DNA of 62,595 nucleotides. It comes from Chromatiaceae bacterium (GTDB lineage: Bacteria > Pseudomonadota > Gammaproteobacteria > Chromatiales > Chromatiaceae). Position 1 is the stretch's first letter, and each line of letters begins with the position of its first letter. The stretch covers positions 28,942 to 91,536 of the forward strand of contig JACDZG010000011.1 of NCBI GenBank assembly GCA_013426805.1, read 5' to 3'. Position numbers and translations under genes: made by a program. Below, piece after piece: positions 1 through 62,595 of the stretch. The notes under the pieces were generated by a model that saw only the letters and a program-made list of their open reading frames with translations, had not been told where the DNA came from and searched no databases.

Positions 1-389
1 TCGGCATCACGGCACACATCGAGTTCATCCAGAGTCTCACCGGGGCCTCCTGGCCGGCGCTCCCCAACGCGGCCGGGGTGGCGATCGGCATCGTCGCCCT
101 GGTCTCACTGCTTGCCCTGATCCTGCGGCGCCTCACCAATCCATCCATCTATTGTTCCAATCTGGGCGACTACATCACCTGGATCCTGGTCGCCGCCCCC
201 CTGATCACCGGACTCATGGCCTTTGCGCATCTGGGCCCGCGCTACGAGACCATGCTGGCGATCCACATCCTGACGGTTGCCCTGATGTTCATCTGGTTCC
301 CCTTCAGTAAGCTGATGCATTCGATCTGGTTTGTGTTCTCCCGCGCCCAGAGCGGTCTCACCTACGCCCACAAGGGAGTCCAGATATGA
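1..389 (+). CDS. isp1: Hydrogenase membrane subunit Isp1, 3' part
   Basis: C-terminal part of a membrane protein that enters the window already in frame from base 3. About 129 residues are visible, with at least two hydrophobic helices and a cytochrome-b-like character as in the NarI/DsrM group. Its TGA overlaps the ATG of the next gene (ATGA), followed by the [NiFe] large subunit. In Thiocapsa roseopersicina isp1 and isp2 lie between the small and large subunit genes of the Hyn hydrogenase, and this order matches. Isp1 is expected to pass electrons between the hydrogenase and the quinone pool. The small-subunit gene should lie just outside the window. The call rests mainly on gene order. Confidence 0.72.
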   Translation, partial: GITAHIEFIQSLTGASWPALPNAAGVAIGIVALVSLLALILRRLTNPSIYCSNLGDYITWILVAAPLITGLMAFAHLGPRYETMLAIHILTVALMFIWFPFSKLMHSIWFVFSRAQSGLTYAHKGVQI

Positions 390-1795
390 GCACGTCAGCC
401 GCCGTCGCACCGATTTTTCCGACCTTTGAACAGGTCTGCCAGGGTTTCGCGGGGCAGATCGGGATGCTGCGCCAGCTGGCGCCCGAGCCGACGCTGACGG
501 ATGCCGTCCGGGTCGAGCGCGCCATCGATACCCTGATCGCGGAGACCAACGCGGGCGAAGCCGTGTGGCTGGAGAGCTGTATCCATTGCGGCCAGTGCAC
601 CACCGCCTGCCATTTCTTCCAGGCGACGGGAGAAGCCAAGTACGCGCCCATGCGTAAGATGGAGCTGTATCGACGCATCTACCAGCGCGAGGTCGGCCCG
701 TTCCGCTGGTGGTACAAGTTGATCACCCGTCCGGTCAAGCTCAAGGATCTGGAGGAGTTGCAGGAGTTGGTCTACGACTCCTGTTCCGAGTGCGGACGCT
801 GCACCATGGTCTGCCCGATGGGCATCGACACCGCCTCGCTGGTCCATCACCTGCGCAGTGCGCTGGTGGCCGCGGAACTGGTGCCCGCGGAACTGGCGGC
901 GCTGACCGCGGAGCAGAAGCATCGGGGGACCATCTTCGGCGCCTCCGCCGACACCCTGATGAACATGATCAACACCATCCGCGACCATTACGGGGTCACT
1001 ATCCCGCTGGACAAACCCAGCGCCGAGGTCATGGTGCTGAGTTCCGCGGTCGACCTGGTGGCCAACGGCAACGGCCTGCTGGCGACGGCCAGGATCATGA
1101 ACCACCTGGGGGTGGACTGGACCATGTGCAGCGACGGCTTTGAAAGCGCCAATTTTGGTCTGCTCTCCGGCGACATGGCGCTCTGGCGGCAGCAGTCGGA
1201 ATCCATCACGACCGCCGCCCAGCGGATCGGCGCCAAGACGCTGGTGATCGCCGAGTGTGGCCACGCCTACCCGGCCCTGCGCTGGAACCCGATGATCAAG
1301 GGCGGCAGTCTGCCCTTCGATATGGTCTACATGTCCGAGTTCCTGGGCCGCATGGCCAAGGCGGGTCGACTCAACCTCACGCCGATTGACGGGAAGATCA
1401 CCTACCACGACCCCTGTAAGACCGGTCGGCGCGGCGGTGCCTTCGATCAACCGCGAGCGGTGCTCCAGGCCATGAACGCCGATTACGTCGAGCTGCCCTC
1501 GGGCCGGGAGTACAACTGGTGCTGCGGCGGCGGGGCGGGCATCTTCCTGCTGGAGCGGGCCACCCGCCTGCGGGACGAGTCATTCAAGATCAAGATCAAA
1601 CAAGTCAATGCCACCGGGGCCGCGACCGTGGTCGTGAGCTGCGCGAGCTGTCGGCTGAATTTCGAGGCCGGCCGCGTCAAGAACCACTGGGACAAGGAGG
1701 TCGCGAGTCTGGTTGAACTGGTCGCTGATCATCTGATCGACACCCCGGCCCGGACCCCGGCCGCCACGTCATCCCAGCCCGGAGTAACGGCATGA
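386..1795 (+). CDS. isp2: Hydrogenase-linked Fe-S protein Isp2 (HdrD-like)
   Basis: 469-residue soluble iron-sulfur protein. Two classical 4Fe-4S motifs are visible, C65-x2-C68-x2-C71-x3-C75 and C133-x2-C136-x2-C139-x3-C143. Further on are two cysteine-rich CCG-type regions (HDPCKTG and NWCCGGGAG, then CASCRLN) like those of heterodisulfide reductase subunit D. It probably carries electrons between the membrane b-type subunit Isp1 and the hydrogenase. It overlaps both neighbours by ATGA, so translation is likely coupled. Members of this family also occur in Dsr/Hdr complexes; the hydrogenase large subunit directly downstream favours Isp2. Confidence 0.85.
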   Translation: MSTSAAVAPIFPTFEQVCQGFAGQIGMLRQLAPEPTLTDAVRVERAIDTLIAETNAGEAVWLESCIHCGQCTTACHFFQATGEAKYAPMRKMELYRRIYQREVGPFRWWYKLITRPVKLKDLEELQELVYDSCSECGRCTMVCPMGIDTASLVHHLRSALVAAELVPAELAALTAEQKHRGTIFGASADTLMNMINTIRDHYGVTIPLDKPSAEVMVLSSAVDLVANGNGLLATARIMNHLGVDWTMCSDGFESANFGLLSGDMALWRQQSESITTAAQRIGAKTLVIAECGHAYPALRWNPMIKGGSLPFDMVYMSEFLGRMAKAGRLNLTPIDGKITYHDPCKTGRRGGAFDQPRAVLQAMNADYVELPSGREYNWCCGGGAGIFLLERATRLRDESFKIKIKQVNATGAATVVVSCASCRLNFEAGRVKNHWDKEVASLVELVADHLIDTPARTPAATSSQPGVTA

Positions 1796-3522
1796 GCGAA
1801 CGTATCGTCGTCGACCCGATCACCCGCATCGAGGGCCATCTGCGCATCGAGGCACAGCTGGAAGGCGGGGTGATCCAGCAGGCGTATTCCTCGGGCACCA
1901 TGGTGCGCGGCATCGAAACCATCGTGCGCGGCCGCGATCCGCGCGATGCCTGGGCCTTCGTGCAGCGCATTTGCGGCGTCTGCACCCTGGTCCACGGTCT
2001 GGCCGGCGTGCGGGCGGCGGAGGACGCGCTCGATTACGCGATTCCGCCCAATGCGCAGCTCATCCGTAATCTGATGATCGGGGCTCAGTATGTCCACGAC
2101 CATGTCATGCACTTCTACCACCTGCATGCACTGGACTGGGTGGACCTGGTCTCCTCGTTGAGCGCGGACCCCAAGGCGACCTCGGAACTCGCCCAGTCGA
2201 TCAGCAGCTACCCCCGATCCTCGCCGGGCTATTTCGCGGATGTGCAGAAGCGGCTCAAGGGGTTTGTCGAGGCGGGTCAGCTCGGCATTTTTGCCAACGG
2301 CTACTGGGGTCATCCGGCCTACAAGCTGCCGCCCGAAGCGAATCTGCTGGCCGTTGCCCATTATCTGGACGCCCTGGCCTGGCAGCGTGAGGTGGTCACC
2401 CTCCACGCCATTTTCGGCGGTAAGAACCCGCATCCGAACATGGTCGTCGGCGGCATGCCCTGCGCCATCAGCCTGGAGTCCGGCGCCCAGGCCGGTACCG
2501 CCCTGGACGTGATCGGCCTGGAAATCGTCCGTAACGTCATCACCAAGATGCGTGAGTTCGTGGACCAGGTCTATGTGCCGGATACCCTGGCCATCGCCGG
2601 CTACTACAAGGACTGGTTCAAAATCGGTGAAGGCGTCGGCAACTTCATGTGCTACGGCGATTTCCCGGCCAAGGGGTTCGGCGATCCAGCCACCTATCTG
2701 GTGCCGGGCGGGGTGATCCTGAACCGCGACCTCTCGCACATCGAGCCCGTGGACTTGCACAACGAGGACGAGATCCAGGAGTTCGTCTCCCGCGCCTGGT
2801 ACGACTACGCGGGCGGCAAGGACCTCGGGTTGCATCCCTACCAAGGCGAAACGCGTTTTGCCTTCACGGGACCGGAACCGCCGTACGATCTGCTCAACGT
2901 AGATCAGGAATACTCCTGGCTCAAGTCCCCGCGCTGGCGCGGCAAGCCGGTTGAGGTCGGTCCGCTGGCGCGGGTGCTGATGCTCTATACCACCGGGCAT
3001 GAACAGACCAAGGCGCTGGTGGATTCGACACTGCAGACGCTCGACCTGCCGATCGATGCCCTGTACTCCACCATGGGGCGCACTGCCGCCCGCACCCTGG
3101 AGACCAAGGTCATGGTCGACGCCATGGATGGCTGGTACGCGCAACTGCTCGCCAACATCCGGGGCGGCGATACCCGAACCTTCAACGATGCCCTCTGGGA
3201 TCCCAAGACCTGGCCCCGCAAGGCGCAGGGCGTGGGACACATGGAAGCGCCGCGGGGCGCGCTCGCCCATTGGATGGTGATCGAGGACGGCAAGATAGCC
3301 AATTATCAGGCGGTGGTACCCAGCACCTGGAACGCCGGTCCCCGCGACGCGCAGAACCAGCGCGGACCTTATGAGGCGGCCTTGGAAGGCCAGACCCTGC
3401 ACGATCCCGAGCAACCCATCGAGATCCTGCGCACCATCCACAGCTTCGACCCTTGCATCGCCTGCGCGGTGCATCTGACCGATCCTGAAGGAGCGGAGGT
3501 CTTTCGCGTCAAGGTGCAGTAG
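1792..3522 (+). CDS. hynL: [NiFe] hydrogenase large subunit
   Basis: 576-residue catalytic subunit that holds the Ni-Fe centre and interconverts H2 with protons and electrons. The N-terminal nickel motif RICGVC gives Cys61 and Cys64; the C-terminal motif DPCIACAVH gives Cys555 and Cys558. A 15-residue tail follows His561 and should be removed by a maturation protease after metal insertion. The isp1-isp2-hynL order points to the membrane-associated Hyn type rather than HupSL. No maturation genes follow; the next 450 bases hold hairpins, so this is probably the end of the operon. Confidence 0.93.
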   Translation: MSERIVVDPITRIEGHLRIEAQLEGGVIQQAYSSGTMVRGIETIVRGRDPRDAWAFVQRICGVCTLVHGLAGVRAAEDALDYAIPPNAQLIRNLMIGAQYVHDHVMHFYHLHALDWVDLVSSLSADPKATSELAQSISSYPRSSPGYFADVQKRLKGFVEAGQLGIFANGYWGHPAYKLPPEANLLAVAHYLDALAWQREVVTLHAIFGGKNPHPNMVVGGMPCAISLESGAQAGTALDVIGLEIVRNVITKMREFVDQVYVPDTLAIAGYYKDWFKIGEGVGNFMCYGDFPAKGFGDPATYLVPGGVILNRDLSHIEPVDLHNEDEIQEFVSRAWYDYAGGKDLGLHPYQGETRFAFTGPEPPYDLLNVDQEYSWLKSPRWRGKPVEVGPLARVLMLYTTGHEQTKALVDSTLQTLDLPIDALYSTMGRTAARTLETKVMVDAMDGWYAQLLANIRGGDTRTFNDALWDPKTWPRKAQGVGHMEAPRGALAHWMVIEDGKIANYQAVVPSTWNAGPRDAQNQRGPYEAALEGQTLHDPEQPIEILRTIHSFDPCIACAVHLTDPEGAEVFRVKVQ

Positions 3523-3549
3523 TCGCTTCTGCTGCGGGCGGATGACCGG

Positions 3550-3632
3550 GCCGCAGAGCGGTCTGCGGCGGCCGGCGTCGGAGCAGCAAACTCCGATCGT
3601 GCGCCTGTCGCAACCGCAACGCGCACGATCGG
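3550..3632. terminator. Two hairpins behind hynL; gap 3523-3970
   Basis: Two strong inverted repeats follow the hynL stop. The first has arms GCCGCAGA and TCTGCGGC around a 4-base loop (3550-3569). The second has 12-base arms CCGATCGTGCGC and GCGCACGATCGG (3593-3604, 3621-3632) around a 16-base loop. There is no T-run, so this may be a factor-dependent terminator or an mRNA-stabilising element. I see no convincing gene in the rest of 3523-3970. Confidence 0.5.
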
Positions 3633-3970
3633 TCAGCTGCCGCGCGTTACACATCGTTGACGTCCCAGGAAAACGCTGTGTGGCGCGATCACGAAGGCCG
3701 GCTACCTGCCGATCGGCAACCGCTTGTCGCCAAGTAGATTGACAACAACATCGTTATCTGCTAATAAAGCATAATGTTTGGTTCGGCGATTGCCGGATAA
3801 TCCTGCACCAGATCGCGAAGGATTTGCGTCTGCCTTCAAGGAGCGCCGACCGGAGCATAGCGGGGCTATGTGACTGTCGGCACGATGCGCAAGGCGGGCG
3901 AAGTGGTATCGGGATTTGACAGCAATCGCCTGAACCGACCGCCTCGTTTTCCTGTCATTGGATAGCAATA

Positions 3971-4075
3971 ATGAAACTTTTTAGCAGCATGAAAGAACTG
4001 ACTCTCACCGAAACGCTGTTTGTCCTGGTCGCTTTCGTCGTACCGATGGCACTCAGCTACAGTCTGTTTACCTGA
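3971..4075 (+). CDS. 34-residue single-helix membrane peptide, unknown
   Basis: Short frame starting MKLFSSMKELTLTETLF and ending MALSYSLFT. It has a short charged N-terminus followed by one hydrophobic helix of about 19 residues (LFVLVAFVVPMALSYSLF). The preceding sequence offers only a weak GGAT-type ribosome site. It lies alone between hynL and the 3' end of crtC, which is convergent with it. Size and topology resemble small accessory helices of photosynthetic complexes, but no family is recognised and it could be a chance frame. Confidence 0.4.
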   Translation: MKLFSSMKELTLTETLFVLVAFVVPMALSYSLFT

Positions 4076-4275
4076 TATCGCGCTCTCGATTGACGCCGAC
4101 CGTTGCCCAACGGCCGGCGCACCAGCATCGACTGGTCTCAACCTAAGCCAGCGCTTGATTTGTCATCCACCTGCCCCGCCCTCGCCCAAGGCAAACAGCA
4201 ACACCAACCCCGCGTATCGAAGCACGAGAGCGATGGGCGCATCGCTTTCCATCCGTGCGACGCCCTGGTCTTCCT

Positions 4276-5397
4276 TCAGCTGAGTGCTCGCGGTATCCGG
4301 AACGGCAGCAGCGTTTGCACCCAACGCGTGCTGAACCGGTCGAGGCACACGCTCTCATGCATCGCGGTCACCGGCTCGCCGAGCACATGCGTCGCCAGCA
4401 CGGACCGCGTATAAAATGGGGTGTTCTCCAGCGTTTTGGTCACGCGCGCAGTGCGTTGCGGGTCCACCCGCGTGCCGCGCGTCAGCAGCCAGGCCGTGGT
4501 CGGCAACTTGACGTGCGGGGGCACCTCGAACGGCTCCACGCCGCCGGTCGGATCAAAGCGCAGACCCAGCAGTGGCCTCGCCCCGTCGCGCTGCGTCACG
4601 TCATACAGAACGGTCGTGCCGCCATCCTTCATTGCCGCGCGCGACCACTCCCAACGCTGGAACGCCGACTCCAGCGGGGCGTCGCCCCAGTTGGAATCGA
4701 GGTATCCGCTGCCCGACCAATGCAATGACGGCCGGTCGAGCTTTACCTCCACGCGCGCGCACGGGGCGATCGCCGCCCAGTAATGATGCCCCGCGTTATC
4801 GAGGCGATACGGCTGGCCGACCACCGCGCGCGGATAGACCCGTACCGTGCCGCGGAGGCGCGTGGGCAGCGGCATCGTCACTTCGTCGATCCGGATGGTC
4901 AGGCTGGTGCCGTCCCAGTGAAGCGCACTCGGCCCGATCTCCAGCCAGGAGGCGTCCCGCCGCAGCGCCGAGCGACCCCGCTCGGTCATGCTCCAGCGCT
5001 TGACCTCGCCGTAAAGTGCAACATTCAGCGAGTTATGGTCCAGCGGATCGCTGTCGCCGCGTCGCCGCGCCCAGGCGTAGTAGGGGGAAAAGCAACTACC
5101 GACCTGCGCGATCAGCGTGATCCCATGCCGCCCGTCGTCGCTGAGGGCATCGATATACCACCAGAGATAGCCACCCGGTGCGACCGGCGCGTCGAAGCGC
5201 GGGCCGTAACCACGCTCGCTACCGCCAACCAGACTGACATCGCCGCCAGTGCCTCCCCCGGCCCCGGGTGCACACCGCTCGCCGTGAGGGGATGTCTCCG
5301 CTTGAACCGCGTGGGCGTTGTGACGTTCATCGCCTCCGGTCGGCCGGGAACCGTCAGCCCGAAATGCTCCAGGTAGCACGAAGTCTGTTACTCGCAT
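4276..5397 (-). CDS. crtC: Carotenoid 1,2-hydratase CrtC
   Basis: 373-residue enzyme that adds water across the C1-C2 double bond of acyclic carotenoids such as neurosporene or lycopene. Family features include PGGYLWWY near residue 75, DNAGHHYW in the middle and SGSGYLDSNWGD further on. The ATG at 5397 is chosen because GGAGATG precedes it closely; the open frame further upstream covers the neighbouring DUF2269 gene in another frame. It sits 35 bases behind that gene on the same strand and probably shares its transcript. In purple bacteria crtC usually overlaps the end of crtD; here crtD is about 21 kb away and carries only a crtC fragment behind it. Confidence 0.92.
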   Translation of the reverse strand: MRVTDFVLPGAFRADGSRPTGGDERHNAHAVQAETSPHGERCAPGAGGGTGGDVSLVGGSERGYGPRFDAPVAPGGYLWWYIDALSDDGRHGITLIAQVGSCFSPYYAWARRRGDSDPLDHNSLNVALYGEVKRWSMTERGRSALRRDASWLEIGPSALHWDGTSLTIRIDEVTMPLPTRLRGTVRVYPRAVVGQPYRLDNAGHHYWAAIAPCARVEVKLDRPSLHWSGSGYLDSNWGDAPLESAFQRWEWSRAAMKDGGTTVLYDVTQRDGARPLLGLRFDPTGGVEPFEVPPHVKLPTTAWLLTRGTRVDPQRTARVTKTLENTPFYTRSVLATHVLGEPVTAMHESVCLDRFSTRWVQTLLPFRIPRALS

Positions 5398-5432
5398 TAC
5401 ACCATCTCCGTTGCGGTAAAGGACCCTTGGCG

Positions 5433-5906
5433 TCACCAGTAGGTCATCGGCTTCGCCACCATGAACCACAGGCCGGCGATCAGCGGTACCGTCGACGTGA
5501 GGCCCCAGATCAGCCATACGCGACTGTCCTTCCGATACGCTGCCGACACCTCGCCGTAGACCGCGAAATCCTGCGCACAACCCGCTTGCCTGATCTGGAT
5601 CGGTATGAGAATGCCCGCCCAGATGGCACCCGCCAGCAGCAACATGAGTTGCCCGAGGACGAGCCAAGGGGTGCTGATCAGCGATATGTGACCCACCCAA
5701 GCTGCGCCATAACCGCCGATAACCATCAAAAAACCGCCGAAAAAGGTAAATGAAAAATCGGTCACAGTCACCAGCCACTGGGCGAAAGCGATGATTCGCG
5801 TATTGCTCGTGCGATCGGCAAACACCTTCCAGAGGGCCGTGACGGTGACATTTCCGGCCATCAATACAAAACCCAAAATATGCACGGACTTGAAAAACGC
5901 ATACAT
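5433..5906 (-). CDS. DUF2269-type integral membrane protein
   Basis: 157 residues with about four transmembrane helices and a histidine in the first helix (VHILGFVLMAGN), as in the DUF2269 family of small inner-membrane proteins of unknown role. It is directly upstream of crtC on the same strand with a 35-base gap, so the two are likely co-transcribed. The first-helix His and conserved Gly suggest a heme- or pigment-binding style fold, but that is only resemblance. Confidence 0.7.
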   Translation of the reverse strand: MYAFFKSVHILGFVLMAGNVTVTALWKVFADRTSNTRIIAFAQWLVTVTDFSFTFFGGFLMVIGGYGAAWVGHISLISTPWLVLGQLMLLLAGAIWAGILIPIQIRQAGCAQDFAVYGEVSAAYRKDSRVWLIWGLTSTVPLIAGLWFMVAKPMTYW

Positions 5907-6520
5907 GGTCGACGTTCACCGCGTGTAATAGAGGACAGAAGGGTGCCGCCCGAGGGGCGCTGACGCAGGCGTTGTTGTCCGCGATCTGTGTCGGTTTTAC
6001 TCGGAAAACACACCGTAGGACTGGGCCAAAAATGGACAACAGTGGCGCAATTGTAGCAACGCAGATGCGCGCGGTATAGTTTTTCTCACCGCGAGGCAGG
6101 TGCGCTGTGCCCATCTGTTGCGGTTAAGGCTAGCTCGCAGACGCGAGCTGTTGTTGACTTTTCGTGACCGCGCCGGCGCTTCACTGAAAACCTTAATGCG
6201 GCTACGCTACATCACCGTTTGTCAAGCAATGACACGGTGAGCAAAGCGATGCGGTATATCACTCATTTGCGGTTCAGAGCGAATCATGACTGGTCGTTGT
6301 ACGAATGGACAGCGCGCACCAGGAGTGCCATGACGTCTCACGATAGGTGTCGTGCCATAATTGAGCGCGTCCGCCGTAGCAAAAACGGGCGGCAGTCAGC
6401 ATCCTTGTGCTAAAGTCGCGCCCCGCGAAGATCGGACACGGACCCGTTGGGATTTTTGCTTCGGCGATGGCCGCAGCGGTATTGGGCTGTGCAGATCGGT
6501 CAGACATCAGGAGGCATATT
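5907..6520. other. Divergent intergenic region, no gene seen
   Basis: About 600 bases between the divergent DUF2269-crtC unit and the NAD(P)-binding protein. It must hold both promoters. A hairpin with 7-base arms AGCTCGC/GCGAGCT is at 6132-6149. No TGT-N12-ACA repressor site was found, unlike at the other carotenoid promoters. Short frames here look random. Confidence 0.5.
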
Positions 6521-7213
6521 TTGAAAGTCGTTGTTTTCGGCGCGACCGGCAAGGCCGGACGCGCGGCGGCCCTGGCCCTGCTCGCCGCGGGACATCAGGT
6601 CACCGTCTTTGGACGCCATCCGGCGAAACTCCCCCCGCATGAGGGTATTTCCAGGATCGTGGGCGATGCCATGAACGCCGCCGAGGTGGCGCCCGCGGTG
6701 ACCGGTCAGGACGCTGTGCTGGTCAGCCTGGGCGATCCCGTCAACCCCGTACTCCTGCGGCTGGGGGCCAAACGAACCACCGCTCCCAACATTTGCGAGG
6801 TCGGCACGGCCAACGTGATCGCCGCGATGACGGCCGCCTCGGTCAGGCGGCTGGTCTGCATCACATCCTACGGCGTCGGCGACACCCGCGGCCGGTTGTC
6901 GTCACTGTACCGGATGGGGTTCCGCATGCTGCAACTGGACGAGCAGTTGGCCGACAAAGAACGGCAGGAGCAGCTGGTCAAGGCCAGCGGCCTTGACTGG
7001 ACGCTGATCCAGCCGGTTGGCTTCACCGACGGCGCCGCCACCGGGCGCTGGCTGGCCAGTCCAACGGGCGACCGGCGCAAGCGGACGGTCAGCCGGGTCG
7101 ATCTCGCGGCCTTCATCGCCGACACCGTGACCAGTGGCCGCCATGTGCGGGAGACGGTCGTGTTTTCGGGGCTGACCATAGCGGAAAGCGAATTTGCGGA
7201 GCAGGCGTCTTAA
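6521..7213 (+). CDS. NAD(P)H-binding atypical SDR (NmrA/SDR_a5-like)
   Basis: 230-residue oxidoreductase-like protein with an N-terminal Rossmann motif VFGATGKAGRAAA and the atypical SDR pattern (ITSYGVG in place of a standard active site, then DWTLIQPVGF). The start is TTG at 6521, chosen because a perfect AGGAGG (6509-6514) sits six bases before it and the Rossmann strand begins at once. Such proteins bind NAD(P)H and act as reductases or redox sensors; the substrate cannot be told. It is monocistronic and convergent with the next SDR. Confidence 0.75.
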   Translation: MKVVVFGATGKAGRAAALALLAAGHQVTVFGRHPAKLPPHEGISRIVGDAMNAAEVAPAVTGQDAVLVSLGDPVNPVLLRLGAKRTTAPNICEVGTANVIAAMTAASVRRLVCITSYGVGDTRGRLSSLYRMGFRMLQLDEQLADKERQEQLVKASGLDWTLIQPVGFTDGAATGRWLASPTGDRRKRTVSRVDLAAFIADTVTSGRHVRETVVFSGLTIAESEFAEQAS

Positions 7214-7286
7214 TTGCTCCGGCGGCTCGCAGTCGTTCGGTAGCCCGCGGGCCTGCCTGCGCGCGACCGGCACGGACGGATGCTGC

Positions 7287-8216
7287 TCACGCGAACCTCA
7301 CCCCGGCCAGTCGTTCCGATGTCTCCCAGAGACGGGCGGCGGCGGCGGTGTCCAACGCCCGGGCAGGCACCTTGGCCGGGCCCGGCGGACCCTTGAGCTC
7401 GAACCACCCCGAGGGTCCGTAAAACCCGCCGCCTCGTGCATCCGGCGATGTCGCGGCGAACAGGATCGGCAATGCGGCCGGCCCGGCCGGCGGGCTGAGC
7501 GGCAGCAGGAACGGCTTCGCGATCCGCCAAAACGCCGCTCGCAAGCCGCGCGCGGCGAGCCCGTTGCTGATAATGTCAGTGCGGGCCCAGCCCGGATGAG
7601 CCGCCATGCCATCGACTCCCCAGCCGGCGGCCGCGCTGCGGCGCTGGAATTCCAATGCCAACATGAGCATTGCCAACTTCGTCATGCCATAGGCCCGGAA
7701 CGGGACATAAGATCGTTGCGACTGCAGGTCGGTGAGATCAATCGAATCCAGACTCGCAGCCAGGCTGCTGAGGTTGACCATACGAGCGCCGGGTGCGCGC
7801 CGCAGCAGCGGTAGCAGCCGGGCCGTGAGCGCAAAATGACCAAGATAGTTGGTGGCGAACTGCAGTTCGAAACCGTCGACCGTCAATTGCCGTTCTGGTG
7901 GCGCCATGAGCCCGGCATTGTTGACCAGGAGGTCGATACCACGTCCCGCGGCGAGCATCGTCTCCGCAAAGGCGGCAACCGAGGCGAGCGAGGCGAGGTC
8001 GAGCCGCTCAAAGCGCACTGTTGCACCAGGATGGGCGGCGCGCAGGCGTGCCAAAGCATTAGCGCCCTTGTTGTCGTTGCGGGCCGCCAGCACGACCTCG
8101 GCACCCGCTGCCGCCAGCGCGAGTGCCGTCTCGTAACCGAGCCCGCCGGTTGCCCCGGTGATGACGGCAAGCCGCCCACGTTGCGACGGAATGTTGACGG
8201 TTGTCCAGCCTGTCAT
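7287..8216 (-). CDS. Short-chain dehydrogenase/reductase, retinol-dehydrogenase-like
   Basis: 309-residue classical SDR: cofactor motif TGATGGLG near residue 22, NNAG near residue 98 and the catalytic Tyr/Lys in YGMTK, preceded by a conserved Ser (NLSS). The domain pattern resembles eukaryote-like retinol/protochlorophyllide-type reductases, which act on large hydrophobic ketones or alcohols. With carotenoid genes on both sides, an isoprenoid substrate is possible but unproven. It is separated from the convergent 6521 gene by 73 bases. Confidence 0.8.
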
Positions 8217-8457
8217 GCTTGGTCCTCCAACGAATAGTCGTCGGTCAAATGAAAACGAAATGATGATGTTCGCCGGATCGTGGCCGGTACGGATAGCGCA
8301 ACCTTCCTCGTCCCAGTTCCAGCCCAGGGTGTAGCGGCAACCATTTTCGACAGTCCGGTGGTTGAACTTCCTACCCGTTTAGGGCAGCATCTTAGCGTTT
8401 TCCGGATGCTGGGAACCGTCTCGGCAAAATGAACCGACAAGGCAGAAGGGACGGACA

Positions 8458-8760
8458 ATGACTGAATTCTTTACCAGCGGGCGCTCCATCGACTTGGTCC
8501 TGTTATTGATTGGCCTTGAGGCGATCCTACTCATGGTGCTGTGGCGGATGCGCCGGTGCCCCATACCGCCGCTCGCAGCCCTGCTCATCCTCGCCCCCGG
8601 AAGCTGTCTGTTGCTGGCCGCGCGCGCCGCCCTCAATGGCTCCACCTGGGGCTGGATCTCATTCTTACTCCTCGTTGCACTCATCATACACTTGGTCGAT
8701 CTGCGGCAACGATGGCAAGATTGGGCCAGCAAGAACTCGGCCAAGGGCATGCAAGGCTAG
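8458..8760 (+). CDS. Hypothetical three-helix membrane protein
   Basis: 100 residues with three predicted membrane helices (about residues 10-30, 37-57 and 63-80) and a basic, polar C-terminus. ATG at 8458 follows GGACGGACA, an acceptable ribosome site. No family is recognised. It precedes the crtI promoter by about 350 bases. The 8217-8457 gap upstream contains nothing else I can support. Confidence 0.5.
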   Translation: MTEFFTSGRSIDLVLLLIGLEAILLMVLWRMRRCPIPPLAALLILAPGSCLLLAARAALNGSTWGWISFLLLVALIIHLVDLRQRWQDWASKNSAKGMQG

Positions 8761-9118
8761 TCGTTTTCCAGACCACCGGTGCCGCCACGCCGGACCGCGA
8801 AGCAATCCAAGACCGCGCATGATTCGCATGGAGAACCCGGGGCATCCGGCCCTTCCTGATACCATGATCGTCAGCGGCCATCCCCTGTGGGCAAACCGGC
8901 CGTCGCCCGACCGCCGGCACTAACCGCAATCCCCTCTGATCGCGTCGGCATTGCCCCCTGAGCCGTCTCGCACACACTGCCCGTTCATCAGAGACCAGAC
9001 TCAGCAGGACTAGGCCGCTGAGTGTTCTCTGATTCAGCACGTATTTTCCGGTCCGACTCTGGTCATCGCGCCAATCACACCGCCGTGAAACCAGTGCCCC
9101 GTCAGGCTGAAAAAACGT

Positions 9119-9163
9119 GCGACAGGAAGCCCTCAACTGCTATACTGTCAAGTATTGTTGACA
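9119..9163 (+). promoter_or_regulatory. crtI promoter with CrtJ/PpsR-type operator
   Basis: A -10 like TATACT (9141-9146) with a weak GCGACA -35 16 bases upstream. A perfect TGT-N12-ACA dyad, TGTCAAGTATTGTTGACA, lies at 9146-9163 and overlaps the end of the -10. CrtJ/PpsR repressors bind this pattern at bch, crt and puc promoters. The rest of 8761-9183 has no gene. Confidence 0.75.
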
Positions 9164-9183
9164 CCATTTAGAGTCCGACTAAG

Positions 9184-10713
9184 TTGACAGTTTCACCTCC
9201 CCCTGCCAAACCGGATTCCGGCCACGGGCGCAAGCCCCATGCGGTGATCATCGGCAGCGGTTTCGGCGGGTTGGCTGCGGCCGTACGATTAGGTGCGCGC
9301 GGCTATCGGGTGACCGTCCTTGAGCGCCTGGACGCACCGGGCGGTCGCGCCTATGTTCACCGGCAAGACGGCTTCACCTTCGATGCCGGCCCGACCATCA
9401 TCACCGCACCCTTCCTACTCGACGAGCTGTGGGGTCTCTGCGGCAAACGCTTCGCCGACGCTGTCGAGCTGCGGCTGATGGAACCCTTCTACCGTATCCG
9501 TTTCGACAACGGCGAGCATTTCGACTACAGCGGCGATCCCGAGCGAATCCGCGCTGAAATCGCCCGTTTCGCCCCTGAGGATCTGGCCGGATACGAAGGT
9601 TTTCTGAAAAAGAGCGAGGCTATTTTCCGGGTCGGCTTCGAACAACTCGCCCACGTCCCCTTCAGTTCCTTCATGGACATGGTGCGGATCATCCCGCCCA
9701 TGTTGAAGCTCCAGAGCTACCGCAGCGTCTATAGCCTTGTGTCTTCCTACATCAAGGACCCACGGATGCGCACCATCCTGTCCTTTCACCCTTTGCTGAT
9801 CGGCGGCAACCCGTTTACCGTGACCTCGATTTATGCCCTGATCTCCTTCCTGGAGCGGCAGTGGGGCGTCCATTGGGCGATGGGAGGAACCGGCCGTCTG
9901 GTGAGCGGGCTGGTGAGCCTGATCGAGGGTCAGGGTAATCAGGTACGCTGCGGCGCCGAAGTGGCCGAGATCCTGGTCGACCAGGGCACGGCCCGCGGGG
10001 TCCGGCTGACGGATGGCGAGAAGATCCCAGCCGATATTGTCGTCTCGAACGCCGATGCGGCCTGGACCTATGCGAACTTGCTGCCGGGGGTCAAACGTCG
10101 TCGCTGGCCCGACTGGCGGCTCAAGCGCACGCAGTATTCCAACGGGCTCTTCGTCTGGTATTTCGGTACCCGCCGTCAATACCCGGACGTTCTGCATCAC
10201 ACCATCCTGATGGGTCCGCGCTACAAGGAACTCGTGCAGGACATTTTCAAACGCAAGATACTGGCGAAAGACTTCAGCCTCTATCTGCACCGGCCAACCG
10301 CGACTGATCCTGCGCTGGCCCCGGCGGGCTGCGACACCTTCTATGCGCTGGCCCCGGTTCCGCACCTGGACAGCGGAACGGACTGGACGACTCAGGCCGA
10401 GCCTTACCGCCAAGCGGTTTGCGCCTATCTGGAACAGAGTCTGCTGCCGGGTCTGTCAGAACATCTGGCGACCTCCCGGGTGACCACTCCGCTCGATTTT
10501 CAGCACCGGCTCCTGGCTTACAAGGGCGCCGGTTTCAGCCTCGAACCAGTGCTCTGGCAGAGCGCCTGGTTCCGCCCGCACAATGCCAGCGAAGAGGTCC
10601 GCCACCTCTACCTGGTTGGGGCGGGAACCCATCCCGGCGCCGGCGTACCCGGCGTCATATCTTCCGCCCGTGTACTCGATACGGTGGTGCCCGATGCGAC
10701 AACCTTCGCTTAA
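9184..10713 (+). CDS. crtI: Phytoene desaturase CrtI
   Basis: 509-residue FAD enzyme that introduces double bonds into phytoene to give neurosporene or lycopene. The dinucleotide motif IIGSGFGGLAAAVRL begins near residue 22, and the C-terminal motif YLVGAGTHPGAGVPG is typical of the CrtI/CrtD family. The TTG at 9184 is the only start after an in-frame stop at 9169 that leaves a normal N-terminus; no strong ribosome site is visible. crtB overlaps its end by 20 bases, forming the usual crtIB pair. Repression by a CrtJ/PpsR-type protein is likely from the operator just upstream. Confidence 0.95.
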   Translation: MTVSPPPAKPDSGHGRKPHAVIIGSGFGGLAAAVRLGARGYRVTVLERLDAPGGRAYVHRQDGFTFDAGPTIITAPFLLDELWGLCGKRFADAVELRLMEPFYRIRFDNGEHFDYSGDPERIRAEIARFAPEDLAGYEGFLKKSEAIFRVGFEQLAHVPFSSFMDMVRIIPPMLKLQSYRSVYSLVSSYIKDPRMRTILSFHPLLIGGNPFTVTSIYALISFLERQWGVHWAMGGTGRLVSGLVSLIEGQGNQVRCGAEVAEILVDQGTARGVRLTDGEKIPADIVVSNADAAWTYANLLPGVKRRRWPDWRLKRTQYSNGLFVWYFGTRRQYPDVLHHTILMGPRYKELVQDIFKRKILAKDFSLYLHRPTATDPALAPAGCDTFYALAPVPHLDSGTDWTTQAEPYRQAVCAYLEQSLLPGLSEHLATSRVTTPLDFQHRLLAYKGAGFSLEPVLWQSAWFRPHNASEEVRHLYLVGAGTHPGAGVPGVISSARVLDTVVPDATTFA

Positions 10714-11827
10714 TCTGCGATTCTCGACCCAAGACGACCTGGTCACATGCCGTGATCTGCTCTGCGGGGGCTCGCGCTCCTTCTACGCCGCGTCGCTGCT
10801 GCTGCCGCGGCGCGTCTATGAACCGGCGACGGCGCTTTACGCCTTCTGCCGCATCGCCGACGATGAAATTGACCTGGCCGACCGCCCGCATGACGCGGTG
10901 ATTGCGCTCAAGCAACGGCTCGACGCCGTCTATGCCGGCCGCCCCATGCAGATTCCCGCCGATCGCGCCTTGGCCGATGTCGTTGTTCAGTTCGCCATAC
11001 CCCGTACTCTATTGGATGCTTTAATCGAAGGCTTTGCGTGGGACGCGGAGGGCCGCCGCTACGAGGATATCTCGTCGGTCTACGCTTATTCCGCGCGGGT
11101 CGCCGCCACGGTCGGGGCCATGATGACCCTGCTGATGGGCGTGCGCGATCCGGACCTCCTCGCCCGTGCCTGTGACCTCGGCGTCGCCATGCAACTCTCC
11201 AATATCGCCCGCGACGTGGGTGAGGACGCGGCCAACGGCAGGCTCTATCTGCCGCGCGAATGGCTGCGCGAGGAAGGCCTGGACCCGGATGCCTGGCTGG
11301 CAACACCCGTTTGGAGCCCCGCCTTGGGACGGGTCGTCTCCCGGCTGCTGGCGGCGGCGGAAACACTCTACGCACGTGCCGATCAAGGCATTTCCGGCCT
11401 ACCCTTGCGTTGCCGTGCCGGGATCGGTGCCGCGCGTCACCTTTACGCGGAGATCGGTCACGAAGTCGAGCGGCGCGGGTGGGACTCCGTTTGTCAGCGC
11501 GCGGTCGTCTCACCCAGCCGCAAGGCCCGGCTGCTCCCGCGCGTTCTTGCCGCCGCCTTACCGCGCCCGGTGGTCTCGTTGCCGCCGCTTGCCGAGACCC
11601 GGTTCCTCGTCGAGGCGGTCAAAGCCCAGCCGCTGCCACAGGTCATCAACACGACTATGACTCACCCCCGTCCCGCCAAGATCGAAAATCGCGTCGTCTG
11701 GGTGCTGGACCTGTTCGAGCGGATGGAAGAGCGTGATCGTTTACGCAGCATGGAACGGGCCGCGGACTACCTGCAGCGGGTACCACAATTGGCTGAGATG
11801 CCCAGCGGTGCCGTGTCCATCAATTGA
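10694..11827 (+). CDS. crtB: Phytoene synthase CrtB
   Basis: 377-residue enzyme that condenses two geranylgeranyl diphosphates to phytoene. It shows the two aspartate-rich motifs DDEID (near residue 50) and RDVGEDAANGRLYLP (near residue 175) that bind the magnesium-diphosphate. The ATG at 10694 lies inside the last codons of crtI; longer in-frame extensions upstream only read crtI in another frame. Translation is probably coupled to crtI. The protein is somewhat longer than many CrtB because of an extra C-terminal segment of about 70 residues. Confidence 0.95.
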   Translation: MRQPSLNLRFSTQDDLVTCRDLLCGGSRSFYAASLLLPRRVYEPATALYAFCRIADDEIDLADRPHDAVIALKQRLDAVYAGRPMQIPADRALADVVVQFAIPRTLLDALIEGFAWDAEGRRYEDISSVYAYSARVAATVGAMMTLLMGVRDPDLLARACDLGVAMQLSNIARDVGEDAANGRLYLPREWLREEGLDPDAWLATPVWSPALGRVVSRLLAAAETLYARADQGISGLPLRCRAGIGAARHLYAEIGHEVERRGWDSVCQRAVVSPSRKARLLPRVLAAALPRPVVSLPPLAETRFLVEAVKAQPLPQVINTTMTHPRPAKIENRVVWVLDLFERMEERDRLRSMERAADYLQRVPQLAEMPSGAVSIN

Positions 11828-11855
11828 CGAGATCAGTCCTGCAGGGGGTGATTGA

Positions 11856-12023
11856 ATGGAAGAGCGCAATCTGTCCGGATTGATCGAACTGCTGTTCGTT
11901 GTCGGGCTGGTTGCCTGGTTCAGTTACGCCCAACTCAGAAGCGTCCGCAAAGACAAGCGGCTCACGGACGGCGAGGACCGCGCGGCCGCGTCGAAAGACC
12001 AGCCGCCGCGGGACGGCGGCTGA
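11856..12023 (+). CDS. 55-residue membrane protein at the end of crtIB
   Basis: Frame MEERNLSGLIELLFVVGLVAWF... with one transmembrane helix (about residues 9-25) followed by a highly charged tail rich in Arg, Lys and Asp. An AGGGGGTG ribosome site lies six bases before the ATG, and the gene starts 28 bases after crtB in the same direction, so it is probably the third gene of a crtI-crtB unit. No family is recognised. The good ribosome site and operon position make it more credible than a chance frame. Confidence 0.62.
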   Translation: MEERNLSGLIELLFVVGLVAWFSYAQLRSVRKDKRLTDGEDRAAASKDQPPRDGG

Positions 12024-12116
12024 TTCATCATGGACAAGCGGTCATTCTGAGATAGGGGAACCGGCAGGGCCGTTCGTATCGTCGGCCGGCCCCCTTCGCG
12101 GTCAGCGGGACTGTGC

Positions 12117-13433
12117 TCAATCAGCCTTAGCGCCAAAGGCGTCAATCGCGGCATGCAGCTCCGCATGGTCCGAAGCCTGTTGCTCGATACTGACGCCTTT
12201 GACAATGGCATCCCACGCCTGGCGCAGACTTGCCGCTCCAGCGGTCGGGCCCTGTGGGTGAGCGAAGACGCCCCGTCCGGGAATGAACCCGAAATCCACA
12301 TGGCCCACTCGGCGATAAACGCCATCCAAGGTGCCGGCCCAATCACTGCCACCCGGGATCGGCAGGCTTGGCGCGATGCCGCCCATGGGCGCGAGGCAAG
12401 CCGCAACGCCGTCCAGAACTTCGCTTTCATCCATCCCCATACGGGCGCCGAATCCAGGCATCACGATCGCATCCAACCCCGCCAGACGCTGGAGCTTATA
12501 GATGACCTTGGAATGAATGCCATAGACCGGCGACCGGCTGCAGGACGCGATCATCGAGAAGTGCCCGACCAGCGGCACCCTGCTATGCCGGCTGAGCATC
12601 CGCACCGCGCTCAGCCCCACCGGCATCGCATTCACCATCAGGAGGTTGGCGCCATTGGCAACCGCGAGGTCATGCAGATCGCATAGCCGATCCACTTCAT
12701 CGGTGATGTTTGCAAGGTAGCCTTTCCTGACACCAGTCACCTCCTCCGCCCGACGTCGCGCCTGCCCCAACAAGGCAGAGCGCTCGGCCAACGGGCACCA
12801 GGGGGCATCGGCCAGCATCTCATCGTCTTTGGCGACGTCAAGCCCTCCCAGCCAGCCCTGATATCCCAGTTCGGCGAAGGGCTCAGGAGGCAAGCCGATG
12901 TTAGGCTTGATGACCCCGAAGAAGATCGGACGTCCATGAACGCCGAGCAAGTCCCGAATACCTGCAATACCAAACCGCGGCCCGGTGAATTCCGCCAAAA
13001 AAGACGGCGGCAAGCGAATATCCATCAGCTTGATCACGGGTATCCCGGGGACGAAAAATACGCCCTCACCGACCACCGCCGACAGCAAGTTGGGGATGCG
13101 CGGACCAAAGTTGCCATGGGGGTGAGCGATGGTGACGGTACAGACGCAGACCTCCCCCCGGCCTTGCGGCTGCGCACTCGCCCCGAGCGTCAGACTCGGA
13201 GCGGACTGTCGACGCTCCACCCGCAGTTCCAACACTTTGGCGGCAAAGCGCGCCCGAAAATCCTCGTCGATCCCGACCCGGTGCCATTGCGCGGTCGACT
13301 GTTCGCTGCACAGGTGGGCCGCGGCGATGCGCGGATCCCCATAACACTCGAAACGATAATCCAGTTCAATCGCGGACGCTGGATCGTAATCGGCGCGGTT
13401 CAGAAAGAACCCTTCGCTGTCTGTCGGTGTCAT
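12117..13433 (-). CDS. RuBisCO-like protein (form IV)
   Basis: 438-residue member of the RuBisCO superfamily that is probably not a carboxylase. By eye, IKPN replaces the catalytic IKPK (second lysine lost). [10 protein letters not shown] keeps the lysine that is carbamylated in true RuBisCO and the acidic metal ligands. The His-Arg pair reads GHFSM (Arg lost) and loop 6 reads HSKVIYK. Form IV proteins act in methionine salvage/sulfur metabolism or an MTA-to-isoprenoid shunt; some of unknown role occur in phototrophs. The ATG at 13433 is used because the longer frame runs into yjbQ. It is third in an idi-yjbQ-RLP string. Confidence 0.85.
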
Positions 13434-13465
13434 ATCAGGAGATGCCCGATTGCCTGTGCGTTGAC

Positions 13466-13891
13466 TTAGCTGCCAAGAAACTGGGCCAGAATCCTGCGCT
13501 CGGAGCGCGGACCATCCAGTTCGATAAAGAACACGGACTGCCATCCACCCAGCATCAGTTTCCCACCAGAGATCGGGATGGTCTCAGTGGCATTCATGAA
13601 CAGCCCCATCAGATGCGCGTGCGCATTGTCCCTACCGTCTACAGGCGCTCTATTGTGAAGATAGTCGCCACGCTGGGGCACCAGATCGCTCAGGTACTTG
13701 ACCATATCCCGTTGCAGCATCTCCTCGCGTTCATTGAGATTGACGTGCGCGGTCGTATGCGGGGAAATCAAGGTGACCAGGCCGTCTCGAATTTCTGCTT
13801 TCTCGAGGGCATGCTCTACATCAGCGGTGATATCGATCACCTGGATCGGATCAAGCGTGGCCACGGAAATCTGTTGGAGGATGATCTTCAT
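13466..13891 (-). CDS. yjbQ: YjbQ/UPF0047 family protein
   Basis: 141 residues, the normal length for this family. The conserved core is [11 protein letters not shown] near residue 44, then HNR and NAHAHLMG, and [22 protein letters not shown] near the end. YjbQ proteins form small trimers, and in E. coli one has weak thiamine-phosphate synthase activity; the cellular role is unsettled. It lies between idi and the RuBisCO-like gene with gaps of about 60 and 32 bases, all on the same strand. Confidence 0.88.
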
Positions 13892-13951
13892 CGTGTTTTC
13901 GCCACGCGGTTTCGCCGACGCTCACGCGCTCCTGCACGAGACCAGATCGCG

Positions 13952-14533
13952 TTAATCTTCCAGAGGGTCGTCGAACACACGCTCAGCGATAAGCCGAAAC
14001 CAGGGCGTGAAGAGATCCGGCGATACTCTGACAGCGCGCCTGACCGCACCGACCGAAATCCAGCGCCAGGCTCCAACCTCCGCCGGATCGGGTCGGGGTT
14101 CGCCGACAAAACGCCCGCGAAACACATGCAGATACTCGTGCTCAACTAATCCGGAAAGCGGGTCCGCAGCCCGGTAGGTCAACTGCATCTGCTCGGTCAA
14201 GGGTGCATGAAAACCCAGTTCCTCACCGAGTCGACGTAACGCGGCACGCGCTGTCGGTTCGTCCGGGCGTGGATGTCCGCAACAACTATTCGACCACTGC
14301 CCCGCAAAGTGATATTTGGTGTCGGCTCTGCGCTGTAACAGCAGGTCACCGCCCGCATTGAAGATAAAAATAGAGAAAGCGCGGTGCAGCAAACCGCGCC
14401 GATGAACATCCAATTTGTCGCCGTCTCCGATTGCGTGGTCCTGGTCATCCACCAGGATGACCCGCTCCAGCGCATCCTGCCGGGCGACGCGTGCTGAACC
14501 TTCGCTCGAATACGAGACGATCGCTGCCTTCAA
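13952..14533 (-). CDS. idi: Isopentenyl-diphosphate delta-isomerase, type 1
   Basis: 193-residue Nudix-fold enzyme that interconverts IPP and DMAPP, feeding GGPP for carotenoids and the bacteriochlorophyll tail. Visible motifs include HRAFSIFIFN, the active-site cysteine segment WSNSCCGHPRP and GEELGF in the Nudix box, then EHEYLHVF. The TTG at 14533 is chosen because GGAG stands eight bases before it and the family length fits; the longer frame upstream crosses the puf terminator. It follows pufA2 by 200 bases on the same strand. A hairpin between them suggests separate or only partial read-through expression. Confidence 0.92.
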   Translation of the reverse strand: MKAAIVSYSSEGSARVARQDALERVILVDDQDHAIGDGDKLDVHRRGLLHRAFSIFIFNAGGDLLLQRRADTKYHFAGQWSNSCCGHPRPDEPTARAALRRLGEELGFHAPLTEQMQLTYRAADPLSGLVEHEYLHVFRGRFVGEPRPDPAEVGAWRWISVGAVRRAVRVSPDLFTPWFRLIAERVFDDPLED

Positions 14534-14680
14534 CTTGTCATCTCCGCTCGAATCAACCGCCGGATCCGATTCCAGAGAAAAACGAGACCTACGCGCGGTA
14601 AACAATCCATCGCAAGCCACCATCGGGCTGAAAAAAGCTGTGGCAAAACACCCGAACATTCTGTAACCGCACTCGCAGAA

Positions 14681-14715
14681 GGGCCGGCCAAGTCGTTTCC
14701 GAGCATGGCCGGCCC
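14681..14715 (-). terminator. Hairpin ending the puf operon
   Basis: Arms GGGCCGGCCA (14681-14690) and TGGCCGGCCC (14706-14715) form a perfect 10-bp stem with a 15-base loop, 19 bases behind the pufA2 stop. It is GC-rich but lacks a long T-run. It sits between pufA2 and idi. Confidence 0.6.
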
Positions 14716-14733
14716 ATACCGCAAGCGAAACCC

Positions 14734-14913
14734 CTAACGACGGATGGCCGCAGGCGGATTCGAGATGATCGGCTTCGCGTAAGCGGTGTCGAGCCAATTG
14801 AAGTTGGCGGTGCTGAGCAGAATGAAATGAATCAACAGGCCCAACACGGCGAGAAAGCCAAAGAGCGCAATCAAAGCACGACGGGGATCGAAAAGATGCC
14901 AGATCTTGTACAT
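14734..14913 (-). CDS. pufA2: LH1 antenna alpha polypeptide, second copy
   Basis: 59 residues with one membrane helix; His29 in GLLIHFILL binds bacteriochlorophyll and a Trp lies 11 residues later (NFNWLD). It is almost identical to the first copy through the helix up to SNPP, then ends after five more residues (AAIRR), so it lacks the long Ala/Pro tail of copy 1. It follows pufB2 by 44 bases. Duplicate pufBA pairs behind pufC are known in other Chromatiaceae. Confidence 0.93.
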
Positions 14914-14957
14914 GTCAAGTCTCCAATGAGTGGATAGTGTTCAGCAGAAAGCGCGGC

Positions 14958-15107
14958 TTAAAGCCAGGGACGCCACGCCCACACCAGAATGTGTGCGACT
15001 ACGACAATGCCGAAAAAGGCGGTCATGCTCTGGACGAAGATGCCGTGAAACTCTTTTGCTTCGTCATCTGTAAGCCCGGTAAGGCTCGTGCTCTTGTTCT
15101 CAGCCAT
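14958..15107 (-). CDS. pufB2: LH1 antenna beta polypeptide, second copy
   Basis: 49 residues; the sequence from LTGL to the C-terminal WAWRPWL matches the first copy except for one residue (LTDDEA versus LSDDEA) and two extra N-terminal residues. The helix contains the bacteriochlorophyll ligand His in [14 protein letters not shown] precedes the ATG. It is part of a pufB2A2 pair placed 320 bases behind pufC and most likely a recent duplication of pufB1A1. Confidence 0.93.
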
Positions 15108-15427
15108 TGGAATTACCCTCACGATGTCAAAATGGCCACTGGGGCCGTTTCTGCGCACTAAGAAAGTGTCCATTTTCTACTTCCCGATTGTTGGCCGACA
15201 TTGGCGCCCAAAGCGGGAAGCAATTGATGGACAGTTACTAAGCGCAGCCACCGGGTCGTGGCCAGCACGGCCACGACCCAACGAATCCGATCTCCGCGTC
15301 GGCGAACCCCGCGGTGACGTCACGCATGCCGGATCGGTCGACGCGCGTCCCAGAAACGCTTGCCTCCGTCCCTGCGAGGCGTAGCCGGAGATGGGGCTCC
15401 GGCAATCAAAAGCCTCAGAAGACAATA
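15108..15427 (-). terminator. pufC-pufB2 spacer with hairpin
   Basis: The 320-base spacer holds no gene. A stem with arms GCCGGAG (15384-15390) and CTCCGGC (15397-15403) sits 25 bases behind the pufC stop. It may end or slow the pufLMC message or protect its 3' end. A separate promoter for pufB2A2 could lie here, but no clear -35/-10 pair was found. Confidence 0.45.
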
Positions 15428-16597
15428 CTACATCAAACCTTCCTGAACTGCTGCCTCTCCAGTGACCTTTCCGCCAGGTGCATCCAGCGCCTCGGCGTCG
15501 GTCTGAACCGCCGCGGGTGCGGCAGGTTCAGGGGCGGCCTCAGGAGTGGGGACGACCACTGGACTGGGCTGGCCCAACACCGGATAGTCCTTCAACATCG
15601 GCTCTCCGAAGAGCGGTTTGTTGATGCCCTGATGGCAGGTTTCGCAGCCAATTCGCATCGGATCGCCCAAAGGACCCTTGCGCGATGCCGGCAAGAGGTC
15701 GTTCAACGGCCAGATGTATGCCTTGTTCATCTCCCGTACCTGCCGAACTGCGTACCAGCCTTTCGTCCGTGTCGGCTGGCTTTGACTCCAGTCCGCGAAC
15801 TGACGGCTGTTGTGACAATGATTGCAGCCAACGCCCAGGGAGCGTGACATGTACATCATCAGCGCGTAGGTCCACTCCGTCTTCTTCGTGTTGATCGTAT
15901 CGTTCCAACCCGGCGACAAGGCCGTTGCCGGTGTGATTACGATCGACGTGTCCTTGTCGAAGAAGGTGGTCATCGGATCATAGGGTAGCGACGCAAAGGC
16001 CGGTACCGCGGACAGCCGGTTCTGACCGGATGCACCCTGTCCACTAGCCGCACGCCCTGGGTTGGTTGTCCAGACGTACTTCGGAATCGCGTTGCCACGG
16101 TGACAGGTGTAGCAGGTCACCCCGGTCGGCGCGACGTGAGCGCCCCACGCGGCGTTGGTCCGTTGGGTCATTTGGATCATCGAGCGCGAGACCACTTTCT
16201 GGTACTTAGTGTCCGCAGCCATGTCCGCCAGATCGTGGCAATAGACACACCCTTGCCCAGCGACCCACTGATCCTTCGGCACCACCCACTCGGTGAGCGC
16301 CAGCATCAGCCTGGTGAACTCGGTGAGCGGGACATCACCCAAGACCTGCAGGTTCTTATACACAGTCCCGGCAGTGATCGGCACCGGTACTGCCGGCGGC
16401 TGAACTGCCGGTGGGACATTTGCGCGATGCTGGGCCGCGAGGATCCGGGGATTCACATAGGCATTCTGGCCCACACCCCGATATCCGCGTTGCTCCGAGT
16501 CTGGCGGCGGCCGCTCGCAACCGGCGACGATCATCGCCGCCAATCCGACAGCAGCCAACGGCAAAATCTTCGGTGCTGAAAAGATGCTCACTTTCAT
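15428..16597 (-). CDS. pufC: Reaction-centre tetraheme cytochrome c subunit PufC
   Basis: 389-residue periplasmic cytochrome that re-reduces the special pair. Four CxxCH heme sites are seen at residues 117-121 (CVYCH), 162-166 (CYTCH), 258-262 (CNHCH) and 318-322 (CETCH). A lipobox ending VAGC at Cys27 predicts a lipid anchor. The tail after residue 340 is rich in Pro/Ala/Val. The ATG at 16597 overlaps the pufM stop by one base (TGATG), so translation is coupled; a GTG one codon earlier is the alternative. Confidence 0.96.
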   Translation of the reverse strand: MKVSIFSAPKILPLAAVGLAAMIVAGCERPPPDSEQRGYRGVGQNAYVNPRILAAQHRANVPPAVQPPAVPVPITAGTVYKNLQVLGDVPLTEFTRLMLALTEWVVPKDQWVAGQGCVYCHDLADMAADTKYQKVVSRSMIQMTQRTNAAWGAHVAPTGVTCYTCHRGNAIPKYVWTTNPGRAASGQGASGQNRLSAVPAFASLPYDPMTTFFDKDTSIVITPATALSPGWNDTINTKKTEWTYALMMYMSRSLGVGCNHCHNSRQFADWSQSQPTRTKGWYAVRQVREMNKAYIWPLNDLLPASRKGPLGDPMRIGCETCHQGINKPLFGEPMLKDYPVLGQPSPVVVPTPEAAPEPAAPAAVQTDAEALDAPGGKVTGEAAVQEGLM

Positions 16598-17571
16598 CAC
16601 AATGCTCCCGGAAGTGAGGCTGGATCAGGAACCGGCACACCCTCGAATGGGTACGCGGGAACCAGACCGTGCTTGATGCCCCACAGATACCAGTTGTCAA
16701 CCACGGTGCCGGTCAACAGGATGCCGATACCACCAGTGATGACGACCAGTACCGCAAACCAGTAGGCCCAGCGATGGATCGACTCCATGGTCGCATTGAA
16801 ACCCATGGTCCATCTCCACAGCAACTGCGCGCGCTCGGCCGCCGTGCCGCGATCCGTGATCTGATCGATTTCCCGATCGCCGCCGTAGCGACTCACGGCC
16901 AGAATGGTCCCACCATGCATCGCGAACAGAACCGCCGAGCCGTAGAGGAAGGCGATCGAGAGCATGTGGAACGGGTTGTAGTAAAGGTTACCGTAGGCGA
17001 TCGAGAAGGCGGCCGTCCAGTCAAGATGCGGGAAGATCCCGAACGGCGGCGCCTCGGACCAGGAACCCATCATCACGGGGCGAATGAAACCAATCACCAG
17101 ATAGAGCCAGATCGCGGCGGCAAAGGCCCACGCCATATGCGTACCAACGCCAAGCGTGATCGCACGCCGATACGTACGCACCCACCACAGCAGGATCGAC
17201 ATGGTCAGGAAGAACCCGGCCATGAGCCACCAGCCGCCTTTTGCCAATGGCGGGATGTGCAGACCGTACTCTGGAGCCGGCGGCTCCAGTGCCAGCCAGA
17301 AGAACTCCTGGGCGAACTTGATGGGGCTCCAGTCGACCGACGCGGCCATGTTGAGCCCGATGATCTCAAAGGCGATGAAGCCGAAGATCAGCGCGAATAC
17401 GCCGCTCGTTCCCAGGTAAATGGGTCCGATCTGCGCATCGCCGATTTTGCCCAACCAGTAACTGAAGATTGGTTTGCCGATGCGGTCACGCTGACCATCG
17501 GTATGGGGCACACCCGGATAGGCCGGTGCACGTACTTGCACCGTAGTAAAAATGTTTTGGTATTCAGCCAT
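16597..17571 (-). CDS. pufM: Photosynthetic reaction centre M subunit
   Basis: 324 residues, five membrane helices, standard for PufM. It binds the special pair, accessory pigment, QA and the non-heme iron with PufL. Typical segments are [19 protein letters not shown] and [20 protein letters not shown], which hold the iron-ligand histidines. It begins 14 bases behind pufL and its TGA overlaps the pufC ATG. Confidence 0.97.
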
Positions 17572-17585
17572 TAGGGTACTCCTGA

Positions 17586-18410
17586 TCAGCCGAAGATCGG
17601 CATGTTAGGCCACCAGGTCCACCATTCCGGCCAGCCGCGGGTCCAGAAGGGGCCGCTGAGGATGATACAGATCGCGCTCCAGAAAGAGGCATTGATGGCG
17701 AGGAACACGCCCAGCCGATGGATGCCCAATGCGCCGATCGAATACCCAACCTCGTCCCGGAAGAAAGTGTTCTCATGCTCGGAGGTCTTCACCGTCTCAC
17801 CTTTCCCCGGATTGGTTACCGAGAGAATCAGCGATCCATGCATGGAGAGCGCAAGCGCGTTGGTGAAGAAGAAGGTGATGGCGAGCATGTGCGCCGGGTT
17901 GTAGTGGAAGTGCAGGAACTGATATCCCACATTCGACACCCAGTCCAGGTGACTGAGAATGCCGTAGGGGAAACCGTGGCCCCAAGCCCCCAACAGAACC
18001 GGCCGAATCACGACCAGCGCGACATAAGCAAAGATCGCGAAGCTGAATGCAAACGGGACATGCAGCCCGATGCCGAGCTTGCGCGCGATCTCCACCTGGC
18101 GGAGCGCCCAAGAGACAAATGCGCCGATGGCGCACAATGTGATGATCTGCCACAGACCTCCTTTCGCCATCGGCGCCATCCCGAGCCCGTAGCTCAGGTC
18201 CGGCGGCGCGATGCTGATCTGCCACAGATTCCAGGTCGGCCCCATGGCCGCACCCCAAACAATCAATAGTGTACCAAGGACGGCGAAGAAGACTGCGGTG
18301 ACTCCAAAGAAGCCGACATAAAACGGCCCGACCCAGAAATCAAAGAGATCTCCGCCGATCAGCGTTCCCCCACGAACGCGATATTTTCGCTCAAAACTCA
18401 GCATGGCCAT
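17586..18410 (-). CDS. pufL: Photosynthetic reaction centre L subunit
   Basis: 274 residues with five membrane helices, the usual size for PufL. Diagnostic stretches include [25 protein letters not shown], carrying pigment and iron ligand histidines, and the later [16 protein letters not shown] region of the QB pocket. The ATG is preceded by GAGGG. It starts 20 bases behind the intercistronic hairpins that separate it from pufA1, which in other purple bacteria set the antenna-to-reaction-centre ratio. Confidence 0.97.
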
Positions 18411-18430
18411 GATTCAACCCTCTGGTCGGG

Positions 18431-18505
18431 GGTTGCCGTCGCGGCAACCACCCCACGGTGCCAAGCAGCGGACGGGAGATCGGAAACCGATCTCCCGTCC
18501 GCTGC
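18431..18505 (-). terminator. pufA1-pufL intercistronic hairpins
   Basis: Two inverted repeats lie in the 110-base gap. The stronger has 19-base perfect arms, GCAGCGGACGGGAGATCGG (18465-18483) and its complement (18487-18505), around an AAA loop. The second has arms GGTTGCCG/CGGCAACC (18431-18449). In Rhodobacter such structures protect the pufBA part of the message and raise LH1 over reaction-centre levels; the same role is inferred here. Confidence 0.8.
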
Positions 18506-18520
18506 CAGTGGCGATTGACG

Positions 18521-18865
18521 CTACTTCGCGGGCGCCGCCGGGACTACGACCACTGGCGCGGGCGCAGCGGCCGCGGGGGCTGCTGCCGCGGGCTTCGCGG
18601 CGGCTGGCGCGGGCGCTGCGGCCGGCTTGGCAGCCACGACCGGCGCGGGCTTGGCGGCAACCGGCGCGGCCTTCACGACCGGCGGATTCGAGATGATCGG
18701 CGTCGCATAAGCGGTGTCGAGCCAGTTGAAATTGGCGGTGCTGAGCAGGATGAAGTGAATCATTAGGCCGAGAACAGCCAGGAACCCGAACAGCGCGATC
18801 AGCGTACGACGCGGATCAAAGATCTTCCAAAGCTTGTACAGGTCTGCTTGCATGGAACCGAACAT
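18521..18865 (-). CDS. pufA1: LH1 antenna alpha polypeptide with long Ala/Pro tail
   Basis: 114 residues, nearly twice the usual LH1 alpha length. Residues 1-62 are a normal alpha chain: [12 protein letters not shown] at the cytoplasmic side, pigment ligand His37 (GLMIHFILL) and Trp48 eleven residues later. Residues 63-114 are a low-complexity tail made almost only of Ala, Pro, Val and Lys. The alpha C-terminus faces the periplasm, so the tail should too. GGAGAT before the ATG at 18865 supports the start. The second copy lacks the tail. Confidence 0.93.
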
Positions 18866-18909
18866 TATTGATCTCCTATTGATTTACGTTGGGATTGATG
18901 GCTGTCAGG

Positions 18910-19053
18910 CTACAGCCAGGGACGCCAGGCCCAGACCAGGATGTGTGCAACCACGACGATGCCAAAGAAGGCGGTCATGCTTTGCACGAAGATGCCGTGG
19001 AACTCTTTCGCCTCGTCATCGCTGAGTCCGGTGAGACTTTTGTTTTCGGCCAT
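18910..19053 (-). CDS. pufB1: LH1 antenna beta polypeptide
   Basis: 47 residues: acidic N-terminus ([13 protein letters not shown]), one membrane helix with the bacteriochlorophyll-ligand His in VVVAHILVW, and the terminal WAWRPWL seen in LH1 beta chains. It is the first structural gene of the puf operon, 44 bases before pufA1, and pairs with the alpha chain to form the LH1 ring around the reaction centre. Confidence 0.95.
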
Positions 19054-19172
19054 GATAATTACCTCAAGCTCGTGGAGATGGCCTTGCGGCCGTTAGCGCG
19101 CATCCCAGCGCGAACCATTGAGACACGACGCAAGGCGCCGCATCCCGTTTCTTGCCCGCTGCCAGTCGGGCA

Positions 19173-19198
19173 TTGACATAGCTGTCACAGTATGTCAA
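19173..19198 (-). promoter_or_regulatory. Dyad operator upstream of pufB1
   Basis: A perfect 8-base inverted repeat TTGACATA (19173-19180) and TATGTCAA (19191-19198) with a 10-base centre. It touches the pufQ stop codon and lies 120 bases before pufB1. A TTGACA on the minus strand could be a -35. The arms are reversed compared with the TGT-N12-ACA sites at other promoters, so a different regulator is possible. Confidence 0.5.
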
Positions 19199-19416
19199 AG
19201 AAAGGCGAAAGGCAAGACCCGATGAGTCACTGCTCGCGCCTCGGCGAAACACGATCGATTCACATCCGTAACCGGGGGCCAGGGACGCATACGGGACGGC
19301 AACAACCGGGCGAACAGACTCATCACCCAGAAAATCACGAAAGCCACCCCGAAGATCAGCCGGTACTGCCGACGTTCACGCGCCCAGAGTTTAGACAGTT
19401 CGTTAGGGTCGTTCAT
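19195..19416 (-). CDS. pufQ: PufQ-like small membrane protein
   Basis: 73 residues starting MNDPNELSKLWARERRQYRL, one membrane helix (about 22-40) and a C-terminal segment FAEARAVTHRVLPFAF. Length, basic N-terminus, single helix, EAR-plus-aromatic end and position between bchZ and pufB fit PufQ, which in Rhodobacter helps bacteriochlorophyll delivery and LH/RC assembly. Sequence similarity is short, so the call depends partly on context. The ATG at 19416 is preferred; an upstream extension has no support. Confidence 0.68.
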   Translation of the reverse strand: MNDPNELSKLWARERRQYRLIFGVAFVIFWVMSLFARLLPSRMRPWPPVTDVNRSCFAEARAVTHRVLPFAFL

Positions 19417-19532
19417 AGTCGCTACTCGGATTTCGCTTGATGGCATGGCGCAATGGCATGGCCGCCGGCGGCTCACGGCACGATGGCCTGGGAGCAGTGC
19501 TGCGTCGCGCATTGTGTCATCTGAAAATAGGC

Positions 19533-20990
19533 TCATGATGCAACCGCCGCGGGACGCCGTCCCTGAATACGCTGCAGCCGCTCCAGAGTCACCGTCGGTT
19601 CGCCGGCCTTACGCGCAGCTTGCTCGGCCGCATCGCGCAGACGCTTGGCGGCGGAGATGCGTACCAGCACCGGCTGGCTTTCGACCGCGGCGTCGAGCGC
19701 AGCCTTGGCCTCATCGGTCCAAGGCAATTCCTGATAGACCCGTGCCGGCGTCGGATCGGTCTGGTCCAGATCGGTTCCGAGCGGCAGGATATGGAACAAG
19801 GCGTCAAACAGCGCGTTACAGACCTCTTGCACCAGATAGGTCGCCCCGGAATATCCCATGAAGGGAGTTCCGGTATGGCGACGAATAATAGTCCCAGGAA
19901 AAGACGCGGGGATATAGGTCGCACGCGCATTGACTTCCGCCAGATACATGCGCTCATTATAGCTGCCAAACAGGATCAAGGGGGGTTGTCCCTGAACCTG
20001 CCGACGCACGGCCTGATTGTCTGGTTTGACGCCCGGACGCCGCGCCACCGCGAAGTTGCAGGGCAGGCCCAGTTCATCAGCAAGGTAATGTCGCAGACCG
20101 CGGCTATAGGTCTCGGTCGCCACCACACCAAAGCTGGCGGTTGCAAAAAAATCCTGGGTCACGGAGCGCCACAGGTCCCAGATCGGTGCGAGCGTCGTGC
20201 GCTTTTCGTCGGCGATGAAGGGTTCCGGATCCAGCCCCAGACACTCGCTCAAACTCCGCAGGAACCGGGTCGTGCTGTGCAGTCCGATCGGCGCTTGGAA
20301 ATAGGGCTTGTCCAGCGCTTCGCACAGCAGGCGGCCGAACTCCCGATACAGGCAGACGGTCGCGTCCGCATCCCGCAGCCGCGGGACCTGGGACAGCGCA
20401 CAACCCAGGGGAAAGACCAGATTCACTTCGGCGCCGATGCCCTCGATCAGGCGGCGCATCTCGGCCAGATCGGACCACATGTTGAAGGTGCCGTACATGG
20501 CCCCGACGATATTGACCCGCGGCTTACTGCCGGGCTTGCGCGCTTTGCCGGTCCCCTTGGATTTGCCGTGAACTCCGAATTGATTCCATAACCAGAACAA
20601 GGCACGGTCCGCGCTCTGCCACTGATCCTCGTCGATGGTACGCGGGAGAAAACGCTGAATATTTTTTCCGTTGGGCGTCACGCCGCCGCCGATCATCTCG
20701 GCGATGGACCCGGTCACGACCACCGATGGCTTGTCTGGATCCAAGGTCGCATGGGCGCGGCGGAGCGCGGCCTCAGTGCCTTTCTGGCCGAGTTCCTCTT
20801 CTCCAAGCCCCGTGACGACAACCGGCAATGCGTGAGGCGGCAACCCGTCGGTATAGTGGAGAACCGCGGTGACGGGCAGGTTTTCACAACCGACCGGACC
20901 ATCAATGATCACTTGCAGTCCGTCGATCGCGGCAAACGCATATACCGCTCCCCAGTAACCGCCCGCCCGATCGAGATCCTGAATCAACAT
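19533..20990 (-). CDS. bchZ: Chlorophyllide a reductase subunit BchZ
   Basis: 485-residue nitrogenase-like subunit. With BchY it forms the catalytic component of chlorophyllide a reductase, which reduces ring B on the way to bacteriochlorophyll a. The N-terminus [14 protein letters not shown] and [12 protein letters not shown], with a cluster-ligand Cys, are typical. The ATG at 20990 is chosen because GGGAGG stands eight bases before it and bchY ends four bases upstream; earlier in-frame starts would lie inside bchY. Confidence 0.95.
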
Positions 20991-20994
20991 GGGC

Positions 20995-22476
20995 TCAGCC
21001 TCCCGTCCCGGTGGCGACAGCGGCGGCACGCGCTCCCCGATCCGATGGGAAACAACCATCGGAGTGACGGAAGAAGGCATCCATCGCATCAAAGCGCGAA
21101 CGGCTCGCCAACGCGGCATTGATGACTTGGGCCAGCGAACCGGCACCCGCCGGCCCCATCAGCGGTCGCGCGGAGATCAGGTTCGTGAAGTACAAGGCGG
21201 GGATCGCCCGCTCTTTGGCCTGCTGTACGACCGGCGTGGTCCCGATGACGACATCAGGAGAGAACTCACGCATTGCCGCCAGGTCTTGCTCCAAGGTGGC
21301 ACGGTATTGAACGCGCACACCCTTGGACTCGAGCCAGTCGCAATCGGTTCTGGACCACTCGGTGCGGCCGCAAGCCGTCCCGACGTACCGCAGGTCGGCG
21401 CCGCTCTCGATCAGCAGGCGCCCGACGATGAGTTCTGAACCTTCATAACCGGACAGGGTAATGCGGCCCTTGATCGGCGCGCCTTTGATGGCCTCTCGCG
21501 TCGCAGGCAGCCAGCGGTTTTTTGCCGCGGTCAGTACCGTAGACGACACCCCACAGGCTGCGGCAATGGCCTCCAACCAAGCGGCGGTCCCCTCGTAACC
21601 AACGGGTGCAGAACCGACGACTGGCCGGCCGGCCACCGCAAATTCGTTGCATACCCCGCTGTACTGAGGGTGGATCGCGGCGGCGGCGACACCGGCCAAG
21701 GCGCCATAGAGTTCGCGCCACTCGCGGGTCGGTACCACGGGTCCGGCAGCCAGACCCAGGGATTCGAGTAACATGCCGATGGTCATCGGATCGACGGGGA
21801 ACATTTCCCCGATGAGGGCGACCGTGGGCCGCTGCGAGCGCCCGCCGCGAGGTGCCTGGACCGGACCCTGTTCCGCTTCCTGACGGGCACGACGCAACAT
21901 GGCCGCGGAGAGTACGTCTTTGGCTTCGGCATGCGTCGGCACCCCGAACCCGGGGACATCGATCCCGATGATGCGGACACCGTTGATCGATTGCGGCAGC
22001 AGCCGCAACGGCACACCGGACGCGCTGGGAACGCATAAATTGATGATGACCACCGCATCATAATGCGCTGGGTCGGCAAGCGCATAGGCGGCCTCACGCA
22101 CGTCTTCGAAGAGCTTGCCGGTGACCAATGTCTCCGAGTCGAACGGCACATACCCGACGCTGCGGCGCGCCCCATAGAAATGTGCGGTGAACGTCAAACC
22201 GTAGACGCAGCAGGCGGAACCGACCAGCACAGTCGCCGTACGCCGCATCCGCAACCCCACGCGCAGTGACCCGAAGGCCGGGCACATACTCTGGGGCTGA
22301 TCGTGAGCACCGGAATCACAGGCTTTGGCCACATCCTGAGGCAGCCTGATCGCGGAGACACGTAAACTCGCGCGGCTTACACCAAGGTCCGCAATCCGCG
22401 CGCCGAGACCCTCGGGCACGCCCGGAGGGTGCTCAGGCTCGGTCAACGCGACGGAATCGGTCAAGGTCTCGGACAT
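20995..22476 (-). CDS. bchY: Chlorophyllide a reductase subunit BchY
   Basis: 493-residue nitrogenase alpha-like subunit, partner of BchZ. The segment [31 protein letters not shown] contains the conserved cysteines that hold the bridging 4Fe-4S cluster, and [10 protein letters not shown] follows. It lies between bchX (32-base gap) and bchZ (4-base gap) in the standard bchCXYZ order. Confidence 0.96.
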
Positions 22477-22508
22477 GGCGCTGGCGTCTCGCGGCTGCGG
22501 TTCGGCAA

Positions 22509-23534
22509 TCAGGCGTCGTCGTAGATGACTTCGAGCGACGGTTTGGAAACAAAGGACTTGCCGCGCATGTCCTCGATGGTCGCGGGCTCCAGGACCACAT
22601 GGCGACCGACGTCCTCACTCTTGAACAGATCAAGCAGGCCATCCGCGGTCAGTGGCGTCGGCCGCTGCGGCAAGGACTCCTCGACATTCAGCGCGAGTGC
22701 CTCAAACAAAGGCCCCCAGGTGCTGCCGGGCTGCCCGACGATTTGATAGCTCGCACTCTTACGGCGAATCTCCTCGTTGGCCGGAATACAGCCAAGCACC
22801 GGAATACCGACCGCCGCGGCGAAGGCCTGCGCCTCTCCGGTCCCGTCATCCTTATTGATGACCATTCCGGCCACCCCGACGTTGCCGCCCAGGTTGCGGA
22901 AGTAATCGACCGCACTGCAAACATTGTTGGCGACATACAGTGACTGCAGATCATTGGACCCGACGACGATCACCTTCTGACAGAGGTCACGGGCAATCGG
23001 CAGACCGAATCCACCGCACACGACATCGCCGAGGAAGTCGAGCAGCACATAGTCGAAGTCCCATTCGTGGAACCCCAGGCTGTCGAGGAGTTCGAACCCA
23101 TGGATGATGCCGCGTCCGCCGCAACCGCGACCGACCTCAGGTCCACCCAATTCCATGGCAAAGACGCCGTCGCGCTTGAAACAGACGTCGCCGATCTGCA
23201 CCGGTTCTCCAGCCGCTTTCTTCGCGGCAGAGGTTTCGATGATGGTCGGACAAGCGCGTCCACCAAACAGCAGGGTGGTGGTATCGCTCTTGGGATCGCA
23301 TCCGATCAGCAGGACTTTCTTGCCTTGCTGGGCCATCATGTAAGAGAGGTTGGCAAGTGTGAAGCTCTTGCCGATCCCACCCTTGCCATAGATTGCGATG
23401 ATCTGGGTCTGCCGCCCGGACAAGGGCGTCGGCAGCGCGACCGCGGCGCTTGCGGGCCGGCTGCCGCCGCTGTGGCCTTCCCCAGAGTCACGCTGGGCGA
23501 GCACGGGGTTGGTCTGGCCGTCGCGGATGGTCAT
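22509..23534 (-). CDS. bchX: Chlorophyllide a reductase iron protein BchX
   Basis: 341-residue NifH-like ATPase that delivers electrons to BchYZ. The P-loop IYGKGGIGKSFT is near residue 45, and the two cluster cysteines are in GRGCGGRG and DVVCGGFG. The ATG at 23534 overlaps the bchC stop (ATGA) and is preferred over an earlier in-frame ATG that would run deeper into bchC. A Gly/Ser/Ala-rich stretch of about 35 residues precedes the fold. Confidence 0.95.
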   Translation of the reverse strand: MTIRDGQTNPVLAQRDSGEGHSGGSRPASAAVALPTPLSGRQTQIIAIYGKGGIGKSFTLANLSYMMAQQGKKVLLIGCDPKSDTTTLLFGGRACPTIIETSAAKKAAGEPVQIGDVCFKRDGVFAMELGGPEVGRGCGGRGIIHGFELLDSLGFHEWDFDYVLLDFLGDVVCGGFGLPIARDLCQKVIVVGSNDLQSLYVANNVCSAVDYFRNLGGNVGVAGMVINKDDGTGEAQAFAAAVGIPVLGCIPANEEIRRKSASYQIVGQPGSTWGPLFEALALNVEESLPQRPTPLTADGLLDLFKSEDVGRHVVLEPATIEDMRGKSFVSKPSLEVIYDDA

Positions 23535-24478
23535 GCGTTGCGCCTCCAATCGAGAATCATCTTGAGGCAATTCGGATCACCAAAGGCCGTTTGATAGGCA
23601 GCCGCTGCCTGATGCGCCGGATGACGGTGCGTGATCAGGCCGTCGAGCGACAATTCGCCGGATTCGGCGAGACGCTTAGCCGCACGCAGGTCGGGCTCGC
23701 GCCATTCGGCCGCCACGCGGATCCGCGCCTCGCGCATGAAGGCCGGCGGAAAGCTGAACGACAACGGTTCGCTATAGAAGCCCGCAAGCACGACCTCGCC
23801 TTGCGGCGCCAGCCGGGCGATCAACTGATCCAAAAGCTTCGCGTCGCCGCTCACGTCATAGATGGCGCGGTAGTCACGCCGGGGATCGGCATCCGGGTGA
23901 ATCACGGTATAGCCCTCGGCACCCATGGCCCGTTGCGCGTCGGTCTCCCAGACCACCGGCGGCTCACCGCCCCGCAGCACGGTCAGGCGCGCGATGAGCC
24001 GCCCGAGTACGCCGTGCCCGACGATGAGCTGGGGCTGCAGCGCCTGGGGCGCCGACAGCGCGTGATAGGCGGTCGCCGCCAAGGCCAGCAGCACACCGCG
24101 CTCGCTGATCCGCTCGGCGATCGACACCACGCGCGCTCCGCGCACGACGACGCGGGCCGCGGCGCCGCCGAACAGGCCGCGCACCGCGCCATAACAACTG
24201 GCACCCGGCACGAACACGGACTCACCGACCGACAGCCCCGAACGGATTCCCGCCGCGGTCACCCGCCCGACCGATTCATAACCAGGCACCAAGGGATACC
24301 CCATCCCCGGGAAACTCGGCATCCGACCGGTCCAGAGCAAGCGCTCGGTCCCGGTGCTGATCCCGCTCCAGTCGATCTCGACCACCACGTCCTCCTCCCC
24401 GGGAGGCGTGAGTTCGAGCGACTCCAGGCTGAGTTGCCCGGGCTGCGCGAAGACCACGGCGGTGGTAGTGAGAGTCAC
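23531..24478 (-). CDS. bchC: 3-hydroxyethyl bacteriochlorophyllide a dehydrogenase BchC
   Basis: 315-residue zinc-free MDR-type dehydrogenase that oxidises the 3-hydroxyethyl side chain to acetyl. The family start DWSGISTGTERLLWTGRMPSFPG and YPLVPGYESVGRV are clear. A GTG at 24478 is used; no better start exists and the ribosome site is weak. It follows crtF by 112 bases that hold its own promoter and a CrtJ/PpsR-type operator. Confidence 0.94.
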   Translation of the reverse strand: MTLTTTAVVFAQPGQLSLESLELTPPGEEDVVVEIDWSGISTGTERLLWTGRMPSFPGMGYPLVPGYESVGRVTAAGIRSGLSVGESVFVPGASCYGAVRGLFGGAAARVVVRGARVVSIAERISERGVLLALAATAYHALSAPQALQPQLIVGHGVLGRLIARLTVLRGGEPPVVWETDAQRAMGAEGYTVIHPDADPRRDYRAIYDVSGDAKLLDQLIARLAPQGEVVLAGFYSEPLSFSFPPAFMREARIRVAAEWREPDLRAAKRLAESGELSLDGLITHRHPAHQAAAAYQTAFGDPNCLKMILDWRRNA

Positions 24479-24563
24479 TTGGTTGCTCAGTCTTTTTGGG
24501 TCGGAACGCTAGCCGCCAGGGACGACCGTGAAACTGGTGTCAGTCTAGCCTTACTGCATCGAA

Positions 24564-24581
24564 TGTCAACCGGTATTGACA
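24564..24581 (-). promoter_or_regulatory. bchC operator/promoter (CrtJ/PpsR type)
   Basis: The dyad TGTCAACCGGTATTGACA fits TGT-N12-ACA exactly. On the minus strand its left half supplies TTGACA, followed 16 bases later by TAGACT, a plausible -35/-10 pair for bchC. An internal bchC promoter inside a crtEF-bchCXYZ-puf unit is the known Rhodobacter arrangement. Confidence 0.78.
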
Positions 24582-24590
24582 CATGGTTTG

Positions 24591-25763
24591 TCAGCAGCGC
24601 GCGACGAGGAGGCGCGTCATCATCGGTCGACGCGTCGCGACCTCCTGCACCCGGCCGAAACCGGCGCGCTTGAGCATCGCCGTCAATTCCGCGCACGTGC
24701 GTGGGCGCCCGCTGCCCATGGCCAACAGATAAAAACCGAAGTAAGCCTCACCGATCGGCTCGGCGCCGGGGGTATCGGACATGGGCTCGGCCAGGATCAG
24801 GGCACCATCGGGCGGGAGGGCTCGTCGCGCGGCAGTCAGAATCGCTTGTGCCGGCGCGTCATCATGGTCATGGATGACCCGCACCAAAGAGATCAGGTCC
24901 GCGTCGGTGGGCAGGGGATCGCGCAACAGGTCGCCGCCGATGGCCTGTGAACGCGCAGTCAACCCCGCTTGAGCGAACCGGGCTCGGGCCTGTTCGGCCA
25001 CCGACGGCAAATCGAAGAGACGCAGCTCCAGATGTGGCCAGCGCGCCGCGGCCGTGGCCAGGAAGGTGCCATTGCCACCGCCAAGATCCAGCAGACAGCG
25101 ATGCCCGCGCATCGGATAGGCGTCGAGAATATCGCCGCCGACCAGACCCTGAGAGTCGGCCATGAGGGCGGTATAGTCGTCGATGCTGCTGGTCGCCAAC
25201 TGATTCGGCTCAGCGGTCGACGCATAGGCCCAGTAGGCACCCAGGCCGGTGGCGCGGGCGCCGCGCAGCAACCCCACGGGATCGCTCAGGTCGCGGTACA
25301 GCATGGCATGATGGCGCACCATTGCGGCGATCCCCGGATTACCGCGCAGGGCCGCCCCCAGTTCGCCCAGACCGAAGTGATCCGCCCCGCAGCGCTCGAC
25401 CAGACCCAGGGATTCCGCCGACTTGAGCAGACGCAGCGCCGCCGGCTCGGGAAGGCCCAGGCGTTTGGCCAACTCGCCAAGCGGCACGGGACCGTCGGCC
25501 AGCAGGTCAAAGAGACCCAGTTCGATACAGGCAAACAGGATCTGCGAATAGACAAATCCCGCAATCAAATCGAAGAGCGCGCGCGCGCGTCGCCGGGCAA
25601 CCGGGCGTGTCAGCGGAAAGCCCGAGGCCAAACGCTGGAAGCGCGGCGAAGCCAGGATGCGATTGCGCAGGATCAGCCAACGGCGGTGCAGACGCATGGA
25701 CATGGTCGGCAAGGCCGGTGGCCCCGCGTTATCCTCATTCACCGGGACAGTTGATGAGCTCAT
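24591..25763 (-). CDS. crtF: Hydroxyneurosporene/rhodopin O-methyltransferase CrtF
   Basis: 390-residue SAM-dependent enzyme that methylates the tertiary hydroxyl made by CrtC. It has an N-terminal winged-helix dimerisation region (about residues 65-125) and the SAM motif LLDLGGGNGTFL near residue 220, with the later VIHDHDD catalytic region. Its ATG overlaps the crtE stop (ATGA). It depends on the product of CrtC, whose full-length gene lies about 19 kb away. Confidence 0.94.
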   Translation of the reverse strand: MSSSTVPVNEDNAGPPALPTMSMRLHRRWLILRNRILASPRFQRLASGFPLTRPVARRRARALFDLIAGFVYSQILFACIELGLFDLLADGPVPLGELAKRLGLPEPAALRLLKSAESLGLVERCGADHFGLGELGAALRGNPGIAAMVRHHAMLYRDLSDPVGLLRGARATGLGAYWAYASTAEPNQLATSSIDDYTALMADSQGLVGGDILDAYPMRGHRCLLDLGGGNGTFLATAAARWPHLELRLFDLPSVAEQARARFAQAGLTARSQAIGGDLLRDPLPTDADLISLVRVIHDHDDAPAQAILTAARRALPPDGALILAEPMSDTPGAEPIGEAYFGFYLLAMGSGRPRTCAELTAMLKRAGFGRVQEVATRRPMMTRLLVARC

Positions 25764-26629
25764 GCCGCAAGTCTCGCGAGTTCTTCCGGCAAGATCCGCC
25801 GGGACTCGCCGGCGATCAGGGCCTGGAGGGCGGCCGCGCCTTGGCAGGGCGGGATGGCATCGGTCGCGCTGGCCACCAGTTCCTTGAGTCGTCGCACGGC
25901 ACCGGCGACGCCGAGTTCCTGGACCGCATTGGGCCGTCCCAACGAGCTGTCACGCCCCAGCGGCTTGCCCATTTCGCGGGTCGAAACGACGGCATCGCCC
26001 AAGTCATCCGCAACCTGGTAGGCTTCGCCCAGGCGTTCGCCGACCAGCCGCCAGGCCTCGGTCGGCGCACCAACGGACTCGGCCCCGGCCACGGTCGCCG
26101 CGACAAACAGCGATCCGGTCTTGGCACGGTGATAATCAGCCAGGTCCACCTCGGTCTCGCACTCCCAAGCCTGACCGGCACAGATGCCGACCGGTGCGCC
26201 GGTGCACCGCGCAACCGTTGCCATGACCCGGCTCACCTGCAGCGGGGCCGCTTCGATGCGCCGGCCCAGAACCTCGAAGGCGAGGACGATCAGGGCATCC
26301 CCGGCCAGCACCGCCAGGCGCTCTCCATAGGCGCAATGGACCGACGGCCGGCCGCGGCGCAAGGTGGAGTCATCGAAGCACGGGAGGTCGTCATGGACCA
26401 GGGAGGCGCAGTGGAGGAGCTCGATGGCCGTGGCAGCGGCGTTCGAAGTCTGCGGATCGGTATCGCCGCACGCCCAGGCGACGGCCAGACAGAGGCGCGG
26501 GCGCACCCGGGCGCCGCCCGGAAACACCGCGTACCGCAGGGCCTGGGCGAAGCCGGGCGGACAGCCCGGCCCCTGGGCGGTGATAATTGCCGCTTCCAGC
26601 GCCTGTTCGATACGCTGTGTAGGATCCAT
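25760..26629 (-). CDS. crtE: Geranylgeranyl diphosphate synthase CrtE
   Basis: 289-residue prenyltransferase that makes GGPP, shared by carotenoid and bacteriochlorophyll-tail synthesis. The first aspartate-rich motif is VHDDLPCFDD near residue 85 and the second is VADDLGDAV near residue 215. The ATG at 26629 follows GAGGGG; the longer frame upstream would cross the operator region. It heads the crtEF-bchCXYZ-puf line and is divergent from crtD. Confidence 0.95.
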   Translation of the reverse strand: MDPTQRIEQALEAAIITAQGPGCPPGFAQALRYAVFPGGARVRPRLCLAVAWACGDTDPQTSNAAATAIELLHCASLVHDDLPCFDDSTLRRGRPSVHCAYGERLAVLAGDALIVLAFEVLGRRIEAAPLQVSRVMATVARCTGAPVGICAGQAWECETEVDLADYHRAKTGSLFVAATVAGAESVGAPTEAWRLVGERLGEAYQVADDLGDAVVSTREMGKPLGRDSSLGRPNAVQELGVAGAVRRLKELVASATDAIPPCQGAAALQALIAGESRRILPEELARLAA

Positions 26630-26666
26630 GATCGAGCCCCTCTGTGGGATGGGTCTGAACGAGTGT

Positions 26667-26710
26667 TGTATTTGTAGGTTGACACTCTTGTGTGTCATGT
26701 AAAATAGACA
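26667..26710. promoter_or_regulatory. Double CrtJ/PpsR-type operator between crtE and crtD
   Basis: Two exact TGT-N12-ACA dyads: TGTATTTGTAGGTTGACA (26667-26684) and TGTCATGTAAAATAGACA (26693-26710). Their centres are 26 bp apart. A TTGACA (26679) and TAAAAT (26700) for crtD are embedded in them, with a short 15-base spacer. Tandem sites allow cooperative repression of both divergent operons. Confidence 0.78.
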
Positions 26711-26728
26711 TTCACGCCGAGCGCGTCA

Positions 26729-28252
26729 ATGGATTTCCCTTCAATGACAGATCTCAGATCAACAAAACAAGTGATCGTCGTCGGTGCCGGCATCGGCGGC
26801 CTGGTGAGTGCCATCGAACTGGCGGCCCGCGGCGTTGCGGTGACGCTCTGTGAGCGGGCACCGACCCCCGGCGGCAAGATGCGGGAGGTCCCCGTGGGCA
26901 CGGCGCGGCTGGATGCCGGTCCGACGGTCTTTAGCATGCGGTGGGTTTTCGAGGAAGTGTTCGCGGCCGCCGGGGCTCAACTGACGGATCACCTGACCCT
27001 CAAGCCGGCGGAGATCCTGGCCCGACATGCCTGGGAGGATGGCACCCGCCTGGACTTGTTTGCCGACCGCGCCCGTTCGGCAGAGGCGATCGCCGCCTTC
27101 GCCGGTCCGGCCGAGGGCCGCCGGTACCTGGACTTCTGCACCGAGGCGCAGGGCATCTATCAAACCTTGAGGGACCCTTTCATCCGTGGCTCTCGCCCCT
27201 CCCTGGCTGTTCTGATGGGGCGCGTGGGTCGCGGCGGACTCGGCGGTCTGTTGAAGATGAACCCCTATGCCACCCTCTGGTCGGTGCTGACCAAGCGCTT
27301 CACCGACCCGCGACTGCGTCAGTTGTTCGGACGCTATGCCACATACTGCGGCTCATCGCCCTTTCTCGCTCCTGCCACCTTGATGTTGATCGCCCACGTC
27401 GAGCAGGAGGGGGTCTGGTTGGTGGAGGGCGGCATGCACCGCCTCGCCCAGGTCCTCGCCGACCTGGCGACCGGACTGGGCACGCGGCTACGCTATGGGG
27501 CTGAGGTGGCGCAGATCCTGGTCAAAGGCAAACGGGCGATCGGTGTTCAGCTCGTTGGCGGCGAGGAACTGACTGCCGATGCGGTCGTGTTCAACGGGGA
27601 CGCGCAGGCGCTCCCCGCCGCGCAGCTCGGCAGCGCGGTGCGCCGTGCCGTACCCGCCGCCGGCCGGTCGGCCCGTTCGTTGTCGGCACTGGCCTGGAAT
27701 CTGGTCGCGCCGACCGCGGGCTTTCCGCTGGTACGGCATAGCGTCTTTTTTTCGGATGCCTACCGGCAAGAGTTCGATGAGATTCTCACCGCCGGGCGGC
27801 TGCCCACGAAACCGACCGTTTACATTTGCGCCCAGGATCGCGACGATCACGATCATTGGACGCCTGGCGTTCCCGAACGGCTCCTGTGCCTGGTCAATGC
27901 CCCGGCAAACGGCGACTCACACCCCTACTCCCCGACCGAGGTCGAGCAATGTGCGCAACGCGCCTTCTCTCTCCTGAGCCGCTGCGGGCTCGAGATCCAG
28001 CGAGAGCCGGGGAGCACCCTGGTCACCACCCCGGCGGACTTCGCCCGACTGTTTCCGGCCACCGGGGGGGCGCTCTATGGCCGAGCCTCCCACGGGTGGA
28101 TGGCCTCGTTCAACCGGCCGGGGTCGCGGAGCGCGATACCGGGGTTGTATCTGGCCGGGGGGAGTACCCATCCGGGGCCCGGGGTGCCGATGGCGGCACT
28201 CTCGGGGCGCTTGGCAGCCTCGTGCGTGCTGGCGGACCTCGGTTCGACCTGA
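26729..28252 (+). CDS. crtD: Methoxyneurosporene/hydroxy-carotenoid dehydrogenase CrtD
   Basis: 507-residue FAD enzyme of the CrtI family that introduces the 3,4 double bond into 1-hydroxy carotenoids. The motif VIVVGAGIGGLVSAIEL begins near residue 15 and LYLAGGSTHPGPGVPMA near the end. It is assigned to CrtD, not CrtI, because of its place opposite crtE and because a separate CrtI is present. Either ATG 26729 or ATG 26744 could be the start. Its last codons overlap, in another frame, the beginning of a crtC remnant. Confidence 0.92.
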   Translation: MDFPSMTDLRSTKQVIVVGAGIGGLVSAIELAARGVAVTLCERAPTPGGKMREVPVGTARLDAGPTVFSMRWVFEEVFAAAGAQLTDHLTLKPAEILARHAWEDGTRLDLFADRARSAEAIAAFAGPAEGRRYLDFCTEAQGIYQTLRDPFIRGSRPSLAVLMGRVGRGGLGGLLKMNPYATLWSVLTKRFTDPRLRQLFGRYATYCGSSPFLAPATLMLIAHVEQEGVWLVEGGMHRLAQVLADLATGLGTRLRYGAEVAQILVKGKRAIGVQLVGGEELTADAVVFNGDAQALPAAQLGSAVRRAVPAAGRSARSLSALAWNLVAPTAGFPLVRHSVFFSDAYRQEFDEILTAGRLPTKPTVYICAQDRDDHDHWTPGVPERLLCLVNAPANGDSHPYSPTEVEQCAQRAFSLLSRCGLEIQREPGSTLVTTPADFARLFPATGGALYGRASHGWMASFNRPGSRSAIPGLYLAGGSTHPGPGVPMAALSGRLAASCVLADLGST

Positions 28253-28317
28253 GCGTCGAACCCGGCGGCTTTCTTTGGTGGCACGTCGCCGCGCTGAGCG
28301 CCGACGGGCACCACAGT
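28234..28317 (+). pseudogene. crtC fossil: 28 codons behind crtD
   Basis: In the frame shifted from crtD, bases 28234-28317 read GPRFDLSVEPGGFLWW then HVAALSADGHH. The intact CrtC in this window reads GPRFDAPVAPGGYLWW then YIDALSDDGRH at the matching place, with the same spacing throughout. No more of the hydratase follows: the frame stops at once and the DUF2868 gene begins at 28326. crtC normally overlaps the end of crtD, so this is the remnant of a deleted crtDC arrangement. Confidence 0.82.
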
Positions 28318-28325
28318 TGTGAGCC

Positions 28326-30470
28326 ATGAAGCCGATGCCATCACCCCTCCCGGAAGATCTGGACGAGACCGCGAACGACGGGGCGGACCGCTGGACGGTC
28401 GCGGACCTGATCGACCTCGAACATTACCTTGGCGCCGACGAATCGACCCTGCGCGAACAACCAGCCGCACGGCAGGTGCTGACCGAACGCGACCGCTCCC
28501 TCTATTTAGATGCAATTGCTCCGGCGGTCGCCCCGGCGCAACCGCACAGCGCCGAGCACCGACGCCGCAGCCTCTTATATTGGCTGCGCGCCCGCCGCGC
28601 CGCGGAGGATCCGGAACAGCGTTTGCTGTTGCCCGGCAGCACCTTCGCACAAGCGCAGCGACTGGCTACCCTGGCCTTGATCACCGTCGGGTTCCTACTC
28701 GGCGTCGGCGCCGCATCTGCCCTGCTGAGCTATGACGGCCACCGACCGATCAATGTCACCTGGTACATCTTTCTATTGGTGGTGGTGCAGTTACTGCTGA
28801 TCGCGACGGTATTGGGCGCCTGGCTGGTCCGTCGCTCACGGTCCGTCGGCAGGACGGTACAGGATCTCACCCTGTTGGGACGGCTGATCCGACCGCTGAT
28901 CATGCGGATCAACCGCTGGCTGCAACAGCAGCGCCTCGGCCACGGCAGGCGGGAGCTGCGTGATCAGTCCGCGGCGCAGATCGGACGGCTGCGCTCACAG
29001 TACGCGCTCTATGGCCCCGTCTCTTACCTGCCGGCCTTGATCCCGGCCCAGGTTTTCGGGGTGGCGTTTAATCTCGGCGTGATCCTGACGACCATTGCGC
29101 TCGAGTGGTTCACCGATCTCGCCTTCGGCTGGGGATCCGCGCTGGACCTGAGCCCGCAGTTCATCTACGACCTGGTTCGCACCTTCGCCTGGCCCTGGGG
29201 TTGGCTCTTTGGCGAGGGCGTCGGCTATCCGACGCTCGACCAGATCGCCGGCTCGCGGATCAACCTCAAGGACCCCCTGTTCCTGCTCGACGCCTCGCAC
29301 CTACGCTCCTGGCGTTGGTTCCTGGTGCTCTCGGTGTTCACTTATGGGCTACTGCCGCGGCTGTTGCTGCTCGCCGCGTCTGTCATCACCCAACGCCACC
29401 TGCTTGAACGGCTGCCCTTTACTCAAGGCCGTATCCAGGCACTCTACGCCCGCTTGCTCACCCCGACAGTGGAGACCGCCACCCACGGCAGCGGGCACGG
29501 CCCGGAGATGCCCATCCCGGCACCGATTGCCCACCGCGGCCCGGTGGCAACACCCATTGCCTGGAGTGCGACCCCGACGCCTGTGGCCAAGTCGCCCTCA
29601 AGCCCGACGGCACCGCCGGCCGATGCCGCGGCAGTGACCCTGAGCGCGGAGACGCAAGCGCAACCCGTGGCACGGGTGCCGGATTCGCCAACCCCACCGA
29701 AGCAACCGGTCGCTCCCTCGCCAATACCGGAACCTGCACCGGCGCCTGGAGCGACCCAAGTACCAGAGTCCACCAAGGAGGGACGGGTGCCGGTCCCGTA
29801 TCCCGAGTCGGAACCCGAGCTTGAGGCTAACCCGGAACCCAAGCCCGAGGCTGAAGCGGAACCTGAGCCCGAACCTGAGGCTGTGCCGGCGTCCGAACGG
29901 GACCCGGCATCGACGGCAGAACCTGGGTTTGAGCCCCAGCCGCAGCCCGAACGCATTCCAGACCGGGAACCAAAGCCGCTGCCGTCCAGCGGCGACGCGG
30001 CTCCCGGCGGCATTGCCGCTGACGCCTGTCTGCTGCTGATTCAACTGGACGTGGATGAGATCATCGAGGATCAGGATCGACCCCGACTGGCCTCACTGCT
30101 CGCGCGTCTGGCCGGTTGGCGGGTCGCCGCGTCGGCGTCGTTCGGTTCGGGCCGCGCGATGACCGCCGGGGTCGTGAACTGGGTCGCCGAACAGCGCTGG
30201 CAAGCGCCGCCGGCGCGGGTCGCCATCATCATGGATGGGTCCCAACCGCCGATCACCGAGAATCTGGGCTTCCTGCGCGAGCTGCGCGCGGCCGCCGGCA
30301 CCCAGGCGCAGATCCTGCTTGCCCTGGTCGGCGACCCCCAGGACGACGATGCGCTACCACCGGTGCGAACCTTCGACTTCATCGATTGGCAGCGCAAGAT
30401 CGACCAACTCGCGGATCCCTACCTGCGGCTGGAGATGCTGGTCCCGGCGAGTGACGCAGGAGGAGCATGA
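28326..30470 (+). CDS. DUF2868-type membrane protein with P/E-rich linker
   Basis: 714 residues. The first part (1-390) has about five to six hydrophobic segments (for example near 125-150, 160-180, 245-265 and 340-360) and matches the DUF2868 family by character and by its partner gene. Residues 400-560 are a low-complexity stretch full of Pro, Glu and Ala with many EP repeats. The last 150 residues form a soluble alpha/beta domain (LLLIQLDVDEII..., VAIIMDGSQPP). Its TGA overlaps the ATG of the GTPase (ATGA). DUF2868 and DUF3482 genes usually occur as a pair; the function is unknown. Confidence 0.72.
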   Translation: MKPMPSPLPEDLDETANDGADRWTVADLIDLEHYLGADESTLREQPAARQVLTERDRSLYLDAIAPAVAPAQPHSAEHRRRSLLYWLRARRAAEDPEQRLLLPGSTFAQAQRLATLALITVGFLLGVGAASALLSYDGHRPINVTWYIFLLVVVQLLLIATVLGAWLVRRSRSVGRTVQDLTLLGRLIRPLIMRINRWLQQQRLGHGRRELRDQSAAQIGRLRSQYALYGPVSYLPALIPAQVFGVAFNLGVILTTIALEWFTDLAFGWGSALDLSPQFIYDLVRTFAWPWGWLFGEGVGYPTLDQIAGSRINLKDPLFLLDASHLRSWRWFLVLSVFTYGLLPRLLLLAASVITQRHLLERLPFTQGRIQALYARLLTPTVETATHGSGHGPEMPIPAPIAHRGPVATPIAWSATPTPVAKSPSSPTAPPADAAAVTLSAETQAQPVARVPDSPTPPKQPVAPSPIPEPAPAPGATQVPESTKEGRVPVPYPESEPELEANPEPKPEAEAEPEPEPEAVPASERDPASTAEPGFEPQPQPERIPDREPKPLPSSGDAAPGGIAADACLLLIQLDVDEIIEDQDRPRLASLLARLAGWRVAASASFGSGRAMTAGVVNWVAEQRWQAPPARVAIIMDGSQPPITENLGFLRELRAAAGTQAQILLALVGDPQDDDALPPVRTFDFIDWQRKIDQLADPYLRLEMLVPASDAGGA

Positions 30471-31906
30471 TGGTGCTCGAGATTCCCAGACTGGCCATCA
30501 TGGGCCACCCCAATGCGGGCAAGTCCTCGGTCGTCGCAACGCTGACCGAGAACGACCGCATCGCAATCGACAAGCGGGCCGGAACCACGACCGAGTCCGA
30601 TGTCTACCCGGTCGTCATCGATGGCCAGATCGTCATCGAGTTCATCGATACCCCGGGCTTTCAAAACCCCAGTGCGATCCTGGAATGGTTCCAACTCCAC
30701 GGGGGCCAGTCGGATTTGGCCGCGGCCTTCGTGTCGGCCCACCGGAACAATCCGCTCTTCGCCCACGACTGCGCCTTGCTCGAACCGGTCGCGGCCGGGG
30801 CCGGCATCATCCTGGTGGTCGACGGCTCCAAACGCATCAAAGAGAAAGACCGCGTCGAAATCGAATTATTGCGCCTCACCGCGCGCCCGCGCATGGCGAT
30901 CCTCAACAACCTGACCAGGCAGAGCCGTCACCTGGAGCAGTGGCAGAACACCCTGAGCAAAGGATTCAATTCGGTTCGCGAGTTCAACGCCCACCGGGCG
31001 ACCTACGCCGAGCGCATCAAGCTCCTCAATGCGCTCAAAAGCATCGATCAGCGCTGGGAGCAACGCCTGGAGCAGACCATCGACGCCTTCGAGCGGGACT
31101 GGGAGCGACGCACCGATCAGGCCGCCACCACCATCCTGGACCTGCTGCGGGAGGCCCTGGCCTTCCGCTACACCGAATCCGTCAAGAATAACAAGCTCGT
31201 CTTCCAGAGCGGGCGGGACCAGGTCAAGGCCGAGGTGATGGCCGCCTTCGAAGACGGCTTACGCACCCTGGAGATCAAGGCCCAGGAACAGATCCGCGCC
31301 AATTTTCACCACAACGTCTGGAATGTGTCGGCGGACTCGATCCTCGGTCGTGATCTGCTCTCAGAGGACGTCAACAAGACACTGGGCATTTCCAAGCGCC
31401 AACTCGCCATGGTGGGTATGGCCACCGGGGCCGCCTCCGGAGCCGCCATCGATCTCGTGGCGGCCGGGAGCTCGCTGGGTGCGGCGGCCTTCCTCGGAGC
31501 CGCGGCGGGCGGCATGCTGGGCCTCATGGGGGGAACCGCCCTGGCCAAGCTCGACATTGAAAAGGCCCACGGTACCCAGCGTTTTACGGTGGGCCCGGTC
31601 TCCAACCCCCGGTTCCCGTTCGTCCTGCTCGATCGCATCATCCTGTACAGCGCCCGCGCCATGAACTGGGCGCATGGACGTCAGGCCGCCGACGAGGAGG
31701 CACCGGATAAGGTTCCTGACAAAGACCTCCCTGTCAAAGGCTTTTCCGAGGCACTGACCGCCCAACAGCAACGCGAACTGGCACGGTTTTTCAGCGCCGC
31801 ACGACGCGGCAAGGTGTATGAGCGCGAAGACCAGTGCCGGGACATCATCAAGGGAGTCCTGCGCGACGTTGCGGAAAGCCGCATCGACAGCCGGGCCGAC
31901 CTGTAA
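30467..31906 (+). CDS. DUF3482-type GTPase
   Basis: 479-residue protein with an Era/Der-like G domain: P-loop GHPNAGKSS near residue 12, switch threonines in RAGTTTESD and DTPG near residue 61. The C-terminal half is DUF3482-like, with a Gly/Ala-rich hydrophobic stretch (about 305-355) that may contact the membrane. It probably works with the DUF2868 membrane protein encoded just upstream. Such pairs are widespread in proteobacteria and uncharacterised. Confidence 0.8.
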   Translation: MMVLEIPRLAIMGHPNAGKSSVVATLTENDRIAIDKRAGTTTESDVYPVVIDGQIVIEFIDTPGFQNPSAILEWFQLHGGQSDLAAAFVSAHRNNPLFAHDCALLEPVAAGAGIILVVDGSKRIKEKDRVEIELLRLTARPRMAILNNLTRQSRHLEQWQNTLSKGFNSVREFNAHRATYAERIKLLNALKSIDQRWEQRLEQTIDAFERDWERRTDQAATTILDLLREALAFRYTESVKNNKLVFQSGRDQVKAEVMAAFEDGLRTLEIKAQEQIRANFHHNVWNVSADSILGRDLLSEDVNKTLGISKRQLAMVGMATGAASGAAIDLVAAGSSLGAAAFLGAAAGGMLGLMGGTALAKLDIEKAHGTQRFTVGPVSNPRFPFVLLDRIILYSARAMNWAHGRQAADEEAPDKVPDKDLPVKGFSEALTAQQQRELARFFSAARRGKVYEREDQCRDIIKGVLRDVAESRIDSRADL

Positions 31907-32071
31907 GGAGCGACCCAAGCAATCGGTTGCCCTGGTCGACCCTGCCGGGCGGCAGGCGCTACCGATCACGCACGGCGGGGTACGCACCACCGGCCTATCC
32001 GGACGCAGTTCCCGCCCGACATCCATGCCGAGGCGCCGCTGGCGCCGACCTGAACTTAAGAGGAGTTTTTC

Positions 32072-32464
32072 ATGAGATTTGCGGCAAAAAGAACCTGGCC
32101 GGATCGCCCAGCCGCGTGGGAACAGCAAGGCGAGGCCGAGAACCTGGAGTCCTTCGCCCTGGCCTTTGCAGCCAACCAAGGGCTTGGCTTGGGTACCGAA
32201 TTCATGGTGCTCGATAAGGACTCGGATGACGCGACCCTCGAGTCATTCCGCGTCACGGGTATCGACCCTTACACCTTGGGCGCTCCGGGAGCCCGCCCCG
32301 AGGACCAGATGTCGAGCGCCGTCAACGCTACCCCGTCGCCGCCATTCGTCGCCTCCGCCGCCTCCTTTATGTTCTACATGATCAAGATCGCGGTGATCGC
32401 CCTCGCCATCATCGGCACACTCATGTACCTGTTTCGCCATTTTGGCCTGACACCGCCGGCCTGA
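32072..32464 (+). CDS. Hypothetical protein with C-terminal membrane anchor
   Basis: 130 residues; acidic, soluble N-terminal part and one membrane helix at about residues 100-122. AGAGGAG stands before the ATG. It follows the DUF3482 gene by 165 bases in the same direction and ends 40 bases before an insertion sequence. No family is recognised. Confidence 0.5.
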   Translation: MRFAAKRTWPDRPAAWEQQGEAENLESFALAFAANQGLGLGTEFMVLDKDSDDATLESFRVTGIDPYTLGAPGARPEDQMSSAVNATPSPPFVASAASFMFYMIKIAVIALAIIGTLMYLFRHFGLTPPA

Positions 32465-32506
32465 CGGCCCTCCGACCCCCGACCCCCACCCGCCGCGCGG
32501 GTCGGG

Positions 32507-34315
32507 CTAGATGAGCGTCTCCTGCACACCGCCGGGAGCGGGATCGATGCCGAGGGCCTCGTAGATCGCCAACTGGTCCGGGTCCGCCCGGGTCGCCTTG
32601 CGGATGTGCAGCGTGCGCCCGTCCCCGTGGCGAATGCTCGCGGTCACCCGGCACTGACCCGCGAGGGTCTCGCGCAAGGCTTGCCAACTCAGGTCGCGAC
32701 CCTTGAGCATAAGGTGATGACGAATGATCTGCACGACTTGGTAGGCCAACACTGAAACAAACAGATCGGCGGCGCCACAGGTCTCGCCTCGCCGCTCGGC
32801 CCACGGTGCACCGAGCACGGGAGTCAGGCTGCTGAACACCGCCTCCCGCCCGGTCAGCGCGCGATAAGCACGGAACAACTGCTGCGCATCCCACGCATTC
32901 TCGCTGCTGCGCAGACAGTAAACTGCCGCCCGGACACGCGGGTCAGCGGCGCTCGGCTGACGCTCCCACGACAATCCGACCGCATCGGCGCCGCTCGCAT
33001 CCGTGGTGAGCGTGATTCGATAATGCCGGCCGATCGCACCGCTGCGCTCCTGCAATCGCAGGATGCGTGCGTTGAGCAGGTCCAGGCCCCGGTCCCCCCC
33101 GGGCGTGGCAAGACCGGCAGCAAGACGCGCCAGGCCCGCCTCAAGGCGCAGGGTTCGACGCGCGACGAGCGCGTCTTCCTTGGCCTGGAGGTCCGGGGCA
33201 TGGGAATACAGAAACACCTCCGGCCCATCCGTGCTCGCCACCCGGTACAGCTCCAGTGTGCCGTGCACCGTCTGCACCTGAGTCGAACAATCCCGACAAA
33301 GCGCCGGGGCCCGCTCCCCCGCCACCACCAGATAGCGGTATCCGTGCGCCCTCAACCAGGCGAGATTGACCGCGTCGGCCGTGCTTCGATCGATTGCCAC
33401 CAAGGCACCAACAGGGGCACCAAGCCGATCAAGCATCGTGCCGAGCGATGATCCATCGACAACCTGACGATGGAAACTCAAAGAGCGACGGATGAAACCA
33501 CTCTGGTCGAGCACCAACCCCAGGGTCGTCGCGCCAGGACCATCAGGGCTCAAATCCGTCGGGTGCTGCGGCCAATCCTTGGTCGCACGTCCCAGCGCCT
33601 CCCCACGACAGGTCTGGCTCAGGTCGTAGATCGGCTCCGCCGCGGGTTCTTGAACGCGTTCGAGCACCCGCGTAAACAGCTGGGACTCTAAGGCGCTGCG
33701 ATATTTCAGCAGATTGTCCTCTACGCGAAAGAGCACCCAGGGGGTCAAGGCCGCGACATCAATCCCGAGGAGTTCGCCGATCGCACTGCGCTCGCCCCAG
33801 GCCGCAAGCGCTCCGGGCGCCGTTCCAGGAGTCGCCAGACGCGCCACCACCATTGCTGCCGCCGCCGCGACCTGACGTTCCGGCATCCCCAGTCTGCGCA
33901 GTTGATCGCTCAATCCCAGCCTTCCAATGGCCCACAAGGCGACGTGCTCGACCCCCACCGACTGCGCCCGCACCAGATCCAGGGACGCGACCTCGACCGA
34001 CGCCAAGGCTCCGTCGTCACCGTGCGGCCGTGACCGCGCTTCACGCGCCAGCAACAGTGCCGCCAGCCGCTGCGCCTCACGCTCGACGACCTGATCGCAC
34101 CCAGGTCCGGTCGAGACCACCCGACCGGCGAGGATCTCCTCAATGCGCCCACACAGGGTCTGCCACAGATCCGGACTCAGAACGAAATGTTGGCCCAAAT
34201 TCAACAGCGTCACCTGTCGTACCCGACCCCCGACCCGCTCGCTGCGCACCAAACGATGGCTGTAGTAATGCTCCCCGGTAGGGAGCGAACGGGTGAGGGT
34301 GCGACGGATATACAT
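32507..34315 (-). mobile_element. IS1634-like transposase
   Basis: 602-residue DDE transposase of the IS1634/IS4-like type. Its N-terminus (RRTLTRSLPTGEHYYSHRLVRSERVGGRVRQ) and the central acidic region VDGSSLGTMLDRLGAPVGALVAIDR are typical. The ATG at 34315 (MYIRRTLTR) is used because the upstream extension has no family character. The frame is intact. I could not find terminal inverted repeats or a target duplication by eye, so the element ends are not defined. Confidence 0.78.
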
Positions 34316-34578
34316 CGATATACAGTGCACCGACGACCGGACGGAATCAAGGTCTGGCGACAAGAACCCGATAGAAAAGAACGGGATCCAGACAACCGAC
34401 CCGCCGCTCCGTCGTGGCATGATGATCCGCGACAACCACCGCACCGATTCGTAAACCCCCTTTACAAATCCCTATTGCGTCATTCTCTTAACACTTCAGA
34501 CGGCCCGCCGTTTCCGTATTATGGCACTACGGCAGCGCAACCCATTATGGCACTACTCATCCGATGTGTAATTTTCGT

Positions 34579-34610
34579 TTGACATTTCTATCTGTCAGGC
34601 TAAGATGACA
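34579..34610 (+). promoter_or_regulatory. Promoter/operator of LH2 cassette 1
   Basis: TTGACA (34579-34584), 16-base spacer, TAAGAT (34601-34606). The exact TGT-N12-ACA dyad TGTCAGGCTAAGATGACA (34593-34610) covers the -10. The cassette 2 promoter has the same dyad and spacing. A leader of about 140 bases precedes the first pucB. Confidence 0.8.
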
Positions 34611-34748
34611 CTCACGGTCTGGACGGCAGCTTGGGAATGACACCAACCGCCTTACAGAACGTTTGGCTTCGCAATAGCGAGCGCCGAAATCGCCCCGTTG
34701 CCCCATTATCAGCGACGGTTTTCATAGCCAAATACGGAGGCCACTCAC

Positions 34749-34874
34749 ATGGCAAACCTGACGCCTGAACAGGCAAAAGAGTTCCACGAGCAGTTCAAGA
34801 TCACCTATACCGCATTCGTCGGCCTGGCCGCCGTTGCGCATCTGCTGGTCTTCGCTTCCAAGCCCTGGTTCTGA
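34749..34874 (+). CDS. pucB: LH2 beta polypeptide, cassette 1 first copy
   Basis: 41 residues (MANLTPEQAKEFHEQFKITY...). One membrane helix holds the pigment-ligand His in AVAHLLVFASKPWF, with Trp nine residues later, as in LH2 beta of Phaeospirillum molischianum. A CGGAGG ribosome site stands before the ATG. It is the first gene of a pucBABA cassette and is followed by an alpha gene after 17 bases. Confidence 0.95.
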   Translation: MANLTPEQAKEFHEQFKITYTAFVGLAAVAHLLVFASKPWF

Positions 34875-34891
34875 AATAGAAGGTCGATCAA

Positions 34892-35110
34892 ATGTTTCCT
34901 AATGTCTTTGATTACAAGCCGATCGAGCAAGATTACCGCATTTGGCTGGTTGTCAACCCGTCCGTGTGGCTGATGCCGATCCTATTCGCCGTGCTGCTGA
35001 TCGCCCTTGTCGTTCACAGCTATGCGATCAACCTGCCTGGGCGCGGCTTCGCCGGCACGGCCCCGGTCGTCGCTCCGGCAGTCGTTGTAGCCCCGGCCCC
35101 GGCTGGCTGA
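34892..35110 (+). CDS. pucA: LH2 alpha polypeptide, cassette 1 first copy
   Basis: 72 residues. The segment [29 protein letters not shown] ends in the pigment-ligand His. The residue 11 positions after it is Phe (GRGF), where LH1 alpha and the cassette 2 LH2 alphas have Trp. After the helix is an 18-residue tail of Ala, Pro and Val. A loss of the hydrogen-bonding Trp usually shifts absorption to the blue, so this chain may form a B800-820-like complex; that is inference. Confidence 0.94.
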   Translation: MFPNVFDYKPIEQDYRIWLVVNPSVWLMPILFAVLLIALVVHSYAINLPGRGFAGTAPVVAPAVVVAPAPAG

Positions 35111-35201
35111 TCGTACCGGCTCTTTGCGTCTCGGCGACGCCACTGACTGAAAGTTGATGGCAAAGCCGCAGCGTAAAGAAAACCGAACGGAGGCCTACCC
35201 G

Positions 35202-35405
35202 ATGGCGGAACCGAGAATGGCCGATATGAAACCGGCCGCACCCAAAATGGCCGCACCTAAACCGGCCGCAACAAAGGTGAATGAGATGCTGACCCCAGAC
35301 CAAGCAAAAGAATTCCATGAGCAGTTCAAGGTGACCTACACCGCGTTCGTCGGTCTCGCCGCCGTCGCGCACCTGCTGGTCTTCGCTTCCAAGCCCTGGT
35401 TCTAA
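35202..35405 (+). CDS. pucB: LH2 beta polypeptide with extended N-terminus, cassette 1
   Basis: 67 residues. The last 39 are a normal LH2 beta (LTPDQAKEFHEQFKVTYTAF to KPWF). The first 28 are a low-complexity stretch of Ala, Pro, Lys and Met, with a KMAAPKPAA-like repeat. A GGAGG ribosome site six to eight bases before the ATG at 35202 supports the long form. An internal ATG at 35286, at the start of the normal chain and preceded by AGGTGA, could give a short form. Confidence 0.88.
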   Translation: MAEPRMADMKPAAPKMAAPKPAATKVNEMLTPDQAKEFHEQFKVTYTAFVGLAAVAHLLVFASKPWF

Positions 35406-35429
35406 TCTGAAACTCAATAGGTAACTCAA

Positions 35430-35594
35430 ATGGCCGACAACATTGCAAAGCCGAAAAACCCCGATGACGATTGGAAGATGTGGCTGGTCGTCAACCCCGC
35501 AACCTGGCTCATGCCGATCCTGTTCGCGGTGCTGATCATCGCCTTGGTTGTTCACAGCTATGCGATCAATCTGCCCGGACGCGGCTTCGCTTGA
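35430..35594 (+). CDS. pucA: LH2 alpha polypeptide, cassette 1 second copy
   Basis: 54 residues (MADNIAKPKNPDDDWKMWLVVNP...). The helix ends with the pigment-ligand His in ALVVHSYAINLPGRGFA. As in the other cassette 1 alpha, Phe sits 11 residues after the His. It has no Ala/Pro tail. It begins 24 bases behind the extended pucB. Confidence 0.94.
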   Translation: MADNIAKPKNPDDDWKMWLVVNPATWLMPILFAVLIIALVVHSYAINLPGRGFA

Positions 35595-35613
35595 TCCGAT
35601 TTGGCTGAGATGA

Positions 35614-35630
35614 GCCGCCGTGATGGCGGC
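35614..35630 (+). terminator. Hairpin after LH2 cassette 1; gap 35595-36067
   Basis: Arms GCCGCC and GGCGGC around a 5-base loop, 20 bases after the last pucA stop. The rest of the gap up to the second puc promoter has no credible gene; it holds a T-rich run near 35998-36010. Confidence 0.5.
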
Positions 35631-36067
35631 CCGGGAGTGTGGCTGTGACGATGCTCGCAACGGGCATTGCGCAATCGCCTCCCGAGGTTAGCGGCAGAAA
35701 AACACCGAAAGGACTTCGGCGCCGCGAACCACTTTAGAGCTAACAGGGGCTCTCGTGACCGTCCCTTGATCCTTCATGGTCGTGCACCAAGAGGATCAGG
35801 GGATAGGTCCCCGCAAGGTACCGAAGCGCTTCCTTGCGTTTCGCTCCCCGCTTGAGGTGGCACCCCGTCACCAACCGCTCAATCAACCTGAAATTTCGGA
35901 TCGCCACGGATCGGAAGCACCCCGCGAAGCCAGCGAAAAGAGACAGGCGCCCTCGACAGCGATTTCAGAAAACACATCCGTCTAATTGATTTATAGTTCT
36001 TTTTTTGATGCTCTATTGTGCCTGGGCCAGCCGTGGACGATTTTTTCATCGCGAGTGTAGCTTTCGC

Positions 36068-36099
36068 TTGACATTCTCCCGTGTCAGGCTAAGATGACA
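36068..36099 (+). promoter_or_regulatory. Promoter/operator of LH2 cassette 2
   Basis: TTGACA (36068-36073), 16-base spacer, TAAGAT (36090-36095), and the same 18-base dyad TGTCAGGCTAAGATGACA (36082-36099) as at cassette 1. Between the -35 and the dyad several bases differ from cassette 1, so the dyad is conserved beyond its surroundings. Confidence 0.8.
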
Positions 36100-36240
36100 C
36101 CCATCGGACCGCGATGTTCACACGGTTCGCAAGCCAGGCACCAGCCGGCTTCACAGGATTCGGGGCAGACTCTGCCGCGATCACCCCGCCACCGGAACTT
36201 CCGGAGACGGTTTTCAACGGTCCACAACGGAGGCCAGACA

Positions 36241-36366
36241 ATGGCAAACCTGACGCCTGACCAGGCAAAAGAGTTCCACGAGCAGTTCAAGATCACCTAT
36301 ACCGCATTCGTCGGCTTGGCCGCCGTTGCGCATCTGTTGGTCTTCGCTTCCAAGCCCTGGTTCTGA
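36241..36366 (+). CDS. pucB: LH2 beta polypeptide, cassette 2 first copy
   Basis: 41 residues, differing from the first cassette 1 beta at a single position (TPDQ instead of TPEQ). The same helix ligand His and KPWF end are present. A CGGAGG ribosome site precedes the ATG at 36241. Confidence 0.95.
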   Translation: MANLTPDQAKEFHEQFKITYTAFVGLAAVAHLLVFASKPWF

Positions 36367-36383
36367 AATAGAGGGTCTATCAA

Positions 36384-36611
36384 ATGTTTCCTAATGTCTT
36401 CGATTACAAGCCCAGCGAACAAGACTACCGTATTTGGCTGGTTGTCAACCCGTCCACTTGGCTGATGCCGATCTTCATGGCTTTGGTTGTTCTGGCTCTG
36501 GCCGTCCACTTGGTCGCTTTCTCGATTCCCGGCCGTGCCTGGACCAATCAGAAGGCTCCTGTCGTGGAAGTCGTTCCTGTCGCTGTTGTCGCACCGGCTC
36601 CGGCTGGCTGA
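36384..36611 (+). CDS. pucA: LH2 alpha polypeptide, cassette 2 first copy
   Basis: 75 residues; N-terminus [24 protein letters not shown] as in cassette 1. The helix ends ALAVHLVAFSIPGRAW, giving Trp 11 residues after the pigment-ligand His (Phe in cassette 1). A tail rich in Val, Pro and Ala follows. The Trp predicts a normal near-850-nm band; spectral effects are inferred. Confidence 0.94.
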   Translation: MFPNVFDYKPSEQDYRIWLVVNPSTWLMPIFMALVVLALAVHLVAFSIPGRAWTNQKAPVVEVVPVAVVAPAPAG

Positions 36612-36702
36612 TAGCATCGGTAATGGCGGCATCCGCCGCGCCAATGATTGAAGCATAATGGCAAAGCGGCAACGTCAAGCGACCCGACCGGAGGCTGCCC
36701 CG

Positions 36703-36906
36703 ATGGCGGAACCAAGAATGGCCGAACAAAAGCCGGCCGCACCTAAGATGGCCGCGCCAAGACCGGCCGAAACCAAGGTAAATGACATGCTTACCCCTGA
36801 TCAGGCAAAAGAGTTTCACGAGCAGTTCAAGATCACCTATACCGCATTCGTCGGCCTGGCCGCCGTTGCGCACCTGCTCGTTTTCGCATCCAAGCCCTGG
36901 TTCTAA
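36703..36906 (+). CDS. pucB: LH2 beta polypeptide with extended N-terminus, cassette 2
   Basis: 67 residues with the same build as the cassette 1 homologue: 28-residue Ala/Pro/Lys-rich front (MAEPRMAEQKPAAPK...) and a 39-residue standard beta chain. The ATG at 36703 follows GGAGG. An in-frame ATG upstream (36658) is possible but has a poor ribosome site. An internal ATG stands before LTPDQ, as in cassette 1. Confidence 0.88.
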   Translation: MAEPRMAEQKPAAPKMAAPRPAETKVNDMLTPDQAKEFHEQFKITYTAFVGLAAVAHLLVFASKPWF

Positions 36907-36931
36907 ACCGAATACTCGATAGGTAACTCAA

Positions 36932-37096
36932 ATGGCCGACACTATTGCAAAGCCGAAGAATCCGGAAGACGATTGGAAGATCTGGCTGGTTGTCAATCCT
37001 TCCACTTGGCTGATTCCGTGGCTGCTCACCGTGCTCGTAATCGCGATTGCGGTTCACATGGTTGTTCTGTCTATGCCTGGTCTGGCGTGGGCCTGA
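36932..37096 (+). CDS. pucA: LH2 alpha polypeptide, cassette 2 second copy
   Basis: 54 residues ([24 protein letters not shown]...). The helix continues to [17 protein letters not shown], with Trp 11 residues after the pigment-ligand His. It lacks the tail. The helix has diverged from the cassette 1 copy much more than the N-terminal part. Confidence 0.94.
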
Positions 37097-37113
37097 TCGA
37101 CTGGAACTGATTG

Positions 37114-37489
37114 AGACCATCCGGATGATGGTCTTGTGACGCACAGATGATTTGTTGATCTGTCTGAGGTATCAAGGAACAACGTCTTTTTCGACGGTTA
37201 TACCAAAGGCTTGAAAAAGCCAGCGTCATCTCGGCCCGTCTGTCTGACCTGTTTGTCACTGATTTTCAGTAACAACGGGTTTGATTGGCGGGCCGATCTC
37301 GTTTTTGACCATGGCAATCCACAAGAGCCAGCGCTTAGTCGTATTCCAGACGGCAACTGCTGCAAGAGCACCTCCGTCTACGCGAAATACGGTCTCCTAA
37401 GCGTACGCCCGTCCCCGCCTCAGGTTCCCTACAGTTGACCATTTCCAGTTCAGCGTCAACACCGCCGATGTAGTCATCTACATCGGCGG
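37114..37489. terminator. Hairpins between LH2 cassette 2 and pucC
   Basis: A stem AGACCATC/GATGGTCT lies at 37114-37134, 17 bases after the last pucA. A stronger stem with 12-base arms CCGCCGATGTAG (37462-37473) and its complement (37478-37489), loop TCAT, lies 50 bases behind the pucC stop on the opposite strand. The latter can act for both convergent units. No gene is seen in 37097-37538. Confidence 0.6.
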
Positions 37490-37538
37490 GCCGCCAACGC
37501 GCTTGATCCTCTGAGCAGATTGAAGAGTCCGCCGGGTG

Positions 37539-38966
37539 CTAGGGCATCTGATCCAGACCGATCCGCGTCTTGCTCGCGACAGCGCGTGTCATTGGGCGCA
37601 AAGCGAGCGGTAGGATCGCCGGAAGCGTCGCAAGCAACAACAGGATTTCCAGAGCGTAGACAACGCCATAACCTAGAGCGGGTGCGCTTATCTCCGCGCC
37701 GATCGTCTCATTTCCTGCGATAACGACCACCAGATCCCGAAGCGCACCACCGATGGCAATCGCGACTCCTGCCGCGGTTGCTTGCACCGCACCCCAGGCC
37801 CCGAGCGCGAGCCCACTGTGTCCGCCCTCGGCTAAGCCCATCGCGGCGGTCAAGGTTCCCACCGCGAACAGGCCTCCCCCGAAGCCAATAAGCGCAGCCC
37901 CGAAGCGGAAGGTCCAAGTCGAATCCATCGCAGCGGCTGCGATGACCGCACCGAACGCCAGGACGCCGATCAGTACCCCAAGCGTTGCGACACGATGCGG
38001 ATCCCCTCCGCGTCCGAGCACCCGGCCAGCAAGTACGAAAGCGATCAAGGTCCCTCCCGCGAGAATGGCTGTCAGGGCCGTGGTCTGTGAAACACTCAAG
38101 TGCAGGACCTGACCACCGAAAGGTTCGAGCAGAATGTCCTGCATGCTGAATCCCGCCGTACCCAGACCCACCGCGAACAACAACCGACTGGAACGACCCC
38201 CTTGCATAAAATCACCCCATGCGTCACGGAAACGCGGACGCTCCGGCGGCGCCTCCGCACGCTTCAGGTCGATCACTTCCTGTTTCCACAAGGCGATGAT
38301 GTTGAGGAAGATGGTAGCGAGCGCCGCACCCTGGAGGACCTGAATCAGTTTTCCCTCATTGAAATCAGCTAATAACCAACCGAATAGCAGCGCGCAAAAG
38401 ACCATGCCGAGCAACAGCGTGACATAGAGCAAAGCGACCACACGCGGGCGGGTGTGCTCAGGCGCCAGGTCGGTCGCCAGTGCCAACCCGGCGGTCTGTG
38501 TGGTGTGCAATCCCGCGCCAACCAAGAGAAATGCCAAGGCGCCGAACACCTCGCCAAGAACCTGCAGCTGATTACTCTCGTCTGCCAGGAGGACTAACGC
38601 GAAAGGCATAAACGCGAAGCCACCGAACTGCAGGAGTGTTCCCATCCACAGATACGGCACCCGCCGCAACCCGAACGCAGAGTGGTGGTAATCCGACCGA
38701 TGCCCGATCAGTGCACGTAACGGGGCGAATACCAGCGGCAAGGACACCATCAAGGCGACCAGCCAGGCCGGCACATCCATTTCAACCACCATGACGCGAT
38801 TGAGGGTGCCATTTAGCAGGACGACAGCCATACCCACCGCGACCTGGAACAACGAGAGTCTGAGCAGGCGCGCCAGTGGCAGATCCGCGGTGGCAACATC
38901 GGAAAACGGGAGGACCCGCGACAGGAATAGGCTCCAGGCGCGGGCAAGTTCTTCATTTTGGTTCAT
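37539..38966 (-). CDS. pucC: PucC/BCD-type light-harvesting assembly protein
   Basis: 475-residue twelve-helix protein of the BCD subfamily of major facilitators, needed for LH2 (or LH1, as LhaA) assembly and probably bacteriochlorophyll delivery. Conserved parts are NGTLNRVMVVEMDVPAWLVALM, LRALIGHRSDYHHSAFGLRRVPY and GFSMQDILLEPFGGQ. It is convergent with the LH2 cassettes, which favours a PucC role over LhaA. Confidence 0.9.
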   Translation of the reverse strand: MNQNEELARAWSLFLSRVLPFSDVATADLPLARLLRLSLFQVAVGMAVVLLNGTLNRVMVVEMDVPAWLVALMVSLPLVFAPLRALIGHRSDYHHSAFGLRRVPYLWMGTLLQFGGFAFMPFALVLLADESNQLQVLGEVFGALAFLLVGAGLHTTQTAGLALATDLAPEHTRPRVVALLYVTLLLGMVFCALLFGWLLADFNEGKLIQVLQGAALATIFLNIIALWKQEVIDLKRAEAPPERPRFRDAWGDFMQGGRSSRLLFAVGLGTAGFSMQDILLEPFGGQVLHLSVSQTTALTAILAGGTLIAFVLAGRVLGRGGDPHRVATLGVLIGVLAFGAVIAAAAMDSTWTFRFGAALIGFGGGLFAVGTLTAAMGLAEGGHSGLALGAWGAVQATAAGVAIAIGGALRDLVVVIAGNETIGAEISAPALGYGVVYALEILLLLATLPAILPLALRPMTRAVASKTRIGLDQMP

Positions 38967-39229
38967 GGACGAATGATCGCAATTCGGCTATTGCCAAGAA
39001 AATGTCCGCATCTCTCGATAACCACAGGTCCAAGCCTCGCGAAGGCCATGCGCAACACAACGGCCTGGAGCTACCACGCAAGCGGGAGGGTCGATCGGTT
39101 CGAGAGAGCGGGTCCGAGTGAGGCAGAGTCACGGAGAGAACCAGTCGCTGCCCTAGACTCGAATTGTACGACGATACGCCGTCCCCTACTGGACCAGTTT
39201 AGGAAGACGCTAATGACTTCCCTGTATTT

Positions 39230-39256
39230 CAGGCGGGCTCTTGGTGAGCCCGCCTG
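39230..39256 (-). terminator. Terminator hairpin behind cytochrome b561; gap 38967-39280
   Basis: Perfect 11-base arms CAGGCGGGCTC and GAGCCCGCCTG around a 5-base loop, 25 bases behind the stop of the 39281 gene. The remaining part of the gap carries no gene; it should contain the pucC promoter, but no TGT-N12-ACA site was found there. Confidence 0.65.
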
Positions 39257-39280
39257 GACAGCGCGCGCTACGGACAGTCT

Positions 39281-39832
39281 CTAAAAGAGGCTCATCCTGG
39301 AATTGACCTTGTCATGCGCGATCGCGCCATGCAGATAGGCTGCGGCGAGGTGGATCGCAACCAGGCCGAGCAACACCCAACCCACCACCATGTGGTAATG
39401 GAAGAATTGCTCACTCAACGCCTTGTTCTCGCTGACCAGTTGAGGTAAGGACCAGTCAAAGAACACCACTGGATATCCGCCGGCGATCGTACCGATCAGC
39501 CCAAGAATCGGCATGACGATCAACGCCAGGATCATCAGCCAGTGAATCAGCTTGCTTGGCAAACGCAGCAACATCGCCAACGGCGGGTCGTAGGGCGGAA
39601 CCCCCCCGCGTTTGCGCATGAAAAAGATGAATAAGGCCAGGACCAAGACCACCAACCCGAAACTCTTATGATACATATAGAGCATACTGGTGGTTTCCTT
39701 CCCGAACTGGGCTTCAAGCCCTTGGAAGCCGAAAAAATAGAAGAGCATGCCAACGCCAAGCAAGCCGAGCCCGGACAGGGCGATAGCCGCATGCACTAAG
39801 CGTCGAAAATAGCCGTAACGACTCGTCTGCAT
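39281..39832 (-). CDS. Cytochrome b561 family protein
   Basis: 183 residues, four membrane helices. Histidines suited to bind two hemes b are His14 (VHAAIALSG), His55 (YHKSFGL), His97 (IHWLMI), and His147 and His161 in the last helix. Members transfer electrons from quinol or superoxide in the inner membrane (CybB type). It stands alone between two long gaps. Confidence 0.85.
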   Translation of the reverse strand: MQTSRYGYFRRLVHAAIALSGLGLLGVGMLFYFFGFQGLEAQFGKETTSMLYMYHKSFGLVVLVLALFIFFMRKRGGVPPYDPPLAMLLRLPSKLIHWLMILALIVMPILGLIGTIAGGYPVVFFDWSLPQLVSENKALSEQFFHYHMVVGWVLLGLVAIHLAAAYLHGAIAHDKVNSRMSLF

Positions 39833-40474
39833 AAAAAACCTCCGAAAGCGTTTGGTGAACAGGCCAGCAACACCGACCCTTGCTTAGGCTAGCACGAATC
39901 GCTGTCATTATGCAGCCCTAATCGCTGTGAAAACGCGATTGCGATTGCAAAGCGGTCATCGAGCCGATCGCGGCGCATCAATAACAGGTTCACCGAATTT
40001 CCTACTAGTACTATTTATGTAAATAATAGGTTTTTCGCATTCTCAGCGGTTGCGATTCACCATAAGACGATCGATACATGCAACCCTGTTCGCGCGACCG
40101 AATTTCGAGTCTGCAGCAGCTCCTCGTAGACTGGCGGGACCTGGAAAGATCGACAGCGGCAAATGGATAGTTGGATGCGATGCCCCCTTCCCTGCCACGA
40201 TGAGAACAGTACCCTACCTATCCGGTCAGCCTGAGCCAGCCAACCGGGGTCCGGCAGCGACCCCGGTCAAACTGGTAATGCCGCAGACCGATCGGACTAC
40301 AATTCGCAGCCCCCCCCCACCCGGCCGTGCTTTCAATTTAGCCCAATGTGATACCAGGGTCTGTTGGGGACAACCGGCGCTAGCGACTGTGCCTACATCG
40401 AATACTGAGTAAGCAAGAAGGCTGAGACAACCCACGACCACGCAACCATCGCCGAGTCATCGCCATCACGGCTG
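39833..40474. other. Intergenic region, AT-rich tract, no gene seen
   Basis: About 640 bases. A markedly AT-rich tract is at 39995-40040. The open frame at 40050-40412 has no ribosome site, no family character and a poor composition, so it is not called. Confidence 0.45.
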
Positions 40475-41005
40475 CTAACCGCCCGATGCCAAATTCCGCT
40501 TATAAACGATCCAGGTGGCCAGGAGCGCCAACGGGATGGTTACCAGGTAAATCGAGAACTGGTCAAGGTACCCTAGTCCCACTGCAATCACGGCGAGCAT
40601 GCCGCCCAGCAGCATGAAGGTCCAGTCGAAGTGAACCCCGGCCAAGTAACAACTCAAGGCGAGAACCAACAGAGAATAATCTGCGGCGGGGCCTCGATCG
40701 GATACGCCGGCAGACTCGAACAGGAGAATGATATTGATCGCGACCAGTACCCCGACCCAGTGCAGGACCTGGGTGCCGACCATGCTCCACAGTGATTGCG
40801 CTTGATCGCGCGCGCGGAGGTAAGTTCTGGTGATACTGATCGCCGCATAAATCAACACGAGGGCGAGCCAGTAGTACCGACCACCGGTCTCCACGGCTTG
40901 CGACACCGCCGCGCCGAGGATCGCAAGCGCCAGCATGAAAACGAAGATCCAGAAGTCTGTTCGCGTGAGGGAAAATTTTCGCGAAACTGTCTTGCCATTC
41001 GACAT
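40475..41005 (-). CDS. Hypothetical five- to six-helix membrane protein
   Basis: 176 residues, mainly hydrophobic: helices near 18-36, 45-62, 78-97, 108-125, 130-146 and 150-168. A basic N-terminus starts MSNGKTVSRKFSLTRTD. No family is recognised. A CGGGAG ribosome site stands before the ATG. It is separated by 440 bases from parB downstream of its promoter side. Confidence 0.5.
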   Translation of the reverse strand: MSNGKTVSRKFSLTRTDFWIFVFMLALAILGAAVSQAVETGGRYYWLALVLIYAAISITRTYLRARDQAQSLWSMVGTQVLHWVGVLVAINIILLFESAGVSDRGPAADYSLLVLALSCYLAGVHFDWTFMLLGGMLAVIAVGLGYLDQFSIYLVTIPLALLATWIVYKRNLASGG

Positions 41006-41409
41006 GAATTATCTCCCGACAGGGTTGATCAGTTATTGTGCGACCATGGGACATCATGGTGCCTTGTTCAACCGGACGGTGGGCGCGCAGATTTTCGGGA
41101 ACGACCAGGATAGAAATCCACGCACGCGCTACCGATCTCGCCGGTTGCAGCGCGATTGTATGCGCACCTTGGGGGGGCATGGGAATAGAAATCGTACGCG
41201 AGGTCGATCCGCTCAAGGTCTCCAGATCAAGCCCCATTTTTCAGGCGAGTAAGATTTGGTTTCCGGTAGATTGGCAGGCGGCAATGACGTTGTTGAATCT
41301 TTCATGGCGCAAGACATCGTCGTGGATCACCGGCCACTGTCGCGTTACGGATCAGGAAAAATCTGGAAATTAAGCAACTTTTTTAAATGTATTCATAGTG
41401 TTATATCAA

Positions 41410-41427
41410 AATTGTCAGTTGACAATT
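41410..41427. repeat. 18-bp palindrome by parB, possible parS; gap 41006-41443
   Basis: AATTGTCA-GT-TGACAATT, arms of eight bases, 17 bases after the parB stop codon. ParB proteins load at palindromic parS sites close to parAB, so it is a candidate centromere. It could also be a weak terminator. Surrounding DNA is AT-rich. Frames in the gap are not convincing. Confidence 0.42.
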
Positions 41428-41443
41428 GCATCCAAAAAGACGC

Positions 41444-42469
41444 CTAGACTCGTTTTCCTGGCGCGTAGTGTCGCTCTACCAAATCCTTGAGCGCATCCAA
41501 TACTTCTTCCTTGCTAGCCCCGGATCGTTCGTCAATCTGAACCAACAACCCCCCTCGTCCATGGCGACGCGCCACGACCAAAATCTTTCCGGTATCCTTC
41601 GCCGCTACCGTCGCCAGTGTTGCGGTACTCCTCGCCACCTTCGGCTCCACAGCAACCTGGGTGAGCGCACGAAACACTTCCTGGGCACCTGATTTTTCAG
41701 CTAGCCCCGCAAACTCCCTCGCCTTTTCCAGCACCACTGCACGCGTCTTGCCGACCAGCAACGGCTTGATCACCCGCGCCTGGTTGACGGTAACCTCCCG
41801 AACATCGCGTACTGCCTCCAGAATAACCGGGTCCAACCTCGCCAGATCCAAATAGCGACTCAGCCAGCCCTCAGAGCGTTCAAGGTTCATCGCCATCTGC
41901 TTCTGGCTCCCTTCATAATAAAGATCCAGCGCCTGAAGGTAGTCTACTGCCCGCTCATAATCACTCAGATCCTCCCGATGTCGATTCTCTACGTCTGAGA
42001 GACGGAACGCCTCCAGATCGTTCAGTTCACGCTCTTCAACCAAAAACTCGTACTTCAGGAATCGGGCTGTCCAGTGCCGTCGTGCCCCAGAGATCACCTC
42101 ATAATCGAACGGCATGCCGTCCGTCACCCGTCGTACAATTGCAGGAAATTCTTGTCCCCCTTGTTGCCTGAAACCCTCAATGAGATCCGCACAAGACTCG
42201 GGCGAAAGAAGATCGTAACGACGATTGTGCCGCGTCCAGATTCGGCACCGATTCGGATCGACGCGCCGCACCACCCGTGTCACCTTCTTGCCGGATGAGA
42301 CCTCCCAAATCGCTCCCTCGCGTCCCGCAAGTATTCCTATCGAAGACCCGGACTGTTGAGCCCGCAACGGCGGAACCTGCTCCGGGACCTGAGCGTCTCC
42401 CCCGTCGACGTCTGTTCTTTTCGCCAACGCCTTGAACATCTCACCTGTTGACCCTTTCGCTGCCATCAT
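41444..42469 (-). CDS. parB: Plasmid partition protein ParB
   Basis: 341-residue ParB/RepB-type protein. Residues 75-175 include a ParB-N-like region with the motif GARRHWTA near residue 128 (GERR-like box) and ENRHREDLSDYERA near residue 160. The helix-turn-helix region KQMAMNLERSEGWLSRYLDLARLD follows near residue 185. It should bind parS and be positioned by ParA. It starts 18 bases behind parA. The sequence is of the plasmid type, not the chromosomal Noc/Spo0J type. Confidence 0.88.
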   Translation of the reverse strand: MMAAKGSTGEMFKALAKRTDVDGGDAQVPEQVPPLRAQQSGSSIGILAGREGAIWEVSSGKKVTRVVRRVDPNRCRIWTRHNRRYDLLSPESCADLIEGFRQQGGQEFPAIVRRVTDGMPFDYEVISGARRHWTARFLKYEFLVEERELNDLEAFRLSDVENRHREDLSDYERAVDYLQALDLYYEGSQKQMAMNLERSEGWLSRYLDLARLDPVILEAVRDVREVTVNQARVIKPLLVGKTRAVVLEKAREFAGLAEKSGAQEVFRALTQVAVEPKVARSTATLATVAAKDTGKILVVARRHGRGGLLVQIDERSGASKEEVLDALKDLVERHYAPGKRV

Positions 42470-42487
42470 TGACTCTCCACCAGAAAA

Positions 42488-43645
42488 TTACATTAGGCCC
42501 TGCGCCCGTAACGCCTTATGGTGACTTGGCCAAGTCGCTCGAATCAGACTCAGAATCTCGGCGTTTACCAAATCGAATAACATCGTTGCCCGGATCAACG
42601 TCTTCCGATTCGCGGACGTCTTCTCGAGTTCATAGACTGTCCTCATCATGACGCCCGCGTTGTCCACCGCCGCTGAGTCGTGCATTCGCGCCTTCATCAG
42701 GTAGGTCCCGAAACTCGCCTGGAGATGATCGGCTAACTGAATGTGCACAGGCTTCCCCTCGTTCACGCGCGTCATCAGCACTTTGACGAATTTCGAGCGG
42801 ACAATCCCTACCCGCTGCTCAATCATGCCCAAGGTCTCGTTGAGCATCTGGACAAAAGATACCGTGCTGTAAAAATCCAGCAAACCAAGAGACATCGGGA
42901 TGATCAGCGCATTGCTGGCGTAGAGCGCGTTCAAGCTGATCATGCCAAGCGAGGGGGGAGGGTCGATCACTACCACATCGAAACCCGCCGCGATGGTGTC
43001 GATTCCCTCTTTAAGCCGATCAAGCTTCGCAGTGCCTGAGGCCAGGGTGTACTCGGACCGATAGAGATGAAGATTGGACGGCACCAAATAGACGCCGTCA
43101 AAATAGGTTGCCCTCACCGAGTAGACCAAGTCGTCACGATCCCCCTCAAGAAACGGCAGAAGTGTTTCGTCCGGACTGAGGTCAGCCTCCGGGACATAGC
43201 CGAAAATTGCGGTGGCCGACGCCTGCGGGTCGCAATCAACCAACAAAACCCTGAGACCTTGTCGCGCAAGATACTGCGTCAGGTGTACCGCGGTCGTGGT
43301 CTTACCGGACCCACCCTTGAAAGATTGGCATCCAATAACCACCGGCTCCTCGTCAGTTGCCCGCTTCAGTCGGGTACCCAAAACATCACGTGCATCATTA
43401 ATCTGCGCGAGCGTATAGCCAATCCGTTTCCCGTTCGGCCCGATTTCCGGAGTAGCCAGCCGACCGTCGGCCTCTGCATCCCGGATCGTCTGATCACTCC
43501 GACCAATCAGTTCCGCCGCTTCGCGCATCGCGTAAAGGCGGGTGTCGCATTTCACATGATCGGGAGCCAGATTGTAGTCTTTGAGCTGCTCTCGCACGCC
43601 TTGGATCCGGTTCAGCAAATCCTCGATCGATCGCTTCGCACGCAT
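42488..43645 (-). CDS. parA: Plasmid partition ATPase ParA (type Ia)
   Basis: 385 residues. An N-terminal region with a MerR/HTH-like segment (YAMREAAELIGRSDQTIRDAE, near residue 38) is followed by a deviant Walker A box FKGGSGKTTTAVHL near residue 110 and a Walker B VVVIDPPPSLG near residue 225. The extra N-terminal DNA-binding domain is the mark of type Ia plasmid ParA, which also represses its own operon. The gene is divergent from the replication initiator across a short regulatory gap. Confidence 0.92.
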   Translation of the reverse strand: MRAKRSIEDLLNRIQGVREQLKDYNLAPDHVKCDTRLYAMREAAELIGRSDQTIRDAEADGRLATPEIGPNGKRIGYTLAQINDARDVLGTRLKRATDEEPVVIGCQSFKGGSGKTTTAVHLTQYLARQGLRVLLVDCDPQASATAIFGYVPEADLSPDETLLPFLEGDRDDLVYSVRATYFDGVYLVPSNLHLYRSEYTLASGTAKLDRLKEGIDTIAAGFDVVVIDPPPSLGMISLNALYASNALIIPMSLGLLDFYSTVSFVQMLNETLGMIEQRVGIVRSKFVKVLMTRVNEGKPVHIQLADHLQASFGTYLMKARMHDSAAVDNAGVMMRTVYELEKTSANRKTLIRATMLFDLVNAEILSLIRATWPSHHKALRAQGLM

Positions 43646-43654
43646 GCCTTTTTC

Positions 43655-43741
43655 TCTGTTAACAGATTTGGCCTAATTAGAACATTTTCCTCTATTTTGG
43701 CCAATCCAGGCTTGACGAAACCATCTGTTAATGTCTATCTT
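43655..43741. promoter_or_regulatory. Divergent parA/rep promoter region with TCTGTTAA sites
   Basis: A perfect palindrome TCTGTTAACAGA (43655-43666) lies 10 bases upstream of parA. The same TCTGTTAA occurs at 43724-43731, inside a TTGACG (43712) - 18 bases - TATCTT (43736) promoter reading toward rep. A related ACTGTTAAA is in the origin at about 45857. These may be operators for ParA or the initiator. Confidence 0.55.
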
Positions 43742-43773
43742 ATACACTGAAATTTCGAGATTTTTTGTTTATC

Positions 43774-44919
43774 ATGCTTGACGAGCCATCAGACGGCGCG
43801 CCCGTGGATCTAAAGCGGACTCTGGAACGTATCGAGCGCCAGGTGCGCGAACGTGCCGCCAAGCAAGCCCCTCCCTCATCGGCGGACGCCGTTGTCCCAC
43901 CGGCACCGAAGAGTCACCGGTCACGTCGACCCGGTAACGGTGCGCCGGCACAAAAAATCATCGCCCAGGCTAACGCCCGTTTGGAGCACTTTCTGCGTGA
44001 GCGCGGCGTGGAGCAATTCGAACTCTTCCCATCGGCTGAATATCCAACACCCCTGACGCGTCTTCCGCTTTTTCCGCCCGTGCAGCGCAGCACAGCCAGG
44101 GAGTTAGCCGCGGCAAGCGACTGGATTGCCCTTGAGTCTCGGTGGGACGGCGGCGGCGTATTCAAAGCCGGTCCAGCGCTGACTGTTTACGACGAGGACA
44201 CACTGTTTGGCTTGATGAACATGCGGCAACAGGGCATGAGCGGACCGGCCGACCGTCTGCCGATCCCAGCTCCGCCAACCGTGACCATGAGCGGGCTTGC
44301 ACCGGGCAATCAGGTACGTGTTCACGCCTTGTATTGCCTGGTGTCTCAGCTCGAGTCAGTCATTCAGGGCTACACTCCCCGGAAGGGATGGGGCGGCCGG
44401 GCCATCTCCAAGCGCCGTGAAAGTATGGAGAACCTGGCAGCGATCACGCTGAAATTCCAGAAACCCAAGGGCGCCGACGCCCTGCACGGCAAACCCATCC
44501 AACTGATCTTCATCGAGTACATCGCAACCGCTGAGGATGCCTGCTATTACGTGCAGTTTCATCCATTGGTATCGCAATGGCTGGAAGAGTACCGAACCTT
44601 CCTGGACTTCGACATCCGTCGGCAGTTGTCGCCTCTCGGCAAAGCGATGCACCGGTCACTCGCGAGTCAGCGCAGCAACCAGACCTTCTCGATCCCGCTT
44701 CCGGAGTTCTTTGCCAGCATCGGCGCTTTCGGTGAGTTACGTGACCGCAAACGCGAGGCGATACCGCAACTCCAGAAGCTCAAGGACCTTCAGTTTCTCA
44801 ACGCTTTCGCCATCTCCGGAACCGGCCGCAAGACACCCTGGATACTTGAAGTCACGTTTTTTTCCGAAGATGACGATTCCGGCACCGGTTCAGTTCGACC
44901 TGACAAGGAGTTGAACTGA
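43774..44919 (+). CDS. Plasmid replication initiator (RepA-like)
   Basis: 381 residues. No full family match is asserted, but the body (ALESRWDGGGVFKAGPALTVYDEDTLFGLMNMR, KFQKPKGADALHGKPIQLIFIEY, SIPLPEFFASIGAFGELRDRKREAIPQLQKLKDL) has the look of RepA_C/TrfA-type winged-helix initiators. Its place, divergent from parAB and just before iterons, supports the role. The first 70 residues are charged and Pro/Ala-rich. ATG 43774 or TTG 43765 may be the start. Confidence 0.75.
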   Translation: MLDEPSDGAPVDLKRTLERIERQVRERAAKQAPPSSADAVVPPAPKSHRSRRPGNGAPAQKIIAQANARLEHFLRERGVEQFELFPSAEYPTPLTRLPLFPPVQRSTARELAAASDWIALESRWDGGGVFKAGPALTVYDEDTLFGLMNMRQQGMSGPADRLPIPAPPTVTMSGLAPGNQVRVHALYCLVSQLESVIQGYTPRKGWGGRAISKRRESMENLAAITLKFQKPKGADALHGKPIQLIFIEYIATAEDACYYVQFHPLVSQWLEEYRTFLDFDIRRQLSPLGKAMHRSLASQRSNQTFSIPLPEFFASIGAFGELRDRKREAIPQLQKLKDLQFLNAFAISGTGRKTPWILEVTFFSEDDDSGTGSVRPDKELN

Positions 44920-45708
44920 ACCAGTGCCATGATTCTCGCCGCCGGACAGCACCGTCTCGTTTCCCACGGAACTCTTTGGCATCGCCAACAAAGCACCGTC
45001 TACTTTCCCACGAAACTATCGTCCGTCGTCTGAGCGACTCACTCTTGCGCACGGTGACTTGCGCACGGTGGCTTCCACACGGCCTGGCGGATCTGCCGGG
45101 TGGCCTTGCGCCACTCACTGACGCCCGAACGTCACTCCATTGCAGAGACAAAGACGAAGACGACTTTTCTTTCAAAGTGTTACGCGACTTACTAACCCGT
45201 TCATTGGTCCCGCCAGCCCGTCCCTTTTCCCACTAAAGCCACTGACGACAGACCGAACCCACACCCCTGATCTCACCGGCCTCAAGCTCCGTCCGTTTTC
45301 CCACGAATTACACGCGTATCCGCCAGAGATACCCCCTCAAACTGCTTGCTTTGTCTTTCCCTTAAGCCGTCCTTTTTCCCACGGAGCAACACAACGCGCA
45401 GGCGTAGACTCACCCGACAGCCTCGCGATCATTAGATCAACCAAGCAAGGTGTACACGATTCGACAAAGTCCTTGTCTGTTTCCTTACAATAGAATTGAT
45501 AAATTCTAAAAACAGTGGCTTCGTTGTTTCGAGCCTCGAACCAGCCGCATGATCCAGTCACCAGCGCCGTTCAGATGCCGTCGCGATTCAACCTTCGCAG
45601 GACCTCATGACCCGGGTCCGCACCGCAGCGTCCAAACATCCAACGCCGTCATCCGCCCAACGACCTCCGCCCTTTTTCCCACGGAGCAATCGCTTTGGGA
45701 CCAGTCAC

Positions 45709-45717
45709 TTATCCACA
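45709..45717 (+). promoter_or_regulatory. DnaA box in the origin
   Basis: TTATCCACA, identical to the strong DnaA consensus, placed seven bases before the tight iteron array. It implies use of host DnaA for opening. Confidence 0.8.
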
Positions 45718-45723
45718 GCACCA

Positions 45724-45830
45724 CCGTCCACTTTCCCCCGGACCACCGTCCTTTTTCCCCGTAAACGCCGTCCTTTTTCCCACGATACCCCGTCCTCTTT
45801 CCCACGGAATGCCGTCCTCTTTCCCACGGA
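45724..45830 (+). repeat. Tight iteron array, five copies at 22-bp period
   Basis: Copies start at 45724, 45746, 45768, 45790 and 45812, exactly 22 bp apart (two helical turns). The consensus is CCGTCCTTTTTCCCACGGA; the last two have CTCTTT in place of CTTTTT. Spacing on one face of the helix fits cooperative binding by the initiator. Confidence 0.88.
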
Positions 45831-45893
45831 AGAATCGGAAATTTTTCTGTAACAAACTGTTAAAATTGAACTTTTTTTCTTCGGTTGACGCTC

Positions 45894-45933
45894 TAGTATT
45901 TCTTTAGTATTTATTTAGTATTCTTCTAGTACC
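45894..45933 (+). repeat. AT-rich 11-bp tandem repeats (unwinding region)
   Basis: TAGTATTTCTT, TAGTATTTATT, TAGTATTCTTC and a partial TAGTACC follow each other without gaps. They lie about 65 bases after the iterons, as DNA-unwinding elements do in plasmid origins. Confidence 0.75.
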
Positions 45934-46255
45934 GCGGCAGTGGCCGCGAAATCTCTTTTTTTAATGAATCGGGGAACCCCCCAAGACAAAATCGGACGGC
46001 CGGTAGCCGACACCTCTTGAGTCACAGATTTTGAATTTTACTGACCTCGCATGCCCCCCATGACTCCAAGTGTCTCTGCAGCCCGATTCTCGGAAAATTG
46101 CGCGCAGCCTTCCGATCTGCCGGACGGATGCGGTTGAGCCAATGCTGAATCGCGATTCTGATACACCCGGTTGGTTGCCGCCGATCTCGACATAGCGGGC
46201 GTTGGTCAAAACAACGCCGATCGCCAGGTCGGTCTCGCACCAGCAAGGGCAACCG

Positions 46256-46510
46256 CTAGTCGCTATCCTGGCCCCACAGGTGGAGAGCGTTGCGCAACCC
46301 CACCCGCTCCAGCGTCCGGCGGGTGGCGCCATTGTTGCGCATCCGCTCGATCATGTGGTCAATGTGGCGTTCGGCATTGATCCAATCGTCGAGCGCACCG
46401 CTGCCGGGAAATCCGCGCTGCTCCGCCAGGTAGTAAGCGGCCACCGCGATCATCGCGTGGCGCTCCTCCGTACTCACGTCCAAGGGGCCATCGGCTCGGT
46501 CAGATTGCAT
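46256..46510 (-). CDS. DUF2934 protein
   Basis: 84 residues. The core ERHAMIAVAAYYLAEQRGFPGSGALDDWINAEREI-like stretch is the DUF2934 signature: a short helical domain of unknown role. It is followed by a tail with ERMRNNGATRRTLERVGLRNALHLWG. It is a lone small gene between the origin and the DUF2760-Hsp70 pair. Confidence 0.68.
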   Translation of the reverse strand: MQSDRADGPLDVSTEERHAMIAVAAYYLAEQRGFPGSGALDDWINAERHIDHMIERMRNNGATRRTLERVGLRNALHLWGQDSD

Positions 46511-46721
46511 CGATAGAGTCCTCTTTCAAAAAAAGGGCGCACGACGCGTGCCCTTGTGTAATTATCCAGGATCGACGGCCGGTCATTTTATCGATTGCGG
46601 AGCTGCCCGGCCCGCGGAATCCTCACACGGGAGTCGAGCCGAGCGGGCGGGCGCGGTACCATGGACAGCCTGCCGCGGCCGACTGGTGCCGCACCTTCCG
46701 GCATCCATGAGGACTCCCCCA

Positions 46722-47297
46722 ATGCCTGATCAAAAAATGACTTTTGTTGCACGGCTTATCGTCGCCGCCAAGTGGACCGGCCGGGTCATCCGGCGCATCG
46801 CCATTGCCCTCCTGGTCTTCGGTCGTGCACTGTGGGACGCGGAGTATGCCCGCGCATTCAACCGTGGGGCCAAGCTGCCGCGCCAGACGACGGTCCCGGC
46901 GGCGACCTTGGATCATGCACTCCCCGATGCGGCATTGCTGTTACTTGGATTGCTCCAGAAAGAGGGTCGCCTGATCGATTTTCTACAACAGAATGTCGGT
47001 GATTTTTCGGACCAACAAGTTGGTGCGGCGACCCGCGTCGTGCACCAGGGCTGCCGCAAGGTGCTCGATGAGTATATGACGATTGTCCCAGTGCGCGCCG
47101 AGGCCGAGGGTGCGCGGGTGCTGCTGGAGCCGGGCTTCGACCCGACCGCGGTGCGTCTGACCGGCCAGGTGGTTGGTGAGCCGCCCTTCCGCGGTACCTT
47201 GGTCCACCGCGGCTGGCGCATGGCCGAGCTACGTCTGCCCCAAGTGGCGAGCGGGCACGACCTGACCATCTTGGCAGCGGCGGAGGTTGAACTGTGA
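46722..47297 (+). CDS. DUF2760 protein
   Basis: 191 residues. A membrane-near or amphipathic stretch is followed by the DUF2760 core (LPDAALLLLGLLQKEGRLIDFLQQNVGDFSDQQVGAATRVVHQGCRKVL) and a C-terminal beta part. The ATG at 46722 is preferred because GAGG stands before it; starts further up lack support. It overlaps the following Hsp70-family gene by four bases. The pairing with Hsp70-like genes is conserved in proteobacteria; the function is unknown. Confidence 0.78.
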   Translation: MPDQKMTFVARLIVAAKWTGRVIRRIAIALLVFGRALWDAEYARAFNRGAKLPRQTTVPAATLDHALPDAALLLLGLLQKEGRLIDFLQQNVGDFSDQQVGAATRVVHQGCRKVLDEYMTIVPVRAEAEGARVLLEPGFDPTAVRLTGQVVGEPPFRGTLVHRGWRMAELRLPQVASGHDLTILAAAEVEL

Positions 47298-49138
47298 GTG
47301 CCGGCCGTTATTCCATTGGCATCGACCTGGGGACGACCCATTGTGCCCTGGCCTACATCGACTCGCAGGAGAGTCATGAGGACCATTTGGTCGAGGCCGT
47401 CTTACCTGTGCCTCAACTCACCGCCCCCGGCTCGGTGATGCCCAAGCCGCTGCTGCCTTCATTTCTTTATTTACCTCATCCGGACGAGTTCAGGCCGACC
47501 GATCTGATGCTACCCTGGACCAGCGATCCGAGCCGGATTGGCGGCGAACTGGCGCGTGCCCAGGGTGCCACGACGCCGATCAGGCTGGTCTCCAGCGCCA
47601 AGAGTTGGCTTTGCCATCCGGATCTGGATCGCCGCGCCGCGATCCTCCCTGACGGTGCTCCGGACGAGGTACCCAAGGTCTCACCCTTTCAGGCCAGTGT
47701 TCACTATCTGGTACACCTGCGTGAAGCCTGGAACCTCAACCACCCCCAGGATCCCCTGGGGGTCCAGGAAGTCACGGTCACGGTTCCCGCGTCTTTCGAC
47801 CCGGCGGCCCGTGAATTGACCGCCGAAGCGGCGCGGGCTGTCGGTATCGCCAATCTGGTCCTGCTGGAGGAGCCTCAGGCGGCGCTCTACAGTTGGGTCA
47901 ACGACAGCCACGGTGATTGGCGCGGCCAGGTCAGGGTTGGGGACATCATCCTGGTGGTCGATGTCGGTGGCGGTACCACCGACCTGTCGTTGATCGCGGT
48001 TACCGAGAATCAGGGGGCACTGGAGCTGACCCGCATTGCGGTCGGCGACCACATCTTGCTGGGCGGCGACAACATGGATCTGACGCTGGCCCACCTGGTG
48101 CGTACCAAACTTCAGGCAGAAGGGGTGGAATTGGACCGTTGGCAGTTCCAGGCCCTGACCCACGGGTGTCGTCAGGCCAAGGAAGCGTTGCTTGGCGATC
48201 CGGATCTTGGTGCCGTCCCGGTCGTGGTGCCAAGTCGTGGTGCGCGTCTGATCGGCGGTACCGTTCGCACCGAACTGACCCGTGACGACGTGGCCAGGAC
48301 CCTGGTCGAGGGTTTCTTTCCGGACGTGCCGGCAACCAGTCGACCAACAACGCGTGCGCGCAGTGCCCTGACCCAGGTCGGCCTGCCCTATGCCCAGGAT
48401 CCCGCGGTGACCCGTCACCTGGCCGCTTTCCTGGCCCGTCAGGCTGGCGCGACCCTGGATTTGGCCGGCTTTGCGGCGTCCGTCATCGGGGCTAGCTTCC
48501 TGCATCCGACGGCCATCCTGTTCAACGGCGGCGTCCTCAAGCCGAACCTGCTGCAGGATCGGGTCCTGAGAATCATCAACGCCTGGCTGGAGGCGGAAGG
48601 GGCCCCGCCGGCCCGTCTCTTGAGCGCGCGCGACCTCGACCTGGCGGTGGCCCGCGGTGCCGCTTTCTATGCCCACGCCCGCCACCACGGCGGGGTACGC
48701 ATCCGCGGCGGCACCTCGCATGCCTATTACGTCGGGGTCGAGGCGGCCGCACCGGCCATCCCCGGCCTGGAGCCCGAGATCCATGCCCTGTGCCTGGTCC
48801 CCTTCGGCCTGGAAGAAGGCTCGGCGTCGGTGAGCCCGCACCAGGAATTCGGTCTGGTGGTGGGCGAGCCGGTGCGGTTCCGATTCTTCGGTTCCAATGT
48901 GCGCCGCGACGATCAGGTCGGCGACCTGTTCCAGGATTGGCCGGTGGACGAATTGCTGGAAATGGAAGAGATCCAAACCGAACTGCCCGCCGAAGGCCGC
49001 AATGCCGGCGATGTGGTCCCGGTGCGGCTCCAGGCCGCGGTCAGTGAGGTCGGCACCCTGGAACTGACCGCAATTCCGACCGCCGGGGGTGAGGAGCGTT
49101 GGAAGGTCGCATTCAACACGCGCGGTAACGCGAGATGA
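47294..49138 (+). CDS. Hsp70-family protein of the DUF2760 cluster
   Basis: 614 residues with an actin-like ATPase fold: phosphate-1 loop IGIDLGTTHCALAY at the start, phosphate-2 VVDVGGGTTDLSL near residue 220 and GGDNMD near residue 257. It differs from DnaK in its C-terminal part and probably belongs to the specialised class found next to DUF2760. GTG 47294 overlaps the upstream stop. Comparable clusters usually have a second, longer Hsp70-like gene downstream; here an unrelated efflux gene follows. Confidence 0.82.
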   Translation: MSAGRYSIGIDLGTTHCALAYIDSQESHEDHLVEAVLPVPQLTAPGSVMPKPLLPSFLYLPHPDEFRPTDLMLPWTSDPSRIGGELARAQGATTPIRLVSSAKSWLCHPDLDRRAAILPDGAPDEVPKVSPFQASVHYLVHLREAWNLNHPQDPLGVQEVTVTVPASFDPAARELTAEAARAVGIANLVLLEEPQAALYSWVNDSHGDWRGQVRVGDIILVVDVGGGTTDLSLIAVTENQGALELTRIAVGDHILLGGDNMDLTLAHLVRTKLQAEGVELDRWQFQALTHGCRQAKEALLGDPDLGAVPVVVPSRGARLIGGTVRTELTRDDVARTLVEGFFPDVPATSRPTTRARSALTQVGLPYAQDPAVTRHLAAFLARQAGATLDLAGFAASVIGASFLHPTAILFNGGVLKPNLLQDRVLRIINAWLEAEGAPPARLLSARDLDLAVARGAAFYAHARHHGGVRIRGGTSHAYYVGVEAAAPAIPGLEPEIHALCLVPFGLEEGSASVSPHQEFGLVVGEPVRFRFFGSNVRRDDQVGDLFQDWPVDELLEMEEIQTELPAEGRNAGDVVPVRLQAAVSEVGTLELTAIPTAGGEERWKVAFNTRGNAR

Positions 49139-49197
49139 CGAATCCCGCCTGGGGGACGGTCTGCGGATCGTCTCCTTTATCGGTTCGGAGTCTGTTC

Positions 49198-50397
49198 ATG
49201 ATGTCCATGCGGCGCTCGCTGGCGCTCATTGCGGTTGTCTCACTGATGCTGGTTGGCTGCGATAAGCCGACCGGTTCGGCACCAGGACCCGGCGGCGGTC
49301 CAGGTGCGGCACCGCCTACGCCGGAGGTGTCGGTCCTGGTGGCCAAGGCCGAAACCGTACCGATCACCCGCGATCTGGTCGGTCGGCTGGCCGCGACCCG
49401 TACGGCTCAGGTGCGGGCGCGGGTCGCCGGCATCGTGCTCGAACGGGTCTATACGGAGGGGACGGACGTGCAGCGGGGTCAGGTCCTGTTCCGCATCGAT
49501 CCGGCTCGTCTGGAGGCCCGGTTGCGCGCCGAAGAGGCCGCGCTGGCCAGAGCCGAGGCGGATGCCGCCAATGCAGCGCTGACGGCCAAACGCTACATGG
49601 ACCTGCGGGAGCGCAAGACGCTCTCCCAGCAGGATCTCGACACCGCCCAGGCGGCTGAGCGCACCACCGCCGCGGCGGTCAAGCAGGCGCGGGCCAACGT
49701 GGAGATGGCTCGCCTGGACCTGGGTTATGCCACGGTCACCGCGCCCATCGCCGGCCGAGCCGGGCGCGCGCTGGTGACCGAGGGTGCGTTGGTGGGGGAG
49801 GGCGAGGTAACCCCCCTGACCATGGTGGAGCACATCGATCCGATCTATGTCAATTTCGGTCTGTCGATGCAGCAGGTCATCGCGTTGCAGCAGGCTGTTA
49901 CGCCCGCGGGCATGGCGGGTCCCCGGTCGGCGTCCAAGTTCCAGGTGCAGGTCCTGTCGCCGGACGGCACGCCTGCGGGTTCCCCCGGGTCACTCGATTT
50001 CTCCGATCTGGCGGTAGACCCGAACACTGGAGCGCTGTCCCTGCGGGCGACGCTTCCGAACCCGGACAAGGCGCTGTTGCCCGGAATGTTCGTTAACCTG
50101 CGCCTGACTGCCGGCGCCTTGGAGCACGCCTTCGTCCTGCCCCAGGCCGCCTTGGCGCGCGATCTGCGGGGAGCCTATGTCATGGTGGTCGATGCAGAAA
50201 GTACCGTGCAGCAGCGCCGGGTGGACACCCACGGTATGACCCGTACCGACTGGATACTGACCGGCGACTTGAAGGACGGCGATCAGGTGATCGTTGCCGG
50301 GCTGCAAAAGGTCAAGCCGAACGCGCTGGCCAAGGTGGCGCCGATGACTGGACCCGCGGTCGGGCCGGGCGCGCCGGCGGCCGGTCCCAAAGGGTAG
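49198..50397 (+). CDS. RND efflux periplasmic adaptor (AcrA-like)
   Basis: 399-residue membrane fusion protein. A signal with lipobox LVGC near residue 21 predicts a lipoprotein. Lipoyl halves (VRARVAGIVLERVYTEGTDVQRGQVLFRIDP and TVTAPIAGRAGRALVTEGALVG) surround a helical hairpin of about 70 residues. The ATG at 49198 is chosen for GGAG before it; the 49135 frame start overlaps Hsp70. It is followed after four bases by the pump gene. No outer-membrane channel gene is in the cluster, so a TolC-like protein from elsewhere is likely used. Confidence 0.92.
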   Translation: MMSMRRSLALIAVVSLMLVGCDKPTGSAPGPGGGPGAAPPTPEVSVLVAKAETVPITRDLVGRLAATRTAQVRARVAGIVLERVYTEGTDVQRGQVLFRIDPARLEARLRAEEAALARAEADAANAALTAKRYMDLRERKTLSQQDLDTAQAAERTTAAAVKQARANVEMARLDLGYATVTAPIAGRAGRALVTEGALVGEGEVTPLTMVEHIDPIYVNFGLSMQQVIALQQAVTPAGMAGPRSASKFQVQVLSPDGTPAGSPGSLDFSDLAVDPNTGALSLRATLPNPDKALLPGMFVNLRLTAGALEHAFVLPQAALARDLRGAYVMVVDAESTVQQRRVDTHGMTRTDWILTGDLKDGDQVIVAGLQKVKPNALAKVAPMTGPAVGPGAPAAGPKG

Positions 50398-50401
50398 CGC
50401 A

Positions 50402-53400
50402 GTGCCACGTTTCTTTATCGACCGTCCGATCTTCGCCTGGGTCATTGCGATCCTGATCACCCTGAGCGGCACCGTCGCCATCTTCAAGCTGCCGGTCTCG
50501 GCCTATCCGCCGATTGCGCCGCCCCAGATCAGTATTACCGCCAATTATCCGGGGGCGAGTGCGGAGGTCGTCGAGAAGACGGTCACCTCGGTCATCGAGC
50601 AGCAGTTGACCGGGGTGGATAACCTGCTCTATTTCGATTCGACCTCGCGTTCGGTGGGTGCGGCCACGATCACGCTCACCTTTCAGACTGGTACCGACCC
50701 CGATATTGCCCAAGTCCAGGTGCAGAATCGTCTCAGCGTGGCCGAGCCGCGTCTGCCGCGGGACGTGGTGCAGAACGGCATCGTGGTGGCCAAATCCAAT
50801 GCTGATTTCTTGATGGTGGTGGCGCTCAAGTCCAGCGACCCCGCGATCGACAGCAATGCGCTCGACAACCTGATCTCCGCTCAGGTTCTGGACCCGATTC
50901 GCCGTCTGCCCGGGGTCGGCGGGGCCACGCAGTTCGGCGCCGGCTATGCCATGCGCATCTGGTTGGACCCCGATCGGCTGCGCGGCCATGGTCTGAGTGC
51001 CGCGGCGGTGCTGGACGCGGTACGCGCCCAGAACATCCAGGTCGCCGCCGGTGCCATCGGGGCCGAGCCGGCGCTGCCGGGGCAGGGCTTCACGGCCTCG
51101 GTGAGCGCCTCCAGCCGCTTCACCAGCGCCGAGGAGTTTGGCGACATCATCCTGCGCGCCGACGCCGACGGCAGTAACCTGCGTCTTGCCGAGGTCGCGC
51201 GCATTGCGCTGGGTGCCGAGTCCTTTGGCCGTCGGGTGCGCCTGGGTGAGGACGCGGTAGCGGGCTTCGCCATCCAACTCGCCCCGGAAGCCAATGCACT
51301 GGATGTCGCCGCGGCCATCCGGGTCAAGATGGACGAACTGATCGGCTATCTGCCGGCTGGAGTCAGTTGGATCACGCCTTATGACAGTACCCAGTTCGTG
51401 CGGATCTCGATCCAGGAAGTGGTCAAGACCCTGTTGGAGGCGGTGGTCCTGGTCTTTCTGGTCATCCTGCTGTTCCTGCAGAACCTGCGCGCCACGCTGA
51501 TCCCGACCCTGGTCGTGCCGGTCGCCATCACCGGGGCCTTCGCCGGGATGTACCTGGCCGGCTTCTCGATCAACGTGCTGAGCCTGTTTGGTCTGGTGCT
51601 GGCGATCGGTCTGGTGGTGGATGACGCCATCGTGGTGGTGGAGAACGTCGAACGGCTGATGAGCGAGGAGGGGCTTTCACCCAAGGAGGCGGCACGTAAG
51701 GCCATGGATCAGATCACCGGGGCGGTCATCGCCATGACCCTGGTGCTGGCGGCGGTCTTCATTCCCATGGCGCTGGTGGGCGGCAGCGTGGGGGTCATCT
51801 ACCGTCAGTTCGCACTCACCATTGCCATCTCCATGGGCATCTCGGCGCTCATGGCCCTGAGCTTCACCCCCGCCCTGTGTGCCACCCTGCTGCGGCCGGT
51901 GCATACCCCGAACTGGTTCCTGCGCGGCTTCAACCGCGGCTATGGCTGGGTGGCGGGCGCCTATCTGCGGCGGGTCGGCCAAGCCATCCGTCACACTCCG
52001 CGCTGGATCGTCGTCTTCATCGCGCTGGTGGTTCTCGCCGGGTATCTCTACGCGCGGCTACCGACCAGCTTCCTGCCGGAAGAGGACCAGGGCTATGCCT
52101 TCGCCATCATCCAGTTGCCGCCGGGGGCCACGATGCAGCGCACCGGCGCGGTGCTCACCGGGATGGAGTCGATTCTCAAGCGGAACCCGGCGGTGGATCG
52201 GGTGCTCATGGTGGCCGGATTCAGCTTCGTCGGGCAGGGCGAGAACGTCGGCCTGGGCTTCATCCGACTCAAGGATTGGAGTCTGCGCACACGGCCGTCC
52301 GAACAGATCAAAGCCTTCATTCCGGCCGCCAATGCGGCCTTGCAGGCGGTCAAAGAGGCACGTATTTTCGTCGTCAATATGCCAACCGTGCGCGGACTCG
52401 GACGCTTCGGCGGCTTCGACTTTCGTCTGGAGGATCGCGCCGGTCTGGGCCATGCGCAGTTGATGCAGGCGCGCAATGTCTTGCTTGGGGCCGCCGCCAA
52501 AGACCCGGTGCTCACTGGCGTGCGTCCCAATCAACTGGAAGACGGTCCGCAGGTGCAGTTCACCGTGGACCGGATTCAGGCGCAGGCCATGGGGTTGCCC
52601 CTGGCGGACATCTATGGTGCGATCCAGCTCATGCTGGCGCCGGTCTACGCCAATGATTTCAACTACCAGGGGCGGGTGCTCAAGGTCCTGCTCCAAGCCG
52701 ATGCCGCTTTTCGCGGTCGCCCGGAGGATCTGGGCCGCTACTACATTCCCAGCACGCGGGGAGGGGCCGACGCCATGGTGCCCTTGACCAGCGTCGTCAC
52801 TGCCGGCTGGACCACGGCCCCGCCGGCGATCGACCACTACAACGGCTTTGAGGCGATCCAGATCAACGGCAGTCCAGCACCCGGTCACTCATCCGGTCAG
52901 GCGATGATGGCTATGCAGGGGATCGTCCAACGCGACTTGCCCCAGGGCATCGGTTATGAGTGGTCCGGCTCATCCTTGCAGGAGCTGATCTCCGGTCAGC
53001 AGGCACCGATCCTCTTTGCACTGTCGTTGCTGGTGGTGTTCCTGGCCCTGGCCGCGCTCTACGAGAGCTGGTCGGTGCCGGCGGCGGTGATGCTGGTGGT
53101 GCCTCTGGGTGTCTTGGGAGCCCTGAGTTTCACCTGGTTGCGAGGCTTGGAGAACGACGTTTATTTCAAAGTCGGGCTCATCGCCGTCATCGGTCTCTCG
53201 GCCAAGAACGCCATTCTCATCATCGAGTTTGCCAACACCGCGCGCCAGGCGGGCAAGAGCGTTCTGGAGGCAACGCTGGAGGCGTGCCGACTGCGTCTGC
53301 GGCCCATCCTCATGACCTCCATCGCCTTCATTCTGGGTGTCACCCCGCTCGTCATCTCCAGCGGTGCCGGCGCCAACAGCCGCCATGCCATCGGTACCGG

Positions 53401-53536
53401 CGTCATGGGGGGGATGGTCGGCGCTACCGTGCTGGGGGTCCTGTTCGTGCCGATCTTCTACGTGGTCGTGCGGCGGCTGTTGGGGGATCGGCTGGAAGGG
53501 CCAACAGCGCGGGCGACAGCAAGTGATCGTCGGTGA
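50402..53536 (+). CDS. RND multidrug efflux transporter (AcrB/HAE1)
   Basis: 1044 residues with twelve helices and two large periplasmic loops. The start PRFFIDRPIFAWVIAI and the proton-relay pair Asp-Asp in LAIGLVVDDAIVVVENVERLM are characteristic of the hydrophobe/amphiphile class. GTG 50402 is the start. It forms a tripartite pump with the adaptor encoded upstream. Substrates cannot be told from the sequence. Confidence 0.94.
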   Translation: MPRFFIDRPIFAWVIAILITLSGTVAIFKLPVSAYPPIAPPQISITANYPGASAEVVEKTVTSVIEQQLTGVDNLLYFDSTSRSVGAATITLTFQTGTDPDIAQVQVQNRLSVAEPRLPRDVVQNGIVVAKSNADFLMVVALKSSDPAIDSNALDNLISAQVLDPIRRLPGVGGATQFGAGYAMRIWLDPDRLRGHGLSAAAVLDAVRAQNIQVAAGAIGAEPALPGQGFTASVSASSRFTSAEEFGDIILRADADGSNLRLAEVARIALGAESFGRRVRLGEDAVAGFAIQLAPEANALDVAAAIRVKMDELIGYLPAGVSWITPYDSTQFVRISIQEVVKTLLEAVVLVFLVILLFLQNLRATLIPTLVVPVAITGAFAGMYLAGFSINVLSLFGLVLAIGLVVDDAIVVVENVERLMSEEGLSPKEAARKAMDQITGAVIAMTLVLAAVFIPMALVGGSVGVIYRQFALTIAISMGISALMALSFTPALCATLLRPVHTPNWFLRGFNRGYGWVAGAYLRRVGQAIRHTPRWIVVFIALVVLAGYLYARLPTSFLPEEDQGYAFAIIQLPPGATMQRTGAVLTGMESILKRNPAVDRVLMVAGFSFVGQGENVGLGFIRLKDWSLRTRPSEQIKAFIPAANAALQAVKEARIFVVNMPTVRGLGRFGGFDFRLEDRAGLGHAQLMQARNVLLGAAAKDPVLTGVRPNQLEDGPQVQFTVDRIQAQAMGLPLADIYGAIQLMLAPVYANDFNYQGRVLKVLLQADAAFRGRPEDLGRYYIPSTRGGADAMVPLTSVVTAGWTTAPPAIDHYNGFEAIQINGSPAPGHSSGQAMMAMQGIVQRDLPQGIGYEWSGSSLQELISGQQAPILFALSLLVVFLALAALYESWSVPAAVMLVVPLGVLGALSFTWLRGLENDVYFKVGLIAVIGLSAKNAILIIEFANTARQAGKSVLEATLEACRLRLRPILMTSIAFILGVTPLVISSGAGANSRHAIGTGVMGGMVGATVLGVLFVPIFYVVVRRLLGDRLEGPTARATASDRR

Positions 53537-53644
53537 CGCGCTCGAGCGGAAGACCAGACGCGGTTGATAAGCGGTGGGAAAACCTGAGATTGCCTAAACT
53601 GAGAAAGACTGTCCTGTATTCCAGACCAAGAGGGGGAGACCAGC

Positions 53645-54607
53645 ATGTCGAACCGGCGGACCGTGGGGATCATTGGCACCGGGCAGGTCGGGATGGCGGC
53701 CGCCTATGCCCTGTTTCAGCAGCGCATTGCCGACGAATTGGTCCTGGTGGATCTGGACCGGCGGCGCGCGGAAGGGGAGGCCATGGACCTGATGCATGCG
53801 CAGGGTTATGTCGGGCGCCAGCGGGTACGGGCCGGGGATTACGCGGATCTGGCGCAGGCGCAGATCATCGTCATCACGGCCGGCGTGGGTCAGAAGCCCG
53901 GCGAAGACCGCCTCTCACTGCTGAACCGCAACGCCGTTGTTTTTCGCGCCATCGCGGAGCAACTGGACCGGCATGCACCGGATGCCATCTTGCTGATCGC
54001 GAGCAACCCAGTGGACGTGCTGACCTTTACGATGCAGCACCTGAGTACCCGGCCGGACCAGCGGGTCATCGGGACCGGCACCATGCTCGATACCACCCGG
54101 ACCCGCTCACTGCTCGCCGAGTATTACAACGTGGATCCGCGTTCGGTCCATGCCGTCATCCTGGGTGAACACGGCGACTCTGAGGTTGCGGCCTGGAGCC
54201 AGGCGAACATCGGCGGCACCCCCATCGTCGGTCACCGGATCTGCGGCAAGCCCTACGACCCGGCGGTGCTGGATCATATCCTTACCCAGGTGAAGCGCGC
54301 CGCCTACGCGATCATCGAGCGTAAGGGCTACACCAACTGGGCCATCGGGCTCGTCATTGCCCATCTGGTGCGCACCATCCAGTCGGACCAGGGCAGTGTC
54401 CTGCCGGTGAGCGTGCGGCTGCACGGCGAGTACGGGATTCAGGACGTGTGCCTCAGCATTCCAGTTGCGATCGGCGGCGGCGGGGCCGGGGAGCGTCTGC
54501 CGATCCCGTTGAACGAGTCGGAACTTGCGGACCTTCACGCCTCCGCGGCGACCCTCAAGCACAGCCTTGCAGAAATTGGGCTTGGGGCCGGGCCGCTGTC
54601 CGGATAA
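53645..54607 (+). CDS. ldh: L-lactate dehydrogenase
   Basis: 320-residue NAD-dependent 2-hydroxyacid dehydrogenase. Cofactor motif GIIGTGQVGMAAA is at the start and the catalytic His is in LGEHGDSEVAAWS. The specificity loop reads GVGQKPGEDRL; Gln at that place marks lactate, Arg would mark malate dehydrogenase. A GGGGGAG ribosome site precedes the ATG. A TakP-like uptake system for 2-oxo acids close by suggests a lactate/pyruvate theme. Confidence 0.9.
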   Translation: MSNRRTVGIIGTGQVGMAAAYALFQQRIADELVLVDLDRRRAEGEAMDLMHAQGYVGRQRVRAGDYADLAQAQIIVITAGVGQKPGEDRLSLLNRNAVVFRAIAEQLDRHAPDAILLIASNPVDVLTFTMQHLSTRPDQRVIGTGTMLDTTRTRSLLAEYYNVDPRSVHAVILGEHGDSEVAAWSQANIGGTPIVGHRICGKPYDPAVLDHILTQVKRAAYAIIERKGYTNWAIGLVIAHLVRTIQSDQGSVLPVSVRLHGEYGIQDVCLSIPVAIGGGGAGERLPIPLNESELADLHASAATLKHSLAEIGLGAGPLSG

Positions 54608-54784
54608 TCGTAGTGGGTATGACCCCCGGCCGAGGCCGCGAAAGATCGCGTTACCCTCCCGACTGGCCGCGTCGCAGTAGTGGCTCGATCAAGTCCAGCG
54701 GCAGCGGGAAGATGGTGCGGGCTATTTCGCTTTCAACAGTGAAAACTCCGCGCTGAAGCTGGCGTCCTCCCCATCCTGCGGAGT

Positions 54785-55658
54785 CTATAAATAGGCTGCC
54801 AAGATCCCGCCCAGGTCGACTTTGGCCCGCAATCGGCGGCACAGCATGAAGGTGCCCATGAATTTGCGGTGCAAAAAGAGCGTGGCCGGATCGGGTAGTT
54901 GATTGAATGTGTCGGCGAGGAACAATGCCCGCCCGCGGTCGAAGACCCGCTCGAAAAGGTCGGAACTACCGAAGTCGTACGGACCTTGATGACGTAGCGG
55001 TTCCCCGGACATCAGCATCAGCCCCAACAAGGCGTCGGCTTGATCCGGCGCGGCGTCGGCGGCCAGATAACCCAGCGCCTGAGCACCCCGATGCAGACTC
55101 GAATAACTCCCGCATCATCAGCCGGGCGAGGAGGGTGGCGGCCCGGTCCCGTTCGCCGTGGCGGTAAGTGCGCTCGGCCAACTGGTCTATCGGGATGCCG
55201 TCGGCAAAGTCCATGGCCAGCACGCGCGTCGTCGACAGGTCCCGATGGACGCGCGGCACCAGAAAGTCCGGGTCGTCGCCCACCAGGGCCGCATAGGCCT
55301 CCATTGAATCCGCTTCGGCCCCGTAATCGGCCTCCCGATGCAGTTGGCGGCGCGCCTCGTCGATCATGGCCACGGGGTCCATTCCCTGTGGAATCACGCC
55401 GAAGGTTCGGCCCAGGAACGCCAGGTTATCGATATCGCTGTCGATGCTCTCACGGACCCCAGGAAACTGAACCTTCAGAGCCAGCTGTCGACCGTCACGG
55501 GTCTCCGCCCGGTGAACCTGGCCGATGGAGGCCGCCGCCACCGGCGTAAAGTCGAAGCGGCGAAACTGCTTATCCCACTGGGACCCGAGCTCCTGGGTCA
55601 TGACCTGGTGGATCTGACCCAACGGCATGGGTGCGGCGCGATCACGCAGGGTCGCCAT
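54785..55658 (-). pseudogene. Broken ABC1/UbiB-type kinase gene
   Basis: The upstream frame (from 55658) holds the middle of an ABC1 kinase: PVAAASIGQVHRAETRDGRQLALKVQFPGV, then VLAMDFADGIPIDQL, ending at MRELFE. At about 55100 the reading frame changes and the C-terminal part continues as HRGAQALGYLAADA, then GEPLRHQGPYDFGSSDLFERV. The DFG-containing core between them (roughly 60-70 residues) and the normal N-terminal 100 residues are missing. So deletion plus frameshift have inactivated it. Confidence 0.82.
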
Positions 55659-55736
55659 GATCCGGTCCGCTTGGTGCCCGCCCGAGCCTCTGTTACTGTT
55701 GCATCAGGTCATTCAGTCACCGGAGTGGATCCCAGG

Positions 55737-56270
55737 ATGCACGCCTTGTTGCGCCTCTCGACGGCTATCGACACGCTGAACCGCCGCATCGGGCGCGCCG
55801 CCACCTGGCTGGTGCTGGTCTGCGTCTGCCTCTCCGCGCTCACCGCTACGCTGCGCTATCTGCTCGATTGGGGTTCGAACGCCATGATCGAGGGCCAGTG
55901 GTTCATGTTCGGCTTGATCTTCCTGCTCTGTGCCCCCTGGACGCTCCAGGAGCAGGGCCACGTGCGCGTGGACATCCTTTATACCCGTTTGCCGCCCCGT
56001 GCCCGGGTTTGGATCGACGTGATGGGCGGACTGCTGTTTCTGCTCCCGGTCTGTCTGTTGATCGTCTGGAACGCCTGGGGTTACTTCCTGCTGTCCTTCC
56101 ATCAGAACGAGTCGTCGTTCAACCCGGGGGGACTCTGGTGGTGGCCGATGAAACTCGCGATCCCGATCGCCTTCAGCCTGCTTGCGGCCCAGGGCCTGTC
56201 GGAGATCATCAAGGGTGTCGCCGCGCTGCTGGGGCTGCGGCCGCTGCCGGCTGTCGCCGAGGGACGCTGA
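55737..56270 (+). CDS. TRAP transporter small membrane subunit (DctQ-like)
   Basis: 177 residues with four helices. GQWFMFGLIFLLCAPWTLQEQGHVRVDILY is typical of the DctQ/TakQ type. The ATG at 55737 follows CCAGG and gives the family length. It is followed directly by the large subunit after one base. The matching binding protein gene lies 3 kb further on, on the opposite strand. Confidence 0.88.
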   Translation: MHALLRLSTAIDTLNRRIGRAATWLVLVCVCLSALTATLRYLLDWGSNAMIEGQWFMFGLIFLLCAPWTLQEQGHVRVDILYTRLPPRARVWIDVMGGLLFLLPVCLLIVWNAWGYFLLSFHQNESSFNPGGLWWWPMKLAIPIAFSLLAAQGLSEIIKGVAALLGLRPLPAVAEGR

Positions 56271-56271
56271 G

Positions 56272-57714
56272 ATGGAAGCCTGGCTGGCCATCAACCTGGC
56301 CCCGGTGATGTTCTCGGCGCTCGTGCTGTTCCTGCTCAGCGGCTATCCCGTCGCCTTCGCACTAGCCGCGGTCGGGTTGGTGTTCGGTCTGATCGGGATC
56401 GCGCTCGGGCTGCTGACCCCGGCACTCCTGCAGGCACTCCCGGATCGGGTGTTCGGCATCATGCGTAACGAGATCCTGCTCGCGGTGCCCTTCTTCACCT
56501 TCATGGGTCTGATCCTCGAGCGCAGCGGCATGGCCGAGGACCTGCTGGATACCGTCGGCCAAATCTTCGGCGGGGTCCGTGGTGGGCTGGCCTATGCGGT
56601 CATTTTCGTCGGCGCTCTGCTGGCGGCCACCACCGGCGTCGTGGCGGCCTCAGTCATCGCCATGGGATTGATCTCGCTGCCCATCATGCTGCGCTATGGC
56701 TACCATCGGCCATTGGCGGCGGGGGTGATCGCGGCGAGCGGAACCCTGGCACAGATCATCCCGCCCTCGCTGGTCCTGATCATCATGGCCGATGTGCTCG
56801 GCCGCTCGGTCGGGGACATGTATAAAGGAGCGCTGATTCCAGGGCTTCTGCTAACCGGGCTTTACACCCTTTACATCTTCGGGAATACCCTGGTGCGTCC
56901 CGCGGCGCTCCCGCCCTTGCCGCCCGCCGCGCGCACCCTGCATGGTCGTGCCTTGGCCCTGCGCGTGGTCGTGGCGCTGATTCCGCCCCTGGCGCTGATC
57001 TTCCTGGTGCTCGGGACCATCTTCATCGGTTGGGCGACCCCCACCGAAGGCGGGGCCATGGGTGCGGTGGGCGCGCTCCTGCTGGCGCGCGCCAAGGGTC
57101 GACTCAACCGGGACGTGCTGGTGCAGTCCATGGCGAGTACGGCCAAGATCACCAGTTTCGTCGTCTTTATCCTGATCGGCTCAAGTGTTTTCAGTCTGAC
57201 GTTCCGCGCGGTGAACGGCGACCTGTGGGTGGAGCATCTCCTGACCGGTCTGCCGGGCGGAGTCATGGGATTCCTGATCTTTGTCAATATTCTGGTCTTT
57301 CTGCTGGCGTTCTTCCTGGATTTTTTCGAGATTGCATTCATCATCCTGCCGCTGCTGGCTCCGGTCGCCGAGAAGCTCGGCATCGACCTGGTGTGGTTCG
57401 GGGTGCTGATCGGGGTCAACCTGCAGACCAGTTTCATGCATCCGCCATTCGGGTTTGCACTTTTCTATCTGCGCTCGGTTGCCCCGCCGGCGGTCCGCAC
57501 CACCGAAATCTACTGGGGGGCGGTGCCCTTCCTGGGCATTCAGATCCTGATGGTGGCCCTCATCGTCATCTTCCCCGAGTTGGTGAGTTGGGGATTGGAC
57601 GCACCCGCTGACGCCGGCAACCCCACGCAGATTACCATCCCTGATCAGGACGGCGGCTCCAGTCTGCTTGACAGTCCAGATTTTGAAGGGATATTTCCAG
57701 TGGGCCAACCTTAG
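56272..57714 (+). CDS. TRAP transporter large membrane subunit (DctM-like)
   Basis: 480 residues and about twelve helices, the sodium-coupled permease of a TRAP system. Conserved parts are GIMRNEILLAVPFFTFMGLILERSGMAEDLL, ASGTLAQIIPPSLVLIIMADVLG and NLQTSFMHPPFGFALFYLRSVAP. The ATG at 56272 comes one base after the small subunit stop. The C-terminus is extended by about 40 polar residues. Confidence 0.93.
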   Translation: MEAWLAINLAPVMFSALVLFLLSGYPVAFALAAVGLVFGLIGIALGLLTPALLQALPDRVFGIMRNEILLAVPFFTFMGLILERSGMAEDLLDTVGQIFGGVRGGLAYAVIFVGALLAATTGVVAASVIAMGLISLPIMLRYGYHRPLAAGVIAASGTLAQIIPPSLVLIIMADVLGRSVGDMYKGALIPGLLLTGLYTLYIFGNTLVRPAALPPLPPAARTLHGRALALRVVVALIPPLALIFLVLGTIFIGWATPTEGGAMGAVGALLLARAKGRLNRDVLVQSMASTAKITSFVVFILIGSSVFSLTFRAVNGDLWVEHLLTGLPGGVMGFLIFVNILVFLLAFFLDFFEIAFIILPLLAPVAEKLGIDLVWFGVLIGVNLQTSFMHPPFGFALFYLRSVAPPAVRTTEIYWGAVPFLGIQILMVALIVIFPELVSWGLDAPADAGNPTQITIPDQDGGSSLLDSPDFEGIFPVGQP

Positions 57715-57771
57715 CGCGGGACCTGTTATACACTGAATGTTCGATTCATCCTCTGGCCCGGAGCAAGCACC

Positions 57772-58041
57772 ATGCTGACTGCCATCATTTTGATCAACGT
57801 CGAACGACACAAGGTCAACGCCGTCGCGGAATGCCTCGCGGGTCGCGACGAGATCTCCGAGGTGTTCTCGGTCAGCGGCAACTACGACCTGATCGCGATC
57901 GTCCGCGTCGAACGTAACGATCAGCTCGCGGAACTGGTCACCAACCACTTACTGCAGATCGACGGGTTGGAGAAGACCAATACACTGCTCGCCTTCAAAG
58001 CATACTCCCGACACGATTTGGAGGCCATGTTTGCCATTTGA
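57772..58041 (+). CDS. Stand-alone AsnC/Lrp ligand-binding (RAM) protein
   Basis: 89 residues covering only the C-terminal RAM fold of Lrp/AsnC regulators (TAIILINVERHKVNAVAECLAGRDEISEVFSVSGNYDLIAIV). There is no DNA-binding domain. Such single-domain proteins sense amino or 2-oxo acids or modulate full-length Lrp. It is placed between the TRAP permease and a GAF protein. Confidence 0.85.
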   Translation: MLTAIILINVERHKVNAVAECLAGRDEISEVFSVSGNYDLIAIVRVERNDQLAELVTNHLLQIDGLEKTNTLLAFKAYSRHDLEAMFAI

Positions 58042-58136
58042 GTGACATCCGATCGGCGCGATTTCGTTCATGGCCCCGTTCTTGCCTTTTAATATGTAAG
58101 TCACCGTTATGTCATTTTTGCATCCGGAGCGTGCCC

Positions 58137-59123
58137 GTGGATTCAACCGCTATCGACAGCCCGCCAGAAGGCGATCTGCTGGTGCTCCAGCAGATTTCCC
58201 GTATCGTCTCCCGCGGCGATGCCGCCGAGTCACGCATTCAGGATATCTTGCGGCACCTCGCGGGGGCGCCGGGCCTCATGCGCGGCCGGGTGCTGCTGGC
58301 CGACCCTGAGGCCGGCACCATCTACATCCGTTATGCCCACGGCATGACCCCGGCCGAGCTGGAACGGGGTCATTATCGGATCGGCGAGGGCATGTCCGGA
58401 CGCGTGTTTCAGACCGGCGAGGCCGCGCTCGTTGCCAATATCCACGATGAACCCGACTACCTGGCGCGCGCCACGGCGCGCGACGCCTTGCCTGAGCAGA
58501 TCGCGTTCCTCGCGGTGCCGATCGTCTGCGCTCATCTCCCTGTTGGCGTGCTGGCAGCGCATCGGCTGCTCAACAGCGCCCGTTCCGCCAGGGCCGACCT
58601 TGCACTGCTGGAGGTCATCGCGACCTTGATTGGGCAGATCCTGGCCACCGATGAGCAGTCCGAGCCGCGACTCGCGACCGCTCAAGCGGTGCCGCGGTCA
58701 GCGCCGGTCGCCGCCGGGCACGACGCCGGTGAGGGTGAGCACGACGGTGTCCACCGCGATCTGCTGTTACGCACGGCCGAGCAATTGTATGGGCAGGGGC
58801 GCTTGCATTTGGCCGCGGATCGGTTTCTGCGTATCACGGCGCTGCGGCCGGCCAGTGACGAAACGCGCGCGGCCCAAAGCCGATTGCTGGAGATCGCCGG
58901 CTACTACGAGAAGCGGGGCGCGAATCGACTGGCCCTGGATATCCTGGAGCGCTTGCGGCGGGCGTGCGGGGTGCAGAGTGCGTCGGACGGGGATACCGTG
59001 TGGGAGTCGCTGTCCGACCAACAGCAGACTCAGGATGATGATGCTGAGCATTGGGATACCTATGACAGCTCATTGCGCAAAAGCGATATCTCGCGATACC
59101 GGCTCGGGGCCGACGATCGCTGA
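58137..59123 (+). CDS. GAF-domain sensor with TPR-like C-terminus
   Basis: 328 residues. The N-terminal 175 form a GAF domain similar to that of NifA (YRIGEGMSGRVFQTGEAALVANIHDEPDYL, near residue 80). Residues 205-280 are helical and TPR-like (LLLRTAEQLYGQGRLHLAADRFLRI). No output domain or DNA-binding motif is seen. GTG 58137 is used since GGAG stands seven bases before it. It may bind a small ligand and contact a partner protein. Confidence 0.75.
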   Translation: MDSTAIDSPPEGDLLVLQQISRIVSRGDAAESRIQDILRHLAGAPGLMRGRVLLADPEAGTIYIRYAHGMTPAELERGHYRIGEGMSGRVFQTGEAALVANIHDEPDYLARATARDALPEQIAFLAVPIVCAHLPVGVLAAHRLLNSARSARADLALLEVIATLIGQILATDEQSEPRLATAQAVPRSAPVAAGHDAGEGEHDGVHRDLLLRTAEQLYGQGRLHLAADRFLRITALRPASDETRAAQSRLLEIAGYYEKRGANRLALDILERLRRACGVQSASDGDTVWESLSDQQQTQDDDAEHWDTYDSSLRKSDISRYRLGADDR

Positions 59124-59174
59124 GCGTGAGTGGCGACACGCATCTTTTCTTATGGCCGGAACGATGATTAAGGT

Positions 59175-59302
59175 GATTTCCGGAACACCGGATACCACCC
59201 ACCATCGGCTCGGATGTCGATGCGACTTCAGTCGCACCGACTCGGACGCAGGTGCGACTGAAGTCGCACCTACACTGACCGGTATCCAAATTGTCGGAAA
59301 TC
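59175..59302. repeat. 128-bp nested inverted repeat (REP/MITE-like)
   Basis: Outer 22-base ends match at 16 positions (GATTTCCG...GGATACC at 59175-59196 and its inverted form at 59281-59302). Inside, TGCGACTTCAGTCGCACC (59221-59238) pairs perfectly with 59253-59270, and each arm is itself a near-perfect palindrome. No gene is inside. The build is that of a non-autonomous element carrying a REP-like core. Confidence 0.7.
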
Positions 59303-59319
59303 GTCTAAAGCCGTACCCG

Positions 59320-60405
59320 CTACTTCTTCCGCCGCATCGCGGCCAGGAAGTTGGTCATGGACGACTCCGCCACCCCCCACCAGACGTCCGAGGTCTGCTG
59401 AAAGGCGAACATCGAGTCATAAAGCCCCTTGAAGGTCGGGTTCTTGGCGGACTCCTCCGCAAAGACCGCCTGTGCGATCTCATAGGCTTTCAGCAAGACG
59501 TCGTCCGGGAAGCGTTTGATCACCGCGCCGTTCTGCTGGAGTCGCTGCAGGGCCGGCGGGTTTTTGGCGTCATAGGCGGCCAGCATCAGCAAATGCGCCT
59601 CCGCGGCCGCGGACTGAAAAGCCGCCTGGTAGGCCGGGGGCAGGGCGGCCCACTGGTCTTTGTTTACATAAAAGACCAACTGCGTTCCTGGTTCCCACCA
59701 GCCTGGATAGTAGTAATATTTCGCGACCTTGTAGAACCCGAGCTTCTCGTCATCGTAGGGTACCGTCCATTCGGCCGCATCAATGGCACCGCGCTCCAGT
59801 GCCGGATAGATCTCGCCGCCGGGCAATGATTGCGGCACGGCGCCCATACGCGAAAAAATCTCCGCTCCGAACCCTGGAATACGGATCTTCAACCCCTCGA
59901 TATCCTTGACTGATTTGATCTCCTTGCGATACCAGCCGCCCATCTGGGCGCCCGTACTGCCGCCCGGAAAATTGATGATATTGTAATCGGCAAACATGGC
60001 GCGCAATAAATCCATCCCGCCGCCAAACCAGGTCCAGGCGGTGAGTTGGCGCGTGTTGAGCCCGAAGGGCAGGGTGGTTTCCAGCGCCAGTGCCTTATTC
60101 TTTCCGAAATAATAATAGGATGCGGTGTGCCCGCATTCCACCGTACCCTGCTGCACCGCATCCAGCACGCCCAGCGCCGGGACCAGTTCCCCGCCGGCGA
60201 AGACCCGGATCTCAAAGCGGCCATCGGTCAGTTCCGCCACGCGCTTCGCCATGGTTTCGGCACCGCCATAGATGGTGTCCAGACTTTTCGGGAAGCTGGA
60301 AGCCAAGCGCCATTTGATGATCGGCGTCTCGGCTCGCGCCGGCTGTGCCAGGCCCGCTGCCGCGGCGCCGATCCCGGCCGTCTTCAGGAAATCACGTCTC
60401 TGCAT
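59320..60405 (-). CDS. TRAP substrate-binding protein, TakP-like
   Basis: 361 residues. A twin-arginine signal (RRDFLK...ARA, residues 3-25) predicts Tat export. The mature part closely resembles TakP, the 2-oxo-monocarboxylate binder: LASSFPKSLDTIYGGAE, GTVECGHTASYYYFGK, GGSTGAQMGGWYRKEI, EWTVPYDDEKLGFYKVAKYYYYPGWWE. It is convergent with the GAF gene and presumably serves the DctQM pair at 55.7-57.7 kb. Substrate assignment comes from resemblance. Confidence 0.9.
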   Translation of the reverse strand: MQRRDFLKTAGIGAAAAGLAQPARAETPIIKWRLASSFPKSLDTIYGGAETMAKRVAELTDGRFEIRVFAGGELVPALGVLDAVQQGTVECGHTASYYYFGKNKALALETTLPFGLNTRQLTAWTWFGGGMDLLRAMFADYNIINFPGGSTGAQMGGWYRKEIKSVKDIEGLKIRIPGFGAEIFSRMGAVPQSLPGGEIYPALERGAIDAAEWTVPYDDEKLGFYKVAKYYYYPGWWEPGTQLVFYVNKDQWAALPPAYQAAFQSAAAEAHLLMLAAYDAKNPPALQRLQQNGAVIKRFPDDVLLKAYEIAQAVFAEESAKNPTFKGLYDSMFAFQQTSDVWWGVAESSMTNFLAAMRRKK

Positions 60406-60506
60406 GGTGTGTCCTCGCTACGGGTTGATCAGGAGTCGTGGGAATTGTAACCGCAACGTTCATTCCTCTCAGATCGTTGAGTAACCGATGCGTCAAATCG
60501 ATCTAT

Positions 60507-62450
60507 TCAATGCGTGCATCGGATCTCGTTCAAGCTGATGCCCGTCTCCGGCACCTGGGCCCCGCACCGTCGCACGAACCAGCGCACCGCCGCGGCGATC
60601 TGGTCCCGGCAATCCGCGCTCAAGGTGTCCATGGGGCCATCACCGATCAGGGCGCAGACCAGGTCCTGCTCACCCGGCGTCAAACGCAATGTCAATGTTA
60701 CCGGCAGGGCCGCGTTGGCCGGGAGCAGCCGGGCATGAAACACCACCGACTGGGTCGCGATCCTTGGTGCCTCGATAATCACCGCATTCAGACCGCCGCC
60801 GCACGCCTCGCGTAACGGCCCCCCCAGTTCCCGTTCAGCGAAGCGGGCGAGCAGGGCGCGATAGTCGTCGAGGCGGCGCAGGAGGCGGCGCAGTTCATGA
60901 GGATTCGGAGTCTCTTCACGAACCTGGCGGTCCAGCGCCTGACGTAGTCGGTCGAACGCCTTGGGCAGGCCGCCGCCATGAAAACCGCGCCGCACCAGTG
61001 CGGCGACCGTCTCGCCATGATCGCCCAGGCGAGCCGCCGGCACCGGATCGGTGCCGACGGCTCCCCGATTGGAACCATAGAGCCGCCAATTCTCTTTCAA
61101 TTCCCAAAAGAGAAAACCGAAAAGCCCGGGCAGCAGGAACACGGTGACCGCCACCAGTGACACCGCGAGCGGGTCCGGCAGCAGGGGCGAGGTTGCGGCG
61201 AAAAGCCCGCTGCTCAGGGCCGGCAGAAAGGGCAACATCAACTTATGGCCCAGGGTGACGACCGGAAAGTGTTTGATCGGATTGGTTTGCGGCTCAATCA
61301 AGACCACCACATAAAACTCGACCACCGCCTCGCAGAAGGCCCAGGGCAGTGCGGCCAGGGCCTTGAGCACGCTGGTTCCCGGACGCTCCTCCAGACGTGG
61401 GCTGAGCCGGGTGCGGATGCGGTGCAGACCCTCGGTCAGCGCCCGGGTCGCCTGCTTGAAGAACTCCATCACCGGCGCGATCAGGCCGGCCAGGCGCTCC
61501 TGACGCAACAAATCCAGGAACCGGCGCCAACCGGTCACCAGATCGTCGAGCCGCCGTCGGCCCGCCGGGGTATCACGCAGCAGGGTGCCGAACGCGTAGG
61601 CCAGCGCCAGCACCGGCAGCCAGGCCGTGACTCCGGGTGCCTGCGGCATGGCCAGTGACCAGAGCGCGGCCACCGGCAGAAGGGGCAGCAGACCCAGGGC
61701 CAGCGGGGCGAGCAAGCGATCGAGCAGGGTGCGCACCAGGCGCCGCGTCAGAAACCAGACGACCGGAGGCCAGCGCAGGAACCGCGGCAGCCCGGTAATG
61801 AACAGAAAGCGGATCAATCCCGTTGCCAAGCGCCACGTCAGCACGGCCGCGACACGACCCCGCCGGGTGTTGACCGTCGCACTCAGGGCCGCCCCCAGGA
61901 GCAGCACCGGCCAGGCGCCGGTCAGTGCGGGGTACAGATCGAAGGGTGTAAAGAGTTTCCACACGAGGCGGGTGACCTCGATGGCCGCCCAGGCCGCCAA
62001 CCCCGGCAGCACCGCCAGGCGTAGCAGGCAGCGCCCGTTGCGGCTCCCGAACAGCGGGGCGCTGAGCCGCTGGAGCCCTTTCACGTAGAAGGCACCGGGT
62101 TGGTAGACACCCGGCAGGGCAGGGGCGGCAGCGGCATCGAAACGGCCGAGGTGATCCCCTTCCCAGATCTCCGCCAAGCGCAAATCCGGCAGACTCAAGG
62201 CGTCCTGGTTCAGCAAATCTCTGACATCGTTGAACTTGAGGTGTTGACGACGGCGGATCAGGTTGGCCATCGCATCCGTAAGGCGCCGCGCCGCGAGTCG
62301 ACCGCGCGCGGACGGCGGGACCAGTCCAGCCGTTTCCAGTGCGCCCGCCAGCCGGGGCCGCAGTTGGCTCTCCAGACGTTCGCTGATCTGGGTCGTCAAT
62401 TGCTGCAAAGGTGCGCCGAAGCGGTTCAGATCCTCGACCGGCCAGGGCAA
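60507..62450 (-). CDS. Large membrane protein of unknown function
   Basis: 647 residues. The first 130 are soluble (LTTQISERLESQLRPRL...), followed by about eight hydrophobic segments (155-290, 375-460) and a soluble C-terminal domain of about 170 residues. The TTG at 62450 is the only usual start; the frame is open upstream to a TAG near 62590 without another ATG, GTG or TTG, so the true start is uncertain. No family is recognised. Confidence 0.55.
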   Translation of the reverse strand: MPWPVEDLNRFGAPLQQLTTQISERLESQLRPRLAGALETAGLVPPSARGRLAARRLTDAMANLIRRRQHLKFNDVRDLLNQDALSLPDLRLAEIWEGDHLGRFDAAAAPALPGVYQPGAFYVKGLQRLSAPLFGSRNGRCLLRLAVLPGLAAWAAIEVTRLVWKLFTPFDLYPALTGAWPVLLLGAALSATVNTRRGRVAAVLTWRLATGLIRFLFITGLPRFLRWPPVVWFLTRRLVRTLLDRLLAPLALGLLPLLPVAALWSLAMPQAPGVTAWLPVLALAYAFGTLLRDTPAGRRRLDDLVTGWRRFLDLLRQERLAGLIAPVMEFFKQATRALTEGLHRIRTRLSPRLEERPGTSVLKALAALPWAFCEAVVEFYVVVLIEPQTNPIKHFPVVTLGHKLMLPFLPALSSGLFAATSPLLPDPLAVSLVAVTVFLLPGLFGFLFWELKENWRLYGSNRGAVGTDPVPAARLGDHGETVAALVRRGFHGGGLPKAFDRLRQALDRQVREETPNPHELRRLLRRLDDYRALLARFAERELGGPLREACGGGLNAVIIEAPRIATQSVVFHARLLPANAALPVTLTLRLTPGEQDLVCALIGDGPMDTLSADCRDQIAAAVRWFVRRCGAQVPETGISLNEIRCTH

Positions 62451-62595
62451 CTGCGTGAGCAGACGGCTCGCGGTGTCCAGGGCCGCGAGCCCTTTCAGCG
62501 TGCTCAGAAAAGGCAGAATCCGGCGCGCCCGCCCGCCGCTGGGTGCGATCGAAACTGATGAGGTAGCATAAAATACAGCAGTACCCGTCTACACA

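Follow-up and report, generated by a model that had tools for sequence, protein, structure and literature searches.

The carotenoid gene crtD of a Chromatiaceae bacterium (NCBI GenBank assembly GCA_013426805.1) is followed by a DUF2868-GTPase operon, and the locus raises the question of what became of the crtC that overlaps the end of crtD in related bacteria. The window examined here, meaning the whole stretch of DNA analyzed, comprises 62,595 nucleotides of contig JACDZG010000011.1. The explanation favored, at a probability of about 0.82, is that a native crtC was deleted in place down to a stump, that a block carrying a second crtC was acquired, and that the two crtDC pairs then decayed reciprocally. 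Features are listed in Table 1. A RuBisCO-large-chain-like gene (12117-13544) and a NUDIX protein gene (13952-14797) also lie inside the photosynthesis cluster, and both are conserved in the three other sampled genomes of the genus (G035, G079, and G107).

Table 1. Features of the window, with positions counted from its first base.
Feature	Positions	Strand	Basis or remark
crtC copy B, intact	4276..5205	-	5205 is the GPRFD start; the start codon may be different
C-terminal remnant of crtD (copy B relic) that extends into the crtC start	5193..5426	-	profile
DUF2269 membrane protein, 157 aa	5433..5906	-	Pfam PF10027
NAD(P)-binding protein (PF13460)	6407..7213	+	true start probably further in
Short-chain dehydrogenase (SDR)	7287..8216	-	block comparison
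Probable crtF, methyltransferase	24591..25763	-	family matches below curated cut-offs only; order as in Thiocapsa bogorovii
crtE, divergent from crtD	25760..26698	-	by place and matching ORFs in G035, G079, and G107
TGTN12ACA site 1, crtE-crtD spacer	26667..26684	+	motif search
TGTN12ACA site 2, 26 bases on	26693..26710	+	motif search
crtD copy A, intact	26729..28252	+	ORF; curated-family score
Open frame surrounding the stump, GTG, 35 codons, TGA	28222..28329	+	TGA at 28327-28329
crtC stump, codons 1-28 of the native crtD-linked crtC	28234..28317	+	alignment, tblastn, profile
DUF2868 membrane protein, presumed ancestral neighbor 3' of crtDC in the genus	28326..30470	+	Pfam; G079 comparison
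GTPase with DUF3482	30467..31906	+	Pfam; genus comparison

The crtD gene itself is intact, scoring 712 bits against the NCBIfam CrtD model NF045637 (curated cut-off 580). The translation of 28234-28317, in a frame shifted relative to crtD, reads GPRFDLSVEPGGFLWWHVAALSADGHHS. Compared with 30 crtC starts, this stretch matched without gaps, agreeing at best in 20 of 28 residues and 69 of 84 bases, while none of 100,000 shuffled versions of the peptide reached 14 of 28 identities. The runner-up among 28-residue stretches in the six-frame translation of the window, with the intact crtC of the genome set aside, had 12 identities. A tblastn search of the whole genome with the crtC of one relative recovered the stump at E 6.7e-7 (70% over 27 residues), and a crtC profile built without the genome's own row recovered it at E 1.3e-6 when all six frames of the window were scanned; one shuffled and one reversed copy of the window gave no matches. 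A Pfam search of the stump gave no match. The DNA 3' of the crtD stop scored 68 against crtC, compared with a maximum of 29 in 200 shuffles, and thus the match is not accounted for by crtD coding. Likeness to linked crtC drops to background at about 28316 and the junction is sharp, with the next ORF, DUF2868, beginning at 28326. The segment is a well-supported remnant of the crtC of a crtD-crtC operon. What an earlier note had read from the sequence is borne out in these respects: a crtC fossil lies at the end of crtD and aligns to the crtC of relatives above chance, it overlaps the crtD stop in a shifted frame with unchanged spacing (28234 precedes the stop at 28252), and the rest of crtC is missing before an operon that begins eight bases on.

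Base identities to the stump range from 54 to 69 of 84 for the linked type of crtC and from 52 to 58 for the types resembling the second crtC of this genome (copy B); these ranges overlap, so the stump was assigned to the linked type by its best matches and its place, its length being too short for placement in a tree. Sixteen intact CrtC agree at 12 positions of this stretch, and the stump departs from them at five (Y13, Y17, D19, D23, and G28), the G28 change being at the breakpoint, and all crtC codons after 28 are missing.

The ancestral crtDC overlap that the earlier note supposed to have been broken here is supported by relatives, in which an intact crtC overlaps the end of crtD at 24 of 30 crtD-type loci (21 read directly and three via coordinates). 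The remaining six are the present genome (G000) together with G028, G070, G031, G101, and G083; the "crtD" of okenone producers among the 30 loci is probably cruO or cruS rather than crtD. According to the gene table of PMC10892978, the order in Thiocapsa bogorovii is crtE, crtD, crtC. This order, also found in other spirilloxanthin-type Chromatiaceae, is identical to that of the present genome up to the stump, whereas here crtC ends after 28 codons and the DUF2868-GTPase operon follows. Apparent crtC remnants behind crtD in G070, G031, G101, and G028 were not counted, as the portion inside crtD was explained by crtD codons and the DNA past the crtD stop failed to exceed its shuffles, scoring 26 (shuffle maximum 28), 19 (30), 21 (29), and 20 (29), respectively. 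Likewise not counted was G083, with a score of 28 against a shuffle maximum of 27, where a 14-base match lay 125 bases past the stop and out of register. Among the four carriers of copy-B-type crtC in the family sample that have a full crtD, only the present genome has a significant crtC remnant behind it. The Pfam CrtC family (PF07143) was dropped as a guide to crtC since it matches 61 of 116 genomes but misses real crtC; in the present genome it marks a lipocalin-like protein adjoining an ABC transporter (G000:C89:15688-16200), and the real crtC has no Pfam match.

A broken crtDC pair is also known from another bacterium. Thiorhodovibrio frisius is described in the available part of PMC10609205 as having an elongated crtC at a site from which crtD is missing, with crtD elsewhere; there crtC survives, whereas the present window has both kinds of remnant in one cluster. 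The label of a relic is absent from that part of PMC10609205. In G028, a crtD C-terminal fragment precedes crtC (G028:C1:818061-819331; 47% over 114 residues, one TGA stop) and a full crtD is found elsewhere on the chromosome; the crtC of G028 may be the "elongated crtC" of T. frisius.

The stump is enclosed in a frame that remains open and ends exactly on the start of the next gene, its stop overlapping the ATG of DUF2868 (ATGA), and it might thereby couple DUF2868 translation to crtD. This suggests an alternative in which the stump is useful, acting as a 35-codon leader that ties translation of the GTPase operon to the crtD mRNA and its regulated promoter. Such a function would be in keeping with the two TGTN12ACA sites before crtD, which we take to be PpsR/CrtJ-type motifs and which are both also present in the crtE-crtD spacer of G079 and G035, and with the observation, made by eye, that in G079, G035, and G107 too the DUF2868 operon follows this promoter or what is left of it. 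However, the loss of five invariant crtC positions indicates that nothing maintains the stump as CrtC, no ATGA occurs at that place in G079 or G035, and the frame is known from one genome, so a leader function is considered unlikely. Near-identical tandem TGTN12ACA pairs with the same 26-base spacing were also observed at 34567-34610 and 36056-36099, and a short ORF behind the first of these pairs (35154-35405) reads like a putative light-harvesting peptide.

Under the preferred reading of the stump as debris of a native crtC deleted in place, the gene now behind it would be an old neighbor rather than an intruder, and comparison within the genus bears on this point. The DUF2868 and GTPase genes are present in all three other sampled genomes, where the GTPase is 80-82% identical and located on a contig of photosynthesis genes. 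In G079, 528 bases separate crtE from DUF2868 and the GTPase gene behind it, and this spacer (G079:C2:16728-17255) retains matches to crtD codons 77-112 (50%, E 1.1e-5) and to crtC codons from about 174 to 254 (profile E 4e-7 and 2.5e-4). This debris implies that the operon once stood behind a whole crtDC, and it favors deletion in place of the crtC of the present genome. Elsewhere in G079 crtC was not found and crtD matches were at the crtI level only, on which grounds pigment synthesis in G079 may stop at early carotenoids, lycopene for example. Read by eye, DUF2868 in G035 is preceded by the crtE-crtD promoter, complete with its two TGTN12ACA sites, and by a handful of crtD-like codons, and DUF2868 in G107 by what resembles a degraded version of the crtD promoter; in a profile search of these two genomes, matches to crtC or crtD were not significant (best E 0.4). 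The "native" crtC of G035, G079, and G107 was presumably of the linked type, and we conclude that loss of the native crtDC has gone further in some members of the genus than in others, with codons 29 to the end and the spacer removed in the present genome. No genome with an intact crtD-crtC-DUF2868 order was found. An ORF of 645 residues without a Pfam match lies at 32507-34444 on the minus strand, and pieces of it (45-63%) occur behind the GTPase operon in G079, as if decaying.

G107 fits Thiodictyon syntrophicum Cad16, an okenone producer according to the available part of PMC6374484. The okenone cluster of G107 resembles the present case in belonging to the same genus and in lacking the native crtDC before DUF2868, and differs in that okenone genes with their own crtC, not a DUF2269-type block, took the place.

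These comparisons also weigh on two further explanations of the junction. Insertion or translocation of the GTPase operon, replacing crtC, would produce a sharp junction, and beyond the genus the GTPase gene is not beside crtD in the rows compared, being on other contigs or far off; in G079, however, the operon follows crtD and crtC debris at the same place, and in G035 crtE adjoins the operon, which makes this explanation very improbable. An assembly artefact might be suspected in a draft genome of 349 contigs with 3.98% contamination, examined here at the level of the assembly, but G079 and G035 show this gene neighborhood as well, and invariant residues are missing from the stump, as expected of a dead gene, so that such an error is improbable. 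Of the "deletion or replacement" left open by the earlier note, deletion in place is thus favored by the G079 debris and by the promoter remains seen by eye in G035 and G107; its description of the GTPase operon as unrelated holds for function but not for origin, the same operon being found behind crtD and crtC debris in G079.

The present genome nonetheless has an intact crtC, copy B, which is the sole one detected by tblastn and is located in the same window, 23 kb from the stump. Copy B scored 275.6 bits against the CrtC model NF045922, below the curated cut-off of 400, as did a relative's crtD-linked crtC (299.7 bits), and the model therefore seems narrow; the identification of copy B rests on 55-62% identity to crtD-linked crtC. 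In a quick tree of 97 crtC rows (108 collected with identical rows dropped; none extracted from loci L165 and L176), copy B fell in a 13-row clade (SH-aLRT 99) apart from the crtD-linked Chromatiaceae crtC. This clade included Rhodoblastus and Acetobacteraceae (Alphaproteobacteria), Rhodocyclus and Rhodocyclaceae (Betaproteobacteria), and Chromatiaceae (Gammaproteobacteria). Among the matches listed in a genome scan, the nine nearest crtC loci were 72-82% identical to copy B and the next was 63%. The natural reading of this distribution is that copy B was acquired by horizontal transfer. That it is instead the old crtC, moved within the genome, might be suggested by the location of stump and copy B in one photosynthesis region; yet copy B begins with 28 codons of its own, only 58 of 84 bases of which match the stump (compared with 69 of 84 for the nearest linked crtC), and it groups with alpha- and betaproteobacterial crtC and has a crtD relic of its own, so a move is most improbable.

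The relic was recovered in a profile scan of the whole window with the genome's own crtD left out, as matches to positions 391-439 (E 3e-7) and 470-499 (E 0.02), and the crtD profile gave no match in the controls. The relic retains the HPGPG...AST end and merges with the start of crtC just as an intact overlapping pair would. The window consequently holds both crtD-crtC' and crtD'-crtC, and the stump and the relic, the latter likewise well supported, are reciprocal fossils within one window. The earlier note's picture of crtC loss thus stands for the stump and requires amendment in two respects: the genome does not lack crtC, having a copy of another clade 23 kb away, and the crtD relic before that copy had been overlooked. 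Using a profile that included the genome's own crtD, the same relic was found before the same crtC type at loci L119 (E 5e-16) and L111 (E 7.5e-13), and weakly at L113 (E 1e-4) and L112 (E 0.0016); L115 was doubtful (E 0.012), and no crtD relic was found before the copy-B-type crtC of L114, L116, L117, and L118. No genome with an intact DUF2269-crtD-crtC order was found.

Copy B belongs to a block of genes that recurs with it. Among the matches listed, DUF2269 (71-82%) lies beside the copy-B-type crtC at all nine nearest loci, as does the NAD(P)-binding gene (62-80%), and seven have the SDR (71-87%), L116 having a 36% relative and L117 none. None of these three genes was found near any other crtC in 71 loci compared; 70 of the 71, which vary in length and in which crtI can also yield such a match, had a crtD-like match at E 1e-5. 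The family sample contained 41 genomes with a crtC match, of which 39 were compared in full (G079, with debris, and G069, with a broken frame, were excluded). Eight of the 39, the present genome included, have a crtC 74-100% identical to copy B, compared with at most 61% in the other 31, and the same eight carry a DUF2269 of 74-100%, all other DUF2269 among the matches listed reaching at most 51%. A full crtD is present in four of these eight (G000, G031, G070, and G101), while G035, G049, G026, and G057 have crtI-level matches only; among eight genomes reached via the named loci, two have a full crtD (those of L113 and L119). Across 13 genomes of three genera, five had a crtC of 71-78% with the block DUF2269 and eight had a crtC of 55-57% without it (DUF2269 at most 50%). 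Nine more genomes of the Rhodoblastus genus, outside the 13 and searched for DUF2269 only, gave no DUF2269 match. The block is a well-supported conserved unit across Alpha-, Beta-, and Gammaproteobacteria.

The history proposed for the window begins with a native crtDC of spirilloxanthin type in the operon order crtD-crtC. A block of DUF2269, crtD, and crtC with the NAD(P)-binding and SDR genes would have arrived by horizontal transfer, followed by a period with two crtDC pairs in the genome. Deletion in place would then have removed the body of the native crtC, starting at roughly codon 29 and reaching the edge of the next gene, and would have joined crtD to its old neighbor, the DUF2868-GTPase operon; this loss would have been tolerable because the second block, as proposed, had already supplied a crtC. 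Decay would have been reciprocal, with the native crtD kept and its crtC lost, and the foreign crtC kept and its crtD reduced to the relic. What we infer from these remains is the sequence of events and the occurrence and direction of a transfer.

What the block does may be related to rhodopinal, a violet carotenoid made by Thiocystis violacea and Rhodoblastus. Rhodopinal has no 3,4 double bond, the bond that CrtD makes, and crtD would therefore be useless in such a block, which fits its decay there. Rhodocyclus gracilis DSM 110 and Rcy. purpureus are reported to contain rhodopinal and no spirilloxanthin, and Rcy. tenuis the spirilloxanthin series (available part of PMC8954225). The block DUF2269 was found in Rhodocyclus genomes of 2.9 and 3.6 Mb and is absent from one of 3.9 Mb, which has a 42% relative only; by size, these three fit gracilis, purpureus, and tenuis, respectively. 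Allochromatium warmingii is credited with rhodopinals and A. vinosum with spirilloxanthins (PMC3368242, in part), and one of eight Allochromatium genomes, that of A. warmingii, has the block DUF2269, which is absent from a 3.7 Mb genome that fits A. vinosum (3,669,074 bases). Block and rhodopinal would go together in all three Rhodocyclus, as identified by size, and in A. warmingii versus the vinosum-sized genome, a comparison of few phenotypes. Both okenone and rhodopinal are reported for Thiodictyon species in a 2023 review, which, in the part available, marks the genes and enzymes of rhodopinal as unknown (PMC10604819). Our literature search, thin on subscription papers, found no naming of rhodopinal genes and no tie of DUF2269 to carotenoids. 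From its distribution, the block may belong to rhodopinal synthesis and constitutes a candidate set for the rhodopinal genes.

The DUF2269 protein scored 62.6 bits against PF10027 (gathering score 28), and it is modelled as four long helices, the best of five models reaching a pLDDT of 85.5 and the others falling between 81 and 67. A fold search against solved structures returned mostly designed helical bundles (best E 0.096, none at E ≤0.001), and a sequence search of the PDB gave nothing useful (best E 0.4). A relation to HemJ was considered and dropped, no HemJ having been found in the present genome. The sole lead on DUF2269 chemistry comes from the membrane urate oxidase PuuD, the available part of PMC4562309 noting a distant similarity of DUF989 to DUF2269 (E 0.15, weak); the DUF2269 of the present genome differs in having no fused cytochrome domain, and no solved structure matched its model or profile. 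We give even odds to a combined interpretation in which a single change of pathway left behind both the stump and the relic, and in which the block (the special crtC, DUF2269, the NAD(P)-binding protein, and usually the SDR) holds the rhodopinal genes, with DUF2269 as the C-20 oxidizing enzyme. DUF2269 would then be a membrane enzyme that oxidizes the C-20 methyl group without oxygen and passes on the electrons in the manner proposed for PuuD; the dehydrogenases of the block would finish or reduce the aldehyde. With its crtD and probable crtF, the present genome may, judging by gene content, make both pigment series.

A lone gene stump is ordinary, whereas two reciprocal stumps in one photosynthesis cluster record the overwriting of a pigment operon by a foreign one, of which relatives display further stages of crtDC loss. 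Furthermore, on the few phenotypes known, the block tracks rhodopinal, and the question of the rhodopinal genes would become testable with about four genes.
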